Shown here one piece after another: positions 1 through 64,000 of a stretch of 64,000 bases of DNA. Numbering within the stretch: the stretch's first letter is position 1; each line of letters starts with the position of its first letter. Position numbers and translations under genes: made by a program. This stretch comes from Pempheris klunzingeri (taxonomy: Eukaryota > Chordata > Actinopteri > Acropomatiformes > Pempheridae). The notes below the pieces were generated by a model, which saw only the letters and a program-made list of their open reading frames with translations, was not told the DNA's origin and did not search any database. The stretch lies in assembly GCF_042242105.1 (NCBI RefSeq), contig NC_092033.1:1260908-1324907 (forward strand). The letters are read 5' to 3'.

Positions 1-84
1 ATGGAGGCTTCTTGTGATTTTAGACTATTGATAAAAACTGAATGAAAAAATTTGCTATTAACTTTAACACACATTAGACTTAGA

Positions 85-669
85 CTTCTTTATTTGATCC
101 CCCATAGGGGGAAATTTTCTTGTTACAGCAGCAACAATATAAACAGGGAGAGTGAAAGAAACAAAGCAATAGAAAAGACAAAAAATAGCAAAAATAAATA
201 TAAATATAAATATAAATATAAATATATGGATTGTGATGAAATGAAATAAATATTTACACCATAGGATATTTACACTTTAGACAGGAATGGAATGATATGA
301 ATGAAAAACAGTGTGTTAACATCAGCCAGTGATGCTGCTGTTGATGAGTCTGATGGCTGATGGAGAAATGACCTGCGGTAGCGTTCCTTCTTGCAGGGTG
401 GGGGCCTCAGCCTGCTGCTGAAGGAGCTGCTGAGGGCCCCCACAGTCCCGTGCAGGGGGTGAGAGGGGTTGTCCATGATGGACTTGAGTTTTGTTAGTGT
501 CCTCCTCTCACCCACCTCCTCTATGGAGTCCAGGGAGCAGTCCAGGACAGAAGCGGCCCTCCTGACCAGCCTGTTCAGTCTCTTTCTGTCCCTCTCTGTG
601 CTCCCTCCTCCCTCCTCCCCAGCAGACCACTGCATAGAGGACTGCAGACGCCACCACAGAGTCACATGA
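85..669 (-). mobile_element. LINE 3' fragment, L2/Rex1-like
   Basis: This is the 5'-truncated 3' end of a non-LTR retrotransposon. On the minus strand, 669 to about 330 encodes the C-terminal part of a reverse-transcriptase ORF with segments such as ERDRKRLNRLVRRAASVL and GERRTLTKLKSIMD. The same order occurs in the much longer LINE ORF at 49099-50289. The 3' tail near 85-115 ends in the 'gggggatcaaataaag'-like motif typical of this LINE group. An AAATAT-type microsatellite lies inside at about 190-226. The clade (L2 versus Rex1) is uncertain. Confidence 0.8.
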
Positions 670-1820
670 CGTCATTATTGGTCTGATCAGATGAGTGAAA
701 TAATCTGTTTCTAAACTGATTTCTCTCAGTCTAGACGAGAAGAGGAACAAACATGTCGATCTAATATTTATTATATCACATCTATTTTCTCCCTCGTGTG
801 GTTTTTAAATAAAAATAGATTCATCTTGTCACGTGAAGAACTTTATTATTTATTCGTGTGGAGATAAAAAGGTAAAGTTTCCCTCAGGACACCGAACAGT
901 CACGTGGTTTTATCAGCATCGATTTCTGGCTGGACGGTTTGAGTTTAACAGGTTTAATAAGTGATGAAGCTGAAACAGTCAGTTCCTCTGGATAACGATT
1001 CAACATCCAGATCAAACCGTCCAGAATCAGATGAAGTTATCAGCTCGGACTTTGTTCGACTCACTGATCAATCATTTATCCCCGTTTGATCAAAGGTTAT
1101 CAAATCAAATCATTGCTAACAGTCCTGTTTAGTCTTCAGCTGAACTCAAAGCCTTTAATTCTTTTATTATATAACAAGAAACCTGTTTGAGCTCAAACAG
1201 AATCAGAGCTGTAGTTTATAATTGTCGTCATTCAGATTTTGCTGTAAATGAGCAGCTGAGCAGAAGAAGGTCTGTAGTTTCATTCCAGTTTGATTCCTCA
1301 GGTTTGTAGAAACATAAACACATGTGAATATATTGATTATAGATTATATATATTAGACGTTTGTTGGATTGTTAACTGAAGTGATGGAGCACTGAGAGCA
1401 AACTAGACTGAACATGTGTAAACTGAACGCTTTGGTTTTACAGCTTCAGTATTTTCAGGAATTAGACACTAACGCTGTCTGTATCAATAGGAAGTGATCA
1501 GACTGCAATAATATTGATTATCAGTAAAACACTGTGTCATTGGTCTGAACCCCTTATGAGCCTCATATAAACATCCTGTTTACAAAACTAAATATTATAT
1601 TTTACTAAATTAACTGATTGATCAGAGATCTGTTGTCAATACTTTTACACTTCTCCCCTTCACTGCAGCTTTGTTTCTATCAGCAGGTTTTATACTGCTG
1701 CTTTATGTTTTCATCTTTTATTGATCCCTGAACAGGAAGAGTTTCTCTAACAGTAACATCTGGTGAAGTTAAAAGCATCAGTCGATTGGAATTTATGACA
1801 ATAACTTCCGGTTGACTCGG
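670..1820. other. Intergenic, no gene seen
   Basis: AT-rich spacer upstream of the first H2A. I see no coding segment, RNA gene or clear repeat. A TTTTATTTTGAAAT motif at about 1827-1840, shared with other histone upstream regions, marks where recognisable H2A flank begins. Confidence 0.6.
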
Positions 1821-1903
1821 TCAGCTTTTATTTTGAAATCCACAAACAGCAGGAAGTGGAAACTTAGTCTTTAATAACGGAACTTGACAGCTGCTCTCTT
1901 CTG

Positions 1904-1965
1904 ATTGGCCGATTGTAGATACGTAAATTTTGACCAATGAGCGAGCAGCTGCTTTTCTATATAAA
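1904..1965 (+). promoter_or_regulatory. H2A promoter (copy 1)
   Basis: An inverted CCAAT (ATTGG) at 1904-1908, a direct CCAAT at 1934-1938 and a TATATAAA box at 1958-1965 lie 61 bp before the H2A start codon. The same block stands before the other two H2A genes, so it is a shared promoter cassette. Confidence 0.9.
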
Positions 1966-2019
1966 CTCGGTTTCACCGCTCAGCTGTATTTCTCAACGTT
2001 AACTCGTCGAAAACAATAA

Positions 2020-2415
<396 letters not shown>

Positions 2416-2445
2416 ACACCCGGGACCAGCTCACACCAACACAAA

Positions 2446-2461
2446 GGCTCTTTTAAGAGCC
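2446..2461 (+). promoter_or_regulatory. Histone mRNA 3' hairpin (H2A copy 1)
   Basis: GGCTCT-TTTA-AGAGCC, 6-bp stem with a 4-nt loop, 30 nt after the stop codon. A histone downstream element-like stretch (tcaagagcctg) follows at 2475-2485. The pair is the SLBP and U7 snRNP processing signal of replication-dependent histone mRNAs. Confidence 0.97.
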
Positions 2462-2499
2462 ATCCACTCCTACATCAAGAGCCTGTTCTATAAAAAACA

Positions 2500-3700
2500 C
2501 TGAGTCACTTTAATCCACTTTATCATATCTGACTTGCTCACAATGAGATTTCAAAAATCAAGTCAAAGACATAAAATTATACTGAGACAAAGGAGTCCTT
2601 TAATAACTGAAGTATAAATAAACTATATATTGCAGGTTTGGGGTTTGAAGTCAGTGACCTCCAGGAGTGTAAATAAGAAACTAAATACATGTGAGCAGTA
2701 AAAGTGCTGCATTAAATTAGTTTCTAGTTATTTTACTCTGAATCCTCTCCGGAATCTTTGCTACCTCAGTTTGTGCTCCACTTAAAATGCTTTCACTCTA
2801 AAATGCTAATCAATCTTGATAAATAAACAATATTCAGTTCAAACAGATCACTTCTGTTTCTGCAGACAGAAATGATGATCTATAGTTTAAGCAGTTAAAT
2901 AATTATTGAATTAATGTCAGATTATTGTCCTTCAGTGTGAAACTGATGTTCAGATTAATGTACAGTGAGCCATCGTCAGTGTTTAAAACACCTGATGAGG
3001 TGATTCTGGATCCTCTCTTGGTCCATGGACGTCATCTTACCCTCTTTTATAGCATCACATAAATAATTAAAACCAACAAAGAGCAACAAAACCTGCCTAA
3101 AATAATTTATCTTGTGAAGATTTAGGCCACAACATCATCATCCTGTTAATGTTTGTCTCCACAGATGCACTTTAAAAAATGTTCTGCAGAAACATTTCCT
3201 GAGGAGAAACGAGTGAATGTAGATAAACTACAGACATTAGATTTAGATTAGTTGTTTCCTGTCTGTTCTTCTCTGAATCAAATGATCTGTTTTAACAGTT
3301 TATTGTGTTTGTATCATGACGGGATTAAACCTTCAGCTTCACTGTGGAAAGATGACAAATGAACCTTGAACCCTTAAAGTCTGATCACAGATAAAAATAC
3401 GAGTTACTTTAATCAGAAAGTTTGACTTTAGTTTGTTTCTTATTTAAGAAAAGTCTTTTTAAACATAATAACTGAATGTAAAGTGACATTTGGCTCTATT
3501 TTCTTTTGCTACATGCCTATAAAGTTATCTTTCTTATTATTGATGTTACTTATTGGCAGTAAATAAAACACATTACAGGATGAATCGATCTGGTCTCTTG
3601 TGAATTCTTGTCATTAAAATGTTTATAAATCAAAATGTATTTTAAGACATTTGGAAATAAAAACAAAATATAATTTTCTCTGTAACTGTAGGAAGCTGAG
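2500..3700. other. Intergenic, nothing recognised
   Basis: AT-rich spacer between H2A and H4. Short stretches (for example near 2690-2720, 'gtgagcagtaaaagtgctgc') recur in the spacers at about 30280 and 47560, so the spacers are homologous. No gene or RNA seen. Confidence 0.6.
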
Positions 3701-3742
3701 TTTGGCTCCTCCCACTGAAACCAGCGTCATCTGTCTTCTACT

Positions 3743-3760
3743 ACGTCCGCAGTCAAGCTT
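3743..3760 (+). promoter_or_regulatory. H4 promoter element (copy 1)
   Basis: An 'acgtccgca' motif at 3743-3751 also occurs before the other two H4 genes, where it precedes a clear TATA box. It resembles the GGTCCG-type H4 subtype element. Here the TATA is weak ('caataagcg'), and the promoter otherwise shares nothing obvious with the other H4 copies. Confidence 0.6.
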
Positions 3761-3796
3761 CAATAAGCGAAGCTCTGCTGACAAACCGAACATTGA

Positions 3797-4135
<339 letters not shown>

Positions 4136-4169
4136 ACCAGACCCTCATCCCCTCAATCTGACACCCAAC

Positions 4170-4185
4170 GGCCCTTTTAAGGGCC
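4170..4185 (+). promoter_or_regulatory. Histone mRNA 3' hairpin (H4 copy 1)
   Basis: GGCCCT-TTTA-AGGGCC, 35 nt after the stop. The stem sequence differs from the GGCTCT stems of H2A, H3 and H1 by a compensated base pair. This stem version is shared with H4 at 46123 and with both H2B genes. Confidence 0.96.
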
Positions 4186-4259
4186 ACACACTCGACCTGG
4201 AGAGGCTGTTTCCTTTAGTACTGAATTATATCTGTTTATAGAAAATAATCTACTCTGAA

Positions 4260-5450
4260 CAATCCAGTCATCAAAGCATCATAACGAACTATAATAAATT
4301 ATATTCTATAGATATTTTCAATTGATTCGCATTAACAGTACTTAACCTGATTACACAGTTAAAGTGAATAAAATGATACTTAGAAAAGGATCATTCAGTC
4401 AAATTTAGCTGTTGATGACAAAACATTGTTTGTTGGAGGTTCATTATTAAATCCATGTGAATTTAAAGCCTAGTGATGATTTAAGGATGAAATAAATCAT
4501 TTAAAATCAGCCTATAATGAAAACAATGAATTACCAGAGCCCTCCATGTATGTCAGAATCACTGTGACCTCTTAAGTGATCATTTATCATTGTGTCCTGT
4601 TTTAAACAATGATCAGATGTTATTAATTTCAGTAGTACAGCCCATAATATTGGGCCTTTATCAATAAGGTTGGTCAGCACTGCAGACACAGCAGGTGGTG
4701 ATGATGGAGGACCTGCTGGTGCAGAAAGAGATCTGAACAGATCCACACACACGTTTGTGCTTCTGAACATTGTTCATTAATTATTATTTGTATTATGTGT
4801 AATAATCATTTATTTATTTCAATTTCAGTTCACCATAGTCATATTACTGTATTTTTCTTTTTTGTAGTACAAAGTGTAAATAATAATAATTGTTATTAAT
4901 GTTATTTATTTTATAAGACTTTTGTTCTGCTTTCCTACTATTGCTTATTTTTTCTATTTATGCCTTATATATCTTACAATCAATAAGGTCTTACATATAT
5001 TCTTTATCTACTAGCTACTAGTTCATATTTATTCTGCTGTATTTGATGTATAAATTATGATCAGGTGTTTCTTTCTTTCATTGCTTGATGGGAAGAAAAA
5101 GCAACTGACAGATTCATTCGTGCATTATTAATATTTTCCACGTACAGTAATGTGGCCTCTTATTGATGGGAATGTGCTGGACAAAATAATGGAAACACCT
5201 GTCATAACAGATCAATGTGATCCAACAGTTCAGTGTAATAATTGGACAAACGTACAAAGTTAGCGAGACGCGCTAACCTCTCCATCCTCCTCCTCATCTT
5301 TCTTTTTTCTTCTGGCAATATCTTTATCACACATATCAATATCTTTGAATATTAGTGTGGTTTTTAAAATAGAAACAAAAGAGGCAGAGTTGTTATATTT
5401 CGTTTTATTATTATTATTAAATGTATGTTTCAATACAGAATAAGAATAAG
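4260..5450. other. Intergenic, no gene seen
   Basis: AT-rich spacer between H4 and H2B. Open frames here (for example 4531-4770 minus) resemble nothing known and have no promoter context. No repeat identified. Confidence 0.55.
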
Positions 5451-5548
5451 GACTGAGGTGGTGACGTCATCACGTCCACTGCCGCCCTGCGTCCTCCAGA
5501 GTCCGGACTTGCGCCTCCTTCACTTCCGGTTTGACGGCCGCATATGTT

Positions 5549-5620
5549 GCGCATGCTCAGTCTCGTTTAGAAGACAACCAATCCTGTGCGAGCAACAGCA
5601 CAGTCTCATTTAAATCGAGT
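5549..5620 (+). promoter_or_regulatory. H2B promoter (copy 1)
   Basis: Contains a GCGCATGC half of an NRF1-like palindrome at 5549-5556, CCAAT at 5578-5582, and CATTTAAAT near 5607, which may be a degenerate H2B octamer. The order NRF1-like, 'agtctcgttta', CCAAT, octamer-like also stands before the H2B at 44539 on the minus strand. Confidence 0.7.
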
Positions 5621-5686
5621 AGATACATATTGAGGGTTCATTTTATTTACGCTTTATTCCACTCGCTTCTACAACGAAAGGGAAAC

Positions 5687-6055
5687 ATGCCTGAGACCGT
5701 GAAAGCCCCGAAGAAAGGCTCCAAGAAGGCCGTGTCCAAGGTGACCAAGACCGGCAAGAAGAAGAGGAGGACCAGGAAGGAGAGCTACGCCATCTACGTG
5801 TACAAGGTGCTGAAGCAGGTGCACCCGGACACCGGTATCTCCTCCAAGGCCATGCTGATCATGAACTCGTTCGTCAGCGACATCTTCGAGCGCATCGCCG
5901 GTGAGGCCTCCCGTCTGGCTCACTACAACAAGCGCTCCACCATCACCTCCAGGGAGATCCAGACCGCCGTCCGCCTGCTGCTGCCCGGTGAGCTGGCCAA
6001 GCACGCCGTGTCTGAGGGCACCAAGGCTGTCACCAAGTACACCAGCTCCAAGTAA
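5687..6055 (+). CDS. Histone H2B (copy 1)
   Basis: Core histone H2B, partner of H2A. The frame is 122 aa and intronless. The start is the ATG of [16 protein letters not shown]. An in-frame start further upstream (from 5531) would add 52 residues unrelated to H2B and is rejected. The Lys-rich tail covers about residues 1-30. The histone fold starts at [21 protein letters not shown], and the C-terminal helix ends in AVTKYTSSK with the ubiquitylatable lysine. The protein is identical to the second copy at 44171. This gene closes the H2A-H4-H2B trio, all on the plus strand. Confidence 0.99.
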
Positions 6056-6080
6056 AGCTGCTGACATCCAGCAACACAAA

Positions 6081-6096
6081 GGCCCTTTTCAGGGCC
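6081..6096 (+). promoter_or_regulatory. Histone mRNA 3' hairpin (H2B copy 1)
   Basis: GGCCCT-TTTC-AGGGCC, 25 nt after the stop. A GAAAGAGCTGCTG downstream element at 6111-6123 fits U7 pairing. Confidence 0.97.
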
Positions 6097-6286
6097 GCCC
6101 ACTGCTGCAGGAAAGAGCTGCTGTCCTGTTAAATGTCCTAATTATTTGTTCCGTGGTAGAAACTGAACTAAACGGAGTCAGTTGTAATTTAGTTACTCAG
6201 TTAAAAGCTGGGACTGTAAATATGATGATGCTGCAGGCAGTTTAGTGGATCAATATGTGTCTGACATGCAGTGAACGGGATGCTGG

Positions 6287-6325
6287 GCTTTTATTTTGGA
6301 GGATGAGCAGATGGTATTGACCATT
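6287..6325 (+). repeat. H2B downstream block (copy 1)
   Basis: A 39-bp block (beginning gggcttttattttggagg) is repeated almost exactly at 11684-11725 behind the gag-derived gene. A diverged form lies behind the other H2B at about 43920-43955 on the minus strand. It marks homologous H2B 3' flanks. Confidence 0.8.
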
Positions 6326-6329
6326 TAAA

Positions 6330-6890
6330 TACCTGCAGTCTTCAGATGAGTGTGTGTAGACACATTAAACTAGTATTTCCATTCTGTATTTATTAGTGTG
6401 AGCGGCTGAATACAGACATCAGTGCTTATTTTAGGGTGTTGACATTGATTAGTGTTTGAGCTGCTGGTGGTCCTGCTAACTGACTGCTGTGCATAAAACA
6501 AAACTGAGTTTTTGATGATTTTGCTAATTGTGATGAAGTTTGTGGCTCAAGATGGTTAAAGATGGCTGCAGGGCTTCATTAAGGCCAACATGGAGGCCTT
6601 CATGGAGCAGCCAGGGTTCAGTCAGACAGTAAATCTATATGATGGTCTGATACCAGATCATTTTACTAAAACAGCTTTGGATGTTTAAAAGTCCACATTC
6701 AGCTCCTTTGTCCTGTTTATTAACTTTGATTAGAACTAAACTGTTTAATGTTTAATTAGTTATGAGCTAATTTCAATCAGTGAAGATTTTGGTTTCAATA
6801 TCTGATCATTTAAAGTAGATGTGGGTGAGATGATGATGATGAGACTAAATGGATGAGAGTGAATGAGCTGAATGAAGAGTGGAGGTGAAG

Positions 6891-6924
<34 letters not shown>

Positions 6925-7070
6925 ACGACTGCAGGATCAAAGGTGAACAGAGAGAAAGCAGTGCTCTGATTGGTTTAAATGAAACTGTTCCTGTCAGCTG
7001 ATGAGTGACGAGGAGGAAAGTGAAGAACTGAACTTTAAGAAACAAAGTAGAATAAGAATATGAAAAACAC
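6330..7070. other. Spacer with (TG)n microsatellite
   Basis: A (TG)n tract lies at about 6894-6922. The rest is AT-rich with no coding or RNA signal seen. Confidence 0.6.
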
Positions 7071-7071
7071 A

Positions 7072-7672
7072 CACTACTCACTAAAAGTTAGGGATATTCA
7101 GCTTTCAGGTGAAGTTTCAGGATGAACCTAAAATGCATTCTAACCTTTCCAGGTGAACTTAATGTGACCTTCTCTAAACCTTTGAATGCACATGTCCAAC
7201 TGTTCAGTGTCTCAGTACTTTCTGCACCAGCTGCTGTTCTCTAACAAGAAGCTTAACAGCAACATTCACAACAGGTTTGATCCATGAATCCACCAATACA
7301 TTTCCTGCTTCAGTTAGAATTGGTATTTAAACAGTCCTCCTCATCCTGCTGTTCACATTCTGACATCATGAGACCAAGACGACACCTAACAGTTGATCAG
7401 CAGCACCTCAACACTGGAGGCTTCAAACAGGAAGTCCTCAGACGGAGGTGTTCACTGAGCTTAGAGGGTCACAGAGTGTCATCAGGAGGTTGGAACAGTG
7501 ATACAGAGACTGGAAGAGTCACAGAAAGGAGAGGAGTGGACGTCCTTTGGCCACGTCCCAATTTATTGAGACACTGAACATGTTTTGTTGTGTATCACTG
7601 TAGCATTCACTTTTTACATTTTCCATATATTTCACCTGAAAGTCGAACATCCCTAACTTTTAGTGAGTAGTG
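7072..7672. mobile_element. Tc1/mariner-like MITE (copy 1)
   Basis: A non-autonomous DNA element bounded by about 42-bp imperfect terminal inverted repeats. The left end begins cactactcactaaaagtta; the right end is its reverse complement finishing at 7672. The interior matches the copy at 63157-63889, including an open stretch at about 7369-7540 that is the same in both. The assignment to Tc1/mariner rests on repeat style only. Confidence 0.65.
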
Positions 7673-7693
7673 TAAATACACATAAATAGCAGT

Positions 7694-8068
7694 TTATACA
7701 TTGGAGGCAGGTGTGGTGCAGATATATTGCAAATGTGCAGTTTGGGACGACCTGGAGGAAGAAACTGTCTCTGTGTCTGGTGGTTTTGGTGTACGGTGCT
7801 CTGTAGCGCCTACCGGACGGGAGGAGTTTAAAGAGTTTCTGTGCAGGGTGTGAGGATAGAAGACCGTGATAGAAGTGCAGAGAACAGACTGGATGATGGC
7901 GGAGTAGAAGGTGATCAGCAGCTCCTGCGGCAGGTTAAACTTCCTGAGCTGTAGCAGGAAGTACAACCTCTGCTGGGCCTTTTCACAGACAGAGTCTATG
8001 TGGGGAGTCCACTTCAGGTCCAGAGAGACTGTGGAGCCCAGAAACTTGAATGTGTCCGCTCTAGACAC
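7694..8068 (-). mobile_element. LINE reverse-transcriptase fragment
   Basis: The minus strand encodes FKFLGSTVSLDLKWTPHID and EKAQQRLYFLLQLRKFNLP followed by a YSAIIQSVL-like segment. This is the post-catalytic 'thumb' region typical of fish L2/CR1-group LINEs. It is a different family from the one at 49099. It is truncated at both ends and is a relic. Confidence 0.75.
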
Positions 8069-8195
8069 TGTGCTGTTGTATGTAGTGAAAACAAATATTT
8101 AAACCTTTATATAAAAACACAAACGTTTATTTAAACTTCATAATCATTATCAGACATGTTGCTCTGTTAGTGTTTCTGTTGTATCTACTGGTTGT

Positions 8196-9870
8196 ATCGG
8201 CCCTTGTGCCGAGCACGGGCCCCAACCAGGTCCACATGAGAGGTTTATAAGACCTGTGGGACCTGATCCCTCCTCCCCAGTGGGAGCCACGGAGTGCGAG
8301 GATGAGTTCTGGGCTCCACCTCCAGATCTTCTGGTAACCACCGAGCACCTGCCCACCGGAGCTCTCCACCGCAACCTCCCAGTTATCATCAGGTCAGCGG
8401 CAGATGGAAAGAAAGTCCCCGCGCCAGCAAAGCTTCCCGGACCGAGACATGGACCAACCGGAGCAGGAGCCAAACGGGTGCTGGTGTGGCCATTCTTCCT
8501 GGGAAATTAAAGGCCCCGGTATCCCGCCAAGTCCCCTTCACTAAGGTTGAGGCTTCGCTGCTGGAGCTCAGTCTGGTGTCCATCTTGCTGCCCAAAAGCA
8601 CCTTCTTTGGCAGCAGGAAACCCACTCCTCCTGGTGCAGAGGACCAGGCCACCGCCCGCCTGAATGACCACCAACGAGCCCACCAGTGCGCCGCTCCGAC
8701 TCAACATGTCACAGCTGTCAGAGTCCATCCAGGAGGGCCTGATGGTCTCCTGGAGCCTGTCTCAGCGTCCTCGGCGCTCCTGACACCGGAAGAGACGCCA
8801 CACAGCCAACCCGCCCTCAGAGCCCCCACGCAAACAGCCGTGTCGGCCAATGATGGGATGCAGGGAACATGAGCTCTTCTCCGGACTCAGCCGGTTGGTG
8901 GCTTTTAAAAGCTGAGCCACCAACCGGCTGATAGAGAGCAGCTCCCTCACACTCAGTCTGTCTCCTTCTCCAGTGAGATGTTTGCAGCTGATGTGGCTCA
9001 TGTTCCCCATACTGGGTGTCTCTGCTGGCGGTAGAATCACCGTCTCATAGCGTCACGAGCGGCTTCATGAGAGTTCACCTCACCTGGCCGCCCTCACACT
9101 CGTCCCCTCTTCCCACCCAGCGGTGCAGGTTAGTGAGGGCTTCACTCCCTGGCACGACTCCATGTCAGGAGATGAGGGTTTCACTGACATGCAGCCTCCA
9201 CCCTCCCACGGTTGTCGGCCAGACCACCGGCTCTCCTCTGGCTGTCTGTGATGTCCACAGAGCCTGTGCATGCCCGCTGTGGGCCTTGTTACCTTGATAA
9301 CCTTGTTATCAGTGGACGAGTGGATGACAAAGTTAATAAGGAACGGCTACACGCTGCAGTTCACCAGCCCTCCAACATCCAACGGGGTGCTGGAGACAGT
9401 CACAGCCGCTCTGACGGCAGAACTACTGGAGAAGGGAGCCGTCTCCAGAGAGCGAGGGGTATTACTCCTGTTACTTCCTGGTACCAAAGAAGACGGTCTT
9501 CAACAAAATCATTAAGAGACCGTTTCACGTGCCCTGAGCAACGCCCAGTTTCAGTACATTCGGTTGCCTCTCCGGCTGCACACACGTTTTCCAGGTGTGT
9601 AGAAACGGCTGTGGAGCCGCCTTATCAGGGTCCTGTTTTACCTGGACGACCTGATCGTGGTGACGTCCTCCAGAGAGAGTGTGGCGCTTCACACAGCGGA
9701 GCTCGAGGAGCACCTGTCTCTACTGGGCTTCGCCATGAACTGGCATAAAGAGCTCCGATCTCCCCTCACAGAGTGTCTGGCTGTCCCCGGCCAGGCTGGA
9801 GGCACTCAGCTGGGCATGATGTCAGCCAGTAGTGTGGTGGTTCCTCTGGAGAGACGCACTGGGAACCGTT
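8196..9870 (+). mobile_element. Broken DIRS-type retroelement
   Basis: Fossil of a DIRS-like (tyrosine-recombinase type) retroelement. The parts seen, in order, are: a 5' region with a TATA-like box at about 8245, alignable to the promoter of the gag-derived gene at 10383; a gag-like part at about 8480-8730 sharing KLKAPVSR, VPFTKVE and RKPTPP with that gene; and a reverse-transcriptase-like part with YLDDL near 9640-9730. No tyrosine recombinase or terminal repeat was recognised. It is broken in many places and looks old. Ends are approximate. Confidence 0.75.
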
Positions 9871-9874
9871 CCTC

Positions 9875-10215
9875 CATCCGTGTAGATGCTGGGATAAAAC
9901 CATTAATGATAAAACCATTTTTAATCTGAAACTGTAAAATCATTCTGGAGAATGATTAGTTTTTGGACCATAAATTCATATAATTTTCTGTATAGTTTCT
10001 GGATTACATTTTACACCTAATAAAAAGCTAAAAATATTTAATGATAATGTGACAGTAAATTTTTTATTTCTCATGTTAAAAGAATAAATCACCATCATCT
10101 TTAAAACAAAGTCATTTTCCATCTGAGGATAAATGATGAGCAACAGTCAGAGTGAGGTGGAGATCAGAGCAGCACCTTCAGGTGACACCACACCTGTTTC
10201 ATTAAGGCTTTGCCC
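9875..10215. other. AT-rich spacer
   Basis: Nothing recognised between the DIRS fossil and the promoter of the gag-derived gene. Confidence 0.5.
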
Positions 10216-10219
10216 TTTA

Positions 10220-10320
10220 ATTGGGCTTTAATCCTCGCGCATGCGCAGTTTTGAAGATGTCTTTCGCGCCCTTGTACCGTGCACGTGCCCTTCCCGGTCC
10301 GCATGAGAGCTATAAATACC
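10220..10320 (+). promoter_or_regulatory. Promoter of the gag-derived gene
   Basis: Inverted CCAAT at 10220-10224, a perfect NRF1-type palindrome GCGCATGCGC at 10237-10246 and a TATAAAT box at 10311-10317. The coding start at 10383 is 72 bp after the TATA, implying a leader of about 40 nt, as in histone genes. The TATA part aligns with the 5' region of the DIRS fossil. The NRF1 palindrome also occurs before the H2B at 44539. Confidence 0.75.
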
Positions 10321-10382
10321 TGTGTGAGCTGACACCTGCCCCTCTGTTTCTTCAGTATTCAGCAGTATTGAAGAGCAACAAC

Positions 10383-11537
10383 ATGTCTTCCACGCTTCAA
10401 CCGTCCAGCGGGATCCGCCTCTGCCCGTCCTGCCAGACCAGCTACATCCTGCCGTCGGACCGCCACCCCCGCTGTGAGCTCTGCCTCGGCCCCCAGCACG
10501 CGGCGCTGGCCGTCACCCCCCAGGCCACCTGCCTGCACTGCGCCCTCCTGCCGGCAGGAGAGAGGCAGCGGCGGGCCGCTCCTGGGTACCCCGCCGCTGG
10601 ACACACCCGTGGTGCCGGGCAGGTGTCCCCTGACTCCGCTCCCGCCATCCAGGACTTCTTCACTCGCGCTCCCTCCTCCCCAGTGGGAGGCCTGAAGCGT
10701 GAGGCCGATCTCCAGGCTCCGCCTCCTCAGCGCCAGACCACCGCAGCTCTTCGGGACCTGCGGGCCATCATTGAGAGGGCGGCAGAGCGGAAGGGGATCC
10801 CCATGCCGGCGGAGCCTCCCGCCCCCATCCCCCTGTCGGTGATGGGGGGGATTTGCCAGCAGGTGGCGCAGGGGAACGGGCGGGCACCGGTGTGGCCATT
10901 TTACCCAGAGCTTCGGCCATTCCTGGAGGAAGCCACTAAAGAGCCTGGGAAACTGAAAGCACCGGTGTCCCGTTACGTCCCCTTCACCAAGGTGGAGGGC
11001 CTGACGGAGCACGGCTTCCCCTCCGCGCCGCCGCTGGAGCCGAGCCTGGCCTCCATCCTGCTGCCGAGGGCGTGTTTCTTCGGGAACAGGAAGCCGACTC
11101 CTCCCTCTCCGCGGGACCAGACCACAGCCCGCCTGACGGACCGGATCCATCAGTGCGCCGCTCAGTCCGTGGCGGCTCTGAACAACATCACCCTGCTGGC
11201 TTCCTCCGGGTCTGCTGCCGCCGCACAGCCCGGAGCTCTTCCCCCCGCTGTGGACAGCGAGTTCAGGAATGACATGTCGGCCATTTTGACCCTCTCCACG
11301 GCGGCGGTGGTTGCCCAGTCCCGCATCATGGCCTGGTCGACGGTGATCCAGCGCAACATGTGGCTCCCGAGTCAGCTGCCCGAGTCCGTCCGGGAGCACC
11401 TGATGAACGGCCCCATCAGCCCCGACGGACTGTTCGGACCGCTCCTCCCGGAGGCCGTCACCCAGCTCAGCAGGGAGCCTCAGCTTCAGCCTCAGCTTCA
11501 GCCTCAGCCGAGGCGGAAGCGGAGAAAGAGAAAGTGA
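10383..11537 (+). CDS. DIRS gag-derived protein with histone-type 3' end
   Basis: A retroelement gag-derived frame of 384 codons that looks whole. Starting at 10383 rather than the upstream in-frame ATG at 10221 puts the start just after the TATA-defined leader. Parts: an N-terminal Cys/His-rich region (C14, C17, H28, C31, C34, H39, C50, C53, a zinc-binding pattern); a Pro-rich linker; a central gag-like region (KAPVSRYVPFTKVEGLTEHG, about residues 200-300) shared with the DIRS fossil at 8196-9870; and a basic C-terminus PRRKRRKRK that could be a nuclear signal. No reverse transcriptase follows. A histone hairpin lies 57 nt after the stop, and H2B-type flank lies beyond it. The mammalian LAP2alpha-specific region is a known co-option of a DIRS-type gag. 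A similar domestication with S-phase mRNA control is my inference. Confidence 0.8.
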   Translation: MSSTLQPSSGIRLCPSCQTSYILPSDRHPRCELCLGPQHAALAVTPQATCLHCALLPAGERQRRAAPGYPAAGHTRGAGQVSPDSAPAIQDFFTRAPSSPVGGLKREADLQAPPPQRQTTAALRDLRAIIERAAERKGIPMPAEPPAPIPLSVMGGICQQVAQGNGRAPVWPFYPELRPFLEEATKEPGKLKAPVSRYVPFTKVEGLTEHGFPSAPPLEPSLASILLPRACFFGNRKPTPPSPRDQTTARLTDRIHQCAAQSVAALNNITLLASSGSAAAAQPGALPPAVDSEFRNDMSAILTLSTAAVVAQSRIMAWSTVIQRNMWLPSQLPESVREHLMNGPISPDGLFGPLLPEAVTQLSREPQLQPQLQPQPRRKRRKRK

Positions 11538-11594
11538 GGATCACACCCTCGGTGGTCCCGGGGCGGAGCAGCGTGCATGGGCTCCGGAAACAAC

Positions 11595-11610
11595 GGCTCT
11601 TTTAAGAGCC
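11595..11610 (+). promoter_or_regulatory. Histone-type 3' hairpin behind the gag-derived gene
   Basis: GGCTCT-TTTA-AGAGCC, identical to the hairpins of H2A, H3 and H1, with the 'acaac' 5' flank of the H1 hairpins. A 'ggtaaagagcag' downstream element at 11622-11633 fits U7 pairing. Both processing signals sit at histone-like spacing after a non-histone stop codon. Confidence 0.93.
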
Positions 11611-11683
11611 AACTTCCGGCTGGTAAAGAGCAGCACCTGCTGTTTCATGGCATCATGAGCGGCCTTCCCACTGCAGGGCTGGG

Positions 11684-11725
11684 CTGGGCTTTTATTTTGG
11701 AGGATGAGCAGATGGTATTGACCAT
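11684..11725 (+). repeat. H2B downstream block (copy 2)
   Basis: Near-exact repeat of 6287-6325, here behind the gag-derived gene. The sequence further on (about 12360-12490) continues to match the H2B-to-PYD-H1 spacer at about 43870-43740 on the minus strand. The gag-derived gene therefore occupies an H2B-like slot. Confidence 0.75.
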
Positions 11726-11729
11726 AAAA

Positions 11730-12480
11730 TCTTAGTTTTTTAGTGGAATGGAATTTTAAAAATGCACTTATTGTCGAGTTAAAGTTTGTGAATTTTATTG
11801 ATCATTTAATGATTGAGAATTTGTGAATTTTATCTTAAATGGCTGCTCTTCTACTGAAACAGTCCCTGGATAAACCCTGTTAATGGTATATTGAATCAAT
11901 GTGTGTGTGTGTGAATATAACATGCTGTTTTATTCATAGTTTCCAGAAGCCTGTGACTGTACCAGTGAGCAGCACACCTGTGATCTTCACCTGCTCACCC
12001 TGGAATTAACTGGTAGGTACACAAGGTTTTGGATCTGGTCCAATAAACTGGTTTGACTAGTGGCTGTGACCTGATCACAGCAGGGCCACTACTACTACCC
12101 TTTTATACGGCAGTTTAATTATTTGTATTATTTATTTAAAAAGAACTATTTCCCACCTAATAAATGGTAGGTGATGGGCCTTTGGTGGTGATCAGAGTCT
12201 TGGATGTGTCAAAGATTGATTTGACTGCATTAGTATATTTTCTTTTTTTTAACCATTAAAACCACATTTTTGAATCTCACTGCCAGTCCAGTATAAAACC
12301 ATGCAGTCTGTAATGTCAGCATTTTATTTTGAAGGAAAGTAGTGATATTTGACAAATGAAATGCTAATATTACTGATACTGTTTACTTTAGTGCAGGAGA
12401 GATCAATGCTTGATAACTTAAAGTGAATGCATCATCAATATGTAAATTTGAATGACATTTAAAAGGTTGTCATGTTCAGC
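11730..12480. other. Spacer before PYD-H1 gene 1
   Basis: AT-rich. Positions 12360-12480 are homologous to the minus-strand spacer around 43.75-43.87 kb. No gene seen. Confidence 0.55.
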
Positions 12481-12553
12481 CACATTCATATTTCCCCTGA
12501 GGAGGAGGAGCTGCTGTGTTTCCACATGAACCACTATGATGCAACAGGAGTTA

Positions 12554-12565
12554 AGTTTCAGTTTC
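12554..12565 (+). promoter_or_regulatory. ISRE of PYD-H1 gene 1
   Basis: AGTTTCAGTTTC, the reverse complement of GAAACTGAAACT, is a perfect interferon-stimulated response element (GAAANNGAAACT, the IRF/ISGF3 site). It lies about 340 bp before the first of two candidate noncoding first exons. Confidence 0.85.
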
Positions 12566-12699
12566 ATTTCTCCACATTCACAACTTAACTATCAATCTCA
12601 TCACACAAGTATTCATCAATACCGATACCAGCGATGGTATCAATGGATCGATAGTTTTCATAGATCGGCTCACCACTAGTAAAAAACCATAACTTGTAT

Positions 12700-13160
12700 A
12701 TAACCTGTCCAGATCACTGGGATACAGGAGTGTTTAGGGTTTGGCCTGGAGGGATCCACTGCTGATTGGCTCTCTCTCTCTCTCTCTCTACTCAGTCGCT
12801 CACTGCAGCTCATCCTTCATAAACAGGAAGAACCTTTCGTGACATTTTCACTGTTTTATTTCCCCTTTGGACTTCTGGAAGTTGTCTCTGTCGATCGAAG
12901 TGTAAGTCAAAGTTCTTCTGTTCCTGTTACGGCTATATAATCTGTCCAGATCACTGGGATACAGGAGTGTTTAGGGTTTGACCTGGAGGGATCCACTGCT
13001 GATTGAGTAGAAAGAGAGAGAGAGAGAGAGAGGAGCCAGTCGCTCACTGCAGCTCATCCTAATATTTTCACTGTTTTATTTCCCTTTCGGACTTCTGGAA
13101 GTTGTCTCTGTCGATCGAAGTGTAAGTCAAAGTTCTTCTGTTCCTGTTACGGCTTCTGAT
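12700..13160 (+). other. Duplicated noncoding first exon and promoter, PYD-H1 gene 1
   Basis: A segment of about 240 bp occurs twice in tandem (the block 'ctgtccagatcactggga' starts near 12708 and 12947). Each copy holds an inverted CCAAT, a TC- or AG-rich run, the exon-like block 'acttctggaagttgtctctg' and a consensus GTAAGT donor (GT at 12902 and at 13122). Either donor can join the PYD exon. The other PYD-H1 genes have a single such donor. Confidence 0.6.
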
Positions 13161-13719
13161 TTAGTTTCCACAGATGAAAAGAGAGATTAGAGTTGTATCC
13201 AACTTCCTGGAAAAGAAACCACAGTCTACCTGTGATCAGAATATCTGCACAGTTGTTACAACCAACATGTCTTGTTAACGTGTATAATTTATGGGGAAAT
13301 TATGTCTCACTGTTGATTTCTCATCCCGTCAGTGGCAGCAGGACTTTGTTTGATTCATATTTATGTGTCCTATAACACCAGTGGTGCAGTAGTAGATAGT
13401 AGATTGTGTTCACTGTATTTTCTGGAGTATTGTAGATGATTTTTAGATGAGTTTTAAAAATGAAAATATTGTTAGAATACAGCCAAGTCAGACCTGTGCA
13501 ACTAGTTGTACTGTAGTTTTAAAGAGCAGGTACAAGGACAGCAGAGCTAATCAGAGCGGCTGAGTCACTCTGTGAGGAGACTTTAATGTGTGATGAGCTG
13601 GTTTGAACTCAGCAACTATTTCCAGAGCTAAAACCTGCTCTGGTGTCGATCAGAGCTTCTGTTGCTGCTCTGATAGTTTGGTGTCACATTTTTCCTTCTG
13701 GTTTCAGCAGGGAGCCACG

Positions 13720-14959
13720 ATGGGGCCAATGGTGCTTTTAAGAGTTCTCCAGGGTTTAAGAGACGATGAACTCATGGAATTTCAGTGGTATCTGAAGATG
13801 CCTGATGCCCTGGATGACTACCAGCCCATCAACGAGTGCCAGCTGTTGAGGGCACAGAGGTGGGACACGGTGGATCTGATGGTGAAGGCCTACACACTTG
13901 ATGGAGCTCTGAAGGTGACCAAGAAGGTTTTAGAGAAGATAAACAGGAACGATCTGGTGCAGAAGCTGCCAGGCACCAGTTCAGGACCAGCAGGTCAGTC
14001 ACACTTCTGATTTTATTTGTATTTTCAGTCAGAATTGAAAATATAACAATTGTAATATGTAATCTGTCTCAACAAACACAGCGGACAGCACTGAGGTGGA
14101 GATGAGAGATGAAGCTCCAGCAGCCACAACGTCCAGAAACCTTCAGGCTCCACTTTCCAGACAGGAAGCTCCCACCCTTGAGGAGCAGATCATCGCTGCT
14201 GTGGCTGAGTCCAAGGAGCGTAAGGGGCTCTCACAGCCGGCGCTCAAAAAGGTTTTGGCCACCAAAGGAGTGGATGTGGCCAAAAGCAACAAGCACATCA
14301 ACATCGTCATCTTAAAACACATGCGTGATGGGACTCTGACTCAGTCCAAAGGTATCGGGGCCTCCGGCTCCTTCAAGCTGCCCAAGAAGGAGCCCAAAGC
14401 CGCCAAGAAAGATCCCGCTATAGTGAAGAAGCCTGCAGCCATGGAGGCAGCGAAGAAAGCAACGGCTGAGATGATGCTAGCGGCCAAGATGGCTGCAGAG
14501 GCAGTGAAGGCAGCTGCTGCAGCGAAGAAAGCAGCGGCTGAGAAGGCGTCAGTGGCCAAGGTGGCGGTAGCAGTCGGGAAGGTGGCAGCGGCCGAGAAGG
14601 CGGCCGAAAAAGCAGCTGAAGCGAAGGAAGCAGCCGCCAAGAAGGCAGCAGTGGCCAAGACGGCGGCCATGGCAGCAAATAAAGCAATTGCTGAGATGGC
14701 AGCAGTGGCCAAGAAGGCGGAAGCAGCTGAGAAGGTGGCCGCAACGAAGAAAGCAGCGGCTGAGAAGGCGGCTGAGAAGGCAGCAGCGGCCGAGAGGGTG
14801 GCGGCAACAAAGAAAGCAGCAGCCGAGAAGGCGGCAGCAGCCGCAGGGAGACGGCTCTCTCTGCCTTCTACACCCTCCATGTCTTTGTTTGCTGATAATT
14901 TCAAACTTCCCCACCTGCATACTGCTGTTCCTGAACAAGGATTTTATACTGATGATTGA
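13720..14959 (+). CDS. PYD-linker histone H1 fusion protein (gene 1)
   Basis: Two coding exons: 13720-13993 (PYD) and 14082-14959. The donor is CAG|GTCAGT and the acceptor ACACAG|CG, in phase 1, giving 383 aa. Residues about 5-86 form a pyrin domain (LRDDELMEFQWYL, then VDLMVKAY, ALKVTKKVLEKINRNDLVQKL). Residues about 123-195 are an H1 globular winged helix ([37 protein letters not shown]), close to the H1 genes of this cluster. Residues about 196-350 are an Ala/Lys/Glu tail almost free of Pro, followed by a unique end (FADNFKLPHLH...). The start is the ATG just after a 3' splice site (TTTCAGCAG) at 13710. There is no histone hairpin; an AATAAA lies at about 15268. PYDs bind other PYDs such as that of ASC; H1 domains bind DNA. 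Signalling from bound DNA is inference. Confidence 0.88.
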
Positions 14960-15267
14960 AGTTTTTCTGTTTTTCTTTCCTTTACACAACAAGTAAAATT
15001 CTCAGGCTCTTCCAGCAGATTAAATACAAAGAAGAATCATGGTGAGGGAATCCAAAGCAGTGCAGTATAATTAATGTGGTAAATATATATAAATGAACTG
15101 AGATGTAAACTGGCTGTAAAGAGTAAAGATCTTTAAAACATCAGTATCCACAAAAAAGACAAGATTTGAATTTACAGAAAAAATCCATGAATATTAATAT
15201 CTTCATTAGATCTACTTGTAACCAGTAGCACCTGTTGGTCCTCTGCTGCCTCTGATTGGGGCAGGAA

Positions 15268-15275
15268 GCAATAAA
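15268..15275 (+). promoter_or_regulatory. Candidate polyadenylation signal, PYD-H1 gene 1
   Basis: AATAAAG about 310 nt after the stop; the first canonical signal downstream. Not proven to be used. Confidence 0.45.
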
Positions 15276-15552
15276 GCAAGTCAGGTAAGTGGGCAGGTGA
15301 CGATGATTGTGTGAGGCCAGAGAGACACGAGGTCTCAGCTATGATTTGTGTTTGGCCTCACAGTTTTTATGGGGGGGATTGATTTCCTGCTGCGGAGGTG
15401 CCAGTGTAGCAGCTATGTGGTTTTTAAGGATGTTTATTATGTCATTCTGCTTTGGGGGTGTTTAATCAGTTATGTAGTCATTAATTGTGTTTTTACAGTG
15501 ACTCTTCACTGTCTCCTGCTTCCTTTTTGGTTTAATTTGTAGGATTTGTTTC

Positions 15553-15620
15553 AGTTAGTCCGCTCGGCCTTGCAGGGCTCGTAAAGACCTGTTGGTGCAT
15601 CTTATGAGAGCGGACTAACT
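15553..15620. repeat. 68-bp hairpin element (copy 1)
   Basis: Perfect 13-bp inverted repeats AGTTAGTCCGCTC (15553-15565) and GAGCGGACTAACT (15608-15620) enclose a conserved 42-bp core. Copies stand behind PYD-H1 genes 2 and 3, and a half copy stands at about 60885-60910. It may be a tiny MITE or a structured RNA segment. The flanking sequence to about 15850 is also conserved. Confidence 0.7.
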
Positions 15621-15869
15621 TCCTTTCATTTTGTTATAATCATCTGTGAAATGTGCAGTGGCATTTTCACTCCTAGTCTATCAGGTTCGTCTGCAATAGG
15701 TATTAATGGTATATATAATTTGACTCAGTTTGGATGAATAGAATTGTGATGTTATGATCTACACTGTGGATAATAAATAACATTTATGCACCTTCATTCC
15801 TTTGACTCCATTTTATTTAATGCTTGGCCTGTGGGGTCAGGTCCAACAAAATCACTGAATTAGTGATTT

Positions 15870-17150
15870 AGAACATATGTGAAGTACATGTCCAAAATGT
15901 ACCTGTTAGTGTTGGAGTTTTGCTAATTTGCCTGTGACATTCTTGGGTTGCTGCACCGACGACCTTCTGGCCACAGCTCTCAGCAGTCACCTCTGCAATG
16001 AAGGCTTTGAACATGGTCCACTCGAATGTCATGTCCCCAACTTCATCCAGGATGTACGAGAAGCTCTTCCAGAGGTGGGAGTTGAAGACCTCCCCCAGAC
16101 GTTCCCAGCAAATCCTCATGACACGTTTGGGCCTACCGGGTATGTCCAGCAGCCTCCCCCACCATCTGATCCAACTCACCACCAGGTGGTGATCAGTTGA
16201 CCTCTCTTCACCCAAGTATCCAAGACATACGGCCACAGATCTGGTGACACGACCACAAGGTCAATCATTGATCTTTGGCCTAAGGTGGTCTGGTACCATG
16301 TACACTATGTGAACCACCTTATGCTCGAACATGGTGTTGGTTGTGGCCAAACCATGCCTAGCATAGAAGTCCAATAACAAAGCACCACTCTGGTTCAGAT
16401 CAGGCAGGCCGTTCCTCCCAATCACTCCCCTCCAGGTTTCTCCATCATTGCCCACGTGAGTGCTGAAGTCTCCCAGCAGAACTATGGAGTCCCAAGATGG
16501 AACCCCTTCCAGGATCCCATCCAGATCCTCCAAGAAGGCCGGATTGTCAGAATGGCCGTTTAGTGCATACAACAGTCAGAGCCTTCCCCCCCAGCAACCT
16601 GTAGTCGCATGAAGGCGACCCTCTTGTTCACCGGGCAGAACTCCAACATAGCGGTGCTCAGCCGGGGACTTGTGAGTATCCCCACACCCGCCTCTCACCC
16701 TGAGCATCTCCAGAAAAGGAGGGAGTCTGGTTCCAGAGCCGACACTGTGCGTGGAGGAAAAGCCCAACTATATCTAGCTGGTAGCGCTCAGCCTCCCGCA
16801 CCAGCTCCGGCTCCTTCCCCTCCAGAGAGGTGACGTTCCATGTTCCTAGAGCCAGTCTACGATGCCGGGGATCCACATGCCCAGGACCCCGCCTTGGCCT
16901 GTCACCCGGCTCTCCATGCACCCAACCCCTGTAGTGGCCCTTGCAGGTGGTGAGCGCACAGGGTTGCGGTTCCAAGTCATTCCTTCGGACTTGGCCCCGC
17001 TGGGCCCTGTGGATCCAGGCCCAGCCACCAGACGCTCGCCGGTGGGCTCCCCTCCCAGGTCTTGCTCCAGAAGGAGGCCCCGGATTCCCTAACCCGGGCG
17101 AGGGAACATTGTTCTGTGGGTTCTGCTTCATACAGGATTTTTTTAACCAC
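15870..17150 (-). mobile_element. LINE endonuclease relic
   Basis: The minus strand carries, in several frames, pieces of an apurinic-type endonuclease domain: [51 protein letters not shown] and STDHHLVVSWIRW. The order is correct for the N-terminal domain of an RTE/Rex-like fish LINE. There are at least two frame breaks and no reverse transcriptase. It is old, and it sits next to the H3 relic at 17171. Confidence 0.85.
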
Positions 17151-17170
17151 TCTTAGTCTGGCCCTGTTTT

Positions 17171-17293
17171 GTACAGGAGTTTAAATGAACGCAGCTCTTT
17201 AAAAGGATGTTTGTGGCTCTTAAAAGAGCCTTTGTGTTTGTTGTGGTTCCTGTTCTGTGACCCATCACAGGTCGGTGTCCTCGAACAGACCCA
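17171..17293 (-). pseudogene. H3 3'-end relic with intact hairpin
   Basis: The minus strand holds, in order, a short piece of H3 coding sequence (17266-17292, matching the LFEDTNLC codons), H3 3' UTR ('ggaaccacaacaaacac'-like), a perfect GGCTCT-TTTA-AGAGCC hairpin on the minus strand at 17215-17230 and the H3 downstream element (17190-17205). The final ~100 bp of the H3 coding region and everything 5' of the short piece are missing. It sits where unit order predicts an H3 gene, between two PYD-H1 genes. Confidence 0.8.
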
Positions 17294-17635
17294 TCTTTAT
17301 TTTGGTATCTTTTTCAGTTCCAGTAAAACTCATTTAGACTTATTTCAATGACTTTTCTATGTCTGAATAGTCTATATTTAATCAGTCTGCTAAAATTACA
17401 CATGACCACCAGTTACACTTTGAAAAATAACTTAACTAATGCTGGAAATGACTAAATCTCTCTTTCACTTCTATAAATCAGCTACCTGGATATTCTTAAT
17501 GATGCTGAAAGGCCTCTGTTTCAGTGCCGGATCCTCCTCCCTCTGTTTAGTTTGCTGCTCTGACTCCTCGTCCTCTCCGCCATCTTGCAGCCTGCTGTGT
17601 TTCCACATGAACCACTAATGATCTAACAGGAGTTA

Positions 17636-17647
17636 AGTTTCAGTTTC
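17636..17647 (+). promoter_or_regulatory. ISRE of PYD-H1 gene 2
   Basis: AGTTTCAGTTTC, a perfect reverse-orientation ISRE, about 490 bp before the first-exon donor. It is conserved with the surrounding 'tttcatttctccaca' context of the other three genes. Confidence 0.85.
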
Positions 17648-18049
17648 ATTTCTCCACATTCACGACTTCACTATCAATCTCATCACACAAGTATTGATCA
17701 ATACTGATACCAATGATGGTATCAATCGATCGATATTTTTCAGCTCACCACTAGTAACAAAACCATAACTTGTATATAACCTGTCCAGATCACTGGGATA
17801 AAGGAGTGACTAATCGGTGGTGATTTCAGGTTGTCAGAGCCACACCCGTTCCTCCTGATGATGGTGTGTCCACTGCTGATTGGCTCCTCTCTCTCTCTTG
17901 ATCTCTCTTTGTCTATTCAGCCTGCCCAACTTCTATATAATCTGTCCAGATCACTGGGATAAAGGAGTGTTTAGGGTTTGGCCTGGAGGGATCCACTGCT
18001 GATTGGCTCCTCTCTTTCTCTACTCAGTTGCTCACTGCAGCTCGTCCTT

Positions 18050-18137
18050 CATAAACAGGAAGAACCTTTGAACGACATTTTCACTGTTTTATTTCCCTTT
18101 TTGTGGACTTCTGGAAGTCGTCTCTGTTGACCGAAGT
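18050..18137 (+). other. Noncoding first exon, PYD-H1 gene 2
   Basis: An exon-like block homologous to 12850-12901, ending at a GTAAGT donor (GT at 18138). An upstream segment containing 'ctgtccagatcactgggat' is present twice (about 17785 and 17942). Confidence 0.55.
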
Positions 18138-18526
18138 GTAAGTCAAAGTTGTTACGGCTTCTGATTTAGTTTCCACAGATGAAAAGACAGATTAGAGTTG
18201 TAGCCAACTTCCTGGAAAAGAAGCCACAGTTTACCTGTTCAGACCTGTAGACTGTCTGTGATCAGAATATCTGCACAGTTGTTACAACCAGCATGTCTTT
18301 TTAACGTGTATAATTTATGGGGAAATTATGTCTCACCGTTGATTTCACATCCCGTCAGTGGCAGCAGGACTTTGTTTGATTCATATTTATGTGGCCTATA
18401 ACACCAGTGGTGCAGTAGTAGATAGTAGATTGTGTTCACTGTATTTTCTGGAGTCTTGTAGATGATGTTCTTTTCTCTGATAGTTTGGTGTCACATTTTT
18501 CCTTCTGGTTTCAGCAGGGAGCCACG

Positions 18527-19553
18527 ATGGGGTCAGAGGTGCTTTTCAGTTTTCTGCAGGATTTAAGAGATGATGAACTCAGGAAATTCCTGTGGTTTCT
18601 GACGATGTCTGATGCCCTGGATGAGTATGAGACCATCAACGAGCGCCAACTGTTGAGGGAAAATATGTGGGAAACGGTGGATCTGATGGTGAAGGCCTAC
18701 ACACCTGATGGAGCTCTGAAGGTGACCAAGAATATTTTAGAGAAGATGAACAGGAAGGATCTGGTGCAGAAGCTGCCAGGCACCAGTTCAGGACCAGCAG
18801 GTCAGTCACACAACTGATTTTATTTGTATTTTCAGTCAGAATTGAAAATATAACAATTGTAATATGTGATCTGTCTCGACAAACACAGTGGACAGCACTG
18901 AGGTGGAGATAATAGATGAAGCTCCAGCAGCCACAACGTCCAGCAACCTTCGGGCTCCACATCCCAGACAAGAAGCTCCCACCCTCCAGGAGCAGATCAT
19001 CACTGCTGTGGCTGAGTCCAGGGAGCGTTGGGGGCTCTCACAGCCAGCGCTTGAACAGGTTTTGGCCGCCAAAGGAGTGGATGTGGCTACAAGCAACAAC
19101 CACATCAACACGGTCACCTCCAACCTGGTGCATGAAGGGACTCTGACTCAGACCAGTGGCAACGGCATCGTCTTCTTCAAGCTGAATGCGGAAGCAGTTA
19201 AGAAGACGACTGCGGCAGCAAAAACAGCGGCAAGGAAAGCGGCTGCAGCTGAGAAGGCGGCTGCCGCGAAGAGAGAAGCCGCCAAGGAGGCGGCTGTGAA
19301 GGCGGCAGAGGCTGAGGAGGATGCTGCAATGAAGAAAGCAGATGCAGAAGAAGCGGCTGAGGCTGAGACTGTGGCCATGGCAGCCAAGGAAGCAGCCGAC
19401 AAGAAGGCGGAAGTGATCAAGAAGGCGGCAGCGATCAAGAGGGCGACAGCAGCGGTTGAGAAGGCGGAGACAGCGTTCAAGAGGGCGGCAGTAGCAACCC
19501 AGAAGGTGGGAGCAGCCGGAGGGCAATGGTTCTCTCCACCTTTTAACCCTTGA
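18527..19553 (+). CDS. PYD-linker histone H1 fusion protein (gene 2)
   Basis: Coding exons 18527-18800 (PYD) and 18889-19553, phase 1, 312 aa. The PYD reads LFSFLQDLRDDELRKFLWFL ... VDLMVKAY ... ILEKMNRKDLVQKL. The H1 domain (about residues 122-190) has TLQEQIITAVAESRERWG, VDVATSNNHIN and GTLTQT. Its wing is altered (SGNGIVFFKL instead of GASGSFKL). The tail of about 110 residues is Ala/Lys/Glu-rich and ends GGQWFSPPFNP. Shared splice sites and the upstream ISRE make it a paralogue of gene 1. It is the palindrome partner of gene 3 (39265-40277), which differs by a few residues and a small deletion. No histone hairpin follows. Confidence 0.87.
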
Positions 19554-19852
19554 AAAGTGATTTGTTGTGAATTACTTCTTGCAGCCCACCTGCCGTACCT
19601 ACACGGCCCACCAGGGGGCAACAGCCCACACTTTGGGAACCTCTGAGTTCTCCTTGTTTGTTTTGGTTTGATTGTGACAATGCATTTAAAATACTGCAGT
19701 TTCTGAATGAAGGTTTTACACTCCATGAATTAAAGATTATGTTACGTTATTCTGCTTTGGGGGTATTTAATCCGTTTTTTAGTCATTAATTGTGTTTTTA
19801 CAGTGACTCTTCACTGTCTCCTGCTTCCTTTTTGGTTTGTAGGATTTGTTTC

Positions 19853-19920
19853 AGTTAGTCCGCTTGACCTTGCAGGGCTCGTAAAGACCTATTGGTGCAT
19901 CTTATGAGAGCGGACTAACT
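19853..19920. repeat. 68-bp hairpin element (copy 2)
   Basis: 12-bp arms AGTTAGTCCGCT and AGCGGACTAACT with the conserved core, about 300 bp downstream of PYD-H1 gene 2. Confidence 0.7.
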
Positions 19921-19929
19921 TCCTTTCAT

Positions 19930-20290
19930 TTTGTTATAATCATCTGTGAAATGTGCAGTGGCATTTTCACTCCTAGTCTATCAGGTTCGTCTGCAATAGG
20001 TATTAATGGTAAATATAATTTGACTCTGTTTGGAAGAATAGGATTGTGATTTTATCATCTGCACTGTGGATAATAAATATTAACATTTATGCACCTTCAT
20101 TCCTTGTACTCCAGTTTATTTAGTGCTTGGCCTGTGGGATCAAGTCCAACAGAATCACTGAATCACTTGTGATAAGACTGAAGTGAGAAAGATTGATTTC
20201 AAACAGGTTATAAACTGTGTTTGGTGGTTCTAAATATATCAGGAAGGAAGTCTTTTATTGAGGTTTGCTTCTTTCTTTCCCTCTGCCAGC
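19930..20290. other. Spacer with repeat-derived sequence
   Basis: Continuation of the conserved block that follows the hairpin element, shared with about 15620-15850 and 38890-39140. No gene seen. Confidence 0.55.
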
Positions 20291-20720
20291 GAGGCTAACC
20301 TGTCCAGATCACTAGGATAAAGTAGTGATCGATGGTGTTTTCAGGTCGTCAGAGACACACCTGTTCCTCCTGATGACGGGGAATCACCTGAGCAGGTGAT
20401 CTGTGAAGATCTGATTCAGGACTTTTTTAGGACAAACAGCATTATTACAACAGCAGTAAGAGAGGAGACACATTTAGACTGATCTAGAAATCTTTCTCAG
20501 CTTGAAGGAGGTGAATTCATCAAGAGTCCAGTGGAGAATTTAAAGTGCCAGAGTGTTTAGAGAAGATGAACAGGAAGGATCTGGTGCAGAAGCTTCCAGG
20601 CACCAGTTCAGGACCAGCAGGTCAGTCACACTAACTTTCAGTCAAAATTAAAACTATAACAAATGTAATATGTGATCTGTCTCGACAAACAGTGAACAGC
20701 ACTGAGGTGGAGATGACAGG
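20290..20720 (+). pseudogene. Truncated PYD-H1 locus
   Basis: Positions 20300-20385 match the PYD-H1 promoter segment ('ctgtccagatcact...'). Positions 20555-20628 match the last part of the PYD exon (EKMNRKDLVQKLPGTSSGPA) up to its GTCAGT donor. Then come the short intron and the first bases of the H1 exon, ending near 20718. The PYD core and the H1 domain are absent. The mirror copy lies at about 38351-38770. Confidence 0.75.
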
Positions 20721-20724
20721 CTCA

Positions 20725-21430
20725 TATATAAAATGTGACTGTTAGTGTTTGGCCAATTTGCCTGTGAGCTTGTTTTACCCTGAATGGTATGTTTCCCAGT
20801 GAGGTATCAAGATCTGACTGCCTCCTCAGTATCATGTGAAAGGCTTTTTGTATTTCTAAACAGAGAAACCAACAGAGTCCAAGCACTTGCTTCATGTGGG
20901 TGAGAAGCTTTCTTTTTGGTGCACACCTCACAGAAGACAAGCATGTTGTTATGGCACCATCTTGTGGAATGATTCCACTATTGTTTTTATGTTTGGTTTG
21001 AATTATTCTGAACCAAATCTTATTTTTGTAACTGCTACCAGTGATTGTTACCCCTGGTTGACTTTGAATAGATAAAAAAAAAGGGGGTGAGTGTTTTGAA
21101 AGGCTCCTCAAGATCCAGCTCCCTTCAAAGAGCCTTAAATCCCATCTGTATAAAATATGTGTCAGACATGTTGCTTTGTAGCAGCTGTGGTTGGTTTCCA
21201 CCAGATTACTGCTCACTAAATGTCTCCATACTTCAGTGTGCTGCACATTGTTTCCTCAAAGAATCAAAAGGTGCACATTGTATAAGTATTATTTCAATCT
21301 AGCAATTTATTCCTACTTGCTGAAACATTTAATATTTGTAATCCATTTAAATGCTCCTTGTATCCCTATATTTTATACTCCCAAAGAATTGGGAGAAAAT
21401 AGTTATCTACATGTTTTCTATGAGTTTAAA
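20725..21430. other. Spacer, palindrome arm
   Basis: Nearly identical to the reverse complement of about 37630-38345. Open frames in it recur in both arms only because of the duplication. No gene recognised. Confidence 0.6.
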
Positions 21431-21460
21431 TGAACTCTGCTCTTTAAAAAGGATGTTTGT

Positions 21461-21476
21461 GGCTCTTAAAAGAGCC
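21461..21476 (-). promoter_or_regulatory. Histone mRNA 3' hairpin (H3 copy 1)
   Basis: GGCTCT-TTTA-AGAGCC on the minus strand, 45 nt after the H3 stop, with a 'tttttaaagagc' downstream element at about 21440-21453. Confidence 0.96.
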
Positions 21477-21521
21477 TTTGTGGTTGTGGTTGTGGTTCCT
21501 GTTGTGTTTCCGGGAGTCAGT

Positions 21522-22112
<591 letters not shown>

Positions 22113-22124
22113 TTAACGGTCAGA

Positions 22125-23460
22125 GAGAAAGAAAGAAAGAAAGATTAACGGCTCATATTACAATTAAAACATTGTTTACACTAAACATTTTCCTTAATGT
22201 GTTTTTCTCTGAACTGTGGCTTGAAGAACAATCACCTCACTTCCTTGTATTGATCAGCTACAAACCTTTCTGATGTGTGAACAAATATCAATGCTACAAA
22301 CAAACATCCCATAGAGAACAGGAGGAAGCTGCTTGAACTACTTTAAGGCTCCAGTCTCCATCACAACCAGCCTCCTGTCATCAGAGGGGGGAGAGATGGA
22401 CATACTTCAGTCCTTCAACATTAAACACAAAGCTGAATTATTATTTTATTGGTCCTCAACACTTATTCCAGGGGCGTCTCTCTGGGACAGGCTGAGCAGA
22501 ATAGATGTTCAGTTTCCCCACAGGATCAAACCACCTGATCGATGGGCTCAGAAAGAGAAAACTATTTAAAGATCTGATGAGTCTGAGTTCTTCATTCACT
22601 CTCAATCTGTTCTATAGAAAACAGATGCTACTGATATGATCTACTGTCCAATAATCAGTTGATGAAAAGACCACCTGCTTTGTGCTTCTCATCACATTCT
22701 TTGCTGGGTTTATTGTCAGGGTCTCTAAATCCACTAGATCAAATTAATGAAATCAGTTCAAATAAAGATCACTTCAGATCATTTGTCTTACAGTGAAATG
22801 TTTGCAGCCGCAGTAGAAGAAGACACTTTAGCACAGATGTGTGTAAAAAAGTGTTTTTTTTATACAAGTTTCATCCAAAGATCTGCTCTCAGTCGTCATA
22901 AATAAAGAGATTTAACAGTTGTAACGTACAATAAAAGATCAATTCAGCAGAGTAAAAGATACCAAAGATGTTCATACTCATAAAATACAAGCACCTTCAG
23001 ATTATAGCAATTATTCCAAAAATGTAGAAAAACATTCCAGCTTTGACCATAAACTGGACCTTTGAAGGGAGAAATGTACCATTAAAGAACACAATTATTA
23101 CTAAACACTCAACAGTATTTTACATCATGTCTTTTAGAGCTTCTACATTCATTTTGTCTTTGTTTTTATATGAATAAACAATAAACAAGACTTTAAGCAC
23201 AGCTCACTTTAGCAAAAGTACTTTTATATAGTTGGAATAAGTCATGATGTAGTTGAGGCTGAGTGAATCCCACATCATCAATCTGAATAGAACAGATTGA
23301 CAGGATCTTTATTGATCCCCAGGGGGGAAATTCTGATAAATAAGAACAAAATTAACAGACTATACACACATTTCACTTTAACCAAATACACTTTAAATAT
23401 AAAAACTAGTATAAAGTTGTAATATCATTGTAAAGACATTGAGGAGGATTTGCTCTGTAG
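22125..23460. other. H3-H1 spacer, palindrome arm
   Basis: The mirror of about 35590-36930. It contains a (GAAA)n run near 22126-22142 and a LINE-type 3' tail ('attgatccccagggggga') at about 23303-23340. No gene seen; the open frame at 22333-22569 is rejected. Confidence 0.6.
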
Positions 23461-23470
23461 AGGCTGTGGA

Positions 23471-23486
23471 GGCTCTTAAAAGAGCC
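23471..23486 (-). promoter_or_regulatory. Histone mRNA 3' hairpin (H1 copy 1)
   Basis: GGCTCT-TTTA-AGAGCC on the minus strand, 34 nt after the H1 stop, preceded by 'aacaac'. Confidence 0.96.
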
Positions 23487-23520
23487 GTTGTTGCAGCAGG
23501 TGGTGGATGAAGGAGCTGCT

Positions 23521-24165
23521 TTACTTCTTGGCCTTCTTGGCTGCAGGTTTCTTAGCCGGAGCTTTCTTGGCTGGTACCTTCTTGGCGGGCTTCTTGGGGC
23601 TCTTCTTGGGAGCAGCAGCCTTCTTGGGGCTCTTCTTGGCTGCTGCCGGCTTCTTAGCGGCCGCTGCTTTCTTGGCCGGTGCCTTCTTCGGGGACTTCTT
23701 GGGGGCAGCTGCTTTCTTGGCTGCGGGCTTCTTTGCTGCCGGTTTCTTGGCCGCTACTTTCTTGGCCGCGGGCTTCTTGACCTTAGCCGGAGCTTTCTTG
23801 GCCGCCGCCGCTTTCTTGACGGGCTTGACGGCCTTGGGCTCCTTGGCCAGCTTGAAGGAGCCGGACGCCCCGGTCCCTTTGGTCTGAGTCAGGGTCCCTT
23901 TCCCCACGAGCTTGATGACGGCGCTGTTGATGCGCTTGTTGCTCTTGGCCACATCCACTCCTTTGGCGGCCAGAGCCTTCTTCAGCGCCGCCACCGAGAG
24001 CCCCTTCCGCTCCTTGGACGCGGCCACGGCGGTGACTATCAGTTTTGGGAGAGTGGGTCCGTCCTTCTTGGGCCGGGGAGCGGCCTTCTTCTTAGCGGCC
24101 TTAGCCGGAGCCTTAGCCGGGGCTTTGGCCGGAGCGGCCGCTGCTGCTGGAGCTTCTTCTGCCAT
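23521..24165 (-). CDS. Linker histone H1 (copy 1)
   Basis: Linker histone of 214 aa, intronless. The N-tail (about 1-38) is Ala/Pro/Lys-rich. The winged-helix globular domain covers about residues 39-112 ([42 protein letters not shown]). The long C-tail carries three SPKK CDK or DNA-binding motifs. It binds linker DNA at the nucleosome dyad. Compared with the copy at 34894, a few tail Ala/Pro/Val residues differ. This gene family is the likely donor of the H1 half of the PYD-H1 fusions, given the shared VDVAKSNK and GASGSFKL stretches. Confidence 0.99.
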
Positions 24166-24230
24166 GTTTGTGTGTGTTCGCTCTGCTGTGTTTGTCTCAG
24201 CGTGTCCGAGCTCAGAGCAGGAGGCGGGAC

Positions 24231-24312
24231 TTATAAAGGACGTGAGAACCGTGGAGACTCAACGCCCAAAGCCGCTCCGCTGCTCGCCTCAAATGTGGCG
24301 ACACTTGTGTTT
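24231..24312 (-). promoter_or_regulatory. H1 promoter (copy 1)
   Basis: A TATAA box at 24231-24238 and an AAACACA H1 box at 24306-24312 on the minus strand. The same pair occurs before the other two H1 genes. Confidence 0.88.
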
Positions 24313-24559
24313 TCTCTTCCTCATTTTAGGGATAAAATACACTCAGGATCAACGTTTTGGACCCCAATTCTTACCGCTTTGCTTAGAAAACGCTCTTCGC
24401 TTCAGACTCCGCTCATGTTGGGCCACATGGACTCATGTGTTTAACTCCACGGGGCTTCAAACCTCCGGAATACACCGTCACTTTGGACAACTCGCGGAGA
24501 GTTTTCTTCACATTTCTCCTGTAAAAGTGCTCAAAAGTTACTTGTATTCAATGTGACAG

Positions 24560-25640
24560 CGCTGCTGCTGTTAGCAAACACATGTGGCGATGGAATAAAG
24601 GTGAAATCTCCGCACTAATGTGCTTTATTTAGTCTCAACCAGGAGGGTTTTCGCTGCAGGTAAACACAGGGACTCCTGTCTGTGACGGAGCCGCTGGAAA
24701 ACACTTCCCTTCTCCACTAAAAGTTGCTTCAACACCGCAAAACATTTGACTGACTGTGATTTCTGCCGAAAAGACTCCAGGATGTTTCCATCTTTGGCCC
24801 AAACTGCTGCACATGTTGACACAGCAGCTTTAAAACATCATCAGAGGCTCTGAGACCAAAAACATGGAGGAACCAGACAACAAGTGTTTTCAGTGGAATC
24901 CAAGATGGAGGAAACAAGAACATCTCAGTTCTTCTCTGATGGACCAATGATGGAAACAACATCTTTATGGTTCAGACTTCAGGTCTGATCTTTGTTATGT
25001 GTTTCATGCAACATCAAGTCGACTCAGATCAATTATCTGATTGATCTGCAGAAGTTTCCTTCAGTTTTGTTTTTGGAGAAAGATAAAATATTTCATCTGT
25101 TTGGTAACAGATCATTTTTCTGTACCACTTATATTTGAGTGTAAGTAAACAGATCCTGTGGATGTTTTGATCTGCATTATAATAGAAATCCTGTTCTGTT
25201 CATCAGGTTATAATATGACATATTATATATGACACTTAAAGGCCAAACAATATTATTAATAGTGCAAAAAAACAAGTGATATAAAGAAAATATCAATTAT
25301 TAATTACTTTATTTCTCCTTCTATATAATAACCTGCTGCACGCTGTCTTACTGTATTTAACTTTAATGATTAGTTCAAGTTCAACCTGTAATTTTCACCT
25401 TTGAGCCAGAATCAGAAAAAGGGTTTTTTTTTACATTTCAGGAATTTGCTTTGGTCTAATTGTTGTGTAAAAAACATGGTGAAAAATAAAGAACCAGAGA
25501 AACAGAAATATATTTACAGTCTTTTCTGTCTTTGTGTCACTGTAATATCCACATTTCTTACTTGTAGGATCAATAAAAGAGAATAATATTAGAAAAACTA
25601 CAGAACTAGTGAGATGAATGTTATAATTCAGCTCCTTCAC
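24560..25640. other. H1 upstream region
   Basis: Very similar to about 53.1-54.2 kb, and up to about 25.1 kb also to 33.95-34.5 kb (both in the opposite orientation). Open frames of 65-77 codons recur here (see rejected items). No recognised gene. Confidence 0.55.
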
Positions 25641-25856
25641 TCTGAGCTCAAAGTGTTAAGGTCCAAAAACAGGGATCATCAGTGACTTTGTCAGCTGGTC
25701 TGAGCTCAACCAGCTTCACATCAGTGTCAGCAAGACCAAGGAGTCATCGTCATCATGAACATCCAGGTCTGGACACTGAGGTGACGGAGAACCACAAAAA
25801 CCAGGATGTTCACCTGAACAAGACGAGGCCAGAGCTTCGTCACTGCTGAGGAGGCT

Positions 25857-26141
25857 GATCAGGACTTTTTAACAGGCTCCACAGTCTGATCAGGACTTTT
25901 TAACAGGCTCCACAGTCTGATCAGGACTTTTTAACAGGCTCCACAGTCTGATCAGGACTTTTTAACAGGCTCCACAGTCTGATCAGGACTTTTTAACAGG
26001 CTCCACAGTCTGATCAGGACTTTTTAACAGGCTCCACAGTCTGATCAGGACTTTTTAACAGGATCCACTGTCTGATCAGGACTTTTTAACAGGATCCACT
26101 GTCTGATCAGGACTTTTTAACAGGATCCACTGTCTGATCAG
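25857..26141. repeat. 31-bp minisatellite, short allele (about 9 units)
   Basis: A 31-bp unit built around 'gatcaggactttttaaca' is repeated head to tail. Early units end 'ggctccacagtct' and later units 'ggatccactgtct'. Unit starts at 25861 and 25892 confirm the period. Confidence 0.95.
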
Positions 26142-26213
26142 GAGGGTCTCATCCATCCGGGACTCTTCACTGAGGAGGAGGATGTTTGCCAAGCTGAGAT
26201 CCATCATGGATGC

Positions 26214-27347
26214 CAGAGCCGGCTCTACCCAATGTGGCGCCCTAGGTGAGATTTTAGATGGCGCCCCCCTCCATCGGCGATTTACATGCACTTACAAAAG
26301 AAATCGAATAGCATTGCTTTTATCATTGTCTTTAATTTGTAAGGTAACATGTCACCAAATTTACATACTTAACAAATCACAAATTAATACAAAAACACAA
26401 AATCTGAAATACAATATAAATACCCTTACCACAAAATAAAAGCCTGTAAATAAGTGAATAAAGAATAATAATAATAATAATAATAATGATGTGTACTTTA
26501 AGACTGACGTAAAGTTTAAAACAATGAACATGCTTTAGATAATATGAACTGTAACACAACCAACAACTAGCGTTAAAAATCAGATCCATGAAGGGTTGAA
26601 AATGGAACAGCATTCTGACTGACTATTAAAAGCAGGAAAACCGTTAGCTAGCCAGATGGAAATAAAACAAGCACAGATTAGGCCAATGTAGACACCTACT
26701 GAGTAGGTTTAATCTATCCAGATGATCCTAACAGTAAAGACCTCTCCATGCCGCTCAGCTACAGAAATATAACACTGCTTATTTACTGATTAGCATACGA
26801 TGTTGAGGCTAATCGCTCAGAAGCAAGTGAACAACCTGCTGTTACACTGTGATAACTGCTACACCTGATGCTCACTGTGATAACTGCTACACCTGTGATA
26901 ACTGTGATAACTGTGATAACTGTGATAACTGCTACACCTGATGTTACACTGTGATAACTGTGATAACTGTGATAACTGCTACACCTGATGTTACACTGTG
27001 ATAACTGCTACACCTGATGCTGCTTCATGTCATGACTGGATCTTTACTTTACCTCTTTCTTTCTCCCGTTTTCCCTCTTCTTCTTTTGACATGTTTACAA
27101 TGTTCTCTGGGGTCACATCAATAAATTCGCCCCTCCCCCCACAGAGAGCGAGCAGGTAACGATCAGCCGGAGGGGGGGGGGCTTTACATTTGAATCAACG
27201 TGAGCTTTTCCATCTTAAGAGTTAATAGTAATAACTAGTTTTAATATAATCATATTTAAGGTATTTTTTCCCCCTTTTGTGGCGCCCCCTGGAGGCCACG
27301 GCGCCCTTAGCATTTGCCTATATTGCCTATTGAAAGAGCCGGCCCTG
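26214..27347. mobile_element. Non-autonomous hAT transposon with exact target duplication
   Basis: Terminal inverted repeats cagagccggctct and agagccggccctg. The 8-bp target duplication is ATGGATGC (26206-26213) and ATGGACGC (27348-27355). The empty site is preserved in the homologous region at about 51765-51785 (catgatgga). No transposase was seen. Inside, 'ctgtgataactg' units form a tandem repeat at about 26855-27020, and an AAT-type microsatellite lies at 26464-26487. Confidence 0.9.
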
Positions 27348-27421
27348 ATGGACGCCACCTCCTCCTGCTGAGACTGGAGGCCCTGAGCAGCTCCTCCAGC
27401 AGCAGACTGATCTTATCTTAT

Positions 27422-28440
27422 TGTAGTGTAGTTTAGCTTAGTTTAGTTTAGCTTAGTTCAGCTTGGTTTTTTGGAACCAGAAGAAGAAGGCCTCCTCTGA
27501 TTGGTCTCTTCCTGGTGTATTTTCCTCTAAATGGACCATAATTGACTAAATGAATGTCCTGCTGTGCTGAAGAAGACAGTGAACTAGAGACTGAGAGCAG
27601 AAACTCAGCAGGAAAATGTTCACTGAGCTGATAAACAAGTTCACTTTCTACAGTCTGTGTGAGGAAGCCTTGTTAGCATTAGCTATGGAGGGATATTTAT
27701 AGTCAAGTCAAGTTTCCTTATTGTCATTATGCAGGCATAACGAAATTTGGCAGACTCCCGGCAAGGCACATACATAAATAAGGCAGAATAAATAAAATAA
27801 TGTAATATTCTGCCAAATGTCCCATTACAGAACATTTAGAATCATATTAAGTGCTTTTTTTAAGTAGATTTTGATGTAATACTTGTGTATTTTTACCTGA
27901 GTGAAGGATTGAAAGCAGGACTTTTACTTTTCCGTCAGTGTCGGATGTTATGATGACTTTTTATCTTTAATGAAATTTTCTAATAAAACAGAACCATCTC
28001 GCATTTTCCTTTGTTTTGACTGATACCTCATTAATTTTCTTGACTTCAGTGATATTGTGAGCATCTAAACGCCTTTTTATTCTTATATCTTTATTTCAAC
28101 TGTCACCACAAAACTCAGCTGCCATTCAGTCTCCTGATCAGTGTAATGTTTAAATAACTGTCAATGAAACGGTGCACAATCAATAATGAATAATAGATAA
28201 TGATCACATGGTGATCAGCTCATACTTAATGTGTTTCACTTGATTTGATTATGAAACATCAGAAACATCTACACAGCAAATGATCAACTATTATTATTGA
28301 TTACCTCCAAATTATTTAGTCTTATTTATCTTTGTGTAATTGTTTGAGTTCATAAATATTCCTATAATCTCCACATGAAAAGCAAAAGAGTGTGAAGTGT
28401 GTTTGTTCATAAATTCCGGAGCTGACAGGAGATCACTGTA
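27422..28440. other. Spacer upstream of H2A copy 2
   Basis: Homologous to the reverse complement of about 48540-48830 plus 50590-51720. A LINE-type 3' fragment of about 100 bp (27700-27798, 'tcaagtcaagtttcctta') is absent from the homologous copy near 51340, so it is a later insertion. No gene seen. Confidence 0.6.
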
Positions 28441-28580
28441 TTTACACTAAGTCATATAAGTGAGTGGAACTTTATTTACAGTGGACGGATGTGACGATTC
28501 ACGTTTTATTTTGAAATCTCAAAGCAGCAAAAAGCGGAAATGTCGTTTAATAATACCGGAACTAGATGAAAAGTCCTCTG

Positions 28581-28642
28581 ATTGGCCGATTGTAGATACG
28601 TGGAATTTGACCAATGAGCGAGCAGCTGCTTTTCTATATAAA
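28581..28642 (+). promoter_or_regulatory. H2A promoter (copy 2)
   Basis: Inverted CCAAT at 28581-28585, CCAAT at 28611-28615 and TATATAAA at 28635-28642. A TTTTATTTTGAAAT motif lies further up at about 28505. Confidence 0.9.
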
Positions 28643-28696
28643 CTCGGTTTCACCGCTCAGCTGTATTTCTCAACGTTGACTCGTCGAAAACAATAA

Positions 28697-29092
<396 letters not shown>

Positions 29093-29122
29093 ACACCCGG
29101 GACCACATCACACCAACACAAA

Positions 29123-29138
29123 GGCTCTTTTAAGAGCC
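29123..29138 (+). promoter_or_regulatory. Histone mRNA 3' hairpin (H2A copy 2)
   Basis: GGCTCT-TTTA-AGAGCC, 30 nt after the stop. A 'ttaaagagct' downstream element follows at about 29151-29160. Confidence 0.96.
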
Positions 29139-29445
29139 ACCCAACTACACTTAAAGAGCTTTTTCTATAAAATAAAAAGTCACTTTAATCCAGTTTATCA
29201 TATCTGACTTGCTCACAATGAGATTTCAAAAATCAAGTCAAAGACATAAAATTATACTGAGACAAAGGAGTCCTTTAATAACTGAAGTATAAATAAACCA
29301 TATATTGCAGGTGGTGATGGTGGTTTGGGGTTTGGAGTCAGTGACCTCCAGTTGTTAGAAACTTTTCGTCCAGTTCTTATATTGGCAGCCCAAGAACCCA
29401 ACGGAGGTTTTCATTCTGGTCACAGGTAAAGTATTCGCAGCGCTG

Positions 29446-29481
29446 AAGCCACCCAACTACACTTAAAGAGCTTTTTCTATA
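29446..29481 (+). repeat. Duplicated H2A downstream segment
   Basis: The 36-bp stretch after the H2A hairpin, including the AAAGAGCT downstream element (29137-29172), is repeated here without the hairpin. Confidence 0.85.
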
Positions 29482-29834
29482 AAGTCATTTTAGATTTTAT
29501 CTTGAAGCGACTCCCTTATGAGTCTCCTCCATGAAATGTTAATGATCATACTCACTACATTAAGTCATCTGAGTTAAGATGAACTTGTCTTATAATTTCA
29601 ATGTAAACCTATTTCAGGTGGGTGAAGATGGTTTGGGGCTTAAACTCAGTGATATCCAGGGGGTTGAATAAAACAGTGCTATTAGTTTAGTTACTGTTTT
29701 CTTTAATCAAACCAAAATGAGGATCCACAGATCTTACTGAGTTCTGCACATGAGGTCTATTTGACGAATTACAAATTGATGTTAAAATGCTTTCACACTC
29801 AATCTTGATATATTAAAGACCCATAATGACTGTT

Positions 29835-29874
29835 GTAAACACCCGGGACCATCAAGAGCTCATTCTATAAAAAC
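29835..29874 (+). pseudogene. H2A 3' UTR relic lacking its hairpin
   Basis: 'gtaaacacccgggacc' (the stop codon and first UTR bases of H2A) is joined directly to 'atcaagagctcattctata' (the region after the hairpin in copies 1 and 3). The hairpin and its neighbours are missing, as in a deletion. It suggests that a further H2A stood in this spacer. Confidence 0.7.
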
Positions 29875-29879
29875 AAGTT

Positions 29880-31260
29880 TATTATATTTTTATACTTTTC
29901 CCCTCATAGCTGCTGCACCAATCACTTGCACTTTATTATTACTACCAACTGCCATAATCTACATAATTCTTCTGTATATATTTTGTTTAATTTCTATTCA
30001 CTTTCTGTCCCCTTTTTGCTGCAGTAACAAACTTTACCCACTGAGGGATCTTTACGTTATCTGTTATATTCCACATAATATTCAGCAGCACTATAAAACA
30101 CGAAGCACTATGATACAGCAGCATAAAATCAACTCAATTTAATATCAAAGCTCTTTATCTTTAAAAGTTTTGAATAAATGCACCACAGTTCTGAGTCCCT
30201 AAGGTGTCCAGCAGTGACTCTACTGATTCTAGTTTGTGGCTCAGAGGTTTAGAAAAGAAACAGCAGCTCTGGAACAATGTGAGCAGTGAAAGTGCTGCAT
30301 TAGATTAATGTCTTGCACTTTTGTGCCTCCAAATGTAAAGTGCATTATAAATAAAATGTATTATTATTATTATTATCGTGCAAACAAAAAATAAAGAGTA
30401 TCCACAAATCACACCGAGTTCTGCTCATCAGGTGAAAGTGATGAATTATGAAAAAGGTTAAAATCAACTTCTTAAACAAGATTTTCTTCAGCTGCTACGT
30501 GGACTGAAGTTTGTTTAGTCACCTGTTTTTAATCTGACTATTTTTATGCCTTTTTATTGTTATTTTTTATTGATGTATTTGTAGGTTTTTTAGCACAACA
30601 AATTTCGTTCACAATAAATCACAATAAAACTTTCTGACTGATTCTGATTTTATGAGACAGTCAGTAATACAGTAACAATATAGTGCTTAAATAAATCCAT
30701 GTAAACTGTTGAGATAAGAGGCATTTTTTTTATTCCACTTTGAGGAAATTCAGTTCTTACAGTAGCAGAGTGTCGGTAAAAGAGGGATATAGAGAAAATG
30801 AAATTAAGACTAATGAATAAATAAAGTTGCACGGGAGAAAAACAAATGAGTGATGACAAGTTTGTGTTGGAGCTCACGTTAAAACCAATTTTTTACCAGA
30901 GATTTTAATTTTTACTCCCTTTTCTCAGGAACAAAGTAGATCACCTCCAGACATCCTGATCTGGGATCCAAAACACAGCAGACATCACCGATAACATGAT
31001 CACTTGCTGTTAACAGGTTTATCAAACAGGCTCTGATCTCCTTTTACACAACGATCAAACTGTAAAACAGAATCAGAATAATCCTCTGGATCTATTTTCT
31101 TCTATAAATCCAGATGAACTAAATGCTCCAAACTCTGTTATTACATCCAGCTGCATGAATGTGGGTGAATACTGAAATAAGAAAATCTACTTTATGTCAA
31201 TCTGGTGCGATAATCTGAAATTATTACAACTGTGATGTTGAATGTTTGAGAATTAGACGA
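29880..31260. other. H2A-H4 spacer
   Basis: AT-rich with an ATT-type microsatellite near 30361-30377. The last part (about 30900-31260) is almost identical to the reverse complement of about 46620-46970. No gene seen. Confidence 0.6.
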
Positions 31261-31364
31261 TTCCAGTCCATGTTTCTGCTTTTATTTTGAAATCGGTATA
31301 ACCGGAAACGCAGCTGCTTGCAGTCTGAATAGAGGAACCGGAAGAGCTCAAGCTGTCTTCAAAC

Positions 31365-31389
31365 ACGTCCGCAAAGGGGCTTTATAAAG
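31365..31389 (+). promoter_or_regulatory. H4 promoter (copy 2)
   Basis: 'acgtccgca' at 31365-31373 and TATAAAG at 31383-31389. Further up, a TTTTATTTTGAAAT motif lies at about 31281-31294. Confidence 0.87.
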
Positions 31390-31442
31390 GGCCGCTCGCT
31401 GCTGTTTCCTCATCAGTTTTTCTTCAGGAGAAACTAGACTGA

Positions 31443-31760
<318 letters not shown>

Positions 31761-31794
31761 ACCAGACCCTCATCCAGTCCACACTCACTCTAAC

Positions 31795-31810
31795 GGCTCT
31801 TTTCAGAGCC
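31795..31810 (+). promoter_or_regulatory. Histone mRNA 3' hairpin (H4 copy 2)
   Basis: GGCTCT-TTTC-AGAGCC, 35 nt after the stop, with 'ctacagagctgctct' after it as a downstream element. Confidence 0.95.
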
Positions 31811-31819
31811 ACCACTTTA

Positions 31820-33055
31820 ACTACAGAGCTGCTCTCTTAAATATTACACTTATTATGTTTTTTCTTAAGATTTGTACAATTATGACAAAGCTACAATAGA
31901 TCCAACAATTGTACATTTTATCTCTTAGTTCTATATATCACATTTATATTACTTGCTGGTGTTTATTTGTTAACAATGTTACTGGGAACCAGAGACCCAA
32001 GAGTTTCACTGCCAGTACCTGCTGAGCATGGGACAAAGTCCTGGAATCTGTTACTCGAAGCTGCTTCATAAAGTGAATCTGTTTTTATTATCTCTTATTA
32101 GAGAATATCTAACTTGTGCTGACTGTTGTGCACCAACACCATGTTGTGTTTGGACCCTGAACATCTTTGATAGTTATCCTGTGACTAGTTTCTGTTATAC
32201 ATTAAAAACTGTAATTATAAAATACAATCAGGATCAAGGCCAAGATCCACTAATTGTTTTTGTCATTTTTATGTAGGTACTGTTTCACATTACACTTCAA
32301 AAGATAGTAAATAGTAATACTTCTAAATTAAAAGCCACCCAGCTAATGAAGCAGCTATAAAATAGTGCAGCAAGTAATCAATAACTATGAATAAGTTAAT
32401 ATGGGATAGCAGCCACTGACCTGTTGTTCATTAAGAAGTCTGATGGAGCAAAACTGTTTAATGGTGAAACAGCTGTTGTTATTTGTGTTACTGGTTTAAG
32501 TAATAGTTTAGTTAAGGGTTTTCACTGTTACTCAGTTTTACAGAATGTCAGTGAACATGTCCTACAAGTATTTAATCTAAATAATTTGCCAAACCATCAC
32601 TACTCTGACAATTAGCAGAATGTTTAACCATTTGATGGTAATTTAATGGTAAAATACTCAGATTAATACTTATTTTATATCCAAAAAACTACCTTCACAT
32701 CTGTGCAGAGGTCACAGGTCAACCAGGTATTGTTTTAACGTTATAATCCTTATTGGTGTTTGTGGAGAAATGTTACTCCTGCTCTACCAGTGGTGGCTAG
32801 TTTACTGTTTTATGACCTGAACTATTTATTCCTGTCTCCATTTCATTGTTTGATACCTGAGTTTGCCCCAGGTGATGAATAAAGTATCTATGTATTTATA
32901 AATCTGATCCCCCAAACAAGAAACGTGGTTATTACAGCAGCACAAAGACCAAAGTGTGTGATGTTTGTGCAGAAGCACTCATTTTAGGATCTTTTCTAGG
33001 AGAAGAGGAATGAAAACACCACAACGGCTGCTTAGCTTACTGGACATTTATTCAG
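31820..33055. other. Spacer without gene
   Basis: AT-rich. Where an H2B would be expected from unit order nothing histone-like is seen. Confidence 0.6.
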
Positions 33056-33057
33056 CA

Positions 33058-33600
33058 TTAATTCAATTCAATTTTATTTGTATAGCCCAATATCACAACA
33101 GAGTGTCTCACAGTGCTTTACAGAATTCACTGAAATAAACAAGTGTAAGCGAACAAACAGTCTAATAAAGAGTCCAGCAGTCGATGAGGCCAATGGTTCA
33201 GTCCGGTGGATCAGTCCGAGGCATCACCTGCCCTTTATGACCCTCCTTCTTCGGGAAGGAAAAACTCAAAAAACCCAGTGGGAAAAGAGAAACCTCCGGG
33301 AGCACCACAGTGAAGGAGAGATCCAGCTCCCAAGGACGGACAGGCTGTAGCCTTGGACAGACGCACATCCATTGGCTGGTGGAGAACCACATCAGCGGGA
33401 CCAGGACCAGGATCCATAGGAACCAGGGAACCACATCAGCAGGACCAGGACCAGGATCCACAGGAACCTGAGAGATGAGAAAGCACAGAAACGCTCCGGG
33501 GAAGATAGCAAGTTAGAGGCAGACATTTGACTGACATGAGACATAACGATGGAGAGGAAGAGGAGGATAGAGAATAGAGGAGCCCAGTGCATCATGGGAG
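33058..33600. repeat. Dispersed repeat, unclassified
   Basis: Begins 'aattcaattttatttgtata', a start common to fish retroposon ends, followed by a 'gggaaggaaaaactc'-type tract. A tandem duplication of a segment with 'ggaccaggaccaggatcca' lies at about 33397-33465. Family not determined. Confidence 0.5.
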
Positions 33601-33945
33601 TCCCCCGGCAGTCTGAGCCTGTAGCAGCATAACTAGGGGCTGGTCTAAGGCCTGATCCAGCCCTAAACTATAAGGGCTATAACAGTTCTTTATTTTCCTT
33701 TAGTGCAAATGAACAACCAGTTTTCAAAATGAAACTGAAATTCTCCTTTAATACATATAGTTTGAGATTTTAAGACATTTAAACTGGATCATGTTGAAGT
33801 TAGTTTGTCTTTAATCTGTTGTTTCGCTGCAGAGAACAAAAAGCCACCTGGAGCAGATTCATTGTTTTGGATTATCAATACATTTGATTATGAGTCTGTC
33901 TGAGTTTGGTCATTAATATGATGATTCACTGAATCTGATTTTCTT
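33600..33945. other. Palindrome inner junction region
   Basis: Homology to the left arm and to the 53.7-kb region begins at about 33945 ('tctttttctccaaaaataa'). Before it I see nothing recognisable. Confidence 0.5.
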
Positions 33946-34746
33946 TTTCTCCAAAAATAAAACTGAAGGAAATTTGTTCAGTGAGATCTCTACAGATCAA
34001 TCAGATAATTGATCCAAGTCGACTTGCATGAAACACATAATAAAGATCAAACCTCAAGTTTGAACCATAAACCAACACTGAAACCATGAAATGTTATTTT
34101 CAGAACCATCATTGATCCATCAGAGAAGAACTGAGATGTTCTTGTTTCCTCCATCTTGGATTCCACTGAAAACACTTGTTGTCTGGTTCCTCCATGTTTT
34201 TGGTCTCAGAGCCTCTGATGATGTTTTAAAGCTGCTGTGTCAACATGTGCAGCAGTTTGGGCCAAAGATGGAAACATCCTGGAGTCTTTTCGGCAGAAAT
34301 CACAGTCAGTCAAATGTTTTGCGGTGTTGAAGCAACTTTTAGTGGAGAAGGGAAGTGTTTTCCAGCGGCTCCGTCAGAGACAGGAGTCCCTGTGTTTACC
34401 TGCAGCGAAAACCCGTCTGGTTGAGACTAAATAAAGCACATTAGTGCGGAGATTTCACCTTTATTCCATCGCCACATGTGTTTGCTAACAGCAGCAGCGC
34501 TGTCACATTGAATACAAGTAACTTTTGAGCACTTTTACAGGAGAAATGTGAAGAAAACTCTCCGCGAGTTGTCCAAAGTGACGGTGTATTCCGGAGGTTT
34601 GAAGCCCCGTGGAGTTAAACACATGAGTCCATGTGGCCCAACGTGAGCGGAGTCTGAAGCGAAGAGCGTTTTCTAAGCAAAGCGGTAAGAATTGGGGTCC
34701 AAAACGTTGATCCTGAGTGTATTTTATCCCTAAAATGAGGAAGAGA

Positions 34747-34829
34747 AAACACAAGTGTCGCCACATTTGAGGCGAGCAGCGGAGCGGCTTTGGGCGTTGA
34801 GTCTCCACGGTTCTCACGTCCTTTATAAG
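34747..34829 (+). promoter_or_regulatory. H1 promoter (copy 2)
   Basis: AAACACA H1 box at 34747-34753 and TATAAG at 34824-34829, 65 bp before the start codon. Confidence 0.88.
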
Positions 34830-34893
34830 TCCCGCCTCCTGCTCTGAGCTCGGACACGCTGAGACAAACACAGCAGAGCGAACACACACAAAC

Positions 34894-35538
34894 ATGGCAG
34901 AAGAAGCTCCAGCAGCAGCGGCCGCTCCGGCCAAAGCCCCGGCTAAGGCTCCGGCTAAGGCCGCCAAGAAGAAGGCCGCTCCCCGGCCCAAGAAGGACGG
35001 ACCCACCCTCCCAAAGCTGATCGTCACCGCCGTGGCCGCGTCCAAGGAGCGGAAGGGGCTCTCGGTGGCGGCGCTGAAGAAGGCTCTGGCCGCCAAAGGA
35101 GTGGATGTGGCCAAGAGCAACAAGCGCATCAACAGCGCCGTCATCAAGCTGGTGGGGAAAGGGACCCTGACCCAGACCAAAGGGACCGGGGCGTCCGGCT
35201 CCTTCAAGCTGGCCAAGGAGCCCAAGGCCGCCAAGCCCGTCAAGAAAGCGGCGGCGGCCAAGAAAGCTCCGGCTAAGGTCAAGAAGCCCGCGGCCAAGAA
35301 AGTAGCGGCCAAGAAAGCGGCAGCAAAGAAGCCCGCAGCCAAGAAAGCAGCTGCCCCCAAGAAGTCCCCGAAGAAGGCACCGGCCAAGAAAGCAGCGGCC
35401 GCTAAGAAGCCGGCAGCAGCCAAGAAGAGCCCCAAGAAGGCTGCTGCTCCCAAGAAGAGCCCCAAGAAGCCTGCCAAGAAGGTACCAGCCAAGAAAGCTC
35501 CGGCTAAGAAACCTGCAGCCAAGAAGGCCAAGAAGTAA
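34894..35538 (+). CDS. Linker histone H1 (copy 2)
   Basis: H1 of 214 aa and palindrome partner of 23521-24165. The N-tail and globular domain are identical to the other H1 copies. In the tail it has KAAKPVKK where the others have KAVKPVKK, and AAKKAAAKK for AAKKPAAKK. The three SPKK motifs are kept. It is upstream of H3 at 37126 on the same strand. Confidence 0.99.
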
Positions 35539-35572
35539 AGCAGCTCCTTCATCCACCACCTGCTGCAACAAC

Positions 35573-35588
35573 GGCTCTTTTAAGAGCC
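35573..35588 (+). promoter_or_regulatory. Histone mRNA 3' hairpin (H1 copy 2)
   Basis: GGCTCT-TTTA-AGAGCC, 34 nt after the stop. Confidence 0.96.
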
Positions 35589-35599
35589 TCCACAGTCTC

Positions 35600-36935
35600 T
35601 TCAGAGCAAATCCTCCTCAATGTCTCTACAATGATATTACAACTTTATACTAGTTCTTATATTTCAAGTGTATTTGGTTAAAGTGAAATGTGTGTATAAT
35701 CTGTTAATTTTGTTCTTATTTATCAGAATTTCCCCCCTGGGGATCAATAAAGATCCTGTCAATCTGTTCTATTCAGATTGATGATGTGGGATTCACTCAG
35801 CCTCAACTACATCATGACTTATTCCAACTATATAAAAGTACTTTTGCTAAAGTGAGCTGTGCTTAAAGTCTTGTTTATTGTTTATTCATATAAAAACAAA
35901 GACAAAATGAATGTAGAAGCTCTAAAAGACATGATGTAAAATACTGTTGAGTGTTTAGTAATAATTGTGTTCTTTAATGGTACATTTCTCCCTTCAAAGG
36001 TCCAGTTTATGGTCAAAGCTGGAATGTTTTTCTACATTTTTGGAATAATTGCTATAATCTGAAGGTGCTTGTATTTTATGAGTATGAACATCTTTGGTAT
36101 CTTTTACTCTGCTGAATTGATCTTTTATTGTACGTTACAACTGTTAAATCTCTTTATTTATGACAACTGAGAGCAGATCTTTGGATGAAACTTGTATAAA
36201 AAAACACTTTTTTACACACATCTGTGCTAAAGTGTCTTCTTCTACTGCGGCTGCAAACATTTCACTGTAAGACAAATGATCTGAAGTGATCTTTATTTGA
36301 ACTGGTTTCATTAATTTGATCTAGTGGATTTAGAGACCCTGACAATAAACCCAGCAAAGAATGTGATGAGAAGCACAAAGCAGGTGGTCTTTTCATCAAC
36401 TGATTATTGGACAGTAGATCATATCAGTAGCATCTGTTTTCTATAGAACAGATTGAGAGTGAATGAAGAACTCAGACTCATCAGATCTTTAAATAGTTTT
36501 CTCTTTCTGAGCCCATCGATCAGGTGGTTTGATCCTGTGGGGAAACTGAACATCTATTCTGCTCAGCCTGTCCCAGAGAGACGCCCCTGGAATAAGTGTT
36601 GAGGACCAATAAAATAATAATTCAGCTTTGTGTTTAATGTTGAAGGACTGAAGTATGTCCATCTCTCCCTCCTCTGATGACAGGAGGCTGGTTGTGATGG
36701 AGACTGGAGCCTTAAAGTAGTTCAAGCAGCTTCCTCCTGTTCTCTATGGGATGTTTGTTTGTAGCATTGATATTTGTTCACACATCAGAAAGGTTTGTAG
36801 CTGATCAATACAAGGAAGTAAGGTGATTGTTCTTCAAGCCACAGTTCAGAGAAAAACACATTAAGGAAAATGTTTAGTGTAAACAATGTTTTAATTGTAA
36901 TATGAGCCGTTAATCTTTCTTTCTTTGTTTCTCTC
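35600..36935. other. H1-H3 spacer, palindrome arm
   Basis: Mirror of 22125-23460, including the LINE-type 3' tail at about 35722-35752 ('cccccctggggatcaataaa'). No gene seen. Confidence 0.6.
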
Positions 36936-36945
36936 TGACCGTTAA

Positions 36946-37536
<591 letters not shown>

Positions 37537-37581
37537 ACTGACTCCCGGAAACACAACAGGAACCACAACCACAACAACAAA

Positions 37582-37597
37582 GGCTCTTTTAAGAGCC
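37582..37597 (+). promoter_or_regulatory. Histone mRNA 3' hairpin (H3 copy 2)
   Basis: GGCTCT-TTTA-AGAGCC, 45 nt after the stop. A 'cttttaaagagctg' downstream element lies at 37607-37620. Confidence 0.96.
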
Positions 37598-37629
37598 ACA
37601 AACATCCTTTTAAAGAGCTGAGTTCATTT

Positions 37630-38345
37630 AAACTCATAGAAAACATGTAGATAACTATTTTCTCCCAATTCTTTGGGAGTATAAAATATAGGGATACAAG
37701 GAGCATTTAAATGGATTACAAATATTAATTGTTTCAGCAAGTAGGAATAAATTGCTAGATTGAAATAATACTTATATTATGTACACATTTTGATTCTTTG
37801 AGGAAACAATGTGCAGCACACTGAAGTATGGAGACATTTAGTGAGCAGTAATCTGGTGGAAACCAACCACAGCTGCTACAAAGCAACATGTCTGACACAT
37901 ATTTTATACAGATGGGATTTAAGGCTCTTTGAAGGGAGCTGGATCTTGAGGAGCCTTTCAAAACACTCACCCCTTGTTTTTTTTTTTATTTATCTATTCA
38001 AAGTCAACCAGGGGTAACAATCACTGGTAGCAGTTACAAAAATAAGATTTGGTTCAGAATAATTCAAACCAAACATAAAAGCAATAGTGGAATCATTCCA
38101 CAAGATGGTGCCATAACAACATGCTTGTCTTCTGTGAGGTGTGCACCAAAAAGAAAGCTTCTCACCCACATGAAGCAAGTGCTTGGACTCTGTTGGTTTC
38201 TCTGTTTAGAAATACAAAAGCCCTTTCACATGGTACTGAGGAGGCAGTCAGATCTTGATACCTCACTGGGAAACATACCATTCAGGGTAAAACAAGCTCA
38301 CAGGCAAATTGGCCAAACACTAACAGGCACATTTTACATATGAGC
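37630..38345. other. Spacer, palindrome arm
   Basis: Mirror of about 20725-21430. No gene seen. Confidence 0.6.
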
Positions 38346-38350
38346 CTGTC

Positions 38351-38770
38351 ATCTCCACCTCAGTGCTGTTCACTGTTTGTCGAGACAGATCACATATTAC
38401 ATTTGTTATAGTTTTAATTTTGACTGAAAGTTAGTGTGACTGACCTGCTGGTCCTGAACTGGTGCCTGGAAGCTTCTGCACCAGATCCTTCCTGTTCATC
38501 TTCTCTAAACACTCTGGCACTTTAAATTCTCCACTGGACTCTTGATGAATTCACCTCCTTCAAGCTGAGAAAGATTTCTAGATCAGTCTAAATGTGTCTC
38601 CTCTCTTACTGCTGTTGTAATAATGCTGTTTGTCCTAAAAAAGTCCTGAATCAGATCTTCACAGATCACCTGCTCAGGTGATTCCCCGTCATCAGGAGGA
38701 ACAGGTGTGTCTCTGACGACCTGAAAACACCATCGATCACTACTTTATCCTAGTGATCTGGACAGGTTAG
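38351..38770 (-). pseudogene. Truncated PYD-H1 locus (mirror copy)
   Basis: Mirror of 20290-20720. It has the first bases of the H1 exon, the short intron, the final part of the PYD exon (about 38439-38512) and, at about 38685-38770, the promoter fragment. The PYD core and H1 domain are absent. Confidence 0.75.
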
Positions 38771-39144
38771 CCTCGCTGGCAGAGGGAAAGAAAGAAGCAA
38801 ACCTCAATAAAAGACTTCCTTCCTGATATATTTAGAACCACCAAACACAGTTTATAACCTGTTTGAAATCAATCTTTCTCACTTCAGTCTTATCACAAGT
38901 GATTCAGTGATTCTGTTGGACTTGACCCCACAGGCCAAGCACTAAATAAACTGGAGTACAAGGAATGAAGGTGCATAAATGTTAATATTTATTATCCACA
39001 GTGCAGATGATAAAATCACAATCCTATTCTTCCAAACAGAGTCAAATTATATTTACCATTAATACCTATTGCAGACGAACCTGATAGACTAGGAGTGAAA
39101 ATGCCACTGCACATTTCACAGATGATTATAACAAAATTAAAGGA

Positions 39145-39212
39145 AGTTAGTCCGCTCTCATAAGATGCACCAATAGGTCTTTACGAGCCCTGCAAGGTCG
39201 AGCGGACTAACT
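39145..39212. repeat. 68-bp hairpin element (copy 3)
   Basis: 12-bp arms at 39145-39156 and 39201-39212. It lies only about 50 bp after the stop of PYD-H1 gene 3. Relative to gene 2, a segment of about 265 bp between the stop region and the element is missing. Confidence 0.7.
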
Positions 39213-39264
39213 GAAACAGGTACGGCAGGTGGGCTGCAAGAAGTAATTCACAACAAATCACTTT

Positions 39265-40277
39265 TCAAGGGTTAAAAGGTGGAGAGAACCATTGCCCTCC
39301 GGCTGCTCCCACCTTCTGGGTTGCTACTGCCGCCCTCTTGAACGCCGTCTCCGCCTTCTCAACCGCTGCTGTCGCCCTCTTGATCGCTGCCGCCTTCTTG
39401 ATCACTTCCGCCTTCTTGTCGGCTGCTTCCTTGGCTGCCATGGCCACAGTCTCAGCCTCAGCCGCTTCCTCTGCATCTGCTTTCTTCATTGCAGCATCCT
39501 CCTCAGCCTCTGCCACCTTCTCAGCCGCCTCCTTGGCGGCTTCTCTCTTCGCCGCAGCCGCCTTCTCAGCTGCAGCCGCTTTCCTTGCCGCTGTTTTTGC
39601 TGCCGCAGTCGCCTTCTTAACTGCTTCCGCATTCAGCTTGAAGAAGACGATGCCGTTGCCATTGGTCTGAGTCAGAGTCCCTTCATGCACCAGGTTGGAG
39701 GTGACCATGTTGATGTTAGCCACATCCACTCCTTTGGCGGCCAAAACCTGTTCAAGCGCTGGCTGTGAGAGCCCCCAACGCTCCCTGGACTCAGCCACAG
39801 CAGTGATGATCTGCTCCTGGAGGGTGGGAGCTTCTTGTCTGGGATGTGGAGCCCGAAGGTTGCTGGACGTTGTGGCTGCTGGAGCTTCATCTATTATCTC
39901 CACCTCAGTGCTGTCCACTGTGTTTGTCGAGAGATCACATATTACAATTGTTATATTTTCAATTCTGACTGAAAATACAAATAAAATCAGTTGTGTGACT
40001 GACCTGCTGGTCCTGAACTGGTGCCTGGCAGCTTCTGCACCAGATCCTTCCTGTTCATCTTCTCTAAAATATTCTTGGTCACCTTCAGAGCTCCATCAGG
40101 TGTGTAGGCCTTCACCATCAGATCCACCGTTTCCCACATATTTTCCCTCAACAGTTGGCGCTCGTTGATGGTCTCATACTCATCCAGGGCATCAGACATC
40201 GTCAGAAACCACAGGAATTTCCTGAGTTCATCGTCTCTTAAATCCTGCAGAAAAGTTAAAAGCACCTCTGACCCCAT
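39265..40277 (-). CDS. PYD-linker histone H1 fusion protein (gene 3)
   Basis: Coding exons on the minus strand 40277-40004 (PYD) and 39917-39265, phase 1, same GTCAGT donor and ACACAG acceptor, 308 aa. The PYD differs little from gene 2 (LLTFLQDLRDDELRKFLWFL). The H1 domain is shorter by four residues around helix 3 (VDVANINMVTSNLVHEG against VDVATSNNHINTVTSNLVHEG), removing part of the DNA-recognition helix region. This copy may thus bind DNA differently or poorly. The tail and end (GGQWFSPPFNP) match gene 2. The intron before the PYD exon holds an extra 1.7 kb. Confidence 0.86.
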
Positions 40278-40429
40278 CGTGGCTCCCTGCTGAAACCAGG
40301 AGGAAAAATGTGACACCAAACTATCAGAGCAGCAACAGAAGCTCTGATCGACACCAGAGCAGGTTTTAGCTCTGGAAATAGTTGCTGAGTTCAAACCATC
40401 ACATCACACATTAAAGTCTCCTCACAGGG

Positions 40430-41804
40430 TACCTGCAAATATTGGAGAATCAAAATGGCTCGTACAAGGATCTCTTCTGTTCAGAAAACCACAGCTGGTA
40501 AACCATTAGTGAGCTAGCTTAGCTTAGCATTACACAATGTCAAATACTCAAAATGTGCAACTATCTGATTGGTTCGTCAAAGAAGGAGGAGAGCAGTGGT
40601 TTAGACTGAGCTCTCCTGGTTTGGTGCACAGGCACATAGATCATCCAGTCAGCAGAGACAGCGTCCTAAAGGGGAGGAAAACCTACACTCCCTCATCTTT
40701 GAGTCTTTATACATGCTTTGGTTCAACTTCAGGGCGTCTCTCTAATTACCTCTGTTCCCTTATTCAGTATTTAACCTTGAGTTGTTTCTCTGTGTGATCT
40801 GAATGTGAGCATGTGTCAGCAAATTATTATGTAACCCAGATAAAATAGGCCACTTTGTAAAGATTTTTGTTGGCCATACATCAGAAGGCCTAGTTTGTGT
40901 TGGATTGGATAGTTGGGCTGTCAGTCTGAATTCATGGGCCAATGGAGGCGCCCCTTGGACCCGCCCTACACCTGTGCAGCAGGTGAATTCAAGCATGCAT
41001 GCACTCAGTCATGAAAGCCCTGGAAGAACACACACTATCATCCTCAGCAAACAATTGCACCTTGACACTTGGCACATTGAACTTGGATCCATATACAAAT
41101 ACCAACCAAAGTGGTGAGTGAATCATGTCATCTCATACACCAACCAAACCCTGCGGATTTATTTCACTTTATAAAAAAAAAACCCATTCATTCAATCCAA
41201 CAGTGAGCAGCTTTCCGCTCAGGATGCGTGATACGCTGTGCTGCTCAGGATAAGGCTTCTCCAGCTGAATGGATGGTGAGACATGAGTAAAAACACTGCT
41301 GATGGAAATCTGAATGCCAGATACACACATTAAACCCAAGTTTAATGTCTTTACCTGTTTACCTAAACAGGTCAGGTTTTTTGGTGGAACAGATCGACAT
41401 GATGGCGAGCTACAAAGGAACCACTGAACAAACCTCCCTGGTCTGGTGCAGGCCTCAAGCCTGGTGGTGTTAAGACTGCTGCAATGGTAACATACTGTGC
41501 CGACAAACTTCTTTTTCCCCCTTCTTCATTTTTTTCCTCTCATTGAGATTGAGAAAGACTTTAAAGGGACATTGTTGTTTTTTCTTCTGTGTGAATTTTG
41601 TTATTTCTATATTTGAACTGTTGGAACTTATTGATTTGTGTAATTTAATTCCTTGCAAGGTTTTGTGTTTTGTACATTTTCTCGTTCAATTTATTATTTT
41701 TGCTGTGCTTTCTGTTTCAATACAGAATTTGTGTTTGTTTCATTGGTTTTCCTCCAGCTCCATAGCCGTACCATGACTATGTTCTTTTGTTGATGATTTA
41801 TTTA

Positions 41805-41887
<83 letters not shown>

Positions 41888-42125
41888 ATATTTACGTTTA
41901 TAAGTAAAATACACAATTAATTTAATTTATTTCATCATATGTTACAATTATCTTATTTCTACCTCAGAGCAGATTCCTGAGAGTCTACACCCTAACTGTG
42001 AGTATGTGTGTGTGAGTGTGTGAATTTATCTCAGCATAGCTTTACTGCTTATTGATTAATAATACATTTACATAATATAAAAAGGCACTTCATAATCATT
42101 ATAACTTTTAAATCTCAACACTGGA
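40430..42125. other. 1.7-kb insertion in intron 1 of PYD-H1 gene 3
   Basis: Sequence absent from the equivalent intron of gene 4. It contains a (TG)n(TA)n microsatellite at about 41806-41891. No terminal repeats, transposase or gene were recognised. A short H3-like start at 40455 is discussed under rejected items. Confidence 0.6.
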
Positions 42126-42403
42126 TTCTAACAATACTCTCATTTTTAAAACTAAATGCAAATAACATCATCTACAATACTCCAGAAAATACAGTGAACA
42201 CAATCTACTATCTACTACTGCACCACAGAAATATGAATCAAAGTCCTGCTCCCACTGACGGGATGAGAAATCAACGGTGAGGCATAATTTCCCCATAAAT
42301 TATACACGTTAACAAGACATGCTGGTTGTAACAACTGTGCAGATCTGCCGATCACAGACAGTCTACAACTACAACTAACAGGAACAGAAGAACGTTGACT
42401 TAC

Positions 42404-42480
42404 ACTTCGATCGACAGAGACGACTTCCAGAAGTCCACAAAAAGGGAAATAAAACAGTGAAAATGTCGTTCAAAGGTTCT
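42404..42480 (-). other. Noncoding first exon, PYD-H1 gene 3
   Basis: Minus-strand block homologous to the other first exons, ending at a GTAAGT donor (GT at 42403-42402). The intron to the PYD exon is about 2.1 kb. Confidence 0.55.
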
Positions 42481-42734
42481 TTGAGCTGCAGTGAGTGACT
42501 GAGCAAACAAAGAGAGAGAGAGAGAGGAGCCAATCAGCAGTGGATCCATCCAGGCCAAACCCTAAACACTCCTTTATCCCAGTGATCCGGACAGATTATA
42601 TACAAGTTATAGTTTTATTACTTGTGGTGAGCCGATCTATGAAAAATATCAATCGATTGATACCATCATTGGTATCAGTATTGATCAATACTTGTGTGAT
42701 GAGCTTGATAGTAAAGTCGTGAATGTGGAGAAAT

Positions 42735-42746
42735 GAAACTGAAACT
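42735..42746 (-). promoter_or_regulatory. ISRE of PYD-H1 gene 3
   Basis: GAAACTGAAACT on the plus strand, hence in the same relative orientation to the gene as in genes 1 and 2. It lies about 330 bp before the first-exon donor. Confidence 0.85.
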
Positions 42747-42959
42747 TAACTCCTGTTACATCATAGTGGTTCATGTGGAAACACAGCAGGCTGCAAGATG
42801 GCGGAGAGGACGAGGAGTCAGAGCAGCAAACTAAACAGAGGCCTTTCAGCATCATTAAGAATATCCAGGTAGCTGATTTATAGAAGTGAAAGAGAGATTT
42901 AGTTAGATTTCCAGCATTAGTTAAGTTATTTTTCAAAGTGTAACTGGTGGTTGGTCATG

Positions 42960-43482
42960 AACGAGCCGATTTGTTTGTTTTTCTCGTCTTCTTTCTGTTA
43001 AAGCTGCACGGTCAAGATGTGTGGTGGCGTCTGTGTGTCCACACTGAGCAGGAACAATTTGGACATATTTTAATATAATTGATAGTTTGAGTTCAGACTT
43101 TGCAAAATTAAAATTTCACATCAGACAGGCTCCACAAACAACCTGCACAGACACGTGTGTACTGTTCACCATCAATTCAGTTAGAGGAGGAAAGTCAAGC
43201 AAGGGAAGCTGCTGTTAATGAAGGAGCCAGTGTGTCTACAGCATCATCCAGGACAACACCACAGACACCAAGACCTGCAGCCCAGAGCTCTATGACCCCA
43301 GTAAAACTAAATAATTTAAAATTAATAAAGCAATATGAATAATACATATTCTATATAATGTGTTTTATACATTAGTAATTCATTTTACACATAATTTGGC
43401 AACAAGTTTATTGAAGCAACAAAAAAAATAAATAAATCTGAGGAGCCACTTGGGAGCCGAAAGAGCCGGCTCTCTAAAAAGA
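42960..43482 (+). mobile_element. hAT transposon relic with BED finger fragment
   Basis: The plus strand at about 43125-43325 encodes GSTNNLHRH (a BED zinc-finger signature of hAT transposases), then an acidic/Ser-Thr linker, then stops. The element seems to begin near 'gaacgagccgat' and end near 'agagccggctct' at about 43462-43475. The homologous spacer at 61.7 kb lacks it. Only the N-terminus remains. Confidence 0.65.
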
Positions 43483-43489
43483 GCTGATT

Positions 43490-44120
43490 TAATCAAAATG
43501 TATTTATATAGCCCTTTCCAACAGCCCAAAGGGTGACCACAGTGCTTCACAGATAAAAAAAAAAAAAAAAAAAAAATCAAAGGAATGATTTTAAAAACAC
43601 ATGACTTAAAAATAGCCCACCACTAGTTATCAGCCAGTGATGCTGCTGTTAAAGAGTTTCTTGCCACTGTCTCTCCTCTCTCCCACCTCCTCTCTGGAGT
43701 CCAGGGAAAAAAAAACAAAAACCCCACCAATACAAACCTCAAACCTGTGTGTGGCTGAATATAATCTTTTGCATTTCATTCAAATGTACATATTGGTGAT
43801 GCATTCACTTTAAATTATGAAGCATTGATCCCTCCTACACTGAAGTAGAGTAGAAAGTATCAGTAATAATGGACCTGTAGTCACTTTGGCAGCAGCTCAC
43901 TCCCTTATAAGGTCGTAGCCATCTGCTCAGCCTTCAAAATAAAAGCCCAGCATCCAGTTCACTGCATGTCAGGATCAGTTAGTACTTCACTAAGATGTTT
44001 AGGTAGTTATCAATTTAACTAATTTAAATCCAGCTACACTGAGAACAGTTCAGTCTAGTTACAAGATAATTATCAAACCAGGAGTCAGAACATGTAACAG
44101 GACAGCAGCTCTTTCCTGCA
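43490..44120. other. Spacer behind H2B copy 2
   Basis: Contains a retroposon-like 3' end ('tttatatagccctttccaac', about 43500-43556), a poly-A run at 43555-43576, and the diverged H2B downstream block at about 43905-43955. No gene. Confidence 0.6.
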
Positions 44121-44129
44121 GCAGTGGGC

Positions 44130-44145
44130 GGCCCTGAAAAGGGCC
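44130..44145 (-). promoter_or_regulatory. Histone mRNA 3' hairpin (H2B copy 2)
   Basis: GGCCCT-TTTC-AGGGCC on the minus strand, 25 nt after the stop, followed by the 'gaaagagctgctg' downstream element. Confidence 0.97.
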
Positions 44146-44170
44146 TTTGTGTTGCTGGATGTCAGCAGCT

Positions 44171-44539
44171 TTACTTGGAGCTGGTGTACTTGGTGACAGC
44201 CTTGGTGCCCTCAGACACAGCGTGCTTGGCCAGCTCACCGGGCAGCAGCAGGCGGACGGCGGTCTGGATCTCCCTGGAGGTGATGGTGGAGCGCTTGTTG
44301 TAGTGAGCCAGACGGGAGGCCTCACCGGCGATGCGCTCGAAGATGTCGCTAACGAACGAGTTCATGATCAGCATGGCCTTGGAGGAGATACCGGTGTCCG
44401 GGTGCACCTGCTTCAGCACCTTGTACACGTAGATGGCGTAGCTCTCCTTCCTGGTCCTCCTCTTCTTCTTGCCGGTCTTGGTCACCTTGGACACGGCCTT
44501 CTTGGAGCCTTTCTTCGGGGCTTTCACGGTCTCAGGCAT
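44171..44539 (-). CDS. Histone H2B (copy 2)
   Basis: H2B of 122 aa, identical in protein to copy 1, starting [14 protein letters not shown] at 44539. The 19 residues an upstream start would add are leader sequence. The 3' UTR, hairpin and downstream element match copy 1. The upstream region diverges beyond the NRF1/CCAAT block. It closes an H4-H2A trio on the minus strand (46123, 47884). Confidence 0.99.
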
Positions 44540-44599
44540 GTTTCCCTTTCGTTGATGAAGCGAGTGGAATAAAGACTGACTGAACCGAGCCCTCAATTC

Positions 44600-44680
44600 A
44601 TATCTAAGTGATGTAAATGAGACTGTGCTGTTGCTCGCACATGATTGGTCTTGTCTCTTAAACGAGACTGCGCATGCGCT
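44600..44680 (-). promoter_or_regulatory. H2B promoter (copy 2)
   Basis: On the minus strand: the NRF1 palindrome GCGCATGCGC (44670-44679), 'agtctcgttta', CCAAT (44644-44648) and an octamer-like CATTTACAT near 44612. No strong TATA box. Confidence 0.75.
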
Positions 44681-44699
44681 TGATAAGTAGCCATTAAAC

Positions 44700-45913
44700 A
44701 GGAAGTGGAAGAGGACGTTGTGAATTAAGTGTTAAGTGTTAAACCGTATTTATTACCGTATGTATTATTTATAAGGTGAGATACTGAGATTAACAACATC
44801 TGATCGTTTTTTAAAAGGAAACACGATTATAAATTATCAGTAAAAAAAGATAAAGTCATGGTTGTCTACTGAGGGATACTGAGCATGCGCCACACAAGCC
44901 GCCGGTACAGGAAACAGGAAGTGAAAGAGGCTCTAATACTAATTATGAAAACATCTGTGCGTTTTGTGAATGATGGTGAATATGTCATCAATTTAAATGA
45001 CATTTATTATAATAAAGCTTTTACAGTAAAGTGCACGTTTTTAGTGGCTTGCAAACCTCCCACTCCAAAGGATATGATGTAATTAGGAAAAAAAAAAAAA
45101 ACACAAGCAGAAATATATAGAAAGGGAACATGTTTAGAAAATAAGAAAAAAAAAAAAGTAAAAAACTGGCATTTTATTGTTTTAATTATAAACTGTGTTA
45201 CACTGTGCATGTACAGGCTTTAACCAGCATCTTTTTTTTAAGTATTACAATCAACAGAACATATGTTGCATAAAGGAAGCTCCAGACAGTTGATATTTAA
45301 TCAGGTGGATTTTATTTTAGTCATTAGTCCCTGAAAACCCAAATTTAGAATTTTAATTGACAGAAATAGCTCAGCATCATTGTGTCATACATATTTACAC
45401 CCATGTATGGATTATAAGTGATGTGACAAACATTTAGAAGTAGATCAGTTGGTCATTCACAGCACACAGTTAGTTACAGTGAGGGGAAATGTGTTTGAAA
45501 CATGACATTAATAATGTCAATAATTAATAATGTAATGTCGTGAGTCATTAGTACATTTACCTGCTTATTTCCAATAATCTTTCTACACTATAGATACTGT
45601 TCCTACCATGAACAACAGCAGAAAAAGGAGATAGACAGAATTGTCACAGACATGAAAAGTTTTACTATTTTCATCATTTACAGATATTTAATGTTGCTAA
45701 ACACATTTAATCAGCTCCTCATTTTACAGTATTTGTAGAATGAAGATTTAGGCAGTTGGTGCATTAATATCTGAAACCACTGAGTCTAGTTTAGTCAAAA
45801 CAAGAGTCACAGTTCACAAGAGCCATTGGACCTTTAAACTAATTTTGAGCTGATCAGGTAAAATAGTAGTTTAAGTACTATTGTTCTTGAGGGTATGTTT
45901 TTAATATGAAAGT

Positions 45914-45949
<36 letters not shown>

Positions 45950-46010
45950 GTATGTTAGTGACATTACTAATTAAATTAATGAGGTTCAGGGCTGACCTGA
46001 CTCATAAGGA
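44700..46010. other. H2B-H4 spacer
   Basis: AT-rich with poly-A runs at about 45089-45103 and 45913-45947. Open frames are short and unsupported. No gene seen. Confidence 0.6.
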
Positions 46011-46072
46011 TCTTTTCTATAAGCAGATATAATTCAGTACTAAAGGAAACAGCCTCTCCAGGTTGAGTGTGT

Positions 46073-46088
46073 GGCCCTTAAAAGGGCC
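46073..46088 (-). promoter_or_regulatory. Histone mRNA 3' hairpin (H4 copy 3)
   Basis: GGCCCT-TTTA-AGGGCC on the minus strand, 35 nt after the stop; the same stem type as H4 copy 1. Confidence 0.96.
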
Positions 46089-46122
46089 TTTGGGTGTCAG
46101 ATTGAGGGAATGAGGGTCTGGT

Positions 46123-46440
<318 letters not shown>

Positions 46441-46493
46441 TCAGTCTAGTTTGTCCTGAAGAAAAACTGATGAGGAAACAGCAGCGAGCGGCC

Positions 46494-46518
46494 CTTTATA
46501 AAGCCCCTTTGCGGACGT
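46494..46518 (-). promoter_or_regulatory. H4 promoter (copy 3)
   Basis: TATAAA within 46494-46503 and 'acgtccgca' at 46510-46518 on the minus strand, as in copy 2. Confidence 0.87.
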
Positions 46519-46639
46519 GTTTGAAGACAGCTTGAGCTCTTCCGGTTCCTCTATTCAGACTGCAAGCAGCTGCGTTTCCGGTTATACCGATTTCAAAATA
46601 AAAGCAGAAACATGGACTGGAATCGTCTAATTCTCAAAC

Positions 46640-47830
46640 ATTCAACATCACAGTTGTAATAATTTCAGATTATCGCACCAGATTGACATAAAGTAGATTT
46701 TCTTATTTCAGTATTCACCCACATTCATGCAGCTGGATGTAATAACAGAGTTTGGAGCATTTAGTTCATCTGGATTTATAGAAGAAAATAGATCCAGAGG
46801 ATTATTCTGATTCTGTTTTACAGTTTGATCGTTGTGTAAAAGGAGATCAGAGCCTGTTTGATAAACCTGTTAACAGCAAGTGATCATGTTATCGGTGATG
46901 TCTGTTGTGTTTTGGATCCCAGATCAGGATGTCTGGAGGTGATCTACTTTGTTCCTGAGAAAAGGGAGTAAAAGACTGTGATGTGAGCTCCTACAGAAAC
47001 TGAGCAGAACACAGAAAGATGTTGAAAACAAACAATGGTACTTTCCTCTCCCACAGAATACCAGAGAAAACCATCAAAGGTTGGAGTCTCCTGTGCAACA
47101 CACAACTTTATTTATTGTATATTTTTCTTATATTTGTAATAATATTTATATTCTTTATATCCCTTGTGTTTCTTTTGCACTTCCTTTACTTTGTTTCGGC
47201 ACTTTTTCTGCCTCTGGACTCTGCTGCTGTAAGTCTCTATCTTTCTTAGATTATCTTATATTTCATATATTTCCCACACATCAGGTAAATGTATTGACAT
47301 GGAGTATAAAGTTATTATATTTCTGACTCTGACATACAGCCATTGATTGGTGGTCATTTAAAAACAGGTGTCGAAACATGAACTGAACACAAACTTATTT
47401 TATTGTCTGTCCCGGAGCTTCAGTATATTCGGTCCATGTAGGAACTGGAGAAGATCTGAATCTATAATTTATCACCTCGTGAGCAGAAGTCAGTAAGATG
47501 TGGATCCTCCTTCAGTTTGGTTTGGTTAAAGAAAACAATACATAACTAATTTAATGCAGCACTTTCACTGCTCATTGTTTCAGAGCTGCTGTTTCTTTTC
47601 TAAACCTCTAGATGTCACTGAGCTACTGAGGTTGGATCAAACCGTCAGCTTCATGTCACTTCTGGACACTTAAGAATTTGAGTTGTCACTTTTTAGTTTT
47701 ATAATTATTAAATGTTGATGTAACTGTTGGTATTAGGAGTGTAGAAACATGGTTATTAACATTAATCATGAATTTAGTGTAATATAATAAACCTCAAATG
47801 TGTTTTTATAGAACAAGCTCTTGATGTAGG
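46640..47830. other. H4-H2A spacer
   Basis: The first ~350 bp match the mirror of 30.9-31.26 kb. Parts near 47.5 kb resemble both other H2A-H4 spacers. No gene seen. Confidence 0.6.
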
Positions 47831-47837
47831 AGTGGGT

Positions 47838-47853
47838 GGCTCTTAAAAGAGCC
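47838..47853 (-). promoter_or_regulatory. Histone mRNA 3' hairpin (H2A copy 3)
   Basis: GGCTCT-TTTA-AGAGCC on the minus strand, 30 nt after the stop, with a 'catcaagagcttg' downstream element as in copy 1. Confidence 0.96.
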
Positions 47854-47883
47854 TTTGTGTCGGTGTGATCTGGTCCCGGGTGT

Positions 47884-48300
<417 letters not shown>

Positions 48301-48337
48301 TCAACGTTGGGAAATATCTTTTTTCGGTGAAACCGAG

Positions 48338-48399
48338 TTTATATAGAAAAGCAGCTGCTCGCTCATTGGTCAAATTCCACGTATCTACAATCGACCAAT
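48338..48399 (-). promoter_or_regulatory. H2A promoter (copy 3)
   Basis: TATATAAA at 48338-48345, CCAAT at 48365-48369 and an inverted CCAAT at 48395-48399 relative to the gene. Confidence 0.88.
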
Positions 48400-48836
48400 C
48401 AGAAGAGTTTTCATCTAGTTCCGGAAATAGTAAACGACATTTCCGCTTTTTGCTGCTTTGAGATTTCAAAATAAAACGTGAATCGTCACATCCGTCCACT
48501 GTAAATAAAGTTCCACTCACTTATATGACTTAGTGTAAATACAGTGATCTCCTGTCAGCTCCGGAATTTATGAACAAACACACTTCACACTCTTTTGCTT
48601 TTCATGTGGAGATTATAGGAATATTTATGAACTCAAACAATTACACAAAGATAAATAAGACTAAATAATTTGGAGGTAATCAATAATAATAGTTGATCAT
48701 TTGCTGTGTAGATGTTTCTGATGTTTCATAATCAAATCAAGTGAAACACATTAAGTATGAGCTGATCACCATGTGATCATTATCTATTATTCATTATTGA
48801 TTGTGCACCGTTTCATTGACAGTTATTTAAACATTA

Positions 48837-50582
48837 GGCAGGAGATAAGCAGTAGGAGAGACCCTGAACCTGGAGACAGAGACTGGGCCAACAAGCTAAA
48901 TCTGTTTTTCAACAGATTTGATAATGGGCCCACCCCCTCCCCCTCCCTCCCCCTCCCCAGCCTGAGCACAGACCAGCCTACCCCCAGCTCCTCTCCACCA
49001 CCATCTCCGGGGCTCTCACCCTCCCCCTCACTTCCACAACCACCTCTGGTCCTCTCACCTCCACCCCCCCTCCTCTCTTCACACCAACTGTTGATCAGGT
49101 GAGAAGTCAACTGAAGAAGATTAAAGCCAGGAAACCCGTGGCCTTAACCTCTCACCTGATGAAGGCACTTGAGAGGATCGTCCTAACCCATCTCCGCCCC
49201 CTGGTGAGCCCACACATGGATCCCCTGCAGTTTGCATATCAGCCTGGAATTGGGGTGGATGACGCTGTCATCTACCTGCTGCAGAGATCCCTGTCTCACC
49301 TGGAGGGCAGTGGAAGCACTGTGAGGATCACTTTCTTTGATTTCTCCAGTGCCTTCAACACAATCCTACCTCCACTGCTCAGGGTGAAGATGGAGAGAGT
49401 GGGAGTCAGTGACCAGCTGGCTGCATGGGTCACTGACTACCTCACGGACAGACCCCAGTATGTGAGACTGCAGGACAGTGTGTCTGATGTGGTGGTTTGC
49501 AGCACAGGGGCCTCCCAGGGAACGGTACTGTCTCCTTTCCTCTTCACCCTGTACACATCAGACTTCAGGTACGCTACAGACAGTTGTCACCTCCAGAAGT
49601 TCTCTGATGACACTGCCATCGTGGGGTGTGTGTCAGAGGGGAACGACTGTGAATACAGGACGGTCATCACGGACTTTGTCGACTGGTGTGGACGAAACAA
49701 CCTCCTAGTCAACGCCAGCAAGACGAAAGAGATGGTGGTCGACTTCCACAAGAAACCCTCCATCACTGCACCAGTGAGCATCCAGGGACTTGGCATCGAG
49801 AGAGTGAGGACATACAAGTACCTGGGTGTTCACCTTAATAATAAACTGGACTGGACAGACAACACTGACTCTCTCTACAAGAGGGGTCAGAGTCGTCTAT
49901 ACCTGCTGAGGAGGCTAGGATCCTTTGGAGTGAGCAGACCACTCCTGAGGACCTTCTTCGAGACTGTGGTGGCATCTGTGGTCCTTTATGCAGTGGTGTG
50001 TTGGGGAGGGGGGTGCTCTGAGCGGGACAAGAACAGGCTCAACAGACTAATTAAGAGAGCCGGCTCGGTCTGTGGCTGCCCCCTGGACCCCATAGAGGTG
50101 GTGGGAGAGAGGAGGACCTTGTCCAAACTGTCCTCCATCTTGGACAACACCTCCCACCCTCTGCATCAGACTGTGGGGGCCTTAAGCAGCTCCTTCAGTC
50201 ACAGACTGATACACCCCAGGTGTAAGAAGGAGCGCTTCCGCAGGTCCTTCATCCCGACTGCAGTCAGACTGTACAATGCTGCATTATAGTCTGCTGCACC
50301 AACCACCACCACCACCTGTGCACTTTACTATAACATAAACTGTACAATAATTCTCACCCCACTTCACTTCACCCTGTTGTTGTTGTTGTTGTTGTTTGTC
50401 TCTGTAATTACATTTTTTTGTCTACATAGGTTTTTACCACTGTATATATTATATTATATTCTGCTATTCAATTTTTCTAATTCTTAACTGTGTGCTTTTA
50501 TTTTTCTATCTGTCCCTTTGAGCTGCTGTAACAGCAAAGTTTCCCCACTGAGGGATCAATAAATAAATAAATATCTTATCTT
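48837..50582 (+). mobile_element. 5'-truncated LINE insertion (L2/Rex1-like) with target duplication
   Basis: The insertion is flanked by ATTA (48833-48836 and 50583-50586). The uninterrupted site 'aaacattacactgatcag' is preserved in the homologous region near 28135-28150 (other strand), so both ends are exact. The 3' tail ends 'gggatcaataaataaataaa'. The open reading frame is described separately. It postdates the duplication of the H2A unit and is young, given its long open frame. Confidence 0.93.
49099..50289 (+). CDS. LINE reverse transcriptase, C-terminal two-thirds
   Basis: An open stretch of up to 396 codons encoding part of a non-LTR reverse transcriptase. Motifs: DFSSAFNTI (palm motif A), GASQGTVLSPFLFTLYTSDF (motif B), FSDDTAIVG (motif C with the catalytic DD), NASKTKEMVVDF, then the thumb region YKYLGVHLNNKLDW and RLYLLRRLGSF. 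It ends RRSFIPTAVRLYNAAL. The endonuclease and first RT motifs are missing through 5' truncation. The first codons after 48837 are Pro/Ser-rich linker. It is mobile-element sequence, not a host gene. Confidence 0.9.
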   Translation: MRSQLKKIKARKPVALTSHLMKALERIVLTHLRPLVSPHMDPLQFAYQPGIGVDDAVIYLLQRSLSHLEGSGSTVRITFFDFSSAFNTILPPLLRVKMERVGVSDQLAAWVTDYLTDRPQYVRLQDSVSDVVVCSTGASQGTVLSPFLFTLYTSDFRYATDSCHLQKFSDDTAIVGCVSEGNDCEYRTVITDFVDWCGRNNLLVNASKTKEMVVDFHKKPSITAPVSIQGLGIERVRTYKYLGVHLNNKLDWTDNTDSLYKRGQSRLYLLRRLGSFGVSRPLLRTFFETVVASVVLYAVVCWGGGCSERDKNRLNRLIKRAGSVCGCPLDPIEVVGERRTLSKLSSILDNTSHPLHQTVGALSSSFSHRLIHPRCKKERFRRSFIPTAVRLYNAAL

Positions 50583-50589
50583 ATTACAC

Positions 50590-51735
50590 TGATCAGGAGA
50601 CTGAATGGAAGCTGAGTTTTGTGGTGACAGTTGAAATAAAGATACAAGAATAAAAAGGCGTTTAGATGCTCACAATATCACTGAAGTCAAGAAAATTAAT
50701 GAGGTATCAGTCAAAACAAAGGAAAATGTGAGATGGTTCTGTTTTATTAGAAAATTTCCTTAAAGATAAAAAGTCATCATAACATCCGACACTGACGGAA
50801 AAGTAAAAGTCCTGCTTTCAATCCTTCACTCAGGTAAAAGTACACAAGTATTGCATCAAAATCTACTTTAAAATCTACCGAGGGGCCGGTCAGAGGAGCC
50901 CCCTCTGGTGTGTCCTGTCCTGTTTCTGTCCCGTCTCTGTTTCCAAACATCTCATGTTTAAATGCTTGTTGGATATCATAAAGTACGTAACCATTTCTGA
51001 TTAACTGTTTAGGTCGGTGCGTCACAGACAGCACGTTCCTGTAGTGATGTTATGGTAATCTAACAGTTGGATGTTGGTTGCAAGGCGTGTATCTATAATC
51101 TAACTTCAGAATATGTTTTGCACAACAAAAGCACTACAATCAAGGTGTGTCTGTACATTCTGTCTATCTGCTTCACTAAACAACACAGGAGGAGCCACGT
51201 CTGTGGAGGTCAGACTGACATATTCTGTTCACTCTCATGAGGAGAGAGTAACTTTATTTGAGAAGGCCTGAAACCTTCTATGGTCATATTAGATTCTAAT
51301 TCAACAATGGGACACTTGGCAGAATATTACATTCTAAATATCCCTCCATAGCTTCTGCACACAGACTGTAGAAAGTGAACTTTACTTCAAGGTCTGAACA
51401 GTGAAGCCTTAAAGCTGCTTCCTCTCTAGTGTCCAGCAGGGGGCGACTCCACTGGCTCCAAACAGAAGTCTGATTGGATGGAAGTCAATGAGGAAATGAG
51501 GCGACTTCTCTCCTGATTTATCAGCTCAGTGAACAGTTTCTGCTCTCAGTCTCTAGTTTACAGTCTTCTTCAGCACAGCAGGACGTTCATTTAGTACATT
51601 ATGGTCCATTTAGAGGAAAATACACCAGGAAGAGACCAATCAGAGGAGGCCTTCTTCTTCTGGTTCCAAAAAACCAAGATGGTGACGCTAAACTAAACTA
51701 AACTAAACTAAGCTAAACTACACTACAATAAGATA
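50590..51735. other. Spacer, homologous to 27.4-28.1 kb
   Basis: Matches the mirror of 27420-28150 with an extra segment of about 400 bp (about 50880-51290) not present there. No gene or transposon ends recognised. Confidence 0.55.
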
Positions 51736-51739
51736 AGAT

Positions 51740-52900
51740 CAGTCTGCTGCTGGAGGAGGTGGCGTCCATGATGGATCTCAGCTCGGCAAACAGTGGAGAG
51801 TCCAGGATGGAGGAGACCCTCCTGACCAGACAGTGGAGCCTGTTAAAAAGTCCTGACCAGACCGTGGAGCCTGTTAAAAAGTCCTGACCAGACTGTGGAG
51901 CCTGTTAAAAAGTCCTGATCAGACAGTGGATCCTGTTAAAAAGTCCTGACCAGACAGTGGATCCTGTTAAAAAGTCCTGATCGGACAGTGGATCCTGTTA
52001 AAAAGTCCTGATCGGACAGTGGATCCTGTCAAAAAGTCCTGATCGGACAGTGGAGCCTGTTAAAAAGTCCTGATCAGACTGTGGATCCTGTTAAAAAGTC
52101 CTGATCAGACTGTGGAGCCTGTTAAAAAGTCCTGATCGGACAGTGGATCCTGTTAAAAAGTCCTGATCGGACAGTGGATCCTGTCAAAAAGTCCTGATCA
52201 GACAGTGGAGCCTGTTAAAAAGTCCTGATCGGACAGTGGTTCCTGTCAAAAAGTCCTGATCAGACTGTGGAGCCTGTTAAAAAGTCCTGATCAGACAGTG
52301 GATCCTGTTAAAAAGTCCTGATCGGACTGTGGAGCCTGTTAAAAAGTCCTGATCGGACAGTGGATCCTGTTAAAAAGTCCTGATCGGACAGTGGATCCTG
52401 TTAAAAAGTCCTGATCGGACAGTGGAGCCTCTTAAAAAGTCCTGATCAGACAGTGGATCCTGTTAAAAAGTCCTGATCGGACAGTGGATCCTGTTAAAAA
52501 GTCCTGATCAGACAGTGGATCCTGTTAAAAAGTCCTGATCGGACAGTGGAGCCTCTTAAAAAGTCCTGATCGGACTGTGGAGCCTGTTAAAAAGTCCTGA
52601 TCGGACTGTGGAGCCTGTTAAAAAGTCCTGATCAGACAGTGGCGCCTGTTAAAAAGTCCTGATCAGACAGTGGCGCCTGTTAAAAAGTCCTGATCAGCCT
52701 CCTCAGCAGTGACGAAGCTCTGGCCTCGTCTTGTTCAGGTGAACGTCCTGGTTTTTGTGGTTCTCCATCACCTCAGTGTCCAGACCTGGATGTTCATGAT
52801 GACGACTCTTGCTGACACTGATGTGAAGCTGGTTGAGCTCAGACCAGCTGACAAAGTCACTGATGATCCCTGTTTTCCAGTTTGTTCTGATTTACACACA
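51740..52900 (-). mobile_element. LINE relic holding an expanded minisatellite
   Basis: Second copy of the relic at 25650-27420, inverted and without the hAT. On the minus strand, about 52890-52700 reads DFVSWSELNQLHISVSK and about 51830-51760 reads the C-terminal 'LRSIMDATS' region; the minisatellite array fills the space between. Confidence 0.6.
51832..52694. repeat. 31-bp minisatellite, long allele (about 28 units)
   Basis: Units 'cctgttaaaaagtcctgatc' plus variable 'ggacagtggat', 'agactgtggag' and similar, period 31. Several unit variants alternate. Same unit as at 25857-26141 but about three times as many copies. Confidence 0.95.
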
Positions 52901-54460
52901 GTTTCAGATTCAGTATTTACATGTTGAGCTTCTGGTACTTTTACTTCAGGATCTCAGCACTTTGTCGTCCACTGCAGATAAAAATCTCACGACCAGCGTC
53001 TTTGATGACTTCACTCAGTTTAACAATAACATCTTTTTCTAAACTATTACAATATAAAACTGTTAAACATAACTTTTTGCACCTTAACACTCACTTCTTT
53101 CAGTAAATTAGCAGTTTGAGCTCAGAGTGAAGGAGCTGAATTATAACATTCGTCTCACTAGTTCTGTAGTTTTTCTAATATTATTCTCTTTTATTGATCC
53201 TACAAGTAAGAAATGTGGATATTACAGTGACACAAAGACAGAAAAGACTGTAAATATATTTCTGTTTCTCTGGTTCTTTATTTTTCACCATGTTTTTTAC
53301 ACAACAATTAGACCAAAGCAAAGCAAAGAAAGTAAAGAAATGTAAAAAAAAACAACCTTTTTCTGATTCTGGATCAAAGGTGAACATTACAGGTTGAACT
53401 TGAACTAATCATTAAAGTTAGATACAGTAAGACAGCGTGCAGCAGGTTATTATATAGAAGGAGAAATAAAGTAATTAATAATTGATATTTTCTTTATATC
53501 AATTGTTTTTTGCACTATTAATAATATTGTTTGGCCTTTAAGTGTCATATATAATATGTCATATTATAACCTGATGAACAGAACAGGATTTCTATTATAA
53601 TGCAGATCAAAACATCCACAGGATCTGTTTACTTACACTCAAATATAAGTGGTACAGAAAAATGATCTGTTACCAAACAGATGAAATATTTTATCTTTCT
53701 CCAAAAACAAAACTGAAGGAAACTTCTGCAGATCAATACGATAATTGATCTGAGTCGACTTGACGTTGCATGAAACACATAACAAAGATCAGAGCTGAAG
53801 TTTGAACCATAAAGATGTTGTTTCCATCATTGATCCACCAGAGAAGAACTGAGATGTTCTTGTTTCCTCCATCTTGGATTCCACTGAAAACACTTGTTGT
53901 TTGGTTCCTCCATGTTTTTGGTCTCAGAGCCTCTGATGATGTTTTAAAGCTGCTGTGTCAACATGTGCAGCAGTTTGGGCCAAAGATGGAAACATCCTGG
54001 AGTCTTTTCGGCAGAAATCACAGTCAGTCAAATGTTTTGCGGTGTTGAAGCAACTTTTAGTGGAGAAGGGAAGTGTTTTCCAGCGGCTCCGTCAGAGACA
54101 GGAGTCCCTGTGTTTACCTGCAGCGAAAACCCGTCTGGTTGAGACTAAATAAAACACATTAGTGCGGAGATTTCACCTTTATTCCATCGCCACATGTGTT
54201 TGCTAACAGCAGCAGCGCTGTCACATTGAATACAAGTAACTTTTGAGCACTTTTACAGGAGAAATGTGAAGAAAACTCTCCGCGAGTTGTCCAAAGTGAC
54301 GGTGTATTCCGGAGGTTTGAAGCCCCGTGGAGTTAAACACATGAGTCCATGTGGCCCAACATGAGCGGAGTCTGAAGCGAAGAGCGTTTTCTAAGCAAAG
54401 CGGTAAGAATTGGGGTCCAAAACGTTGATCCTGAGTGTATTTTATCCCTAAAATGAGGAA
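52900..54460. other. H1 upstream region (copy 3)
   Basis: Homologous to about 24.3-25.65 kb and, from 53.7 kb, to 33.95-34.7 kb. Nothing beyond rejected open frames. Confidence 0.55.
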
Positions 54461-54464
54461 GAGA

Positions 54465-54547
54465 AAACACAAGTGTCGCCACATTTGAGGCGAGCAGCGG
54501 AGCGGCTTTGAGCGTTGAGTCTCCACGGTTCTCACGTCCTTTATAAG
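54465..54547 (+). promoter_or_regulatory. H1 promoter (copy 3)
   Basis: AAACACA at 54465-54471 and TATAAG at 54542-54547. About 14 bp ('tgctctgagctcgg') present in the other H1 leaders is deleted just after the TATA. Confidence 0.88.
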
Positions 54548-54594
54548 TCCCGCCTCACGCTGAGACAAACACAGCAGAGCGAACACACACAAAC

Positions 54595-55239
54595 ATGGCA
54601 GAAGAAGCTCCAGCAGCAGCGGCCGCTCCGGCCAAAGCCCCGGCTAAGGCTCCGGCTAAGGCCGCCAAGAAGAAGGCCGCTCCCCGGCCCAAGAAGGACG
54701 GACCCACCCTCCCAAAACTGATCGTCACCGCCGTGGCCGCGTCCAAGGAGCGGAAGGGGCTCTCGGTGGCGGCGCTGAAGAAGGCTCTGGCCGCCAAAGG
54801 AGTGGATGTGGCCAAGAGCAACAAGCGCATCAACAGCGCCGTCATCAAGCTGGTGGGGAAAGGGACCCTGACCCAGACCAAAGGGACCGGGGCGTCCGGC
54901 TCCTTCAAGCTGGCCAAGGAGCCCAAGGCCGTCAAGCCCGTCAAGAAAGCGGCGGCGGCCAAGAAAGCTCCGGCTAAGGTCAAGAAGCCCGCGGCCAAGA
55001 AAGTAGCGGCCAAGAAACCGGCAGCAAAGAAGCCCGCAGCCAAGAAAGCAGCTGCCCCCAAGAAGTCCCCGAAGAAGGCACCGGCCAAGAAAGCAGCGGC
55101 CGCTAAGAAGCCGGCAGCAGCCAAGAAGAGCCCCAAGAAGGCTGCTGCTCCCAAGAAGAGCCCCAAGAAGCCCGTCAAGAAGGTACCAGCCAAGAAAGCT
55201 CCGGCTAAGAAACCTGCAGCCAAGAAGGCCAAGAAGTAA
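54595..55239 (+). CDS. Linker histone H1 (copy 3)
   Basis: H1 of 214 aa. It agrees with copy 1 in KAVKPVKK and AAKKPAAKK and has its own [13 protein letters not shown] where the others read [13 protein letters not shown]. The globular domain is unchanged. It is upstream of H3 at 57867, on the same strand, with the spacer interrupted by a hAT relic and a 50-bp tandem repeat. Confidence 0.99.
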
Positions 55240-55273
55240 AGCAGCTCCTTCATCCACCACCTGCTGCAACAAC

Positions 55274-55289
55274 GGCTCTTTTAAGAGCC
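55274..55289 (+). promoter_or_regulatory. Histone mRNA 3' hairpin (H1 copy 3)
   Basis: GGCTCT-TTTA-AGAGCC, 34 nt after the stop. Confidence 0.96.
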
Positions 55290-55299
55290 TCCACAGCCT

Positions 55300-56000
55300 C
55301 TACAGAGCAAATCCTCCTTAATGTCTTTATAATGATATTACAACTTTATACTAGTTTTTATATTTAAAGTGACACGTGCTTAAAGTCTGTTTATTAGATT
55401 GAGAGTCTGTTTATTTTGGTCTTATTTATTCATTTATTTATCAGAATTTCCCCCCTGGGGATCAATAAAGAATTCCTGTCAATCTATTTTATAAGATTGA
55501 ATCCTGTCAGACCTCATTTAGAAAAACACTGTTTTCCTTCCTCTGTCTCTTTTCAGCCTGATGTCATTGTTTCCTGGCATCAAATATTTAGATGTTCTAT
55601 AACAACATGAACATGATGTTGGATTTAGTCTAAATCAAAAGCATCAGATCTTAAAATCCTTATTTTCTTTTCCTGTGCAGGTGGATTTGGGGCCTGGATG
55701 ACAACGACAATTACATTTATTCAGAATAACAAACTCTTTTCCCCAGAAACATGATTATTGAAATAAAGTACGTACTTATATTAATAATTAATGAAACATA
55801 ATTTGGTTACTTTCCATTTGGGGAGAACGAGGTGGTTTGAGCCTGTGGGGAAGTCCAGCCACATCTTTGGTGACCAAACTGGTCAAATGGAGAGAATAAG
55901 AGACACAAGTTCAACAACTATTTTCATGTTCTGGGACTCTTGATTCTTGTGTCTGAATGATAACAGATCAATAATGTGTGTCAGCATTTCAGGAGGTCAC
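55300..56000. other. H1-H3 spacer, first part
   Basis: Starts homologous to the other H1-H3 spacers, including the LINE-type tail at about 55442-55475 ('cccccctggggatcaataaa'), then diverges. No gene seen. Confidence 0.55.
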
Positions 56001-56008
56001 AATGTGAG

Positions 56009-56845
56009 TAGTGATGGGCAAATGATACCGAGGCTTTGGAGCTTGTGTCACTCTTCCTGAAGCGGAGTGATCCGAAACGCTGTGTCAGTGTTTCACTTCG
56101 AGCTTCATTGCTTCAAAATGTTTCCGTTGTTTTATTCAGTCATTCATTGTCTTACTGTCTGTGTCATAGATATTTGAAAGAACAAATTCTGACAAGAGCA
56201 GAGGATCCCCTGAAGTAAACCTGCATGCAAGTATCTGTGCATCCCAGCACCATCTGTTCCCTGTGAAAGGATATTTTGCCGACTGAAGCCTGCGACAGTA
56301 GAAAAAGTTATATTTCTCAATAAAAACCTGTGAAGACAAATAACTTGTCTGCTTCTGTGAATAATCATTCCATGTCAACCATACAAGTCCCCAAATGACA
56401 AACCATTATCTTTAAAGGTTTTCCTTAAAAACACCATGATAGTAGGAAGGATCTCTAATCCTGTTAGGGACTTTTAGTACAGTTTTTAAATAAAGCTCAA
56501 AGCTTTAAATAAACCCTTAAACATTTAACCCTTAATATAATTAAATATAATTTATTCTTTGGGTTAATCTGGACTGTGTTTTAGAGTATGGGGGAGAGCA
56601 TCTGTATATTTCATTGTAATGACGATATAATCATTATTTGGTATGAATGACCACACAGACTTTTCTGAACTTTTATTGCTGTCATGGGATTGAAACAGTG
56701 CTTCAGTCGTGCTCTTCAGAGGTTACTATGACTTCAGTTGTCCCCCAGATGTCACCGTCACTGAAGTCTTGAAGCTTTGAAGCTTTATCGGCACAATTGT
56801 CAGGAAAGCCTCAGTGCTTCATGAGGCTTCACTTGCCCACCACTA
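56009..56845 (+). mobile_element. hAT transposon relic with target duplication
   Basis: Ends are inverted repeats, 'tagtgatgggcaaatga' and its partner finishing 'acttgcccaccacta'. The 8-bp target duplication is AATGTGAG (56001-56008) and AATATGAG (56846-56853). The interior at about 56215-56330 encodes a CKYLCIPAPSVPCER and NKNL stretch, the C-terminal dimerisation domain of hAT transposases. The rest of the transposase is missing. Confidence 0.85.
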
Positions 56846-57250
56846 AATATGAGTTACTATACTTTCAATAAAGTTTTATTTTACTGAGAGTAAACGGTAA
56901 CTGCAATCACCTCAACACACCGATTATTTAACAGCTCCATGATGTTTTATGGCTAAAACTTGGCAGGAGCTTCACCGTGGAGCTGATGGCCTCAGAGGAT
57001 GTGACCAGCAGAGTCCACACAGGAGGCTTTACAAAAAAGAAGAGCAGAGTTTCAAAATAAAAGCTTTCAAGTGTAGCAGCACATGAGTATTGTTCTCTAA
57101 TGGGGGGGCACCAGGCCAGATGTCAGCCGCTCAGAGGGGTTTTAACACCATGACGACCAGAGATTCATCCTGGATGGAGAAACACTCTGACTGTGACTTT
57201 AGCTGCTGTCTGTAGCTGCAGCACAATAAAGCAGGAAGTACATCCAAGAA

Positions 57251-57455
57251 ACACATTTAAAGCAGCAGAAGAAGAAGAAACGCTGCCTGTTTGATCCCGT
57301 TAGAGACACATTTAAAGCAGCAGAAGAAGAAACGCTGCCTGTTTGATCCCGTTAGACACATTTAAAGCAGCAGAAGAAGAAACGCTGCCTGTTTGATCCC
57401 GTTAGACACATTTAAAGCAGCAGAAGAAGAAACGCGGCCTGTTTGATCCTGTTAG
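57251..57455. repeat. 50-bp tandem repeat (4 units)
   Basis: Units 'acacatttaaagcagcagaa' through 'gtttgatcccgtt' start at 57251, 57306, 57356 and 57406. The first is 5 bp longer because of extra GAA triplets. Confidence 0.92.
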
Positions 57456-57686
57456 AAGCTTCAACATCAGTTTAATGACCAAACCAGCAGGAACACTGAT
57501 CAGCAGGAAAAGTGAAACAACATTTTAAGAAACTCAGTTTTAATCCACAGTTTACTTCCAATTTATCCTCTCCACCATATTTAGACACACGCTGGATCAG
57601 AACAGGAAAAACAACTAAATTATTTGTTGTGTGATTAAAGTGATTAAATACCTTTCTTTCTTTCTTTCTTTGTTTCTGACCATTAA

Positions 57687-58277
<591 letters not shown>

Positions 58278-58322
58278 ACTGACTCCCGGAAACACAACAG
58301 GAACCACAACCACAACAACAAA

Positions 58323-58338
58323 GGCTCTTTTAAGAGCC
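58323..58338 (+). promoter_or_regulatory. Histone mRNA 3' hairpin (H3 copy 3)
   Basis: GGCTCT-TTTA-AGAGCC, 45 nt after the stop, with a 'ttttaaagagctg' downstream element. Confidence 0.96.
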
Positions 58339-58389
58339 ACAAACATCCTTTTAAAGAGCTGAGTTCATTTAAACTCTAGAAAACACATG

Positions 58390-59045
58390 TAGAAGAGGGT
58401 TTTCTATTTTAATGGGAGAATAAAATGGTGTGTATAGATATAGAGCAGATAGGTAGCTATCTAGATAGATCTATTACTTAGATGACAGTCAATGTCATAG
58501 TAGCAAACTAGATTTAAATAAAACACCTTTCATTCTTTGTGGAAACAATGTGCTGCATATTGATAAGGTTGATTTGAGAAACATGCACATCTACAGTATG
58601 GATGTAGTGAGCGGTAATATGGTGGAAACCTTCCACGACTGTTACAAAGCAACATGTCTGCCACATATTTTAGTAATGATGGAAGTGTCAAGGAGTCACA
58701 TGTCCCTAGCCATCCTGCTGATATCACCTCACCCACACGTCTCCACTGCAGATGTGCTGTATATATGTTCTAAGTAACACCTGAAGAGCCTGAGCACTGT
58801 AATTTTTGTGTAAATGAAAGGAAAACAGAGAACTTTTAAAAAATACAAATTTAATCTGTACAATTTTCATTCAGAAACTGCAGTATTTTTCCAAGTTAAA
58901 AGGTTTTGCCACAATCAAACCAAAACAAAAAAGGAGAACTCAAGTTTTCTACCTGGTGTCTTAAAACAGTGGTTCCCAAAGTGTGGGTTGTGGCCCCCTG
59001 ATGGGTCATGTAGGTACAGCAGGTGGGCTGCAAGAAGTAATTTAC
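58390..59045. other. Spacer between H3 and PYD-H1 gene 4
   Basis: Partly homologous to 37.6-37.9 kb. At about 58963-59020 there is a hAT-like end ('cagtggttcccaaagtgtgg'); the same stretch in the opposite sense occurs at about 19608-19650 behind gene 2, so it probably belongs to the 3' flank of the family. Confidence 0.55.
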
Positions 59046-59051
59046 AAATTT

Positions 59052-60264
59052 TCAATTTTCAAGGGTGAAGAAGTCAGAGAGCCGTCTCCCTGCAGCTATT
59101 GCCGCCTTCTCAGCCACTGCTTCTGCTTTCTTGGCTGCTGCTTTCTTCGTAGCTAACACCTTCTCGGCCGCGTCAGCCTTCTTGGTTGCTGCCGCTCTCT
59201 TGGCTGCTTCCGCCTCGTTGGCGGCTGCTTCCTTCGCTACTATGGCCAACCTCGCAGCCTTAGCCGCTTTCTTGGCATCTGCTTCCTTCATTGCAGCGTC
59301 CTCGTCAGCCGCTGCTGCCTTCTCAGCCTCCTCCTTGGCGGCTTTTCTCTTCGCTGCAGCTGCCTTCTCTGTCACAGCTGCTTTCTTGGCTGCTATTTTC
59401 GCTGCCGCCTCGGCCTCCTTGGCTGCTTCGGCCTTCTCTGTGGCACTTTTTTTCACTGCAGCCGCCTTTTCAGCCGCCTTGTCGGCAGCTGCTCTCTTCT
59501 TTGCTGCCGCCTTCCCGGCCACAGCCGCTTCATTGGCTGCAGCTTTCGCTGCAGCTGCAGGCTTCTTCACTGTAGTGGGACCTTTCTTGGCAGTTTTGGG
59601 CTCCTTGGCCAGCTTGAAGATGCCATTGTTCTGGGTCAGAGTCCCATCACGCACCAGGTTTAAGGTGACCCTGTTGATGTCCTTGTTGCTTTTAGCCACA
59701 TCCACTCCTTTGGCAGCCAAAACCTTTCTGAGCTCCGGCCGTGAGAGCCCCTTACGCTCACTGGACTCAGCCACAGCAGTGATGATCTGCTCCTCAAGGG
59801 TGGGAGCTTCCTGTCTGGGATGTGGAGCCTGAAGGTTTCTGGACGTTGTGGCTGCTGGAGCTTCGTCTCTCATCTGCACCTCAGTGCTGTTCACTGTGTT
59901 TGTCAAGAGAGGTCACATATTATATTTGTTATATTTTCAATTCTAACTTTTTCATCTGAAAATACAAATAAAATCAGTTGTGTGACTGACCTGCTGGTCC
60001 TGAACTGGTGCCAGGCAGCGTCTGCACCAGATCGTTCCTGTTCATCTTCCCTAAAATATTTTTGGTCACCTTCAGAGCTCCATCAGGTGTGTAGGCCTTC
60101 ACCATCAGATCCACTGTGTCCCACCTCTGTGCCTTCTCCAACTGGCACTCATTTATGGGCTGGTAGCCGCACAGGACGTCAGGCATCTTCAGACGCCACA
60201 GGAATACCTTGAATTCATCGTCTGTTAAACCCTGCAGAACTCTCAAAAGCACCTCTGGCCCCAT
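59052..60264 (-). CDS. PYD-linker histone H1 fusion protein (gene 4)
   Basis: Coding exons on the minus strand 60264-59991 (PYD) and 59893-59052, phase 1, 371 aa. The PYD reads LLRVLQGLTDDEFKVFLWRL ... VDLMVKAY ... ILGKMNRNDLVQTL and is closest to gene 1. The H1 domain has [29 protein letters not shown] and [15 protein letters not shown], then KKPAAAAKAAANE and a tail of about 170 residues rich in Ala, Lys and Glu, ending GRRLSDFFTLEN. Splice signals equal those of the other members. This is the least palindrome-linked copy, so its open frame is the best independent sign of constraint. Confidence 0.88.
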
Positions 60265-60299
60265 CGTGGCTCCCTGCTGAAACCAGAAGGAAAAATGTG

Positions 60300-61110
60300 A
60301 CACCAAACTATCAGAGCAGCAACAGAAGCTCTGATCGACACCAGAGCAGGTTTTAGCTCTGGAAATAGTTGCTGAGTTCAAACCAGCTCATCACACATTA
60401 AAGTCTCCTCACAGAGTGACTCAGCCGCTCTGATTAGCTCTGCTGTCCTTGTACCTGCTGTTTTCAAGTCTGACTTGGCTGTATTCTAACAATATTTTCA
60501 TTTTTCAACTAAATGCAAACAACATCATCTACAAGACTCCAGAAAATACAGTGAACACTATCTACTACTGCACCACTGGTGTTATAGGCCACATAAATAT
60601 GAATCAAACAAAGTCCTGCTCAAACTGACGGGATGAGAAATCAACAGTGAGACATAATTTCCCTATAAATTATACACGTTAACAAGACATGTTGGTTGTA
60701 ACAACTGTGCAGATCACAGGTAGTTTACAGGTCTGAACAGGTAAACGGTTTGTTCTCCAGGAAGTTTGCTACAACTCTGATCTCTCTTTTCATCTGTGGC
60801 TCCTCTGTGTCACAGGCAAACTGGCAAAACTCCACACGAACACTAACAGGTACATTAGCCTCAGGTCTTTACATCCACGAGCCTGCCAGGCCGAGCGGAC
60901 TAACTACAACACATCCTTCAAATTAAACTAAAAAGGAAGCAGAAGACAGTCAACAGTCACTGTAAAAACACTATTAAAGACTAATGTGTTCAACAGATTC
61001 GCTGATCACAGGTAGACTGTGGTTTATTTTCTGGGAAGTTGGTTACAACTCTGATCTCTCTTTTCATCTGTGGAAACTAAATCAGAACCCGTAACAACAA
61101 AGGAAGAACT
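60300..61110. other. Intron 1 of PYD-H1 gene 4
   Basis: Holds a half copy of the hairpin element ('gagcggactaact' near 60892-60904) and repeated intron blocks. No coding segment. Confidence 0.55.
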
Positions 61111-61119
61111 TTGACTTAC

Positions 61120-61190
61120 ATTTCGATGAACAGAGACGACTTCCAGATGTCCAAAAGGGAAATAAAACAGTGAAAATATCGTTCAAAGAT
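61120..61190 (-). other. Noncoding first exon, PYD-H1 gene 4
   Basis: Minus-strand exon-like block ending at a GTAAGT donor (GT at 61119-61118). Confidence 0.55.
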
Positions 61191-61478
61191 GCCACAGTTC
61201 TTCCTGTTTCTTTCGGATGAGCTGCAGTGAACGACGGAGTAAACAAAGAGAGAGAAAGAGCGGGAGAGAGGAGCCAATCAGCAGTGGATCCCTCCAGGCC
61301 AAATCCTAAACACTCCTTTATCCCAGTGATCCGGACAGATTATATACAAGTTATGGTTTTGTTACTAGTGGTGAGCCGATCTATGAAAAATATCGATTGA
61401 TCGATACCATCATTGGTATCGGTATTGATCAATACTTGTGTGATGAGCTTGATAGTAAAGTCGTGAATGTGGAGAAAT

Positions 61479-61490
61479 GAAACTGAAACT
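61479..61490 (-). promoter_or_regulatory. ISRE of PYD-H1 gene 4
   Basis: GAAACTGAAACT, about 360 bp before the first-exon donor, in the same relative orientation as in the other three genes. Confidence 0.85.
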
Positions 61491-61499
61491 TAACTCCTG

Positions 61500-63150
61500 T
61501 TAGATCATTAGTGGTTCATGTGGAAACACAGCAGGCTGCAAGATGGCGGAGAGGACGAGGAGTCAGAGCAGCAAACTAAACAGAGGGAGGAGGATCTGGC
61601 ACTGAAACAGAGGCCTTTCAGCATCATTAAGAATATCCAGGTAGCTGATTTATAGAAGTGAAAGAGAGATTTAGTCATTTCCAGCATTAGTTAAGTTATT
61701 TTTCAAAGTGTAACTGGTGGTCATGTGTAATTTTAGCAGACTTTTTAGCAACACTGTTCTGTTCAAAAATAAAAGACAGTACAGCAGCTTTTCATAAACT
61801 GGCTCCTCCGTGCACACCTCCTCCTCAGCGGGGCCTCCAGCCGACTGAGTAACATTCATCATAGGATTATTAAAAGAAAACAGCATATTGTGATCGTATA
61901 GTTACAATTTCATATTAAAGAAAACCATATATAATGCCTAGAGGAATTACTCTCCCTCCCACCAGTAGCAAATTTTATATTTTACCTTATGAACATTAAC
62001 AAACAATTGTCTCCATAGTGCTGAAAATCATTATACACAATACAAATGGGGAACCTCACATACCTGTTCACAGCAGCTTTTCTTAACCTGGCTCCTCCAT
62101 TCACACCCTTAAAGACAAAGGTCCAAAAAGCGCGAACCGCATGAGAAACCGCATGAATGCTCCAGCAACCTAGCTTAGCATCGTAAATTTGCATATTAGC
62201 ACATAAATTAGCATATATTAGCACATAAAAGTGCTGTACTTTACAAAAACAACTGTACACTCCTGTACCAACTGACCTGAGGCCGTTAAACAGTCTGTGA
62301 GTCTAACAGAACCCGCTATTTAACGCTTTTAGCATATTTTAACCTGTAGTGACGGAAACAACACTCACCTGTGCTCAGCGGGGCTCCAGCCGACTGAGAA
62401 GGCGGGGCGAATTGACAGGTAGTGACGTCAGTGGAAGACCAAAAGTCATTTAAGAAAATAAAAGTCTTCCAGAATAAATTACAAAAATACATGGAATTAT
62501 GTACACACTAACAATAAAAACAAAATGATCACTTGATCAAGGGGATGGATATTTGGTGAAATAAACATTGTTTGAACACACCTGTTACATATATATAGTA
62601 TTTTTTTCCTTTTTCTTCCCACTAACAAATGGAGATGGTGCTATGGTCAGTGAACCCTTGGTAACAATGAGCCTTATAGAAACAGAATGAACAAACAAGA
62701 CAACATCAAACTAGAATGAACAGAACAAGCAGAACATGTAGCTGCAGCAGAAAGACGGCGACTGATGTGTTCAGCATAACATCAATAACATCAGTTGTCT
62801 AGTAGTGGTTCTGCACTGCTGAAACAAAAGAGGCTGCACTAGAATTATATAGTTGCACAGTAGCTGCAGTATCTACAGCAGCATTATTGGGCACCTTTGC
62901 TTCATTTCAACCTCTTCATCAATATGACAAATATGAGTTCCCTTGACGAGGGGAATATTTATTCATTTTTTATTTTCAAGACATTATTACTATTATTTAT
63001 TTTATTTCATTTATTGTTTTAATTGTTTTTTCTTAAGGCTTGCAGCAGCGCCGTCTCTGCATACAGGGGAAACCCTCCTCCTTTTAGTGGACTCCATGAA
63101 ATTAGCAAAGCTCCAACACAAACACTAACATGCACATTTTGCACATGTGC
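61500..63150. other. Region upstream of PYD-H1 gene 4
   Basis: A module containing 'cagcagctttt' and 'ctggctcctcc', together with 'cagcggggctccagccgact'-like blocks, recurs at about 61785-61850, 62075-62100 and 62375-62400. It may be a diverged repeat or promoter modules of an unseen gene. No coding segment recognised. Confidence 0.45.
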
Positions 63151-63156
63151 TTCATG

Positions 63157-63889
63157 CACTACTCACAAAAAGTTTGGGATATTCGGCTTTCAGGTGAAAT
63201 TTCAGGATGAACCACCACCAATACATTTCCTGCTTCAGTTAGAATTGGTATTTAAACAGTCCTCCTCATCCTGCTGTTCACATTCTGACATCATGAGACC
63301 AAGACGACACCTAACAGTTGATCAGCAGCACCTCAACACTGGAGGCTTCAAACAGGAAGTCCTCAGACGGAGGTGTTCACTGAGCTTAGAGGGTCACAGA
63401 GTGTCATCAGGAGGTTGGAACAGTGATACAGAGACTGGAAGAGTCACAGAAAGGAGAGGAGTGGACGTCCTTTGGCCACGTCCCAATTTTACGTTTACCC
63501 TCTGTTAGGAAATAGAAAATGTGCAGACACGCTTATGCTAATACATTTTTATGTTAGTACATTTATGCTTTATTATCATGAAGTTTTAGCCTGATGCTGG
63601 ACTGTGTGATGGTTGCTGTGACCTTTACACAGACCAAAGAGACGTGTGTTGGCGTAGGATGTATCAGACTGTGCTTGCATTCTTGAGATAAAGAAGAGTT
63701 CGAGAAGGCCTTGAACGGTGAGAAGTCAGCGTTTCTTTCAGTAAATTGTTTAAAATGAAGAAACTACCAGTGCATGCTTCTACTTAAATGTCCTACTTTC
63801 ATGATATAATATCACTGTAGCATTCACTTTTTATATTTTCCATAAATTTCACCTGAAAGTTGAATATCCCTAACTTTTAGTGAGTAGTG
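63157..63889. mobile_element. Tc1/mariner-like MITE (copy 2) with internal insertion
   Basis: Same terminal inverted repeats and interior as 7072-7672. About 320 bp of unrelated sequence (about 63489-63808, starting near 'tctgttaggaaatag') interrupts it shortly before the right end. That insert could be a solo LTR-type remnant; I see no certain ends. Confidence 0.65.
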
Positions 63890-64000
63890 TATGTGTTCTA
63901 AATCACACCAACACCCAAACCACTTCCTACCAGCGAAGCTTCGGGCCAATGAAGCAAGATAACAGACTTCCTGGACTTCTTGACACACTCCGATGCCTCG

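Follow-up and report, generated by a model that had tools for sequence, protein, structure and literature searches.

PYHIN or AIM2-like receptors (AIM2, IFI16, MNDA and PYHIN1) join an N-terminal pyrin domain (PYD) to a nucleic-acid-binding domain and are encoded in multicopy, fast-changing clusters. In these sensors a DNA-tethering domain is coupled to a PYD that signals to ASC-like partners. Humans also possess the PYD-only proteins POP1-3. In the genome examined here, PYD-NLR, PYD-TRIM/B30.2 and PYD-URGCP/GVIN-type GTPase arrangements carry a single PYD exon of a broad lineage on the N-terminal side. PYHIN proteins are stated to occur in mammals only (PMC11054388), and the NLR-B30.2 genes of zebrafish are described as undergoing domain shuffling with gene conversion (PMC4852459). 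The fish genes described here resemble PYHIN genes in domain order and in forming a multicopy cluster that changes fast, but their putative DNA-binding part is the winged helix of a linker histone H1 and not HIN-200. They also resemble the fish PYD chimeras in their single PYD exon, and replication-dependent histone H1 genes in exon 2, which came from such a gene, apparently together with its 5'UTR. Pfam scans of the six proteins g1-g6 found no HIN domain, and the family is therefore not PYHIN; a HIN search of the genome also gave no match, a result that is no proof of absence because the control genomes were silent too.

The window, that is, the whole stretch of 64,000 nucleotides analysed, spans positions 1260908-1324907 of contig C22 in a 646-Mb genome, the one genome examined. 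A sequence-only reading had proposed four two-exon genes that join a PYD to an H1 domain through one donor and acceptor and stay open for 308-383 codons, and all four models could be rebuilt as described (Table 1). Exon 1 has the same length and end phase in all four, which also have the donor GTCAGT and the acceptor ACACAG in common; phase, donor and acceptor are retained in all six copies once g5 and g6 are counted. Judged by eye, the splice signals have a poor acceptor pyrimidine tract and a C at donor position +3. The predicted proteins of g1-g4 contain 383, 312, 308 and 371 aa, g3 being a near copy of g2, and an unspliced PYD frame would end after 96 aa in each of the four, giving a PYD-only product. 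The profile check suggested by the same reading placed both domains of g1-g4 above the Pfam curated cut-offs, with E-values of 3.3e-17, 3.1e-14, 1.3e-14 and 2.0e-19 for PYRIN and of 2.4e-17, 4.6e-9, 1.2e-5 and 7.2e-9 for Linker_histone. In bits, PYRIN scored 53-70 in g1-g4, 75.2 in g5 and 75.3 in g6 (PF02758 cut-off 22.9), and Linker_histone scored 63.4, 36.8, 25.9, 36.2 and 39.3 in g1-g5 (PF00538 cut-off 22.4) and gave no match in g6. An antisense frame of 200 codons across the g1 tail is also open, so the openness of the tail is weak evidence by itself, and the weight of the evidence for these putative fusion genes lies on the two domain homologies.

Table 1 Features of the candidate PYD-H1 family and of the canonical H1 genes. 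Positions are those of the window unless a contig or locus is named.
Feature	Position	Strand	Content	Basis
g1 exon 1	13720..13993	+	pyrin domain, 274 nt, phase-1 end	rebuilt model, Pfam
g1 intron	13994..14081	+	88 nt, GTCAGT...ACACAG	rebuilt model
g1 53-nt stretch	14072..14124	+	acceptor plus first part of exon 2; 38/53 matches to canonical H1 5'UTR/start	
g1 exon 2	14082..14959	+	linker, H1 globular domain, long Ala/Lys/Glu helix (predicted)	model, Pfam, structure prediction
g2 exon 1	18527..18800	+	pyrin domain	rebuilt model, Pfam
g2 exon 2	18889..19553	+	tail and H1 globular domain with most basic residues gone	
Relic	20556..20735	+	final 65 nt of PYD exon, intron, altered acceptor, exon-2 start	
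Canonical H1	24143..24195, ATG at 24165	-	intronless; 53-nt stretch matching g1 junction	
Canonical H1	34864 (start of stretch)	+	matching 53-nt stretch	
Second relic	38330..38509	-	same make-up as first relic, in inverted duplicate	
g3 exon 2	39265..39917	-	tail and H1 globular domain with in-frame 12-nt deletion	
g3 exon 1	40004..40277	-	pyrin domain	rebuilt model, Pfam
Canonical H1	54565 (start of stretch)	+	matching 53-nt stretch	
g4 exon 2	59052..59893	-	tail and H1 globular domain without GASGS wing	
g4 exon 1	59991..60264	-	pyrin domain	rebuilt model, Pfam
g6	L009 1365-389 (C22:1325296-1326272)	-	g5-type PYD and g1-type tail, H1 globular domain deleted in frame, 279 aa	
g5	L009 8347-7294, ~7-8 kb beyond window end	-	fifth full copy, both domains, 321 aa	

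Sequence matches to g1 in the PDB included the PYDs of NLRP9, NLRP14 and NLRP4 (8e-5 to 3e-4), ranked under matches to four designed PPR repeat proteins, which look spurious as matches. An AF2 model of the PYD built from four close copies had six helices at a poor pLDDT of 45, and a Foldseek search with this poor model put PYD structures at the top of the list with a best E of only 0.28. PYD exons of the fusion lineage also precede, in matching orientation, TRIM/B30.2 exons at L019 (B-box, coiled coil, PRY and SPRY), L015 and L012 (both PRY/SPRY), NLR exons at L013 and L017, and a URGCP-type GTPase exon at L072 (C23:13424700-13429700), membership in one gene being inferred at these loci from exon order and strand. 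They differ from the fusion family in what lies downstream, which is FISNA-NACHT, PRY/SPRY or a large GTPase, and an H1 domain was found in none of the six examined. The FISNA domains, which are specific to fish NLRs, indicate that the genome is that of a fish. In a phylogenetic tree the fusion PYDs clustered with copies on contig C20 and the GTPase-linked PYD (L056/L072) at a support of 97/90, the group also holding two long rows (L061 and L062) of unsure placement, and one C20 copy nested with g2. At C11 and C21, PYD and CARD matches share a strand at a spacing of 1.1-1.2 kb, which is ASC-gene-like, and ASC-like PYD+CARD loci thus appear to be present in this genome.

The proposal of a fusion family inside a histone cluster was supported, with the correction that the family is larger than four and includes g5, g6 and relics. 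Genome-wide profile searches listed at least 75 PYD matches and 26 linker-histone matches, the g3 H1 domain not being among these 26. Comparing the listed matches by eye, a PYD followed within ~250 bp by a same-strand H1 domain was seen five times, each time within this cluster (g1-g5). The intron of g6 is 49 nt longer and its frame is open despite the loss of the H1 domain; the end of g5 uses a reading frame different from that of the other copies. An inverted duplication holds g2 and g3 (18475-22027 versus 37031-40329), one 1.1-kb part being 97.7% identical and another of 2.2 kb 98.6%. Of three close PYD copies on C20, one retains a broken exon-2 piece behind an insertion in its intron.

Other features of the cluster and its relatives were recorded alongside. 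A repeated element occurs at window positions 7281-7577 and 63023-63508 and at L016 3166-3555, with one peptide common to all three, and the element at L016 lies within the broken PYD copy on C20, in its intron. Between g5 and g6 lies a divergent H1-like frame of 199 codons without a PYD (L009 4822-4226, minus strand; Linker_histone 3.2e-14), and an H1 gene unlike the canonical type of the cluster lies at L024 2742-3575, plus strand (C22:1354741-1355574; Linker_histone 5.7e-20). A histone 3' stem-loop at 17192-17235 on the minus strand, perhaps an H3 relic, has no intact histone gene in the adjoining open frames. Long open frames at 48925-50289 and 10221-11537 look by eye like retroelement proteins, the first resembling a reverse transcriptase. 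Among viral contigs, 25 pattern matches were obtained and none was confirmed.

Comparison of the six copies showed exon 1 identities of 82-89%, with g2/g3 and g5/g6 closer. The 120 nt upstream of the ATG were identical at 119-120 of 120 positions among g1, g3, g4, g5 and g6, g2 deviating beyond -52; in the same pairs PYD codons 1-50 were identical at 108-127 of 150 positions, except for g5-g6 (149/150), and the remainder of exon 1 was again identical at 116-123 of 124. Values of dN/dS among copies were 1.31 for PYD, linker and H1 domain together, 1.66 for PYD codons 1-50, 0.56 for codons 51-91 and 0.97 for the H1 domain, none of them far from 1 in likelihood. Positive selection on PYD codons 1-50, where 1.66 exceeds a ratio of 1 by about 2 log-likelihood units (kappa fixed in the null), is not claimed, because synonymous as well as non-synonymous differences were raised relative to intron and flank (in two and three of three pairs, respectively), which points to conversion of the flank. 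We read this pattern as conversion and reassortment at the scale of exons, superimposed on constraint from the fold, with positive selection unproven; judged from these alignments, the copies swap exons. A motif scan of the 1 kb 5' of the six copies, with no shuffle control, found no NF-kB site in any of them, an ISRE-like motif in g1 and g2 only, at different positions, and a GAS-like TTCNNNGAA, variable in position, in all copies but one. The scan also found an AP-1-like TGASTCA at -159 in g1, g4, g5 and g6, which adjoins the near-identical 5' block; these matches are a lead only.

These data bear on the possibility that the copies are young duplicates drifting towards pseudogenes, the product of an accidental fusion that is not usefully expressed and whose frames are open through recency or homogenisation. 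The dN/dS values near 1, the relics of the PYD-intron-exon-2 unit in the window and at C20, the loss of the H1 domain in g6, the different frame at the end of g5 and the tail that is open in antisense would all suit such drift. However, no stop was found in the PYD, linker and H1 domain of the six copies, and exon 1 had no gap in 15 pairs whereas introns had gaps of 2, 9, 40 or 49 nt. In the 10 pairs among g1-g5, the first 240 nt of exon 2 had a 12-nt gap only; the other gaps in the H1 wing stem from an alignment guided by protein, which forces multiples of three. When the observed number of changes was applied at random to the PYD exon (15 start-target pairs, some reciprocal, 400 runs each), 71-147 of 400 runs per pair (18-37%) remained open, and none of the 1561 open sequences reached the observed profile score. 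Corresponding simulations from canonical H1 reached the observed score in 0/196, 0/130, 8/160, 7/206 and 0/143 sequences for g1-g5, a weaker result for g3 and g4 (3-5% of runs), and dN/dS of the H1 domain against canonical H1 was 0.37-0.59, values to which the canonical branch contributes. By these simulations the PYD, and less strongly the H1 domain, is nearer its own family than random change would leave it. The PYD copies on C20 that have no intact H1 part likewise passed the PYD fold test, so that the test is no proof of selection on the fused form, and PYD-like residues could be imported by conversion from other PYD genes. On balance, drift is regarded as possible but unlikely.

The second proposal of the sequence-only reading, a sensor or adaptor that binds DNA or chromatin, found uneven support, strongest for g1. 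The model of g1 exon 2 (pLDDT 59 as a whole) contains an H1 winged helix with pLDDT of 61-81 by block over the domain, and Foldseek matched this domain to linker histones in chromatosome structures 8h0v_u (TM 0.91) and 7k5y_U (human H1.4; TM 0.88), both by target, with a superposition of 1.5 A over 73 columns. At seven positions that we take to be the DNA contacts of GH5, whose sequence itself was checked, canonical H1 has five basic residues, g1 five, g5 four, and g4, g2 and g3 three each. Relative to the local canonical H1, the losses are K85 in g5, K40 and K85 in g4, and K52 and K85 in g2/g3, and the GASGS wing and K85 are missing in copies 2-5. The net charge of the domain falls from +13 in canonical H1 to +7 in g1, +5 in g5, +4 in g4 and -2 in g2/g3, the last having 4 K+R residues versus 15. 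DNA binding by g1 is plausible. The tail no longer has the strongly basic, proline-rich character of H1 in any of g1-g6: its net charge is +4 to +18 versus +42 in canonical H1, its prolines number 1-8 versus 17 in 106 aa, and it contains 7-11 oppositely charged i,i+4 pairs, of which the canonical tail has none. For g1 a single helix was predicted at residues 119-254 of the exon-2 model (pLDDT 42-79 by block), and the H1 tail is thus predicted to have turned into a long helix.

A family of PYD regulators would account for several of these features, the PYD being the working part and H1 plus tail a stable nuclear anchor or oligomerising rod with no DNA sensing. Such a role would suit g6, which is PYD plus tail, the basic residues mostly gone from the H1 domain of g2/g3, and the 96-aa PYD-only protein that could be read from unspliced RNA of g1-g4 and resembles POP1-3, unlike the spliced product with its H1 domain and tail. 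It is harder to reconcile with the modelled H1 fold of g1, where 5/5 of the canonical basic residues are kept, or with an H1 domain above the Pfam cut-off in five copies, and we consider it unlikely.

The origin of exon 2 could be traced to the canonical H1 genes of the same cluster. Exon 2 starts outside H1 coding sequence: its acceptor ACAAACACAG and its first bases align to these genes from the 5'UTR through the start codon into the first codons. When the g1 53-mer was compared with both strands of the window, the three canonical H1 genes matched at 38/53, family relics at up to 34 and the best unrelated place at 31/53, and MAFFT aligned the first 51 nt without gaps across the six copies and three canonical H1 genes. 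By itself the 5'UTR part matches modestly, since 32 shuffles and 28 random 45-mers of the window, each out of 5000, score as high. Its position adds weight, because its distance from the start codon and from the homologous first codons is the same. The old H1 start codon survives as ATG in g1, g4, g5 and g6 and has become ATA in g2/g3, where it is therefore unusable as a start. Canonical H1 genes are intronless and the three in the window have the histone 3' stem-loop; the fusion genes g1-g4 differ in bearing an intron and in having no stem-loop (at most one mismatch to the 16-mer, coding orientation) within 9 kb downstream. Rfam at the gathering threshold likewise reported no stem-loop at g1-g4, but it missed those of the canonical H1 genes too. 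The first polyadenylation signals lie 60-272 nt past g1-g4, and none was seen within the 1500 nt scanned downstream of g5 or the 388 nt downstream of g6, which is weak evidence. The acceptor and linker of exon 2 appear to be former 5'UTR and start sequence from an intronless H1 gene in the cluster. That the PYD exon and the H1-like exon are instead two separate genes, not spliced to each other, is very improbable, for the weak acceptor and the surviving start codon of four copies are outweighed by the ATA of g2/g3, the stop after 96 aa in the unspliced frame of g1-g4, the splice phase, donor and acceptor common to all six copies and the missing H1 stem-loop behind g1-g4.

Taken together, the sequence evidence is read tentatively, and with a little less than even confidence, as a young chimeric PYD-H1 family of PYHIN-like adaptors or sensors without HIN. 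The sequence supports an origin in which a mobile fish PYD exon landed upstream of a replication-dependent histone H1 gene, where a putative splice acceptor in the former H1 5'UTR links the exons and the old UTR and start codon have turned into a linker. It also supports an expansion of the family along with the histone cluster, with exon exchange among copies. The predicted spliced protein may serve innate immunity as a PYD adaptor or sensor in which the H1 winged helix is a tether to DNA or nucleosomes, the best case being g1; the tether would be weakened in g4/g5 and probably lost, or switched to another ligand, in g2/g3. The one-time H1 tail, predicted to form a long charged helix, could serve as a rod that spaces or clusters the molecules, and PYDs clustered in this way would be able to seed filaments with ASC-like partners or to cap them. 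Copies that do not bind DNA could be dampers, as could the 96-aa PYD-only products of unspliced RNA. It is rather unlikely, though conceivable, that fish independently evolved an AIM2/IFI16-like alarm for DNA or chromatin from a pyrin domain and a hijacked H1, with exon swaps and with copies travelling along with the histone cluster.

Searches of the open-access PMC literature turned up no PYD-H1 fusion, in agreement with the earlier statement that no described family of this architecture was known to its author. PYD chimeras as such are already known, and as far as could be seen the new elements are H1 as the partner of a PYD and an acceptor in a former 5'UTR. The fusion family may be a fish counterpart of the mammalian DNA-alarm proteins. 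If this is true, joining a PYD to the winged helix of H1 would offer DNA-triggered inflammasome signalling by a convergent route, or would place PYD signalling on chromatin. The acceptor in the former 5'UTR suggests how an intronless histone gene may become a captured exon.
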